Shown piece by piece: positions 1 through 33,283 of a DNA stretch of 33,283 bases. Within the stretch, counting starts at the first letter, position 1. The number at the start of each line of letters is the position of its first letter. The notes beneath the pieces are model-generated. The model ran no database searches. It had not been told where the DNA came from and worked only from the letters and a program-made list of their open reading frames with translations. The stretch is from Verrucomicrobiota bacterium (GTDB lineage Bacteria > Verrucomicrobiota > Verrucomicrobiia > Chthoniobacterales > UBA10450), in assembly GCA_003218975.1 (NCBI GenBank), contig QHPD01000119.1, positions 1 through 33,283 on the forward strand. The letters run 5' to 3'. The position numbers and the translations under genes were made by a program.

Positions 1-157
1 CGAAATGAAAACCCTTATAAGTGACCGTGCGCGAAATGCCGCCGACATACACCGGGTCGGCTTCCAGGACATTGACGCCGATTTCCTCCTTCGACAGGAG
101 GTAGCCCGCGGTCAAACCCGCCGGCCCGGCGCCGATAATGGCGACTTTTGTCTTCAT
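1..157 (-). CDS. FAD-dependent oxidoreductase, N-terminal fragment (runs off window)
   Basis: The first 52 codons of a minus-strand gene are visible, and the rest lies outside the window. The protein starts MKTKVAIIGAGPAGLTAGYL, a GxGxxG dinucleotide-binding fold at residues 8-13. It continues with an acidic residue near position 33 that would bind the FAD ribose, then a GGISRTV segment. The GGISRT pattern is typical of flavoproteins of the protoporphyrinogen-oxidase, amine-oxidase and UDP-galactopyranose-mutase type. The ATG follows the stop of the upstream glycosyltransferase gene by 6 bp, and a purine-rich AGAGGAA ribosome site overlaps that stop, so the two are co-transcribed and probably coupled. 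The neighbouring glycosyltransferase suggests sugar or polyprenyl-linked glycan metabolism, but the substrate cannot be read from this fragment. Confidence 0.8.
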   Translation of the reverse strand, partial: MKTKVAIIGAGPAGLTAGYLLSKEEIGVNVLEADPVYVGGISRTVTYKGFHF

Positions 158-163
158 TTTCCT

Positions 164-1474
164 CTACGCGACCCAATTTCCTCGCGTGAAATTCCACACG
201 TACCAGCCCTGTACGCTTAGCCCGGCAGCGCTGACCAACGCTACTGCCGCCGTCCCCAACGCCCGCACCAACACCGGCGGCGTGCGAAATTGACGCAGAA
301 AATTCAAAAGCGCCAGCACGATCAATGCGTGCACGGTAAATTCATAGCGGAGCATGCTTTCCATATCCACGCAGGCGACACCGCTGACCGAGATATAATA
401 GATCGCAGCGGCGCAGAAATAGATGCCGACGCGGGTCGACAAGCCTGTCCGCTGTCGAATCGCTGGAAGCAGTTCGCAAAGCACGACACCGAGCAAGAGC
501 AGCGCGCCAAGAGTCATGGCCATTTGGCTCGCCTCAGTGGGATTATTCAGCGCTGGAACGAGCCAGTGATAACTCGAAGGCTTAAACACTGCTAAATAAT
601 CGGGAGTGATGCCCCAGCCAGCCGCTTGCGTGAGCATATAAATGTCCCAATGGCTCCAGCGCAGTTGGCTGTAGATGAAGAATGCCAGCGCACCGAGCAT
701 TGCGGCAATCATCAAACCAATGGCCGCCGCACATTGACGAGGCCAGGCTCGTAGCTCGCGCAAGCCTCGCCAGCCACTTAGAACAATTGAGCGGATCACC
801 GGGAACGCCGCGCACACGATTCCCACAATCCGCGTGGCGGACATTACAATGCCATGCAACGACGCCCAGACTTTTGCGGCGCGTCCCTCTGCGCTGCTCC
901 AATAGATGAAGCCGAGCAGCGCCATCAGAAAAAGCGACTCAGAATAGGCGGCGACCAGAAAAAATGCCGCCGGATGTACGAGAATCAGCAAGGCGCCACA
1001 AACCTGAAGCGCAGGCGAAACCTTCCAGCGATCACAAAATAGGAAAAAATAACTCCAGAAACCCCAGGCAGCGAGTTGGGCCGTGATGAGCAGCGCAGTG
1101 CCGGTGTCAATGTTCAACCCGTAGCGAAGCGCCGCAGCAATTGCCGGGTATGCGGGGAAAAATGCGACGTTGGACACTTCCATGACCTTGTGATCGATGG
1201 GCGGCACAATGGTCTGGTATCCGCGATCGACGATGTTCATGAACCAATAGCTGTCGTGCTGGATCAGCGTGGAGTAGCGGTCCGAAACCGAGCCTTCCGG
1301 CGCCAGCAGGCCGATCGCCATCGCAAGTTGCACTGCGGTCAGGAGTAATCCGGAGATCCAAGGCCTGAAGAGCGACCGCGAACGAGTCATGACTTCATGA
1401 GTGGGAAATGTCGAGGAGACAAGAAAGTCCTCGAGATTGCAAGAACTGTTGGCCATAGCGCTTCCCAAAGTCAT
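164..1474 (-). CDS. PIG-V-like polytopic membrane glycosyltransferase (GT-C type)
   Basis: A 436-residue polytopic membrane protein with roughly ten hydrophobic segments. After the first membrane segment comes DSYWFMNIVDRGY, which matches the acidic loop motif of PIG-V-type mannosyltransferases (an aspartate followed by a W/Y-rich stretch and GY). Further on are VAFFPAYP and AYSESLFLM, also hallmarks of that family. Such enzymes use lipid-linked sugar donors on the outer face of the membrane; the acceptor here is unknown. The ATG at 1474 is used because the frame is open, but a second ATG at 1390 just before RSRSLFRPW would give a more usual start close to the first membrane helix. It lies 102 bp downstream of glgA on the same strand and directly precedes the FAD oxidoreductase gene. 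Confidence 0.75.
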   Translation of the reverse strand: MTLGSAMANSSCNLEDFLVSSTFPTHEVMTRSRSLFRPWISGLLLTAVQLAMAIGLLAPEGSVSDRYSTLIQHDSYWFMNIVDRGYQTIVPPIDHKVMEVSNVAFFPAYPAIAAALRYGLNIDTGTALLITAQLAAWGFWSYFFLFCDRWKVSPALQVCGALLILVHPAAFFLVAAYSESLFLMALLGFIYWSSAEGRAAKVWASLHGIVMSATRIVGIVCAAFPVIRSIVLSGWRGLRELRAWPRQCAAAIGLMIAAMLGALAFFIYSQLRWSHWDIYMLTQAAGWGITPDYLAVFKPSSYHWLVPALNNPTEASQMAMTLGALLLLGVVLCELLPAIRQRTGLSTRVGIYFCAAAIYYISVSGVACVDMESMLRYEFTVHALIVLALLNFLRQFRTPPVLVRALGTAAVALVSAAGLSVQGWYVWNFTRGNWVA

Positions 1475-1576
1475 TTGTCCGCCATGCGTCGATTTCGGCG
1501 GCAGGAGTTTGACGACGCGACTCGCCGTTTATTCGAAGGGAACCAGAGTGCCTTTGCGAACAGCCGACGGCTACAG

Positions 1577-3028
1577 CTACGCAGCTACGTCGTCCTTTGC
1601 GCGGGCAAGTTCCTCATAGGCTTCTTCGTAGCGCCGCGCCGATGCGTCCCATGAAAAATCGCGCGTCATCGCCCGTTTCATCAGCTTCGTCCACAGCTTT
1701 CGATCCTTGAATAAGCCACGGGCGCGTTTCATCGCGTCCCAGAACGCTTCAGTGGAATAGGCGTAACAAAGGAATCCGTATCCGTTATCGGCGATCGGAT
1801 CGTAGTCCTCGATGATGTGCTGAATGCCGCCGGTCGCGCGTGCGACCGGCAGGGCGCCATATTTCAAATTGTACATCGCGCTCAAGCCGGACGGTTCGAA
1901 CCGCGACGGAATCAGGCTGATATCCATTCCCGCTTCGATCAGGTGCGCCAGTTTCTCGTCGTAATCCTTTTGGTAGGCGAACTTGCTTGGGAATTTTCTC
2001 GCAGCGATGGCCAGAGCAGTTTCATAAGCCGGATCGCCTTCACCGAGAATGAGGAGGCGGACATCATCCCAAAGAAGCCGATTAAGTAGCGGCACGAGAA
2101 TCTCGAACCCTTTCTCTTCTACGACGCGGGTTACCATGCCGAAGACCGGACCGCGCGGCGAAGGCGCAAGTTTCATTTCCTCGAGCAACGCGTCCCGGCA
2201 AATCTGTTTTCCTCGCAGCTTTCTCGTGCCGTAATTGGCGGGAAGCAGACGATCCGCCACGGGATTCCAGCGCGCATAATCCGCGCCGTGCAAAATCGCG
2301 CTAAGGCGGTATGCGTTTTCCCGCAGCACACCATCGAGAGCATGGCCGCCAGCCGGCGTAAGTATCTCGCGCCGGTAATGTTCGCTTACGGTTGTGATTC
2401 TGTCGGCGTAGAGAATCCCGCCTTTGAGAAAATTCAGCCGTCCAAAAAATTCGACGCCGTGGAGGGTGAAAAATCGTTCCGGCAAATTCGTTAGCCGAAA
2501 GTCCAGTCCCCAAAAACTGCCCTGTTCCCCCAAGTGATGAATCGTCATTACAGTCTTGAAAGGCAGGCCGTGCGCCCGCACAAAGACCGGCACCAGCGCT
2601 GCCGCCCAATCGTGCACGTGCAGAATTTGCACCCGTGGTGTCAACCGGCGCGCTAATTCCAGCACCGCCTTGCAGAAAAAAATAAAGCGCGCCGCGTTAT
2701 CTTCGTATTGTTGGCCACGCTCGCCATAGATTCCTGGGCGATCAAAGAATTCGTCGCAACGAATCAGAAACAACTGCACGCCACTGGCGCTTCGTCCCTC
2801 GAAATATTCGGCGACGTAGCTTTTGTCGCCTACGGCGATATCAACAGTTATGCCGGTTTCTTTTTCTTCGAACGCGGTATTCGCCCGAATTTCGCGATAA
2901 AACGGCAACGCCACGCTCACGTCGTGCCCGCGGGAGCGCATTTCGCGTGGCAGCGCATCCATCACATCGATCAGCGCCCCCGCGCGCTGCAGCGGCGGTC
3001 CCTCCGCGCTAGCCATTAAGATTCTCAT
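1577..3028 (-). CDS. glgA: Glycogen/starch synthase (GT5 family)
   Basis: A 483-residue protein of the length expected for bacterial glycogen synthase, which moves glucose from ADP-glucose to the growing alpha-1,4-glucan. The N-terminal GT5 domain starts MRILMASAEGPPL, and HVHDWAAALVPV and ILHGADYARWNP match conserved GT5 segments. The C-terminal GT-B half has EKGFEIL (near residue 305) and SRFEPSGLSAMYNLKYG, followed by RATGGIQHIIEDYD, which are the nucleotide-sugar-binding segments. Oddity: the N-terminal donor-binding KxGGL motif reads RAGAL here (near residues 15-19), so the usual lysine is arginine and one glycine is alanine. It lies 63 bp downstream of the CCA-adding enzyme gene on the same strand. 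No promoter is recognisable. Confidence 0.88.
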   Translation of the reverse strand: MRILMASAEGPPLQRAGALIDVMDALPREMRSRGHDVSVALPFYREIRANTAFEEKETGITVDIAVGDKSYVAEYFEGRSASGVQLFLIRCDEFFDRPGIYGERGQQYEDNAARFIFFCKAVLELARRLTPRVQILHVHDWAAALVPVFVRAHGLPFKTVMTIHHLGEQGSFWGLDFRLTNLPERFFTLHGVEFFGRLNFLKGGILYADRITTVSEHYRREILTPAGGHALDGVLRENAYRLSAILHGADYARWNPVADRLLPANYGTRKLRGKQICRDALLEEMKLAPSPRGPVFGMVTRVVEEKGFEILVPLLNRLLWDDVRLLILGEGDPAYETALAIAARKFPSKFAYQKDYDEKLAHLIEAGMDISLIPSRFEPSGLSAMYNLKYGALPVARATGGIQHIIEDYDPIADNGYGFLCYAYSTEAFWDAMKRARGLFKDRKLWTKLMKRAMTRDFSWDASARRYEEAYEELARAKDDVAA

Positions 3029-3091
3029 TTGGTCTTCGATGCTTCGCTCGCGAATCCTTTGAGAGTTGGGTGGTCAGCGTTCGACATCGTC

Positions 3092-4432
3092 TCACTCGTT
3101 TCTGCCTAACGAATGTTCCCGCTTAACCCACTCAAGCGCCTCCTCGCGTGTGCGCAATGTCCCTTCGAGCTGGCGCGTTTCCACCGCTTCGAGAATTTCG
3201 CCAAACTTTGGACCCGGCTTTAGACCGAGTGCGATCAAATCGTCCCCGCGCAAGAGTGGTGGGGGAATGATCGGTTCGTTCGCGAATTCTTCGCGCTTGC
3301 GCAGGAGAAATTCGTAATTATCGAGCATGCGATGGCTGCTTTCGCAATCCACCCGGTGCAGCTCCAGCTCGTCATCGAAGGTTGGTCGCGCCATGAAACG
3401 TTTCAATTTCGCGACCCGCATCTTGGGCACATCCTTGAAGACCATGTGTTGCCGCACCATTTCGACGGTCGCCTCGATTTCAGCCCCCGAAAATCGCAAA
3501 CGCCGCATAATCATCTCGGTCATTTGCGCGCCGATCCGGTCATGTTCGTTGAAACGGATCCGCCCTGTTCTATCGATGCTTGCGGTCACTGGCTTCGCGA
3601 CATCGTGAAGCAACACAGCGAACACCAGCGACACGGAGACCGTTTCCGGAAGAAATTGCAGCATCAGCCGCGTGTGCTGAAAGACGTCTCCCTCGGGATG
3701 AAATTGTTCCGGCTGCAGGACGCCTTTCATCGCTTCCAATTCGGGTAAAATCGCGCGCATCAGACCGCTGGAATCAAGAAGGTCCCAGCCGCGCACCCGG
3801 TTCGGCGAGATAAAAATTCGAACCAACTCATCGCGAATACGCTCTGCGCTGATCTGATTGATTGAAGGCGCGCTGGCCAAGAGCGCGTCCCACGTTTGAC
3901 TGTCGATCTTGTAATCGAGCGCGGTGGCGAAACGCACTGCGCGCAGCATGCGCAGCCGGTCTTCGGCGAAGCGCTGCGCCGGATCGCCAATCGCACGCAC
4001 CAATTTCGCTGCGACATCCGAGCGACCGCCGACGAAATCGATCACTTTCTCAGCAACCGGATCGTAAAACGTTCCATTAATCGTGAAATCGCGGCGTTTG
4101 GCGTCTTCCTCCGGCGATGAAAAACGCACCGCACTTGGATGTCGCCCATCCACGTAGGCTTCATCGGAGCGAAAGGTCGCAACCTCGAATTGAAAATCGT
4201 TCTCCAGCACGATGATCACGCCAAAATGGACGCCCACCGCGTACGTGCGCGGAAAAATCTTCTGCACTACTTCCGGCCGTGCATCGGTGGCGATATCGTA
4301 ATCCTTTGGCGTCAATCCCCGCACCATGTCGCGCACGCAACCGCCCGCGAAGTACGCGATGTGCCCTACCGCCCGCAAACGCGCGGCAACTTCACGCGCG
4401 GTCTTTTCCATGGGTGACGGCGAAGGTTTCAT
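3092..4432 (-). CDS. CCA tRNA nucleotidyltransferase / poly(A) polymerase family with HD domain
   Basis: A 446-residue class II nucleotidyltransferase that would add or repair the CCA end of tRNAs. The head domain has FAGGCVRDMVRG, then DYDIATDA with the two metal-binding aspartates (near residues 43-45). It continues with RRDFTINGTFYDP and FAEDRLRMLRAVRFA, all standard for this superfamily. The C-terminal half has an HD-type segment, VLLHDVAKP, near residue 275, so this is the HD-containing bacterial form rather than a short archaeal-type enzyme. CCA-adding, A-adding and poly(A) polymerase members cannot be separated by eye. The ATG at 4432 has no clear Shine-Dalgarno, and a second ATG seven codons in (4411) is possible. 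It lies between lspA and glgA on the same strand, with a palindromic repeat just upstream. Confidence 0.87.
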   Translation of the reverse strand: MKPSPSPMEKTAREVAARLRAVGHIAYFAGGCVRDMVRGLTPKDYDIATDARPEVVQKIFPRTYAVGVHFGVIIVLENDFQFEVATFRSDEAYVDGRHPSAVRFSSPEEDAKRRDFTINGTFYDPVAEKVIDFVGGRSDVAAKLVRAIGDPAQRFAEDRLRMLRAVRFATALDYKIDSQTWDALLASAPSINQISAERIRDELVRIFISPNRVRGWDLLDSSGLMRAILPELEAMKGVLQPEQFHPEGDVFQHTRLMLQFLPETVSVSLVFAVLLHDVAKPVTASIDRTGRIRFNEHDRIGAQMTEMIMRRLRFSGAEIEATVEMVRQHMVFKDVPKMRVAKLKRFMARPTFDDELELHRVDCESSHRMLDNYEFLLRKREEFANEPIIPPPLLRGDDLIALGLKPGPKFGEILEAVETRQLEGTLRTREEALEWVKREHSLGRNE

Positions 4433-4441
4433 AGGGCATCA

Positions 4442-4525
4442 GGTAGGGGCGGTTCACCTGAACCGCTCCCGTTACGCACCATGACCATCAGTTGGCGGGC
4501 GATTGAGGTCAATCGCCCCTACCTA
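4442..4525. repeat. Composite palindromic repeat between lspA and the CCA-enzyme gene
   Basis: The outer ends GGTAGGGGCG (4442-4451) and CGCCCCTACC (4514-4523) are perfect inverted repeats. Inside are two further hairpins, GGTTCACCTGAACC on the left and GGGCGATTGAGGTCAATCGCCC on the right, separated by about 26 bp. The right arm reaches the lspA stop codon. It looks like a miniature REP-type element and could act as an mRNA-stabilising or attenuating structure between the two co-directional genes. There is no T tract, so it is not a classic terminator. Confidence 0.75.
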
Positions 4526-5002
4526 CGTTCCTGTCGCCGCAGGATGTTTCTCTTTCCACAACGATTGGATGAGAAACAGAACCACTGCAATTGAGATGCA
4601 CGAATCAGCCACATTGAAGGCAGGCCAGGGATTGGCGTGTGGGACATGCAAATTGAAGAGAAGGAAATCGATGACGTGTCCATAAAGAAGGCGATCGGTA
4701 AGATTTCCCAGGATGCCGGCCAACAAGAGCGCCAGCGAGACGTCGCGCCAAACATCTGGTAGTCGCTGCCGGAGGAGAAGAACCAGAACAACGAGAAGCG
4801 CGACAGACGAAATTACGATGAAAAACGTATTGTTGTTCCGGAAAGAACCAAACGCTGCGCCCGTGTTCGTGACGTTGACCAGGTTGAAGAAATCCGGGAT
4901 CACAATGCGAGATTCGTCGGGACTAATTACCCGCAGGACCAGCTGTTTTGTCCATTGATCCAGCGCGTAGAGCGGGAGCGAGAGAAAGAGGATGAATCTC
5001 AT
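4523..5002 (-). CDS. lspA: Prolipoprotein signal peptidase (signal peptidase II)
   Basis: A 159-residue, four-helix membrane aspartic protease that cleaves the signal peptide from lipidated prolipoproteins. The family pattern is clear: DQWTKQLV in the first helix region, NTGAAFGSF, then GNLTDRLLYGHVIDF with the first catalytic aspartate, and WPAFNVADSCI with the second. The length is normal. It directly follows ileS on the same strand, the classic ileS-lspA arrangement, but here a 104-bp palindromic repeat separates the two. The last codons overlap another palindrome downstream. The ATG at 5002 starts a typical short cytoplasmic segment and hydrophobic helix. Confidence 0.95.
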   Translation of the reverse strand: MRFILFLSLPLYALDQWTKQLVLRVISPDESRIVIPDFFNLVNVTNTGAAFGSFRNNNTFFIVISSVALLVVLVLLLRQRLPDVWRDVSLALLLAGILGNLTDRLLYGHVIDFLLFNLHVPHANPWPAFNVADSCISIAVVLFLIQSLWKEKHPAATGT

Positions 5003-5012
5003 ATCGACCTTT

Positions 5013-5116
5013 TGTCATTCCGAGCGCAGCGGAGCGGAGTCGAGGAATCTCTCACTCCTAACGTGATGGGGGCCGTTAGAATAATTAGAGATGTCTCGAC
5101 TCCGCTCGACATGACA
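5013..5116. repeat. Inverted repeat element between ileS and lspA
   Basis: The left arm from 5013 reads TGTCAT..CGAGCG....CGGAGTCGAG..ATCTCT. The right arm, ending at 5116, reads AGAGAT..CTCGACTCCGCTCG..ATGACA, its near-perfect complement with a small insertion on the left. It would fold into a long hairpin with a loop of about 35 nt. A decayed single arm of the same element is visible at 25797-25825, so it is dispersed. It sits in the ileS-lspA spacer and could affect read-through into lspA. Confidence 0.8.
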
Positions 5117-5135
5117 GGAACCAATTGACGCGGCG

Positions 5136-7804
5136 TCACTCCGTAATTTCGTCTGTGACATGGCGCTTATTCGCCTCAACCACGCTCTCGCAACGGTCGC
5201 ATAAATCAGGATGCGTCTTGCTTGAACCAACAGCTGGCCGATGACGCCAGCAACGCGCGCATTTTTGATACAATGTTTTCATGACCGAAGCGCTCGCTTC
5301 TTTTGCCTGGTGGATTGTCAGATCGCTCAAAATAAAAAATTCCTCCAGCTCTTCCTTATCGATTTTTTCCGTGACATCGGAATCCGAATGCAAAACCACC
5401 GCCGCCTCCAGAGTATTCCCGATCAGTTTCTCTCGACGCGCGCGCTCGATCGCCTGCCCGATTACGCCGCGCAATCGCAGAAGCTCCGCAACCTGCGCGC
5501 TCGCTTTATCATGCCGACGTTGCGGTTCCGGAAATTCTTGCAGATGAACCGAACCGCCCGCTTCTGAATACCGCCACGCTTCCTCGGCGGTGAAGGCGAG
5601 AATCGGCGCGAGCAACCGGCAGAGGGCGTCGAAAATCTCGTGCATAACGGCTTGCGTCACGCGGCGACGGGGCGAATCCGGCGCGTCGCAATACATCCGG
5701 TCCTTGGTGATGTCGATGTAAAGACTGCTCAAATCGACTGCACAAAATTGATTGAGCGTGTGATAGACCTTGTGGAAGGCAAACTCCTCGTAAGCACTTC
5801 GACAGTCGCGGATCACGTCATTCAGTCGCTCCAGAATCCAGCGATCGATTAGCGTCGTAGCTCCGACATGTCGGGGTGATGCCGGCCGGGCGGGGTCACC
5901 TACCCCGGCTACAGGAAAATCATAAAGATTCCCCAGCAAAATGCGCAGCGTGTTTCTGACTCGCCGGTAGGTGTCGCCGAGGCGCGTAAACATTTCTTCG
6001 GAAAACGGAATTTCGAAATCTTTTTCCCGTCAAGATCGACAACGAAACCATGCGTGACGCAGATTTTGTACGGCGCGCGATTGTTCAGCGCGACGCTGGT
6101 CATGAGCGACGATTGAAACCAGCCGCGGTGCTGATCGGTCGCCTCGAGATACATGTCGGCCGGATCGCGCAATTCAGGACGCAGCGCGCAAACCGCTTTG
6201 TGCGAAACGCCGCTGTCGATCCAGACATCGATCGTGTCGTTGCGTTTCGTTGTGCCCGGCGGGAGGCCGAGTTGGCGGGCAAGATCGGCATCGTTCAACT
6301 CAAACCAAATGTTTGAACCGCGTTGGGCGACGAGATCGGCGAGCTTCCGAATAATTTTCGCGTCGAGAATTGCTTCTCCATCCTTTGAATAAAAAGCCGG
6401 GAGCGGCACGCCCCAGCTGCGTTGGCGTGAAATCACCCAGTCGGGGCGCGCTTCGACTGTGCCAGCGATGCGGTTCTCACCCCACGCGGGAATCCATTTT
6501 ACGTGTTTGATTGCATGCAGCGCTTTCCCGCGCAGCTCATCAATTCGAATGAAGAACTGTTCGACATTGCGGAAGATGATCGGTGTCTTCGAGCGCCAGC
6601 AGTACGGATAAGAATGATGAAATTTTTGCTCGCCGAGCAGCATACCGCGCTCGCGCAGCAAATTGACGATGTCGATGTTAGCGTCGAAGACGTATTTGCC
6701 AACAAGATTTGGCAAACCGGCTTCTTCTGTGAAACGGCCGTGATCGTCGACGGGCGACAATATCTGCAAACCTTTTTCTTTGCCTAACCAATAATCGTCT
6801 TCGCCGTGGCCGGGTGCGATGTGCACCGCTCCCGTGCCGGAATCCATGGTGACAAAATTGGCCGTGAACACCGTGACTTCCCGATCCAGGAAAGGATGGC
6901 GCGCTGTGACCTTGTCGATCTTCGCCCCCGGAAATGACTCCAGCGGTTTGCCGGCGGGATTCAGCCCCGTCGCCGCGCAAAAATGAGCAAGACGTTTCTC
7001 AGCCAGCAGGAGAATCGCGGAACCGTCCTTCTCTCGTATCGGTTTAAGTTCCTGGACGATATAAATTTCCTTGGGATCAACAGCGATCGCCAGATTCGCC
7101 GGCAATGTCCATGGCGTCGTTGTCCAGATGGCGATGCTCGCCTTGTCTTTGAACTCGCCGCTGGTGATTGGGAATTTGACGTAAACGGCGGTGTCATCGC
7201 GCTCCTGATATTCCACTTCGGCCTCGGCGAGCGCGGTCTGCGCGCCGGTGCTCCAGAAGACCGGCTTCTTCGATTGGTAAACCAAGCCTTCCTCCACGAA
7301 AACAGCGAACGCGCGCAGGATTTCCGCTTCATATTTGGGATCCATCGTCAAATATGGATTTTCCCAATCGCCGAAGACGCCCAGCCGCTTGAACTGCTCG
7401 CACTGGATGTTGATGAATTTTCGCGCGAACGCCTCGGATTTTTTGCGGACCTCGAGCGGAGAAAGAGCGCGCGATTCTTTGACCACTTTGTATTCGATCG
7501 GAAGCCCGTGACAATCCCAGCCGGGAACGTACGGCGCGCGCCTGCCGAGCATCGTCTGCGATTTCACCACGAAATCTTTGAGAATTTTGTTGAGCGCCGT
7601 GCCCATGTGGACGTCACCGTTGGCAAAAGGCTGACCATCATGGAGGACGAATAGTTCTCGATCCTCTCTGGATTTCTGGATTTGCTGGTAAAGCCGCGTC
7701 TCCTCCCAAACTCTGAGCAGCTCCGGCTCGCGCGCGGCGAGGTTCGCCTTCATCGGGAATTCCGTGCGCGGCAAATTAAGCGTTTCTTTGTAATTCTGGC
7801 TCAT
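5136..7804 (-). pseudogene. ileS: Isoleucyl-tRNA synthetase, broken by a deletion/frameshift
   Basis: This would charge tRNA-Ile with isoleucine. The first part starts at MSQNYKETLNLP (ATG at 7804). It has the HIGH-equivalent GDVHMGTALN, the editing domain (TTTPWTLPANLA, GTGAVHIAPGHGEDD) and the catalytic DVWIDSGVSH, and reaches THGFVVDLDGKKISK. There the frame breaks near 6020-6035. The second part resumes in another frame as DFEIPFSEEMFTRLGDTYRR and ends with the anticodon-binding domain and a four-cysteine zinc site (CARCWRH...CDRC). Compared with the family, about 30 residues are missing: the end of KMSKS and the helix containing the usual KYGADILRLW. A palindromic repeat adds about 21 residues after NLYDF. 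An essential gene broken like this is either a true pseudogene with a second copy elsewhere or an assembly/sequence error. Confidence 0.85.
5857..5912. repeat. Palindromic repeat inserted in frame inside ileS
   Basis: The ends are GTAGC (5857-5861) and GCTAC (5908-5912). Inside are a CGACATGTCG palindrome and CGGGGT/ACCCCG complementary blocks around GGCCGG. Read with ileS it adds about 21 codons rich in P, A, G and R (from PVAGVGDPARP to VGATT), between the conserved NLYDF and LIDRWILERLND segments, without breaking the frame. This resembles the Rickettsia palindromic elements known to insert inside coding genes, although no relationship is claimed. Confidence 0.7.
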
Positions 7805-7983
7805 GATCAGCGGCTGATGGCTACGTAGCATCCGCCTCTGCACAAATCAATGAACCCAAGATGAGCGTTTTCTGTGGCCGCTTCGGTTAGCAATCCGTTG
7901 CGGGCAGCGGCACCAGCAGGGCAGAGTAAGATTCGTCTCGACGCGGGCTTGATTTTGGCGCGGCTTTTTATTTTTATCGCAAT

Positions 7984-8751
7984 GTGTCCGCTGACGACGA
8001 GATGGCTTCACTCAGTGCGATTGGTGGAGGCACGCAAGGCGGTGCGGTAGCGTTTGCCACCACGCATTGGAGCGTGGTGCTAACCGCGCAGGGCGAATCA
8101 CCGGCGGCACAAGAAGCTCTAGAAAAACTTTGCCGCACATACTGGCGACCGATTTATGGTTTCGTGAGGAGACAGGACGTTGAACCAGAAGAGGCGAAAG
8201 ATCTCACCCAGGGCTTTTTTGCGCTGCTTCTGGAGCGTCGGGATCTGGATGCTGTGCGCAAAGAGAGAGGGCGTCTGCGCTCTTATCTGCTCACCTCGCT
8301 CAAACATTTCCTGACGAACGAGCGGCATCGCGCCATGGCCATCAAGCGGGGCGAAGGCCAGCGGTTGATCCCACTAGAGGAGTTGCGCGACCGTGAGCGT
8401 GGCGGTTTCGAACCGGCGAATGCATCGACTGCTGACCAACTTTACGAGCGCCGCTGGGCTTTGGCGTTGCTAGATCAAGTGCTGACGCGATTGGGAGATG
8501 AATATCGGGCCGCTGGCAATATCACGCTGTTCGAACGCTTGAAAGCGTTGCTCACGGACGAACCGGACCGCCTGTCGCAGGCGCAAATTGCCGATGAACT
8601 GGGGATGACTGAGAATGCGCTCAAGCAAGCGTTCCATCGCCTGCGCGAACGCTACCGACAATTGTTGCGGGAGGAAATCGTCCATACTGTAATGGCGCCG
8701 GGAGATATCGAAGATGAGCTGCGCCATCTGATTGCCGTATTGCGCGCATAA
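7984..8751 (+). CDS. ECF-like RNA polymerase sigma factor
   Basis: A 255-residue sigma factor with the TTHWSVVLTA start of the expanded ECF-like sigma group common in Planctomycetota, Verrucomicrobiota and Acidobacteriota. Region 2 is seen in LCRTYWRPIYGFVRRQ..EAKDLTQGFFALLLERRDL and the following LTSLKHFLTNERHR. Region 4 is the helix-turn-helix LSQAQIADELGMTENALKQA with FHRLRERYRQLL, near residues 200-230. The frame opens with a GTG at 7984, but the ATG at 8002 (MASLSAIGG) is equally possible. The kinase gene starts 57 bp downstream on the same strand. In these phyla such sigma factors commonly sit beside Ser/Thr kinases, which suggests phosphorylation-based control; this is inference. Confidence 0.85.
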   Translation: MSADDEMASLSAIGGGTQGGAVAFATTHWSVVLTAQGESPAAQEALEKLCRTYWRPIYGFVRRQDVEPEEAKDLTQGFFALLLERRDLDAVRKERGRLRSYLLTSLKHFLTNERHRAMAIKRGEGQRLIPLEELRDRERGGFEPANASTADQLYERRWALALLDQVLTRLGDEYRAAGNITLFERLKALLTDEPDRLSQAQIADELGMTENALKQAFHRLRERYRQLLREEIVHTVMAPGDIEDELRHLIAVLRA

Positions 8752-8778
8752 CCTGCGCCAGGATTTTCTGCAGTACAT
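8749..8778 (+). promoter_or_regulatory. 30-bp block shared with the upstream region of the secreted-protein gene
   Basis: Starting at the sigma-factor stop codon, the 30-bp block contains GGATTTTCTGCAGTACAT (8761-8778). It recurs at 12252-12281 with one T/C change in that 18-bp core, and both blocks begin TAACC. Here it ends 30 bp before the kinase start. It may be a regulatory site or a small dispersed repeat. Confidence 0.45.
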
Positions 8779-8808
8779 ATTGGGACAATATATCGTCCGA
8801 CCGGCTAC

Positions 8809-11655
8809 ATGAGGACGGCCACCAAAGTCTGTGCAAAGTGCGGGGCGAAGATTTTCTCCGACGCGCCGCAAGAATTTTGCAGCGCGTGTCTGTTGGAGAC
8901 CGGCCTCGGTTTGCTCGCGAACGACGATGAGGACGTAGCTGCGCCGCTGCCCCATAAGCGTCGTGCTGCGCGTCCGGCAAAGATGCCCCGGCTGCAACGC
9001 CGTAGCACTGCGGGCAGGCTCGGAGATTTTGGCGATTACGAGTTGCTGGAGGAAATCGGCCGCGGCGGTCAGGGAGTAGTTTATCGAGCGCGACAGAAAA
9101 GTCTCAACCGCACAGTAGCGCTCAAAGTCATAGGCCTCGGTCACTGGGCTACGGAGGCACATCTTAAGCGATTCCGTCGCGAAGCAGAATCCGCCGCTAG
9201 CCTGGAGCACCCATGCATCGTTCCAATCCACGAAGTCGGCGAGCGCGATGGCTCCTGCTACTTTAGCATGAAATTCGTCGAAGGCGGCCAGCTTGACGCA
9301 GTGGTCAGGCGCGAACCAATGCCAATCCGGCGCGCTGTGGAATTAATTGCCAAGGTAGCGCGCACTGTTCATTACGCTCACGAACATCACATCCTTCATC
9401 GTGACATCAAACCGGGAAACATCCTGCTTGATCAAAAAGGTGAACCGCACCTCACCGACTTCGGGCTCGCGCGACTGGTCGAGACGGAGAGCACTGTCAC
9501 ACGCACGATGGAAGTGCTGGGCACGCCCAGTTACATGGCGCCGGAACAAGCAGTAGGTAATAACGTGGCCGTCAGTGGCCTTACCGATGTTTATGGACTT
9601 GGCGCAGTGCTTTACCAATTGCTAACCGGCCATCCGCCTTTTGCAGGTGGTACAACCTACGAGACTATCAAGTTACTGCTGGATACCGAGCCGCGGCAAC
9701 CGCGCCTGTGGAATTCAAAAGTAGATCGCGATCTTTCAACAATCTGCCTCAAGTGCCTTGAGAAAGATCCCAAGCGCCGTTACTCTTCTGCTTTCGCGCT
9801 GGCCGAAGACCTTGAACGCTGGCTAAAGCATGAACCGATCAGCGCACGGCGCACCGGACTCGTCACCCGCAGCAAAAAATGGATACGACGCAATCCAACC
9901 AGTGCGCTATTGGCGGCGTCGCTCGTTGCTCTCGCGGTAGCCGCCGGCTGGATCATTTGGAAAAGTGAACTTATCCGGCATCCAGTGACAACCGGCATTG
10001 CAGTGCTGCCATTTGAAAATCTGAGTGATGAGAAAGAGCACGCCTTCTTTGCTGACGGCGTGCAGGACGACATTTTGATCAAACTGGCGAAAATTGCCGA
10101 CCTGAAGGTAATCAGCCGGACAAGCGTTACGCAATATCGCGGTAAACAGGATGTGCGCCAGATCGGCGATGCGCTGCGTGTCTCGCACGTGCTGGAGGGA
10201 ACGGTGCGGCGTTCTGGTGGGAAAGTGCACGTAAATGCGCAGTTGGTGGACGCTCACACCAACGCGGGCATCTGGGCGGAGGAATACGACCGGGATTTGA
10301 ATGACGTGTTCGCCATTGAAACGGAAGTTGCCAAGTCAATCGCAAATCGACTTAGAGCCAGAGTTTCAGCTCGCGAAAAGGTAGCCATGGAAGAGCGACC
10401 GACCAAGGACCTTGTTGCCTACGACCGTTATGTCCAAGCAGCGTCTTCGATCGACAAGGCCGCCTATGCGCGAGAAGGAGAGCGAGGAAAGTATTATTTC
10501 CGGGCGATAGAATTGCTCAATCAGGCGATCGCGCGGGATCCTGCTTTCCTTCTGGCATATTGCAGGCTGGCTGAGGCACACGACGAGCTCTACTTCCAAA
10601 ATGTCGACCACACGCCTGGCCAGCTGGCGTTAGCACAATCGGCAATCGATACCGCCTTTCGCGTGAAACCAGAGTCGGGGGAGGCGCACCTCGCCCTGGC
10701 TGCGCACTTTTACCACGGCTACTTTGATTACGACCGAGCCCGTCACGAGCTCGCCATCGCCGTCCGCACCTTGCCCAACGACGCACGGATTTTTGAATGG
10801 AATGGCTACATCGACCGTCGTCAGAGCCGTTGGCATGAAGCGGTACGCAACTTCGAGCGGGCGATGGAGCTGGATCCGCGCAACGTTAAGATTCTCACTA
10901 GTGGCATCGTGACCTACCGACTAATGCGGGACTATGCACGAGCCAGGACGATTGATCATCGCCTCATTGCTATAGAACCCAACAACACTAATAACCAGGA
11001 GTGGCGTGCCCGAATCGACTTCCATGAACGAGCTGATACCAGACCATGGCATGCTTTTGAGAATACGCTCGGAGACCCGAAACAATGCCCAGAATGCTCT
11101 CTTTTCCTCGCTTTGTATGAGCGGAACAGTATCGCCGCTGATCGCGCGTTGGCCGCGCTTGGCGAGGATGCTTTTGGTGCAAGAGGCGTCAATGCAAGAG
11201 GTGTAGGTGGAACACAATTTCGCCGAGCTTATTTGGAGGGTTTGATTGCTCGAATGAAAGGGGACGCCGCCGCGGCGCTGGCGGCTTTTAGCGCGGCGCG
11301 CACGCAACAGGAGGAAGCCGTTCGCGCGGAGCCTGATTATGGTCCAACTGTCTGCGTCCTGGGTCTGATTGATGCCGCACTTGGACGAAAAGAAGAAGCG
11401 CTGCGAGAGGGCCGCCGGGCACTCGAGCTTACGCCGATTGCGAAGGATTCCATGGATGGCGCGGATGTCCTTTATTTTTATGCCGTGATCTGTGCGTGGA
11501 CCGGTGAGCGCGACCTGGCCATCGAGCAACTGGATACGCTCGCGAAAATCCCGGCCGGTCCGTCTTACGGGGACCTTCGTCTCAGTCCCTATTGGGATTC
11601 GCTCCGCGGCGATCCGCGCTTCGAAAAAATCGTCGGGTCCCTCGCGCCAAAGTAA
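8809..11655 (+). CDS. Transmembrane Ser/Thr protein kinase with zinc ribbon, TolB-like and TPR domains
   Basis: A 948-residue sensor-type kinase. Residues 8-30 hold a small zinc ribbon (CAKCG...CSACL). The kinase domain spans about 76-340, with the glycine loop GRGGQGVVY, VALKV lysine (near 106), HRDIKPGNILL catalytic loop, DFG and APE (YMAPEQA), so it should be active. A single membrane helix follows near 364-385 (SALLAASLVALAVAAGWIIW). Next comes a TolB-like/adenylate-cyclase-associated segment (IAVLPFENLSDE, FADGVQDDIL, LEGTVRRSGGKVHVNAQLVD), and then TPR-like repeats to the C-terminus. The architecture predicts a cytoplasmic kinase with an outer protein-binding sensor part. It follows the sigma factor by 57 bp and is probably its regulatory partner. 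The ATG at 8809 lacks a strong ribosome site. Confidence 0.9.
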   Translation: MRTATKVCAKCGAKIFSDAPQEFCSACLLETGLGLLANDDEDVAAPLPHKRRAARPAKMPRLQRRSTAGRLGDFGDYELLEEIGRGGQGVVYRARQKSLNRTVALKVIGLGHWATEAHLKRFRREAESAASLEHPCIVPIHEVGERDGSCYFSMKFVEGGQLDAVVRREPMPIRRAVELIAKVARTVHYAHEHHILHRDIKPGNILLDQKGEPHLTDFGLARLVETESTVTRTMEVLGTPSYMAPEQAVGNNVAVSGLTDVYGLGAVLYQLLTGHPPFAGGTTYETIKLLLDTEPRQPRLWNSKVDRDLSTICLKCLEKDPKRRYSSAFALAEDLERWLKHEPISARRTGLVTRSKKWIRRNPTSALLAASLVALAVAAGWIIWKSELIRHPVTTGIAVLPFENLSDEKEHAFFADGVQDDILIKLAKIADLKVISRTSVTQYRGKQDVRQIGDALRVSHVLEGTVRRSGGKVHVNAQLVDAHTNAGIWAEEYDRDLNDVFAIETEVAKSIANRLRARVSAREKVAMEERPTKDLVAYDRYVQAASSIDKAAYAREGERGKYYFRAIELLNQAIARDPAFLLAYCRLAEAHDELYFQNVDHTPGQLALAQSAIDTAFRVKPESGEAHLALAAHFYHGYFDYDRARHELAIAVRTLPNDARIFEWNGYIDRRQSRWHEAVRNFERAMELDPRNVKILTSGIVTYRLMRDYARARTIDHRLIAIEPNNTNNQEWRARIDFHERADTRPWHAFENTLGDPKQCPECSLFLALYERNSIAADRALAALGEDAFGARGVNARGVGGTQFRRAYLEGLIARMKGDAAAALAAFSAARTQQEEAVRAEPDYGPTVCVLGLIDAALGRKEEALREGRRALELTPIAKDSMDGADVLYFYAVICAWTGERDLAIEQLDTLAKIPAGPSYGDLRLSPYWDSLRGDPRFEKIVGSLAPK

Positions 11656-11709
11656 GCTCACCACGGATTACGCGGATAACCCGGATACGGACGTGATTCA
11701 GAAGGAGTG

Positions 11710-11774
11710 GTAGGGCGCGACCGCTGGGCGGGCCGAATCGGGCGCCCAGTTGTAGGGCGTCTGTGTCAAACGCC
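11710..11774. repeat. Paired small hairpins downstream of the kinase gene
   Basis: GTAGGGCG occurs twice (11710-11717 and 11753-11760). The first copy is followed by a 7-bp stem CTGGGCG/CGCCCAG (11724-11749). The second is followed by a GGCGT/ACGCC stem (11756-11774). The 11656-11827 spacer otherwise shows only low-complexity palindromic DNA. There is no T tract, so termination is not certain. Confidence 0.5.
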
Positions 11775-11827
11775 GAGCAAGAACTGATCCTTTGCAGCCG
11801 CGCAATCCGCGTCCTAGCGGAATAATC

Positions 11828-12031
11828 TTATTTCTCGAAAATCCCGACAATATTTTCCGTATCAATGCGAACGGCCTCACTCTTGCCGAAAAAGAAGATC
11901 ATATGAAAATCCTCTGGCGCACCAAATTGGCGGGGCTCGTTGAATAAGTATCGCGCGCCGTTTGATAATCGCACGCCAAACGGACGAAATGGATGGCGCT
12001 TTGCTAATCGCTTTAGATCGATCGCCTTCAT
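11828..12031 (-). CDS. Small conserved hypothetical protein
   Basis: A 67-residue protein starting MKAIDLKRLAKRHPFRPFG. A basic N-terminus is followed by RPF-V-LSNG and an acidic/hydrophobic C-terminus (AVRIDTENIVGI). The pattern 'L..R.PFRPF.V.LSNG', a short gap, then a beta-rich tail ending in a V-I-x-I segment resembles a small uncharacterised protein class often seen in Planctomycetota, Acidobacteriota and Verrucomicrobiota. No function is known to me. The frame extends nine codons further up (12058), but the start at MKAIDLK is chosen because the similarity begins there. It is convergent with the kinase and divergent from the secreted protein. Confidence 0.5.
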   Translation of the reverse strand: MKAIDLKRLAKRHPFRPFGVRLSNGARYLFNEPRQFGAPEDFHMIFFFGKSEAVRIDTENIVGIFEK

Positions 12032-12199
12032 TGCATGACATTTTACACTTTCACCCAAGTGTCGTCACTGGAAAAACGGGATCTCGCCACCGAGTGAATG
12101 CTCTCATCATAACGTTCTTCTGCTTCAGCTGCGACAACACAAGGTCACTCTGGCCACCACTCCCAATCCCGTGGTATCCGCGCAATCGGCGGTAGCTCC

Positions 12200-12228
12200 G
12201 CTTCAACGATTCAACGCTTCAACGATTT
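12200..12228. repeat. Short direct repeat GCTTCAACGATT
   Basis: CTTCAACGATT occurs twice here, separated by CAACG. The same GCTTCAACGAT string recurs at 21288-21298, just at the nuoN start. The rest of the spacer between the small ORF and the secreted protein (12032-12360) shows no other gene. Confidence 0.5.
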
Positions 12229-12251
12229 ACGCGGCGAAGCCATTTTCCGCG

Positions 12252-12281
12252 TAACCCCGCGCCGGATTTCCTGCAGTACAT
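12252..12281 (+). promoter_or_regulatory. Second copy of the 30-bp block found upstream of the kinase
   Basis: It contains GGATTTCCTGCAGTACAT (12264-12281), preceded by TAACC and a GC-rich 7-mer, and matches 8749-8778 with one mismatch in the 18-bp core. It lies 79 bp before the secreted-protein ATG, so a shared regulator is possible. A dispersed repeat is an equally good explanation. Confidence 0.45.
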
Positions 12282-12360
12282 GGGTGAACGGCCAGAAGTG
12301 ACTTCCCACGACGGGAAGCCAAAGAAGGCCAAAACAAACAAACAAAAGGAAATTAATAAT

Positions 12361-12789
12361 ATGAAAAAACGAAACATTACATTCACAACAATTCTGCTGG
12401 TGCTTGGCTGCTTTGCGATGGGCTCGGCGCCCTCCGCGTCGGCCACGCCCACGCCCGTACCGGTTACCATCACTGCTACGTTTGATTTTGCGGGGTTTCC
12501 CAATGTAACGGGAACCTTTACCACAAGCGGGGCCCTTACAATTTCAGGACCTGCTACAATGCACGTTGACCTTAATTATAACGGTACGAGAGCTCATTGC
12601 GTGGTTACGTTGATAGCACCACTTGGAAACATCATTATTGATCAGGAATGTCAGTTTGCCACTTCCCCACCTAGGGGAAGGTGGGAGATTGTAAGCGGCA
12701 CAGGTGCTTATGCGAATCTTAACGGGAATGGGTCGCTTACGATGCCGCCTCCGCTTGTCGAAGCAATGACAGGGTTTATTTACCAATAA
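12361..12789 (+). CDS. Small secreted protein of unknown function
   Basis: A 142-residue protein with a clear Sec signal peptide: MKKRNITF, a hydrophobic core (TILLVLGCFAMGSA) and a cleavage-like SASA near residue 30. The mature part is rich in T, G and N and looks beta-stranded (VTITATFDFAGFPN, GTFTTSG, GTGAYANLNGNGSLTM). Two cysteines in the mature part may pair. The GTGAYANLNGNG stretch resembles extracellular repeats seen in secreted proteins of unknown role. The ATG at 12361 is preceded by AGGAAAT (a good ribosome site), so the longer frame from 12280 is not used. The upstream 30-bp block is shared with the sigma/kinase region. Confidence 0.7.
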   Translation: MKKRNITFTTILLVLGCFAMGSAPSASATPTPVPVTITATFDFAGFPNVTGTFTTSGALTISGPATMHVDLNYNGTRAHCVVTLIAPLGNIIIDQECQFATSPPRGRWEIVSGTGAYANLNGNGSLTMPPPLVEAMTGFIYQ

Positions 12790-12832
12790 AAGGTGGGCAT
12801 CATAAGATCCTGATCGCTACACTTCCGCACGA

Positions 12833-12873
12833 GAGCCTCTTCGGTCGTCGTGAAGACGCGCCCGGAGAGGCTC
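12833..12873. other. Hairpin in the spacer after the secreted-protein gene
   Basis: GAGCCTCTTCGG (12833-12844) pairs with CCGGAGAGGCTC (12862-12873) with one mismatch, a 16-17-nt loop and no T tract. The spacer 12790-13242 otherwise holds the terminator at 12950 and no convincing gene. Confidence 0.5.
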
Positions 12874-12949
12874 CTGGCATTCGCTGAACCGTCGCAATTC
12901 CAAGTCTCGCCATAACCGGCCGGTCAGCAAATGGCCGCAGTTCGCAATC

Positions 12950-12986
12950 AGCCGCCACGCTTCACCAGTGTAGCGGCTTTTTGTTT
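12950..12986 (+). terminator. Probable rho-independent terminator
   Basis: AGCCGC (12950-12955) pairs with GCGGCT (12973-12978), followed by TTTTTGTTT. The 6-bp stem and 17-nt loop are modest, but the T-rich tail and the position downstream of the secreted-protein gene fit a terminator. Confidence 0.45.
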
Positions 12987-13242
12987 CGCTTTAAGGAAGG
13001 GCACGCGGCTGGAGAAGGCAATCGTGCCTAGTGTGCAGTGCCGCGTGTCCCAAAGAGACTAGGATTCTCATGCGCGCGCCGCAGGAGCATCCGCTCAGGT
13101 GTCGTTCCATGTCGTGCACACGCAGCGACACGTGGTGCATTCCGTTGATGGCAAGCGGATGCTTCCTCTTCATTGTATCTTCATGTCGTTGGCGCTGGCC
13201 ATTCTCTCGCAGGCGTCGCCGAGTTTAAAGCCTAAACGCAAC

Positions 13243-13710
13243 ATGACACACCGGGAAGGATCGAAAAAGGCCCTGCGGATTTTTGTGTTGGCGGACACGC
13301 ACAATCGTTTGCCGGAAAGCGTGAAAGAAATAGCCAAAAATGCAGATGAAATCTGGCATCTTGGAGATGTGTGCGCAGAAGCAATCCTTGACGAGCTGCG
13401 CGCGGTCGGACCGTGCGTTACGCAAGTGCGCGGAAATTGTGACAGCAATTTCGAGTGGCCGCTGGTTGTCGATCTTGTGCGCGGCGGATTAAGATTTCGT
13501 CTGCAACACGTTCCGCCGGATCAACCGCCGGAGAATGCCGATGTTTTACTGCACGGACACACGCACGTTCCGCGGAACGAAAAGCGCGGGAATGTTCTGT
13601 TTCTCAATCCCGGCTGCGTGACCCGGCCAAACCGCGGCTCACCACCTAGTGTAGCGCGGCTCGAAATCGCGAATGGAAAAATCAATTGGAAGATCATCCC
13701 GCTCCGCTGA
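13243..13710 (+). CDS. YfcE/MJ0936-type metallophosphoesterase
   Basis: A 155-residue calcineurin-like phosphoesterase with all the metal-binding motifs of the small YfcE/MJ0936 group: ADTHNR (D and H), HLGDVCAE (GD), GNCDSN (GNxD) and LHGHTHVP (GHTH). These enzymes hydrolyse phosphodiester bonds; the natural substrate is unclear. The frame is open from 13099, but the first 48 codons do not look like the family. The ATG at 13243 (MTHREG), just before ALRIFVLADTHN, gives the normal length. It lies upstream of nuoH with a 67-bp gap. Confidence 0.85.
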   Translation: MTHREGSKKALRIFVLADTHNRLPESVKEIAKNADEIWHLGDVCAEAILDELRAVGPCVTQVRGNCDSNFEWPLVVDLVRGGLRFRLQHVPPDQPPENADVLLHGHTHVPRNEKRGNVLFLNPGCVTRPNRGSPPSVARLEIANGKINWKIIPLR

Positions 13711-13777
13711 CGCGATTTTGTTCATCCTGATGATCTGTCTTGATTAAAAAGCCGCGCACCGCTTTTGTTCAGCAGAG

Positions 13778-14965
13778 ATGACGGCTTTCCTTGATCAAAT
13801 ATTTGTTCGCGGAAAGCAAACGCTGCTTGCACCGATGGCGCATGCACCGGGCTGGCTGGTGCAGATTGTTTCGAGTCTGATTAATATTTTCGCTCTGCTC
13901 GCCGTGTTTCTCACGCTCTTCGCGCTCATCTCGGTGTTGGAGCGGAAAATTCTCGCACGGATGCAGAACCGCTACGGACCGAATCGCGTGGGGCCATTCG
14001 GTCTTTTTCAGCCAATCGCTGACGGCATCAAAATGCTGATCAAGGAAGACATCGTGCCGGCGAGGGCCGACAAGCTCGTGCATTTCCTCGCGCCGGTCCT
14101 CATCGCTGCTGTAGCGATCCTCACCCTGGGCGTGATTCCGTATGGGCGGAACATGACCCCGTTTGCCATTGACGGTGGCATACTCTTTTTCTTTGCCGTG
14201 GGATCGGCCACGGAGTTGGCAGTCTTCATGGCCGGCTGGGGCAGCAACAATAAATTTTCCATGCTCGGCGCGATGCGCGCGATTGCCCAAATGTTCAGCT
14301 ACGAGCTGCCGCTCATCATCGCTGTGCTACCCGTGGTGATGGTGGTCGGCTCGCTTATGCCCGACCGAATCGTTGCAGCGCAAGCGCAATACACGTTTGG
14401 CTTGGTACCGCGCTGGTTTGTCTTCACGCCTTGGGGCGCAGCGGCGTTCATTCTATTTTTTGTATCCGGTCTGGTGGAATCGAACCGCACGCCGTTCGAC
14501 GTGCCCGAAGGCGAATCGGAAATCGTCGCCGGGCACATGACCGAGTATTCTGGATTCAAATATGCCACGTTTTTCATGGCGGAATACCTCGGGATGTTCG
14601 CCATCAGCGGGCTCGGTGTGACGTTGTTCCTCGGGGGCTGGCATGCGCCTGCGGGTGCGCTTGAGTTCCTCCCATCGTACGTCTGGTTTTTCGCCAAGCT
14701 GAGCGCGCTGCTATTCGTTTACATCTGGGTCCGTGGAACGCTCCCGCGCACGCGCATCGATCAAATCATGAATTTGGCCTGGAAATTCATGTTGCCAATG
14801 GCATTCGCCTGCGTTATCGCCGCTGCCGTTTGGCACTATGCCGGGCGCGGCTTGCGGGGATGGCTGTGGTCGCTGGTGGTGATCGCAATTGTCTATACTC
14901 TCCTGTCGATCTTGCTCGACACGCGCAGGAAGTTCGCTCCGCGCGTTTATCGCTTCGCTGAATGA
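13778..14965 (+). CDS. nuoH: NADH-quinone oxidoreductase subunit H
   Basis: A 395-residue membrane subunit that joins the peripheral and membrane arms of complex I and forms part of the quinone site. Diagnostic stretches are ERKILARMQNRYGPNRVGP, QPIADGIKMLIKEDIVP and RTPFDVPEGESEIVAGHMTE. The ATG is preceded by a purine-rich AGCAGAG. Its stop overlaps the nuoJ start as ATGA. It is the first gene of the operon visible here. Complex I subunits A-G and I are not in the window, and nuoI, which usually follows nuoH, is absent. Confidence 0.95.
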   Translation: MTAFLDQIFVRGKQTLLAPMAHAPGWLVQIVSSLINIFALLAVFLTLFALISVLERKILARMQNRYGPNRVGPFGLFQPIADGIKMLIKEDIVPARADKLVHFLAPVLIAAVAILTLGVIPYGRNMTPFAIDGGILFFFAVGSATELAVFMAGWGSNNKFSMLGAMRAIAQMFSYELPLIIAVLPVVMVVGSLMPDRIVAAQAQYTFGLVPRWFVFTPWGAAAFILFFVSGLVESNRTPFDVPEGESEIVAGHMTEYSGFKYATFFMAEYLGMFAISGLGVTLFLGGWHAPAGALEFLPSYVWFFAKLSALLFVYIWVRGTLPRTRIDQIMNLAWKFMLPMAFACVIAAAVWHYAGRGLRGWLWSLVVIAIVYTLLSILLDTRRKFAPRVYRFAE

Positions 14966-15444
14966 ACAGCGCCGCATTCGTTGTCATTGCGATTTTCACG
15001 CTCGCCGCGGCACTGGCGGCCGCGACTCTGCGAAAACTGATGCACGCTGCGCTCAGTTTCGCGGTGGCATTCGTAGGGCTGGCGTCCTTTTTCTTTCTGC
15101 TGGGTGCGGAGTTCGTCGGCCTGGCGCTGGTGTTCATTTACATCGGGGCGGTCGCGGTGCTGATCGTTTTCACCATTCTCCTGACGCGGCGCGATGTCGG
15201 AAAAGATCGCGGTTTTAATTGGAGCGGCATTGTGATCGCCCTTGCCATGTTCGGCGCTTTAACGTGGTCGATTCTAAAGACGCAATCACTCGCCATTGTC
15301 GCCCCGCACATTCGCGCGCTAACGGTCAAACAAATTGGCGCAGCATTGATGACCACTTATGTCTGGCCACTGCAATGCGTCGGGCTTCTGCTTACTGCCG
15401 CGCTGATCGGCGCGCTTGTTCTTGTGATGGAGGAGAAGCGATGA
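14962..15444 (+). CDS. nuoJ: NADH-quinone oxidoreductase subunit J
   Basis: A 160-residue five-helix subunit of the complex I membrane arm. LHAALSFAVAFVGLASFFF, GAEFVGLALVFIYIGAVAV and ILLTRRDV are the usual NuoJ segments. Its ATG overlaps the nuoH stop. Its own stop lies in GCGATGACG, where an ATG (15441) preceded by a strong GGAGG (15429-15433) would be the natural start of nuoK. Instead this ATG opens a 64-codon frame through the repeat at 15461-15615. Confidence 0.93.
   Translation: MNSAAFVVIAIFTLAAALAAATLRKLMHAALSFAVAFVGLASFFFLLGAEFVGLALVFIYIGAVAVLIVFTILLTRRDVGKDRGFNWSGIVIALAMFGALTWSILKTQSLAIVAPHIRALTVKQIGAALMTTYVWPLQCVGLLLTAALIGALVLVMEEKR
15429..15443 (+). promoter_or_regulatory. Strong Shine-Dalgarno and orphan ATG at the nuoJ stop
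   Basis: GGAGG (15429-15433) is 7 nt before the ATG at 15441, which overlaps the nuoJ TGA. The ATG starts a 64-codon frame ending at TGA 15633-15635, which itself overlaps the nuoK ATG (15632). NuoK has no visible Shine-Dalgarno of its own. Confidence 0.7.
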
Positions 15445-15460
15445 CGTGCGGAATTCCAAC

Positions 15461-15615
15461 TTGGGTAGCATACGCGTCACGCGTGTTGGCGAGCGCGTCC
15501 TCGCGGTCGCGGGCTTTCCTTGCGACTTCCTCCCGCCCAGCACTGACGAGATTCAAAGAAAAGCTTGTTTCGGCGCGACGCCGAAACCAGCACGCGAGGT
15601 GCGTGCGCTCCCCAA
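15461..15615 (+). repeat. Operon repeat copy A (nuoJ/nuoK junction)
   Basis: The ends form an inverted repeat of about 27 bp, starting TTGGGTAGCATACGCGTCAC and ending in GTGCGCTCCCCAA. Inside is a perfect 9-bp hairpin, GTTTCGGCG/CGCCGAAAC (15567-15587). The same design is seen at 19628, 32045 and 33100. No transposase is present, so it looks like a MITE- or REP-like element. A 64-codon frame (15441-15635) runs right through it. The nuoK frame is also open through it from GTG 15446, so an automatic start call for nuoK would be about 62 residues too long. Confidence 0.85.
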
Positions 15616-15631
15616 TCCAGTTCGCCACGCA

Positions 15632-15946
15632 ATGACCCCAACTCTCCAAGTTTTCCTCATCGTATCTGCCGCGCTATTTTCCATCGGCTTGCTCGCCGCA
15701 CTGAGCCGGCGTCACGCGATTTTCATCCTGATCGGCATCGAGTTGATGCTTGCCGCGGCGAACCTGAATTTCATCGCGTTCTGGCGTTTCGCTCCGCAGT
15801 CAAAACAACCAATTGGCGTGATGATCGCAATCTTTTCCATCGCCATTTCAGCTGCCGAGGCCGCTGTTGGTCTTGCGATGGTTATCGCCGTTTACCGCCA
15901 CTATCGCACGACGAACGTCGATCAACTCGACCAGCTTAAAGGATGA
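15632..15946 (+). CDS. nuoK: NADH-quinone oxidoreductase subunit K
   Basis: A 104-residue three-helix membrane subunit of complex I. The conserved glutamate is in GIELMLAAANLNFIAF, and the second in ISAAEAAVGLAMVIAVYRH. The start MTPTLQVF (15632) gives the normal family length. The frame is open further upstream only because it passes through the repeat. Its stop overlaps the nuoL start as ATGA (15943). Confidence 0.92.
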   Translation: MTPTLQVFLIVSAALFSIGLLAALSRRHAIFILIGIELMLAAANLNFIAFWRFAPQSKQPIGVMIAIFSIAISAAEAAVGLAMVIAVYRHYRTTNVDQLDQLKG

Positions 15947-17940
15947 ATTTCCGGATCGTCACTAATCTGTGGTTGATCCCGGCTGTGCCATTCGCGGCTT
16001 CGCTGGTAATTTTGAGTTTGTCAAAGGCGCGGCGCAAAACCGCAGCCGCGCTTGCTGTCGCTGGGCAAATCGCCGCGCTCGCAATGTCGGTCTTGGCATT
16101 CCTGCCAACGCTGCAAACGAACAACTTCCGCGTCGTTCAGAATTTTACTTGGTTCACTTTCGGCGAAGAAGTGTTACGCCTGGGATTTGTTCTTGATCCG
16201 CTTGCTGCCGCAATGCTGATGATGATCGCGCTGGTCGGCCTGTGCATTTTTGTCTTCAGCATCGGCTACATGGCCGATGACAAACGTTTCACCCGATTCT
16301 TTGCGTACCTATCGTTCTTCTCCGGCGCGATGCTCGGGTTGGTCATCGCGAACAGTTTGCTGCTCCTTTTCGTTTTTTGGGAGCTGGTGGGGCTCGCCTC
16401 CTACCTGCTCATCGGGTTCTGGATCGAGCGACCGAGTGCAGCGGCCGCTGCAAAAAAGGCGTTCATTACTACGCGCATTGGCGACATGGGATTTTTTCTC
16501 GGGATGCTTTGGCTCTACAATCGCAGCGGCACACTGCTCTTTTACGATGGAGGGACCGGTTGTCTTGAAAGCGCCGGCCTCGCCCTGCTCGGCGCAAGCG
16601 CCACGTTCATTGTGCTGCTGATTTTCTTCGGCGCCGTTGGCAAATCGGGGCAATTCCCGCTGCATGTGTGGCTGCCAGACGCAATGGAAGGCCCGACCCC
16701 CGTCAGCGCGTTGATTCACGCGGCAACGATGGTGGCCGCCGGCGTGTTTCTGGTCGCACGCGTCTATCCGCTTTTCTCGTTAGGCGCGATCAACGGCGTG
16801 ACCTCGTCGCTCACTGTCGTTGTATGGATCGGTGTAACCACGGCGCTTATGGCTGCGCTAATTGCGATTGCGCAGGCGGACATCAAACGCATCCTCGCGT
16901 ATTCCACGGTATCGCAACTTGGTTTGATGATGGTGTCGTTAGGCGTCGGCGGCGTCCCGGCCGGCATAATGCATTTGCTGGCTCACGGTTTTTTCAAAAC
17001 GCTGTTGTTCCTCGGCGCGGGCTCCGTGATTCACGGATGTCACGGCGAACACGACATTCGCAAAATGGGCGGTCTCCGGCGTGTCATGCCGGTGACGTTT
17101 TTCACTTATGCCATTGGGATGATGGCGCTCAGTGGCGTGCCGTTCTTTTTTTCGGGTAGCTGGACGAAAGAAGAAATTCTGCACGCCACGGCGCACTGGC
17201 CGCGATCGCATGCACCGTATTATCTGATTCTGGCTGGAATTATTCTCACCGCGCTCTACATGACGCGCCAAATCATCTACGTCTTTTTCGGCAACGCACG
17301 CGCTGCGTCGGACCGCGTGCACGAAAGCCCGCGCGTCATGACGATGCCGCTGACCGCGCTGGCGCTTTGCACAATTTTCTTCGGCGTAGTGCTCACTTCT
17401 GCGTGGCCATGGCTGCACGCATATCTCACCGGCGAACCTGCGCACTTCGAGATCACACGCCTGATTCAGCCGATGTTCTTCGTCTCGCTCGTGCTCGTCA
17501 GTGCCGGTGTCGTGCTCGGCATCTGGATGTATCGCAAAGCTGGCGCGCAAGCTCGAGATCGTCCGGCTGAGATCGACCCGCTCGAATACGCGCAACCGGC
17601 GTTGTTTCGATTTCTCGCGAACAAAATGTGGATCGACGAATTTTACGGCCGCACGGTGATCGCGTTCAGTTGGGCGGGCGCGCGTTTGTCCGACTGGATG
17701 GATCGCTATTTCTGGGATGGCCTCGTGCGCGGCTTCGGCGCAGTCGGCCAACTTTTCGCAATGTTCACGACCAGCGTCGATGAGCGCGGCATCAATGCCG
17801 GAGTCGATGAAACGACCGCCGGGACGCGCGGTCTGGGCCGCCTCTTGTCCACCACACACTCGGGACAAATCCAAATCTACCTCGGCGTGGTCGCCATTGG
17901 CATGCTGGCACTGCTCCTTCTCTACGCATGGTTGGCCTGA
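15943..17940 (+). CDS. nuoL: NADH-quinone oxidoreductase subunit L (antiporter-like)
   Basis: A 665-residue antiporter-like proton-pumping subunit, slightly longer than E. coli NuoL (613). The TM5 glutamate is in LFVFWELVGLASYLLIGFW, the D178-equivalent in TRIGDMGFFLG, the TM7 lysine in AVGKSGQFPLHVWLPDAMEG, the next lysine in HGFFKTLLFLG and the K399-equivalent in SWTKEEIL. All proton-pathway residues that can be assigned by eye are present. It overlaps nuoK by 4 bp and nuoM by 13 bp. Confidence 0.95.
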   Translation: MNFRIVTNLWLIPAVPFAASLVILSLSKARRKTAAALAVAGQIAALAMSVLAFLPTLQTNNFRVVQNFTWFTFGEEVLRLGFVLDPLAAAMLMMIALVGLCIFVFSIGYMADDKRFTRFFAYLSFFSGAMLGLVIANSLLLLFVFWELVGLASYLLIGFWIERPSAAAAAKKAFITTRIGDMGFFLGMLWLYNRSGTLLFYDGGTGCLESAGLALLGASATFIVLLIFFGAVGKSGQFPLHVWLPDAMEGPTPVSALIHAATMVAAGVFLVARVYPLFSLGAINGVTSSLTVVVWIGVTTALMAALIAIAQADIKRILAYSTVSQLGLMMVSLGVGGVPAGIMHLLAHGFFKTLLFLGAGSVIHGCHGEHDIRKMGGLRRVMPVTFFTYAIGMMALSGVPFFFSGSWTKEEILHATAHWPRSHAPYYLILAGIILTALYMTRQIIYVFFGNARAASDRVHESPRVMTMPLTALALCTIFFGVVLTSAWPWLHAYLTGEPAHFEITRLIQPMFFVSLVLVSAGVVLGIWMYRKAGAQARDRPAEIDPLEYAQPALFRFLANKMWIDEFYGRTVIAFSWAGARLSDWMDRYFWDGLVRGFGAVGQLFAMFTTSVDERGINAGVDETTAGTRGLGRLLSTTHSGQIQIYLGVVAIGMLALLLLYAWLA

Positions 17941-19403
17941 TTACGGCGATTATTTTCATCCCGCTCCTCGGAGCGCTCGCGGTCTGCACGTGGCCGCAAA
18001 GGAATTGCCGCCCAATCGCTCTGATGTTCAACGCCATCTCCGCTGCGTGTGCTCTCGGACTGTGGCGAAATTTCGACCCCACCGCGACCGGCCTCCAATT
18101 GGTGGAACGCCATGATTGGATTCCCGTTATCGGTGCCGAGTATCTGGTGGGCGTCGATGGCCTGAGCCTCCTTCTCGTCCTGCTCACCTCGCTGATCATC
18201 CCCTTTGCATTTCTCGCACAGCGAATGGACCGCGGCTTCTGCGCGACCATGCTGGTAATGCAATCCGCCCTCTACGGGACGTTCACGGCGCAGAATTTCG
18301 TTCTCTGGTTTTTATTCTACGAAATGAGCCTGGTCCCTGCGTTTCTGCTGATCAAAATCTGGGGCGGTGAAAATCGTGATCGCGCGGCGACCAAGTTCTT
18401 CCTCTACACATTCCTCGGCAGCGTGGCGATGTTGCTGTCGTTCCTGGGAATTTATTTCGCCAAGGGCACGTTCGACTTTTCTGCTCTCGCCGACCTTGGA
18501 AAAAACGGTCTGCTGACCGGCAAGCTCGCATGGATCGCTTTTGCCGGGATCTTTCTCGGGCTCGCAGTCAAAGTGCCGCTTTTCCCATTTCACACCTGGC
18601 TGCCGGACGCCTATCAAAGCGCGCCTACCGGCGTTTCGATGGTATTGACGGGCGTGCTCTCAAAAATGGGAGTTTACGGTTTTGTGCGCCTTCTGCTTCC
18701 GCTTTTCCCAAAGGAAATCAAGATCATCGGCCCGTGGCTTCTTGCGTTAGCGGTCTGTTCGATCGTCTTTGCTCCGCTTGCCGCGTGGGCACAGCGCGAT
18801 TTGAAACGAATGGTCGCTTACTTGTCGATCAACCATCTCGGTTACTGCATGCTCGGCCTGTTTGCCGTAGCCGCCCCACCTGTCGTTGCTGCGAGGATCG
18901 ACACGCACGCAGCGTTGAGCGGCGTGTTCATGCAAATTTTCAATCACGGAATCACTGCGGCTACGCTGTTCTACTTCATCGGTTTGCTCGAGCAACGCCG
19001 CGGTCGGCGCGGCATCGACGACTTCGGCGGGTTGATGCAGCAGACCCCACTGCTCTGCGGCTGGATGAGCGTGGCAATGTTTTCATCTCTGGGTCTGCCG
19101 GGACTAAACGGATTCATCGGTGAGTTCTTAATCTTCAAAGGCTCATTCGCTATCGCTGCTTCCTTTACGGCGATTGCTGTGATTGGTCTTCTCGTCACAG
19201 CCATCGCGTTCGCGCGCGCCATGCAATCCCTATTCAGCGGGCCACTCACAGGAAACTGCGGCGCGTTTCCCGATCTTCTCCGCAGCGAGAAACTCATCAT
19301 CGTCCCTATGATATTGCTCATGTTCGCCATCGGCATCACACCGCAATTCATGTTGAACATCTTCAACACAACCGTGGCTCAAATGGCGCGGCTGTTTGCG
19401 TGA
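17928..19403 (+). CDS. nuoM: NADH-quinone oxidoreductase subunit M, first copy
   Basis: A 491-residue antiporter-like subunit. TM5 glutamate: FLFYEMSLVPAFLL. TM7 lysine: AVKVPLFPFHTWLPDAYQ (Lys215). TM8 lysine: LSKMGVYGFVR. TM12 glutamate: GFIGEFLIF. This copy keeps every pump residue. It overlaps nuoL by 13 bp. Its TGA (19401-19403) is inside GTGA, and a five-codon GTG frame leads to a second ATGA at 19414, where the ORF6N remnant frame starts. Confidence 0.93.
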   Translation: MVGLITAIIFIPLLGALAVCTWPQRNCRPIALMFNAISAACALGLWRNFDPTATGLQLVERHDWIPVIGAEYLVGVDGLSLLLVLLTSLIIPFAFLAQRMDRGFCATMLVMQSALYGTFTAQNFVLWFLFYEMSLVPAFLLIKIWGGENRDRAATKFFLYTFLGSVAMLLSFLGIYFAKGTFDFSALADLGKNGLLTGKLAWIAFAGIFLGLAVKVPLFPFHTWLPDAYQSAPTGVSMVLTGVLSKMGVYGFVRLLLPLFPKEIKIIGPWLLALAVCSIVFAPLAAWAQRDLKRMVAYLSINHLGYCMLGLFAVAAPPVVAARIDTHAALSGVFMQIFNHGITAATLFYFIGLLEQRRGRRGIDDFGGLMQQTPLLCGWMSVAMFSSLGLPGLNGFIGEFLIFKGSFAIAASFTAIAVIGLLVTAIAFARAMQSLFSGPLTGNCGAFPDLLRSEKLIIVPMILLMFAIGITPQFMLNIFNTTVAQMARLFA

Positions 19404-19413
19404 CGACACTCGG

Positions 19414-19785
19414 ATGAAAGTTGAGATCATTCCCGCAGAGCACGTGGTGCAGAAACACAACGCACAGCGTTTTCCTTCTGACTTCATGCTCCGGCTCACC
19501 GCTGATGAAGTGCGAAACTTGAGATGCCAGTTTGGAATATCAAAATGGGGCGGCCGCCGAGCGTTTCCTTACGCGGTCACCGAGCAAGGTATTGCGATAT
19601 TGTTCAGCGTATTGAACAGCAAGCGCGCTGGGGAGCGCACGCGCATCGCGTGCTGGCGATGGCGACCTCGCCATCGCAAACTTTTGCCAGACAATCTACC
19701 TTCTCGGTTGGCAACAAATTTCACCAATTGCTTTTCGGCGAGGCGCCGAAAAGGACACGCGGGGCGCGTGTGCTCCCCAGAATGA
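19414..19785 (+). pseudogene. ORF6N-domain (phage KilA-type) remnant fused to a repeat
   Basis: The frame MKVEIIPAEHVV..RFPSDFMLRLTADEVRN..SKWGGRRAFPYAVTEQGIAILFSVLNSKRA matches the core of the ORF6N domain, a DNA-binding module of phage and mobile-element proteins (family pattern RFPxDFMFQLT...SxWGGRRYxPYAFTEQG). The N-terminal part of the domain before this core is missing. After SVLNSKRA the sequence enters repeat copy B, so the C-terminal part is lost as well. The frame stays open to TGA 19783-19785, which overlaps the nuoM2 ATG. It is almost certainly not a working ORF6N protein. It is a foreign fragment inside an otherwise vertical-looking nuo operon. Confidence 0.7.
19628..19780 (+). 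repeat. Operon repeat copy B (between the two nuoM genes)
   Basis: Inverted ends start CTGGGGAGCGCACGCG and finish in CGTGTGCTCCCCAG. The inner hairpin is CTTTTCGGCG/CGCCGAAAAG. The architecture matches copies A, C and D, but the middle is diverged. It directly follows the truncated ORF6N domain. The nuoM2 frame is open from 19524 through this repeat, which would wrongly lengthen that gene by 86 residues. Confidence 0.8.
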
Positions 19786-21263
19786 TCGCCTGGACGATTT
19801 ACCTCACGTTTGCGGGCGCAGTGTTGTTGATCCTTTTGCCGCGCCCGTTTGCGCGCTGGATCGCGCTGTTTACAACCATCGCAGGCTTGGCCCTGGGCCT
19901 CATCGCATTTGTCCACACTTCAATCGCAGATCTGGCGCATTTCACCACGATCGTGCGCGTGCCGTGGGTGCCGGCGCTCGGGATGAATTACCATCTCGCG
20001 ATTGATGGCGTCAGCCTGACGATGGTTCTTGTCACAGGAATCTCCGCGGTGAGCACCGTGCTCTTCTCGTGGGATGTCGAACATCGGCAGAACGAATTCT
20101 TCTTTTGGTTGCTGTTAGTGGTCGGCGGCTGCTACGGCGTTTTCCTCAGCGCCGATTTGTTTTTGCTCTTCGGGTTCTACGAGCTGGTGATCGTGCCGAA
20201 GTATTTTCTCATCGCGATCTTCGGATCGACCAACAAGGAATACGGAGCGATGAAGTTGACGCTCTACTCTTTTTTCGGCGGCATGTTCGTTTTCGCTGGA
20301 ATCCTTACCGCCTACGCGACCGCTGGCTCTTTGGATCTGAATGAGCTCTCCCGCTTCCAGTTTCCGGGGCAACTGCAATCGTGGGCATTTCCGGTGCTCT
20401 TCCTCGGCTTCGCTGTGCTTGCCGGTATCTGGCCATTGCATACCTGGGCGCCGACAGGCCATGTCGCCGCGCCCACTGCGGGCTCGATGTTGCTCGCGGG
20501 CATTGTTATGAAGCTCGGCTCTTACGCAGGACTCCGCGTGGCAATGAATCTCTTCCCGCAAGGATTCCAAGCATGGAGTAAGTGGATCGCCCTGTTCGCC
20601 GTGATCGGAATCGTCTATGCGGCAGCCGTTGCACTGCGCCAGCGCGACCTGAAATTTGTAATCGGCTATTCGAGCGTGAGTCACATGGGTTTCGTGCTGC
20701 TCGGTTTGGCTACAGCAAACGCGCTTGGCGTTTCAGGTGCGGTGCTGCAAATGTTTTCCCATGGCGTGATTGCGGCCCTTTTGTTCGCCGTGGCGGGACG
20801 AATGATTTATCGCCGCACGCACACGCGTGAGCTTGACGCGCTTGCCGGCATGAATCTGAGTGGCGCGCTGCCGTTCGCCGCGTTCACGTTCGTGATCGCA
20901 TCGGCTGCGTCGATGGGCATCCCTGGGTTCAGCGGATTCGCCGCTGAGATCACCATTCTCATTGGCACATGGAAAACTTATCCGCTTGCGGTCTGGATCA
21001 CCGGCGCGGGCATTGTGCTCGTCGCTGCATTCACATTGCGTGCCTTAAAGCAATCGTTCTTCGGCGAGGCGAGGCCAAGTGTCCTCATGCAGGAAGGTCG
21101 GGTAGCGCTGGACCTGGATTGGAATGAGCAACAGAGCATTACGCCGGCGGAGAAATGCGGAGCTTGCCTGCTGATGTCTGCAACGCTCGCAGTCGGGGTT
21201 TATCCCAAACTGCTGCTCGATCGAATCATGCCCGCCGTCGACGCGATGAGGTTTTTGAAATGA
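19782..21263 (+). CDS. nuoM: NADH-quinone oxidoreductase subunit M, second copy
   Basis: A 493-residue NuoM paralogue starting MIAWTIYLTFAG. TM5 glutamate: LLFGFYELVIVPKYFL. TM8 lysine: IVMKLGSYAGLR. TM12 glutamate: SGFAAEITIL. At the TM7 lysine position (K215 in the first copy) it reads AVLAGIWPLHTW, so Leu213 replaces the central pump lysine. The sequence is distant from the first copy and belongs to a different NuoM subgroup rather than a recent duplication. Chosen start: the ATG at 19782, which overlaps the upstream TGA; no ribosome site is visible. The presence of two M subunits fits the variant called 2M complex I. Confidence 0.92.
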   Translation: MIAWTIYLTFAGAVLLILLPRPFARWIALFTTIAGLALGLIAFVHTSIADLAHFTTIVRVPWVPALGMNYHLAIDGVSLTMVLVTGISAVSTVLFSWDVEHRQNEFFFWLLLVVGGCYGVFLSADLFLLFGFYELVIVPKYFLIAIFGSTNKEYGAMKLTLYSFFGGMFVFAGILTAYATAGSLDLNELSRFQFPGQLQSWAFPVLFLGFAVLAGIWPLHTWAPTGHVAAPTAGSMLLAGIVMKLGSYAGLRVAMNLFPQGFQAWSKWIALFAVIGIVYAAAVALRQRDLKFVIGYSSVSHMGFVLLGLATANALGVSGAVLQMFSHGVIAALLFAVAGRMIYRRTHTRELDALAGMNLSGALPFAAFTFVIASAASMGIPGFSGFAAEITILIGTWKTYPLAVWITGAGIVLVAAFTLRALKQSFFGEARPSVLMQEGRVALDLDWNEQQSITPAEKCGACLLMSATLAVGVYPKLLLDRIMPAVDAMRFLK

Positions 21264-21299
21264 AAGCCGTTGATCTGCCGATTTAATGCTTCAACGATG
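21260..21299 (+). promoter_or_regulatory. Chain of overlapping mini-frames between nuoM2 and nuoN
   Basis: The nuoM2 TGA overlaps an ATG (21260) opening MKAVDLPI, stop TAA 21284-21286. That stop overlaps ATG 21286 (TAATG) opening MLQR, stop TGA 21298-21300. That stop overlaps the nuoN ATG 21297. No Shine-Dalgarno is visible before nuoN, so coupling by reinitiation is plausible. Confidence 0.5.
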
Positions 21300-22832
21300 A
21301 GCTATCTCGAACTGCTCAAGCTCGCGTCGACCGAAGCTGTCGTCGTCGTTACGGCGCTGGTAGTCCTTGCGATTGGCCTAACGACTCGGCGCGAGGCTAC
21401 GGGTGTAACGGTGGCAACGGCGCAAGGAGATCAAAATGTAGGCGGCAGCTCTAGCGCTCGAACTAATGCGATCTGCTCGTTCATCGCCGCACTCGGGCTC
21501 GCAATCGCAATAGGCACAGCGCTGATGTTGCCGCGCAAGGCGACGCTTTTTAGCGGGATGCTTGTGATCACACCGCTGACGTCGCTGTTCAAAATTATCT
21601 GCATGGCGCTCGCTTTTTTTGCAGTCCTCCTAACGAAATCCGAAAAGTCCCTGCGTCATCCCGGCGAATATCTGGCCATTCTTTTGCTCGCAACGGTTGG
21701 CCTGATGCTCCTGGTCAGTAGCGAAGAGTTGCTCATGATTTTCATCGGACTCGAACTGCTCGGCCTGTCGCTTTATGTGATGGTCGCATTCGACAAGACG
21801 GATGTGCGTTCGGCGGAAGCGGGCCTGAAATATTTCCTGTTCGGCAGCACGTCGAGCGCGTTCACACTTTTCGGAATCAGCTTGATCTACGGAATGTCGG
21901 GGATAACCAGTCTTGCGGCGATTTCAGAAAAATTGGCCACTGTGTCAGTGCAGCCATTGCTAGCAGTTGGGATCGTCATGACGCTCATCGGGTTCGCGTT
22001 TAAGATCGCGGCCGCGCCATTTCATCTTTGGGCGCCGGACGCCTACCAGGGCGCGCCTATTCCGAGCGCGGCGTTCATCGCTTCCGGTTCAAAGGTCGCA
22101 TCATTCGTCGTGCTGGGGAAAATCGTTCTCGTCGGGTTTGCTCCGCTGCACGGCGACGCTGCGTGGCACGCCATGGTGGCTGGATGGTCGCCCGTGCTCG
22201 CGGCGCTGGCAGCATTATCGATCCTGGTCGGCAATTTCGTCGCCCTTGCGCAATCGAACCTGCGCAGACTTCTCGCTTACTCTGCTGTCGCACACGCCGG
22301 TTACACATTGATCGGACTAGTGGCCGGTGACCGCGAAGGATTTTCCGCGGCATTGTTCTACACCACGACTTACGCCATCACACTAGTTGGCGCATTCGGA
22401 GTGGTTGCTCTGGTTCGGCGCGAAACGGCCGGCGACGATTTCTCAAACTTTTCGGGATTGATTTCGCGTTCTCCCATGCTCGCGGGCTGCATGTCGATCT
22501 TTATGTTGTCACTGGCGGGCATACCGCCGCTTGCCGGATTTTTTGGAAAATTCTACCTGTTTAGCGTCGCGCTTCGAGCCGACGCAGGCCATGGACTTCT
22601 CTGGCTCGTCGCAGTCGCGCTTTTTGGCAGCCTCATCTCGCTCTATTATTACCTGATCGTGCTGAAAGTGATTTTCGTGGATGAGCCGTCGCTTGCAATC
22701 GCTTCATCGCCCGATCACCTGTCGCCCGATTTACTGCAGCGAATCGCGGTCGCTGTGCTTGCCGCGGTAGTTCTCTTCCTTGGCTTAATGCCGGACGCGC
22801 TGGCGGCGGGGCTCCTTGCCGCCATGCCATAG
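21297..22832 (+). CDS. nuoN: NADH-quinone oxidoreductase subunit N
   Basis: A 511-residue antiporter-like subunit and the last gene of the operon. TM5 glutamate: MIFIGLELLGLSLYVMVAFDK. TM7 lysine: GFAFKIAAAPFHLWAPDAYQG. The C-terminal LAGIPPLAGFFGKFYLF is typical NuoN. Start MSYLELLKL at 21297, not the upstream TTG frame start at 21270. No terminator with a T tract is seen within 90 bp downstream. Confidence 0.94.
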   Translation: MSYLELLKLASTEAVVVVTALVVLAIGLTTRREATGVTVATAQGDQNVGGSSSARTNAICSFIAALGLAIAIGTALMLPRKATLFSGMLVITPLTSLFKIICMALAFFAVLLTKSEKSLRHPGEYLAILLLATVGLMLLVSSEELLMIFIGLELLGLSLYVMVAFDKTDVRSAEAGLKYFLFGSTSSAFTLFGISLIYGMSGITSLAAISEKLATVSVQPLLAVGIVMTLIGFAFKIAAAPFHLWAPDAYQGAPIPSAAFIASGSKVASFVVLGKIVLVGFAPLHGDAAWHAMVAGWSPVLAALAALSILVGNFVALAQSNLRRLLAYSAVAHAGYTLIGLVAGDREGFSAALFYTTTYAITLVGAFGVVALVRRETAGDDFSNFSGLISRSPMLAGCMSIFMLSLAGIPPLAGFFGKFYLFSVALRADAGHGLLWLVAVALFGSLISLYYYLIVLKVIFVDEPSLAIASSPDHLSPDLLQRIAVAVLAAVVLFLGLMPDALAAGLLAAMP

Positions 22833-22925
22833 GAAATTTCTGCAGAAAAAGCGTGATTAACACTTGACTGCCGCGCTATAATTTTTGCATCAAAGCGAGA
22901 AGCACAGGCTGGAAGAGTTGATGAA

Positions 22926-23903
22926 GTGAAGATGGCCAGCATCAGCCAGTTCATTGATCGGCATTTCCGTCACTTCAACGCGGCGGTCTTGAAAGATGCT
23001 GCCGATGCCTACATCGCGCATCTGGAGCGCGGCGGAAAAATGATGATCACACTCGCCGGCGCGATGAGCACTGCCGAACTGGGTGTTTCCCTCGCCGAAA
23101 TGATTCGCCGGGACAAAGTCCACGCCATCACTTGTACCGGGGCGAATTTGGAGGAAGACCTTTTTAATTTGGTCGCGCGCAGCCAGTACGTGCGCCTTCC
23201 GAATTATCGCGAGTTGAGCTCGCAACAAGAGGAAGAACTCCTGCGGCGTCATCTGAATCGGGTGACCGACACCTGCATCCCGGAAGAGGAAGCCATTCGC
23301 CGAATCGAGAGAGCGGTCATAGACGAATGGATCGCCGCTGCGAAAAAAAAAGAGCGCGGTTTCCCGCACGAATTCCTCTTCAAGATTCTGAGGGAATGCC
23401 GGCTCAAGAAATTTTATGAGATTGATCCGGGCGACAGCTGGGTGATCGCCGCGGCGCACAAGGAACTTCCAATGTTTGTTCCTGGCTGGGAAGATTCGAC
23501 CCTGGGAAATATTTACGCCGCGCGCTGCATTACCGGTGCAATCACTGACGTGCACACGGTTCGTTCTGGGATCGAATACATGATTGAACTGGCGCAGTGG
23601 TATCGCAGGATGTCGCAGGATTCGTCCATTGGATTTTTCCAGATCGGCGGCGGCATCGCGGGCGATTTTCCGATTTGCGTTGTGCCCATGCTAAATCAAG
23701 ACGTGGTCCGCGATCCCGTTCCCGAGTGGGGTTATTTTTGCCAGATCAGCGATTCCACAACCAGCTTCGGATCGTACTCCGGCGCGGTGCCAAACGAGAA
23801 AATTACGTGGGGCAAACTCAGCGTGGATACACCAAGATTCATCATCGAATCCGACGCTACAATTGTTGCACCACTCATTTTTGCCAAAGTCCTCGGCTGG
23901 TGA
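22926..23903 (+). CDS. Deoxyhypusine synthase homologue
   Basis: A 325-residue member of the deoxyhypusine synthase family. Conserved parts are ITLAGAMSTAELGV (NAD site), TCTGANLEEDLFNL, ISDSTTSFGSYSGAVP and ITWGKL, which contains the lysine that forms the enzyme-imine intermediate in eukaryotic and archaeal enzymes. Bacteria lack eIF5A, so this bacterial type is thought to act in polyamine chemistry rather than on a protein. The GTG at 22926 is 8 nt from GGAAGAG (22911-22917). The ATG at 22932 is the alternative, and ATG AAG TGA at 22921 is a mini-frame overlapping it. A TATAAT box at 22877-22882 may be the -10 of its promoter. Confidence 0.85.
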   Translation: MKMASISQFIDRHFRHFNAAVLKDAADAYIAHLERGGKMMITLAGAMSTAELGVSLAEMIRRDKVHAITCTGANLEEDLFNLVARSQYVRLPNYRELSSQQEEELLRRHLNRVTDTCIPEEEAIRRIERAVIDEWIAAAKKKERGFPHEFLFKILRECRLKKFYEIDPGDSWVIAAAHKELPMFVPGWEDSTLGNIYAARCITGAITDVHTVRSGIEYMIELAQWYRRMSQDSSIGFFQIGGGIAGDFPICVVPMLNQDVVRDPVPEWGYFCQISDSTTSFGSYSGAVPNEKITWGKLSVDTPRFIIESDATIVAPLIFAKVLGW

Positions 23904-23930
23904 GCAGGGAACAGTCGAGATCGCGGAATT

Positions 23931-24641
23931 TTACAATTTCGACAAATAGTACGGCAGCATTTCTTGCCAGTAGTTCCAGTCGTGGCCGCGCCATTTTCCA
24001 TCATCGAGCCAATGCTTGATGCCTTTTGAATTCAAAATTTCGGACAAACGATAGGATTCGTGACGCGTGTTGTCCCATTCGCCGGTGCCGATGATGATGC
24101 CCATATGGTTGTATTTCCACGGGTCGGTTATGTTTGGCAGATATTCGTACGGGCTGTTGAAGTAAATATTATCGTCGTGATAACCCTCAAAGAATGAGCT
24201 GATGTCGAACGACCCGCTCAGGCTGATCAGATGACTCACGGTGTCCGGATGACGAAAAGCGATATTTGCGGCGTGATAGGCGCCGAGGCTCGCGCCGCAA
24301 ACCGCGACGCGATGGCATGAGCATTCGCGACGCGCGAGATCAAACACGTCGCGCACGATGACGTTTTCGTACGCGTTGTGGGTACGCATCCGATCGACTG
24401 GATGAATTGATTTGTTATAGAAACCTTCGAGGTCGATCGCGTCGGGGCAGTAAACCGTGGCCTTGCCATTATCGACGTACCACGCCACGGCACCGACCAG
24501 TCCAAAATCCTTATTTTCGTAATAACGGGCACCTGACGTCGGGAAAAGAATCAGCGGCAGCCCGCGCTTATCGCCGAAAACGAGCATTTCAAACTCGCGG
24601 CTTAAATATGACGTGTACCATTTGATATAACGTTCGTTCAT
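23931..24641 (-). CDS. Alpha/beta-hydrolase, putative esterase
   Basis: A 236-residue protein starting MNERYIKWYTSYLSREFEML. The nucleophile elbow is in CGASLGAYHAA (GxSxG, near residue 125). Later SLSGSFDISSFF and, near the end, KWRGHDWNYWQEML supply the histidine of a likely Ser-Asp-His triad. The whole looks like an enterochelin-esterase/esterase-D-type fold without a signal peptide. A GTG at 24686 gives a 15-residue longer version, but the ATG at 24641 starts exactly where similarity to this esterase type begins. It is divergent from the next esterase gene and convergent with the deoxyhypusine synthase homologue. Confidence 0.7.
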   Translation of the reverse strand: MNERYIKWYTSYLSREFEMLVFGDKRGLPLILFPTSGARYYENKDFGLVGAVAWYVDNGKATVYCPDAIDLEGFYNKSIHPVDRMRTHNAYENVIVRDVFDLARRECSCHRVAVCGASLGAYHAANIAFRHPDTVSHLISLSGSFDISSFFEGYHDDNIYFNSPYEYLPNITDPWKYNHMGIIIGTGEWDNTRHESYRLSEILNSKGIKHWLDDGKWRGHDWNYWQEMLPYYLSKL

Positions 24642-24770
24642 ATGCTTGGCATAGCGCCCATCTTGACTGTGAGCCGCTAAAATCACAAGCTCGCGAGCGG
24701 ACGAGTCCGTGCGAGCGGCGGACCAGGAAGGTTGCGCTGGATCTCATCTTCGCGAAGCATCTCGTTTTCG

Positions 24771-25574
24771 ATGCCCAAACACACGCTTACTGGCAATATC
24801 AAACGGCACCGCGCTTTTCACTCCAGGGTCCTGGGAAACCGGCGCGATGTGCTCGTCTATTTGCCGCCTGGTTATCGGCGTTTCTCGTCGAGACGGTACC
24901 CGGTCTTATATCTGCACGACGGGCAGAATGTTTTCGACGCTGCCACTTCGTTTGCCGGAGTCGAGTGGGGCGTCGATGAAACCGCGCAGCGATTGATCCA
25001 TCGAAAACTGATCGAGCCGCTCATCATCGTGGCGGTGGCAAACATCGGCGAAGAACGAATCCACGAATACGCGCCGACGCCAGGTCTGATCGAACCGAAA
25101 GACCACCCCAGAAAGCGCAGCCGCGGCCTGGCCCGCATTTACGGGCAATTTTTGATCGAAGAATTGAAGCCGTTCATTGATAAACAATATCGAACGAAGC
25201 GAGATGCAAAATTTACGGGGCTGGGTGGATCATCGCTGGGCGGTTTGGCCACACTGGCGATGGGAATTTTGTATTCAGAGGTATTCACACGTTTAATTGT
25301 GATGTCGCCATCGATTTGGTGGGACGATTACGCGATTTTCCGCCTGGTGGGCATACTGGGTGAAAAGCCGCCGCTGAAAATCTGGCTCGACACCGGTACA
25401 GCCGAGCCGGGCTGGGAACTGGCGCGCGACTTACGCAATTACTTAATCGACAAAGGCTGGCAGCTCGATGTCGATCTTACTTATCTCGAAGTCAAAGGCG
25501 CCGATCACAGCGAAGCCGCTTGGGCCGCGCGAGTCGAGGCGGCGTTGCGTTTTCTGTATCCGCCAACAAAATAA
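24771..25574 (+). CDS. Enterochelin-esterase-like alpha/beta-hydrolase
   Basis: A 267-residue putative esterase. It has the family's RRDVLVYLPPGYR near the N-terminus, YPVLYLHDGQNVFD, the nucleophile in GLGGSSLGGLATLAMG (GxSxG) and the final histidine in GADHSEAAWAARVE. No signal peptide is visible, so it acts in the cytoplasm. The frame is open from TTG 24732, but ATG 24771 (MPKHTL) is the likely start. The hydrolysed ester is unknown. It sits back to back with the other esterase gene, with 129 bp between the two starts. Confidence 0.8.
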   Translation: MPKHTLTGNIKRHRAFHSRVLGNRRDVLVYLPPGYRRFSSRRYPVLYLHDGQNVFDAATSFAGVEWGVDETAQRLIHRKLIEPLIIVAVANIGEERIHEYAPTPGLIEPKDHPRKRSRGLARIYGQFLIEELKPFIDKQYRTKRDAKFTGLGGSSLGGLATLAMGILYSEVFTRLIVMSPSIWWDDYAIFRLVGILGEKPPLKIWLDTGTAEPGWELARDLRNYLIDKGWQLDVDLTYLEVKGADHSEAAWAARVEAALRFLYPPTK

Positions 25575-25584
25575 ATTCCGCAGA

Positions 25585-25620
25585 CCGGTGGGCTGAACCT
25601 CGCCCCTACCTTCCCACCGG
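25585..25620. repeat. Perfect 8-bp inverted repeat after the esterase gene
   Basis: CCGGTGGG (25585-25592) pairs with CCCACCGG (25613-25620) around a 20-nt loop that contains CGCCCCTACC, the same end sequence as the repeat at 4442-4525. It lies 11 bp after the esterase stop and has no T tract, so it may be a transcript-end structure or a repeat scrap. Confidence 0.45.
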
Positions 25621-25710
25621 CGGAACCGGCGGAGGATTAGGCGGCAACGGTTCAGGAGGCGGCGTGGGTGTCGGCGGAGCTGGTTTGGGCGGTGACGGTT
25701 GATCTGGCAT
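25606..25710 (-). CDS. Possible tiny proline-rich ORF
   Basis: A 34-codon frame starts MPDQPSPPKPAP and continues as nearly pure P-x-P; a six-codon longer version begins at 25728. About 60 percent of the residues are proline. No ribosome site is convincing, and the DNA is a G-rich tract on the plus strand that would yield such a frame by chance. It is reported only because short P-rich frames can be real. Confidence 0.2.
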   Translation of the reverse strand: MPDQPSPPKPAPPTPTPPPEPLPPNPPPVPPVGR

Positions 25711-25796
25711 GGTCCAGTCTCGTGCCATGTCGAGTGAAGTCCAGATCGAGATATCTTTTGCTGCTATTTGGGTTGGGGCACAGAGGTAAACAATTA

Positions 25797-25825
25797 AGAG
25801 ACTTCTCAACCCGCTCGGAATGACA
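25797..25825. repeat. Decayed single arm of the repeat at 5013-5116
   Basis: AGAGACTTCTCAACCCGCTC..AATGACA matches the right arm of the 5013 element (AGAGATGTCTCGACTCCGCTC..ATGACA) with a few changes. The other arm is not found nearby, so this is a fragment. Confidence 0.5.
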
Positions 25826-25828
25826 AAT

Positions 25829-26629
25829 TCACTGCAGCCACTTGCCGTAAACTTGATAAATGCGAACAAAGCCGCCAATAAAATCCCAATCTTTTTGATA
25901 CGAAAAAGCGCGAGTGCGCGCGGACCAGGTAAGCTCGCGCGGCGATTCCGGATGATTAGGATCGTAAACGAAATAACGCTCGACACCGGGATTCGGAGAC
26001 ACTGATTTTCGCTGATAAACCAGGACGGAATGATTGATGCTAAGACGCGGGTACGTGGTGAGAAAGCCAACGAAAAACTGCCCGCGCGCCAAAGCTGCAT
26101 TCAAACGAGCGTGAGTCTCCTCCTGATACCCGGCGCTCTGCTGAAAAATCATGCGGGCATTGCTGATTCGGAAGTAGCTTGGCCAGCCATGGCCGATGTT
26201 TTCTTGTAAAAATTCCCGACGTGCCTTGCTCATTTCCCGCAGATCCTTGTATCCCGGAAAAACAATTCGTTGATCTTCCGGCAATGGCTCTGCCCAAGGC
26301 GCTCGGTGTGTCACAGCGCGAATGCGGGCAGCCAACGACGTATCATCTAAGGGAGCGCTGCGCGGTTCGAAGCGCGCGAACTTCTTAAATTGCATGGCTG
26401 TGCGGCATAGCACGAAACAGTGGCGCTTATATGCGTCTAGCCTCGTCGCCGACCCTTTCCGTAAAGAAGGGTGTCCTTCGTGATATTCGAACACGGTTTG
26501 GTTGGCGAAGGCGATGGTATCGCGATCGAAACGAAACTCCGCCCCTGCCGCATTCGTGCACGCCAACGTAACAGTGGCGAACGCGCCGAGCCAGCAAAAA
26601 CCCGCAGATGAGCAAAAATTGCCGAGCAT
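25829..26629 (-). CDS. Secreted protein with possible papain-like (C39-type) triad
   Basis: A 266-residue protein with an N-terminal signal sequence (MLGNFCSSAGFCWLGAFATVTLACTNAAGAEF, cleavage near AGA). Three stretches resemble papain-fold peptidases: RHCFVLCRTAMQFKKF with candidate nucleophile cysteine, SINHSVLVYQR with a histidine starting a beta-strand, and YFVYDPNHPE with an acidic/asparagine partner. YDPN after an NHSVLVY strand is typical of C39-like domains, but the cysteine motif is not diagnostic, so function is inferred only. The ATG at 26629 follows accA's stop by 4 bp and a GTG sits one codon upstream, so it is probably co-transcribed with accA. Confidence 0.55.
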   Translation of the reverse strand: MLGNFCSSAGFCWLGAFATVTLACTNAAGAEFRFDRDTIAFANQTVFEYHEGHPSLRKGSATRLDAYKRHCFVLCRTAMQFKKFARFEPRSAPLDDTSLAARIRAVTHRAPWAEPLPEDQRIVFPGYKDLREMSKARREFLQENIGHGWPSYFRISNARMIFQQSAGYQEETHARLNAALARGQFFVGFLTTYPRLSINHSVLVYQRKSVSPNPGVERYFVYDPNHPESPRELTWSARTRAFSYQKDWDFIGGFVRIYQVYGKWLQ

Positions 26630-26633
26630 CACA

Positions 26634-27620
26634 TCAAGATCGCGCCGAAGCAGTGGCCGCTTTGTCTCCGGTGAAGCTGCCGAACCGGCGAAATTTTTCG
26701 TAACGCTGCTTTAGCAGTTCATCAATCGGGATCTTGGATATCTGCGCGAGGTTCCGGCGCAGCGCGCTGCCCAAATTCTTCGTAGCCGTATCATAGTCGC
26801 GATGTGCTCCGCCTTCCGGCTCGGGGACAATCTCATCGACTACTTCAAGCTTTAACAGATCCTGCGCAGTCAGTTTGAGCGCCTCGGCCGCTTCGGCAGC
26901 ATGACGCCGGTCTCGCCACAAAATCGCCGAGCACGCTTCCGGGCTGATGACCGAATAGTAAGCGTTCTCGAGGATCAACACACGATCGGCCACGCCGATG
27001 CCCAGTGCGCCGCCCGAGCCGCCCTCGCCGATGACGGCCGCGATAATCGGCGCGCGCAGCCTGATCATTTCGCGAAGATTGACCGCAATCGCTTCGGAAA
27101 TGTGGCGTTCTTCCGAACCGATGCCCGGATACGCGCCCGGCGTGTCGATCAATGAAATAATTGGCATCCGGAATTTCTCGCCCAGCCACATCACGCGCAG
27201 CGCCTTTCGATATCCCTCGGGATGGGCGCACCCAAAATTGCGCATCACGTTTTCCTTCGTGTTACGACCTTTCTGGTGAGTAATAACCACGCAGCGCTGC
27301 CCGTCGAACATGGCGAGACCACAAGGCATTGCTCGATCGTCTGCAAAACGCCGGTCGCCATGCAGTTCGCTCCAGTCTGTAAAACATCGTTCAATGTAAT
27401 CGAGAGCAAACGGCCGCTGCGTATGCCGCGCGATCTGTACACGCTGCCAGGCCGTCAGGTTGCCGTAAACCTGGCGGCGCGTGTCGCGCAGCTTCGCCTC
27501 AATCGCCGCCACGGCCGAATCAAGGTCGACATCATGCTTATCGGAATGCGTCTTCAAATCCTGCAACCGCCGTTCCAAGTCGAAGATCGGCTTTTCAAAG
27601 TCGAGCGGCTGGATGTCCAT
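26634..27620 (-). CDS. accA: Acetyl-CoA carboxylase carboxyltransferase subunit alpha
   Basis: A 328-residue subunit that, with AccD, moves CO2 from biotin to acetyl-CoA to make malonyl-CoA for fatty acid synthesis. Hallmarks are the N-terminal coiled segment (FEKPIFDLERRLQDL), WSELHGDRRFADD, ITHQKGRNTKENVMRNFG, LIDTPGAYPGIGSEER and GEGGSGGALGIGVAD. The length is normal. The ATG at 27620 (MDIQPLDFE) is preferred to the TTG two codons upstream. It is followed, in the same direction, by the secreted protein and preceded by the LysM gene. Confidence 0.95.
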   Translation of the reverse strand: MDIQPLDFEKPIFDLERRLQDLKTHSDKHDVDLDSAVAAIEAKLRDTRRQVYGNLTAWQRVQIARHTQRPFALDYIERCFTDWSELHGDRRFADDRAMPCGLAMFDGQRCVVITHQKGRNTKENVMRNFGCAHPEGYRKALRVMWLGEKFRMPIISLIDTPGAYPGIGSEERHISEAIAVNLREMIRLRAPIIAAVIGEGGSGGALGIGVADRVLILENAYYSVISPEACSAILWRDRRHAAEAAEALKLTAQDLLKLEVVDEIVPEPEGGAHRDYDTATKNLGSALRRNLAQISKIPIDELLKQRYEKFRRFGSFTGDKAATASARS

Positions 27621-27627
27621 AGGCAAG

Positions 27628-27719
27628 GTTAAAAAGTTACAACGTTAAAAAGGTCACAACGTCCAGCAACTCGCGGCCGTGTCCATTCGGGTCCGTTTTA
27701 AGATGGTAACTCTTTTAAC
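27628..27719. repeat. GTTAAAAA-type direct and inverted repeats between the LysM gene and accA
   Basis: GTTAAAAAGTTACAAC (27628-27643) is repeated at once as GTTAAAAAGGTCACAAC (27644-27660). Its complement appears at 27706-27719 as GTAACTCTTTTAAC. The whole could fold into an A/T-rich stem with a loop of about 45-60 nt. It may terminate transcription from the LysM gene. Confidence 0.5.
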
Positions 27720-27729
27720 TTTTTTAAAC

Positions 27730-28572
27730 TCAGTCGGTAATCGTGACAGGCGTCTTATTGTTTACAAGGCTGCTGATCTCCTCGACATCAGTGGCCGCCA
27801 GCCCAAGCCCAGTCGGCGGCGGCGGCTGATCGAGATTCGGATGCGCTGAGTCGGGCACCGAGTAGAGCGTGTGTGCCGACGCGCCCGCCAGGCGGATCCA
27901 ACGCGTGCTACCAGCATAATCCTTGCTGCCAAGCCCGACGCGTTTCCCGTTTTTCCAAGCCATAGTCTCCGCAACCTTCGCCGTGATTTTCGAAGGCTTT
28001 TTCGCGGGCAACTTCACCTCACGCACGTGATATTGCTTGAAAAACGCCCCGTGGTTCAGCACCACGATTACTTTTGCCTTCGGCTGAATCAGCAAAGAAA
28101 AATCGGGATGCGAAATGAGCAGGTGTTCGCCGATGTGCAACATCGTGCCGCTCATATTGTTCATCCGCATGATGAGTTCGGGTGTCGTTTTGAGTTTCCG
28201 TGCGATCTTTGCCAGCACGTCTCCGGAGACTACCACGTATTCTGTTTTTTCCGGCGACGGATAACGAGAGAGCAAAATGTCCACGTTCACTTCGCCGAGT
28301 AAATCCTTGGCTTCTTCAGCATGCAACCCGGCGGGATATTTTTGAATGAAAGCGATCAACGCGTCCCGTGCTTCGGCCAATTTGCCTTCCTGACGCAGTT
28401 GTGCCGCCGCCTGAAATTCGGGGAGACTGATGTCTGGTGTCGGCGCCGGTGCAACTTCCCCGCGCTGCTCCTTTTTAACTTCCATTTCTTCCTTGATGAA
28501 CGCGTTGTAACCAAACCATGCGGCGCCCCCGAAGATGATCAGTGCCAGTAGCAACAGAATGAGCCACTTCAT
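27730..28572 (-). CDS. LysM protein with degenerate L,D-transpeptidase-like domain
   Basis: A 280-residue protein with an N-terminal membrane anchor (LILLLLALIIFGGAAWFGY) and an extracellular or periplasmic body. Residues 52-97 form a short helical repeat. A LysM module spans about 110-155 (YVVVSGDVLAKIARKLKTTPELIMRMNNM..LHIGEHLLI). The C-terminal third resembles a YkuD/L,D-transpeptidase domain (VIVVLNHGAFFKQYHVREV, GSTRWIRL, LGLAATDVEEISSLVNNKTPVTI). The SHGCIRM-like catalytic cysteine motif is absent: the segment that should hold it reads TGLGLAATD. It is probably a non-catalytic, peptidoglycan-binding protein. Confidence 0.7.
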   Translation of the reverse strand: MKWLILLLLALIIFGGAAWFGYNAFIKEEMEVKKEQRGEVAPAPTPDISLPEFQAAAQLRQEGKLAEARDALIAFIQKYPAGLHAEEAKDLLGEVNVDILLSRYPSPEKTEYVVVSGDVLAKIARKLKTTPELIMRMNNMSGTMLHIGEHLLISHPDFSLLIQPKAKVIVVLNHGAFFKQYHVREVKLPAKKPSKITAKVAETMAWKNGKRVGLGSKDYAGSTRWIRLAGASAHTLYSVPDSAHPNLDQPPPPTGLGLAATDVEEISSLVNNKTPVTITD

Positions 28573-28798
28573 GGATGTAAGCTACGAATCGTGCAGGCAG
28601 TGAATCTCAGCGCTCTCACTTAGGATCGTTTACATAAGCAGCGGGTCGTTGGCAAGGCGCGTGGCGTCTTACACGAGACCGTGATATGGGCGAGGTTCGA
28701 CAACGATCAGGTTCAAAATGTGCGTCAACGGAACTGACGATTGGCGTCGAGAATTCGTTGACTCGACTTTCACGCGTCCAAGTCGCATTATTCATGCG

Positions 28799-31700
28799 AT
28801 GCGTCTGAGGATGATTTCCCTCCTCTCAAAATGGCCGCTTGTTCGCCAAATTCGCGAACGCAAGGTTGGCACCGGTCTCGAATCGATGTCGGACAAGACG
28901 CGTGCGCTGCATGCCAGGACAGATAGTGCGCAGGTCGCGCGCTCGATTTGTCCTTACTGCGGAGTCGGATGTGGGCAGCTCATTTACCATAAGGACGGGA
29001 AACTGATTTCAATCGAGGGCGACCCGGAAAGTCCAATCAGCCAGGGAAATCTTTGTCCAAAGGGCGCAGCGTCATATCAACTGCTCACGCATTCGCGACG
29101 CGAAGCGAAAATGAAATATCGCGCGCCGCGGGCGAAAACGTGGAGTGAAATTTCACTCGATCGCGCCATGGACATGGTGGCGGAGCGCGTTTGGGAATCG
29201 CGCAAGCGCACGTTTGTTCGTGAAAAAGACGGATCGGCAGTCAATCATACGACCGCGATTTGTCACCTCGGCGGCGCGACGCTGGATAACGAAGAAAATT
29301 ATCTGATCAAAAAACTTTTCACCGCCGGCCTGGGCATGGTCTGCGTGTCCAACCAGGCCCGCATATGACATAGCAGCACGGTGCCCGGTCTGGGCACCTC
29401 CTTTGGCCGAGGCGGAGCTACGACCGCGCAACAAGATCTAGCCAACGCGGATTGTATTTTAATCGAAGGCTCCTCCATGGCTGAGGCGCATCCGGTCGGT
29501 TTTCGCTGGGTGATGAAAGCGAAGGAGCGCGGCGCGACAATCATCCATGTCGATCCGCGTTTTTCGCGCACCAGCGCGCTGGCCGATATCTGGGTGCCGC
29601 TGCGCGCCGGCACCGACATTGCCTTTCTCGGCGGACTCATCAGACACCTCATCGAGAACGACCTCTTCTTTCGCGAGTACGTTGTTCATTACACGAATGC
29701 CTCCTGCATCTTGAGCGACGAATTCCGCGACCCGGAAGATAACGCGGATGGCTATTTCTCCGGTTGGAACGAAGAGAAGCGCGCCTACGAGGGTGACAGC
29801 TGGTTCTACAAAGGCAACGATCTGAGTCGTCCACAGCGCGACCTCACATTGCAAGATCCACAATGTGTTTTTCAGAAATTGAAACGGCATTTCTCCCGCT
29901 ATACACCAGAGATGGTGGAGAAAATCTGCGGCGTTCCGCCGGAGCTCTTCCATAAGGTCGCGGACGCGCTCGTTGCAGCATCAGGGCCCGAGAGGACCGC
30001 CGCGGTTTGCTACGCAGTAGGGTGGACGCAGCATTCCAAGGGAGTGCAGATCATTCGCACGGCTGCGATCTTGCAGTTGCTGCTAGGGAATATCGGCCGG
30101 CCTGGCGGGGGAATTCTCGCGTTACGCGGGCACGCTTCGATCCAGGGTTCGACCGATATCCCGACCCTTTACGACATTCTTCCCGGCTACCTGACAATGC
30201 CGCACAAAGGCGACGAGACGCTTCAACAGTATCTCGATAAATACACGAAAAAGACCGGCCTCTGGGCGGATTACCCGAAATACCTCGTCAGCACGATCAA
30301 GGCGTATTACGGGAAGCACGCGACCGCACAGAACGATTTCGGCTACAGTTGGCTTCCCAAACTCACCGGCAACCATTCCTTCTTCGAATTTCTTTACGAC
30401 ATGCTCGATGGAAAGATGGAAGGCATGTTTTTGATGGGACAGAACCCAGCCGTCGGCGCGCCCAATTCGCGGCTCCAGCGAAAAGCGCTGTCGAAACTGA
30501 AATGGCTGGTCGTGCGAGACATGGTGGAAATCGAGTCGGCGAATTTCTGGCGCGAATCACCGGAGATCGAGCGCGGAGAATTAATGCCCGAGGATATCGA
30601 GACAGAAGTTTTCTTTTTCCCAGCCGCCGGTCATGCCGAAAAGGAAGGGGCATTCACCAACACGCAGCGGCTTTTGCAATGGCGCGAGAAGGCCGTTGAT
30701 CCGCCCGGGGATTGTCGCTCCGACGCGTGGTTCGTTCATCAACTTGCATTGCGCTTGAAGGCGAAAGCAAAAGCATCGGACGACCCGATCGACGAACCAT
30801 TGCGCGCGCTCGACTGGTGGTATCCCGAGGACGAACTCGGCGAGCCGAAAATGGAGGCGGTGCTCGCGGAGATTAACGGCTGGAAGACAGCAATTCAGCC
30901 TAACGAGTCCGGCGTTCTCTTCGAGCAAGATCGGCAAGGCCAACCTCATCACGGCCCGCAGGTGAATGGTTTCGCCGAATTGAAAGCCGACGGGTCCACT
31001 GCATGCGGCTGCTGGATTTATTCCGGCGTTTTTGGCCGCGATGGCGTGAACAAGGCAAACTCACGCAAACCCAAAGGCTATCTCGGCCACGGCTGGGGTT
31101 TCAGTTGGCCGAGCGATCGCCGGATCATTTACAATCGTGCCAGTGCGCGACCGGACGGCAGTCCTTGGAGCGAACGGAAAAAATTGGTCTGGTGGGACTC
31201 GGAAAAATGGACGGGTATAGACGTTCCGGGCTTCGTAAAGGGAAAAGCTCCGGAGTACCAACCGGATGAAGCCGCAGAAGGCTTGGATGCCATTCCCGGT
31301 GATGCGCCATTTATTCTGCACGAGGATGGACTGGGCTGGCTTTATGTTCCGAAAGGTTTGCAGGACGGGCCGTTGCCGACTCATTATGAGCCGCTCGAGT
31401 CCCCTGTCTCAAACGAACTTTATTCGCACGACACCAATCCGCCCGTGAACTGGTTTACACGTGGCGAAAATCGCTTTGCGCCGCCGGGCGATACAAGGTT
31501 TCCATTTGTGCTGACCACTTATCGGCTGACCGAACACCATACCGCCGGCGGCATGTCGCGCTTTCTCAGTCATCTCGCGGAATTGCAGCCGGAAATGTTC
31601 GCCGAGATTTCGCCGGAGTTGGCCACTCAGCTTAAGATCGACAATGGCGATTACATCTGCGTCGTTACTTTGCGCGGCGCAATCGAAGCGCGCGCTCTCG

Positions 31701-32035
31701 TCAGTCGCCGGATTCGGCCGTTGCGCATCAATGGCAAGGAAGTGCACCAAGTCGCGTTGCCCTACCATTACGGGACGGCCGGAGTAGTGCGCGGTGGCGC
31801 GGCCAATGATCTTCTCACCGTCTCCGGCGAACCGAACGTCACCATCATGGAAGCCAAGGCGCTCACCTGCAACGTCGTGCCCGGGCGTCTGCCGCGTGGA
31901 CGCGCCTTCGGCGACTTCCTCGAGAAATACGCGCCGCAAGCAGGACTGTCGCCTATTCATCCCGAACAACCGCCGCTGGGCGCGCGCAAAGGCCGAGAAA
32001 AGATCCACGGTCACGCGCAGGAAGGAAAAACATGA
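28799..32035 (+). CDS. Selenocysteine-containing formate dehydrogenase catalytic subunit
   Basis: Molybdenum/tungsten bis-MGD formate dehydrogenase that oxidises formate to CO2. The [4Fe-4S] site is CPYCGVGC..LCPKG. The frame then runs to NQARI, a TGA (29366-29368) and HSSTVPGLGTSFGRGG, exactly where this family has its catalytic Sec or Cys, so TGA codes Sec190 of about 1078 residues. Reading TGA as stop would split the gene at 29368. Middle and C-terminal molybdopterin domains follow (MFLMGQNPAVGAPN, TYRLTEHHTAGGMSR, PYHYGTAGVVRGGAANDLL). Start: ATG 28799, with 28811 (MISLLSKWPLVRQ) a good alternative. No twin-arginine signal is seen, so the enzyme should face the cytoplasm. Its stop overlaps an ATG with a strong SD, followed by repeat copy C. 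The 226-bp upstream gap shows no other gene. Confidence 0.93.
29366..29398 (+). promoter_or_regulatory. UGA-Sec codon and bacterial SECIS hairpin
   Basis: After the TGA (29366-29368) come 11 nt, then a perfect 7-bp stem GGTGCCC (29380-29386) and GGGCACC (29392-29398) with loop GGTCT (29387-29391). The distance from TGA to the GGTCT loop is 18 nt. This matches, in distance and loop sequence, the E. coli fdhF SECIS that SelB binds. The bulged U of the E. coli version is not seen. Confidence 0.85.
32019..32034 (+). promoter_or_regulatory. Strong Shine-Dalgarno and orphan ATG at the fdh catalytic-subunit stop
   Basis: AGGAAGGA (32019-32026) is 5 nt before the ATG at 32032, which overlaps the TGA of the catalytic subunit. 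The ATG opens a 62-codon frame through repeat copy C, not the ferredoxin subunit. Confidence 0.65.
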
Positions 32036-32044
32036 GCGCGAATT

Positions 32045-32200
32045 TCTGGAGAGCGCACGCGTCCCGCGTGCTGGCGAGCGCGTCCTCGCGATCGCGGATT
32101 TTCTCTGTGCATTTCTATTCGCGGCTGCTTGCGAAATCCAAAGCAAAGATTGTTTCGGCGCGACGCCGGAACCAACACGCGAGACGCGTGCGCTACCCAA
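32045..32200 (+). repeat. Operon repeat copy C (between the formate dehydrogenase genes)
   Basis: Inverted ends: CTGGAGAGCGCACGCGTCCC on the left and GACGCGTGCGCTACCCAA on the right. The inner hairpin is GTTTCGGCG/CGCCGGAAC. It is nearly the same length as copy A (156 versus 155 bp). The frame from ATG 32032 to TGA 32218-32220 runs through it. A two-codon frame ATG AAA TAA (32217-32225) then overlaps the ferredoxin-subunit ATG at 32225. Confidence 0.85.
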
Positions 32201-32224
32201 TCCGCGTCATCCGCGCATGAAATA

Positions 32225-33082
32225 ATGATCGGCGAGGGAACACAAAGCACGAACCAGCGCCGGCACAATTACGTGCAGGAAAATGTCGAGGTCGGCTTCT
32301 TCACCGATCCGACAGTGTGCATCGGTTGCAAAGCGTGCGAAGTCGCGTGCAAAGAATGGAACGAAGTGCCCGACGACGGCTTTACTTGGTCCGGGAATTC
32401 TTACGATAACACCGGACGGCTCGGCGCATCGACTTGGCGGCACGTCTTGTTTCTCGAACAGGACCGACCAAAGGGACAGCAAGTTGTCGGTTCGTTGGGC
32501 AATGGAGAAGATCCATTTCGCTGGGTTTTCCTTTCGGACGTTTGCAAGCACTGCGAGGAAGCAGGCTGCCTCGAAGCGTGTCCAACCGGTTCAATCGTGA
32601 GGACTGAAGTCGGCTCTGTTTTTGTGCAGAACGACGTGTGCAACGGCTGCGGATATTGCATCGTGTCGTGCCCTTTTGGCGTAATCGATCGCCGGCCGGA
32701 ACCGCTGCCCGACGCCGGCGGCGCGTTTAAATGCACGTTCTGTTATGATCGACAAAAAAGCGGGTTGGTGCCCGCGTGCGCAAAAGTTTGTCCAACCGAA
32801 TCGATTGTCTTTGGGCGGCTTGACGATTTGCGTGCGCGCGCGTCACAACGCGTGCAGCAGCTCAAACAAAACGGATACGACGACGCACAAGTCTACGATC
32901 CTCTGGAGACTTCAGTTCGCGGAATTCACGCGTTCTTTCTGATTCTCGGCGAACCAGAAGCGTACGGGCTTCCTCCAAAGCCACAGGTCCCGACGATTTA
33001 TTTGAAATCCGCATGGACCTCCGCCATCGCGACCGCAATCGGTGCGCTCATCATAATACTGTGCGCTTTCGCATTTCTATGA
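32225..33082 (+). CDS. Formate dehydrogenase iron-sulfur subunit
   Basis: A 285-residue electron-transfer subunit with four [4Fe-4S] cluster motifs: CIGCKACEVAC, CKHCEEAGCLEACP, CNGCGYCIVSCPFG and CTFCYDR...CAKVCP. A C-terminal membrane helix (AWTSAIATAIGALIIILCAFAFL) anchors it, as in the FdnH/FdoH type. Chosen start is ATG 32225 (MIGEGTQ). The frame is open from 32129 only because it runs through repeat copy C. No Shine-Dalgarno is visible. It probably passes electrons from the catalytic subunit to a membrane cytochrome or quinone subunit. Its own stop overlaps an ATG (33079) that opens a frame into repeat copy D. Confidence 0.92.
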   Translation: MIGEGTQSTNQRRHNYVQENVEVGFFTDPTVCIGCKACEVACKEWNEVPDDGFTWSGNSYDNTGRLGASTWRHVLFLEQDRPKGQQVVGSLGNGEDPFRWVFLSDVCKHCEEAGCLEACPTGSIVRTEVGSVFVQNDVCNGCGYCIVSCPFGVIDRRPEPLPDAGGAFKCTFCYDRQKSGLVPACAKVCPTESIVFGRLDDLRARASQRVQQLKQNGYDDAQVYDPLETSVRGIHAFFLILGEPEAYGLPPKPQVPTIYLKSAWTSAIATAIGALIIILCAFAFL

Positions 33083-33099
33083 GCGAACAAACAGGAAGA

Positions 33100-33230
33100 T
33101 TGGGTAGCGTACGCGTCTCGCGTGTCGGTGAGCGCGTCCTCGCGACCGCGAACTCCCCTTGTGAATTCTCACCGCTCTTAGTCGAACGCATGAGGCCGAA
33201 ACCAGCACGCGTGACGCCTGCGCTACCCAG
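33100..33230 (+). repeat. Operon repeat copy D (after the formate dehydrogenase iron-sulfur gene)
   Basis: Inverted ends TTGGGTAGCGTACGCGTC and GACGCCTGCGCTACCCAG. It is shorter than the others (131 bp) because part of the interior is missing; only GGCCGAAACC remains of the inner hairpin. A 51-codon frame from ATG 33079 reads through it and stops at TAG 33232-33234, 4 nt before the next ATG. Confidence 0.8.
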
Positions 33231-33238
33231 ATAGCTGT

Positions 33239-33283
33239 ATGACTAACGAACAGCGCCTTGAACAACTCCGCGAGCAGGCGTGG
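33239..33283 (+). CDS. Start of a third formate dehydrogenase operon gene (partial)
   Basis: Fifteen codons, MTNEQRLEQLREQAW, run off the window. There is too little to identify it. From gene order it is likely the membrane (NrfD- or cytochrome b-type) subunit or an accessory protein of the formate dehydrogenase. The ATG lies 4 nt after the repeat-D frame stop, with no visible ribosome site. Confidence 0.4.
   Translation, partial: MTNEQRLEQLREQAW

What the first reader, a model, noticed from the sequence alone, without database searches (positions are those of the whole stretch)
29366..29398. In-frame TGA is selenocysteine with a SECIS very close to E. coli fdhF
The TGA sits at the catalytic Sec position (NQARI-Sec-HSSTVPG). 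The GGTCT apical loop starts 18 nt after it, on a 7-bp stem. Both the loop and the spacing match the E. coli fdhF SECIS. Standard annotation would split this gene into two.
Basis: partly seen in the sequence, partly recalled or inferred. Interest (0 to 1): 0.72.

Follow-up and report, generated by a model that had tools for sequence, protein, structure and literature searches.

The report
Selenocysteine formate dehydrogenase with bacterial SECIS
The stop codon inside this gene is read as the amino acid selenocysteine, so the two apparent genes are one formate dehydrogenase; the reading is sound, but it is an ordinary member of the most widespread bacterial selenoprotein family.

Summary
TGA 29366-29368 lies in frame inside one formate dehydrogenase alpha-subunit gene (about 28811-32035, +). 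It aligns exactly with the selenocysteine of solved E. coli FDH-N (1kqf). A 7-bp hairpin follows, with loop GGUCU starting 18 nt after the codon, meeting every published bSECIS criterion. The genome carries the complete selenocysteine machinery in one cluster: selC (anticodon UCA), selD (itself with an in-frame TGA), selA, selB and a SelW-like CxxU gene. Of 77 relatives, 74 have TGA at this codon. The loop codon GGT is used 69 of 70 times against 9.5 expected, and two wobble positions of the stem covary with six inferred double compensatory changes, so the RNA hairpin itself is under selection. Two Streptomyces homologues with TGC have lost loop and stem. One correction: the likeness to the fdhF SECIS is limited to loop, spacing and general form. 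The stem has no bulged U, overall identity is 24/42 nt (the same as to fdnG), and the protein belongs with FdnG/FdoG rather than FdhF. It is a new member of a known kind. Mildly noteworthy: the Sec trait and this selenoenzyme are widespread across a genus of uncultured soil Verrucomicrobiota.

The parts
28811..32035 (+). formate dehydrogenase alpha subunit (FdnG/FdoG type), one ORF read through the TGA; the open frame's first ATG is at 28718 but relatives align only from ATG 28811
   Evidence: NF041513 1553.7 bits (cut-off 1400), TIGR01553 996.3 bits (cut-off 814.2); 41% identity to FdnG over 1005 columns; most relatives match from residue 31-32
29366..29368 (+). in-frame TGA = selenocysteine codon (residue 217 of the 28718 frame)
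   Evidence: TGA in 74 of 77 relatives; aligns with the Sec (X) of 1kqf
29380..29398 (+). bacterial SECIS hairpin: stem GGUGCCC/GGGCACC, apical loop GGUCU at 29387-29391
   Evidence: loop codon GGT 69/70 vs 9.5 expected; wobble pair 29383-29395 covaries, 6 inferred double changes
32216..33082 (+). formate dehydrogenase beta subunit, 4Fe-4S clusters and C-terminal hydrophobic segment; start inferred from conserved MIGEGTQSTNQRR
   Evidence: TIGR01582 180.6 bits, below its 334.7-bit cut-off; Pfam Fer4 domains; same start motif in L023 and L030

Best explanation
The gene is a Mo/W-bis-MGD formate dehydrogenase alpha subunit whose catalytic residue is selenocysteine. During translation the hairpin just downstream of the UGA is bound by SelB carrying Sec-tRNA(Sec) (anticodon UCA), and the UGA is decoded as Sec instead of a stop. 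Sec then serves as metal ligand and catalytic residue for formate oxidation. Electrons pass through the Fe-S beta subunit encoded next, and in relatives to an NrfD-type membrane subunit. Shown here by sequence: the continuous frame, the position of the Sec residue, the conserved and covarying hairpin, and the complete machinery. Inferred: actual Sec insertion, metal identity, electron acceptor and cytoplasmic location (no Tat motif seen in the N-terminal sequence).
For: Own genome has selA 465.8 bits (cut-off 267.9), selB 357.3 (242.25), selD 360 (125) and tRNA-Sec 66.9 (47), all over cut-off and within 5 kb on contig C53; ARAGORN calls tRNA-SeC, anticodon tca. TGA in 74 of 77 relatives from Verrucomicrobiota, Acidobacteria, Actinobacteria, Chloroflexi and others. 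Loop GGT 69/70 vs 9.5 expected; CCC 74/74 vs 19.7. Pair 15-27 (both wobble positions): paired in 64/68, shuffle mean 33, maximum 51; 6 double compensatory changes on the tree. Query residue 217 aligns to the Sec of 1kqf. The bSECIS criteria of PMC13188914 are all met. In L030, selB lies next to the FDH alpha-beta-NrfD genes.
Against: No direct evidence of Sec insertion. Hairpin energy is not better than shuffled sequence. In this assembly the FDH contig and the sel contig are separate, so linkage is not seen here. One relative (L042) has TCA at the codon.
Confidence: 0.98

Rival explanations
1. The TGA is a sequencing or assembly error for a Cys codon.
For: The genome is a fragmented assembly of 165 contigs; Cys homologues exist in Streptomyces.
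Against: The same TGA occurs in 74 of 77 relatives from many separate assemblies, with a SECIS-type hairpin under selection that the two Cys homologues lack.
Confidence: 0.005
2. The gene is a decayed pseudogene, or two separate genes split by a true stop.
For: Standard ORF calling gives two ORFs, 28718-29368 and 29381-32035.
Against: The stop is at the catalytic residue in nearly all relatives, both halves remain open and are conserved at 75-90% identity within the lineage, and the downstream half would start inside the active-site domain.
Confidence: 0.005
3. The TGA is read by another route, such as general TGA reassignment or near-cognate read-through.
For: None seen.
Against: TGA ends ordinary genes in this genome, for example selB and the FDH gene itself; a dedicated UCA tRNA-Sec, SelA, SelB and SelD are present.
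Confidence: 0.01

Closest known systems
E. coli FDH-N alpha subunit (fdnG; PDB 1kqf)
   Same: 41% identity across the whole protein; Sec at the same column; hairpin at the same distance from UGA; followed by an Fe-S beta subunit
   Different: No Tat motif seen in the N-terminus here; loop GGUCU instead of AGUCU; the membrane subunit in relatives is NrfD-type (the FdnI family was not searched for); SECIS region 24/42 nt identical
E. coli fdhF SECIS (formate dehydrogenase H)
   Same: GGUCU starting exactly 18 nt after UGA
   Different: fdhF has two short 3-bp stems separated by a bulged U, here one uninterrupted 7-bp stem; 24/42 nt identical; the protein is of the FdnG type
NF041513 formate dehydrogenases (actinobacterial and other soil bacteria)
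   Same: Best family match, over cut-off; the same kind of SECIS in Solirubrobacter, Conexibacter and others
   Different: Some Streptomyces members use Cys (TGC) and have lost loop and stem

Membership tests
Bacterial selenoprotein gene | In-frame UGA at a position that is Sec or Cys in homologues | tested here: met
Bacterial selenoprotein gene | Host genome encodes SelA, SelB, SelD and tRNA-Sec(UCA) | tested here: met
Bacterial selenoprotein gene | Selenium incorporated in the protein | not testable with these tools
   needs mass spectrometry or 75Se labelling
[quoted passage not shown]
   5-nt loop GGUCU, 7 bp, 18 nt, -14.6 kcal/mol
bSECIS element (model given in PMC13188914) | Base pairing maintained by compensatory change (my added test, not part of the model) | tested here: met
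   pair 15-27, six inferred double changes; outermost pair 12-30 only weakly kept, 56/68
E. coli fdhF-type SECIS | Bulged U between lower and upper stem | tested here: not met
   continuous stem in the window; bulge present in the fold of fdhF
Formate dehydrogenase-N alpha subunit family (TIGR01553) | Profile score over curated cut-off | tested here: met
   996.3 vs 814.2 bits
Formate dehydrogenase-N alpha subunit family (TIGR01553) | Tat signal and periplasmic location, as in FdnG | tested here: inconclusive
   no twin-arginine motif followed by a hydrophobic stretch visible in the translation; no signal predictor was run

The most novel reading that the evidence does not exclude
A Sec-dependent, NrfD-linked, apparently cytoplasm-facing formate dehydrogenase is a conserved energy enzyme of a genus of soil Verrucomicrobiota and the main selenoprotein that maintains the Sec trait there; this was not described in the papers searched.
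Probability: 0.35. Interest if true: 0.3.

Novelty: new member of a known kind. Interest (0 to 1): 0.12.

Why it matters
It corrects an annotation that ordinary gene callers would split in two, and documents the Sec-decoding trait with three candidate selenoproteins (FDH alpha, SelD, a SelW-like protein) in an uncultured soil Verrucomicrobiota lineage. FDH alpha is already recorded as the most widespread bacterial selenoprotein (PMC5029168), so it teaches little new about mechanism.

Tried and rejected
The Rfam scan of the window gave no match. Single-sequence folding energy was uninformative. Relatives with a TGA-FDH but no selA (G025, G034, G035, G038) were checked: G034 and G035 have tRNA-Sec hits over the cut-off and G034 a SelB-like hit cut at a contig edge, consistent with incomplete assemblies; tRNA-Sec hits near the cut-off are not specific, since genomes without selA also reach it. 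G038 stays open. Literature searches pairing Verrucomicrobia or Udaeobacter with selenocysteine, selenoprotein or formate dehydrogenase found no description of this case, judged from titles and abstracts.

Full report
Observation. The TGA at 29366-29368 interrupts one continuous frame. The upstream ORF ends with it, and the downstream ORF (mechanical start GTG 29381, end 32035) continues in the same frame. Read through, the product is 1105 residues from the first ATG of the frame at 28718. Relatives align only from residue 31-32, so the real start is probably ATG 28811. The context is NQARI-U-HSSTVPGLG.

Protein. The read-through protein passes the cut-offs of NF041513 (1553.7 vs 1400 bits) and TIGR01553, formate dehydrogenase-N alpha (996.3 vs 814.2). 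It has the Fe4S4, molybdopterin oxidoreductase and dinucleotide-binding domains. It is 41% identical to E. coli FdnG over 1005 columns. In the alignment to the solved enzyme 1kqf, residue 217 falls on the Sec, printed X. The next gene encodes an Fe-S beta subunit. The contig ends at 33283. In L030 and L036 an NrfD-type membrane subunit follows, and in L030 selB comes next, convergent.

Hairpin. Folded alone, the RNA after the UGA gives a 7-bp stem with loop GGUCU starting 18 nt after the codon. The energy is no better than in shuffled sequence (z 0.43), so energy is not the evidence. The published bSECIS constraints (3-9 nt loop, 4-16 bp stem, G in the first two loop positions, 16-37 nt spacing, MFE <= -7.5; PMC13188914) are all met.

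Relatives. Of 77 fetched sequences that cover the codon (the window's own copy included), 74 carry TGA, two Streptomyces carry TGC and one carries TCA. Among the TGA forms, the loop glycine codon is GGT in 69 of 70, where codon use in the rest of the same genes predicts 9.5. Leucine is CTG in 71 of 74 (27.1 expected) and proline CCC in 74 of 74 (19.7 expected). The two Cys forms have other codons in the loop region (GGC CTG and GGA CTC) and no matching stem. Stem positions 15 and 27 after the TGA are both wobble positions, so the protein does not constrain them. They are paired in 64 of 68 sequences against a shuffle mean of 33 and maximum of 51 in 10,000, and the tree gives six double compensatory changes (C-G to G-C, C-G to T-A, T-A to C-G). 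The tree used protein sequence without the SECIS-coding residues. The shuffle ignores relatedness, and some other wobble pairs reach z about 4 for that reason, so the count of double changes and the size of the 15-27 signal (z 7.9) are the better measures. The outermost pair 12-30 is poorly kept (56/68), so the conserved stem is about six pairs.

Machinery. Contig C53 of the same genome carries, on one strand within about 5 kb, tRNA-Sec (51909-51998, 66.9 bits, anticodon tca), selD, selA and selB, all over curated cut-offs. SelB has the C-terminal winged-helix domains (Pfam SelB-wing_2 and SelB-wing_3), the part that in characterised SelB proteins binds the SECIS (general knowledge). selD has an in-frame TGA in CAG-U-ASKL, and a small Rdx/SelW-like protein with CVVU lies next to the tRNA gene. 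Across 58 related genomes, selA over cut-off is found in most of the genus, and in the rest of the order only in G048, G049 and G055, which also carry long TGA-FDH matches; G038 has the FDH but no selA.

Comparison with E. coli. fdhF has the same GGUCU at the same distance. Its stem folds as 3 bp, a bulged U, then 3 bp, whereas the stem here is uninterrupted. Identity over the first 42 nt is 24/42 to fdhF and 24/42 to fdnG. Whether E. coli SelB would accept this hairpin is unknown.

Verdict. The selenocysteine interpretation is correct with high confidence. FDH alpha is the most widespread bacterial selenoprotein (PMC5029168), so this is a new member of a known kind. The taxon is inferred from relatives' record titles (Verrucomicrobia, Spartobacteria, Chthoniobacterales). 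Literature searches found no account of selenoproteins in this lineage, but the library holds only open-licence papers.

Noticed in passing
L103 around 6731-8128 (-), in G000:C53: selD of this genome has its own in-frame TGA (SLSSCAG-U-ASKLSQQ), so SelD is itself a candidate selenoprotein; no strong hairpin in a simple fold of the stretch after it.
   Followed up: partly
L103:8167-8406 (-), in G000:C53: A 79-aa Rdx/SelT-SelW-SelH family protein with CVVU (in-frame TGA) close to the tRNA-Sec gene; not a full ORF under the standard code.
   Followed up: partly
L042:146: One relative (Verrucomicrobia bacterium AV125) has TCA (Ser) instead of TGA with the hairpin intact; the codon lies 146 nt from a contig end, so this may be an assembly error or a recent change.
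   Followed up: no
L108 end and L109 start (genome G038): A 99% complete relative has two TGA-containing FDH genes, both cut by contig ends, but no selA or selB and no tRNA-Sec over cut-off; either an assembly gap or loss of the Sec machinery.
   Followed up: partly
window 13778-22832: Genes that look like respiratory complex I subunits (nuoH, J, K, L, M, N) with two consecutive NuoM-like ORFs (17928-19403 and 19524-21263); read from translations only.
   Followed up: no
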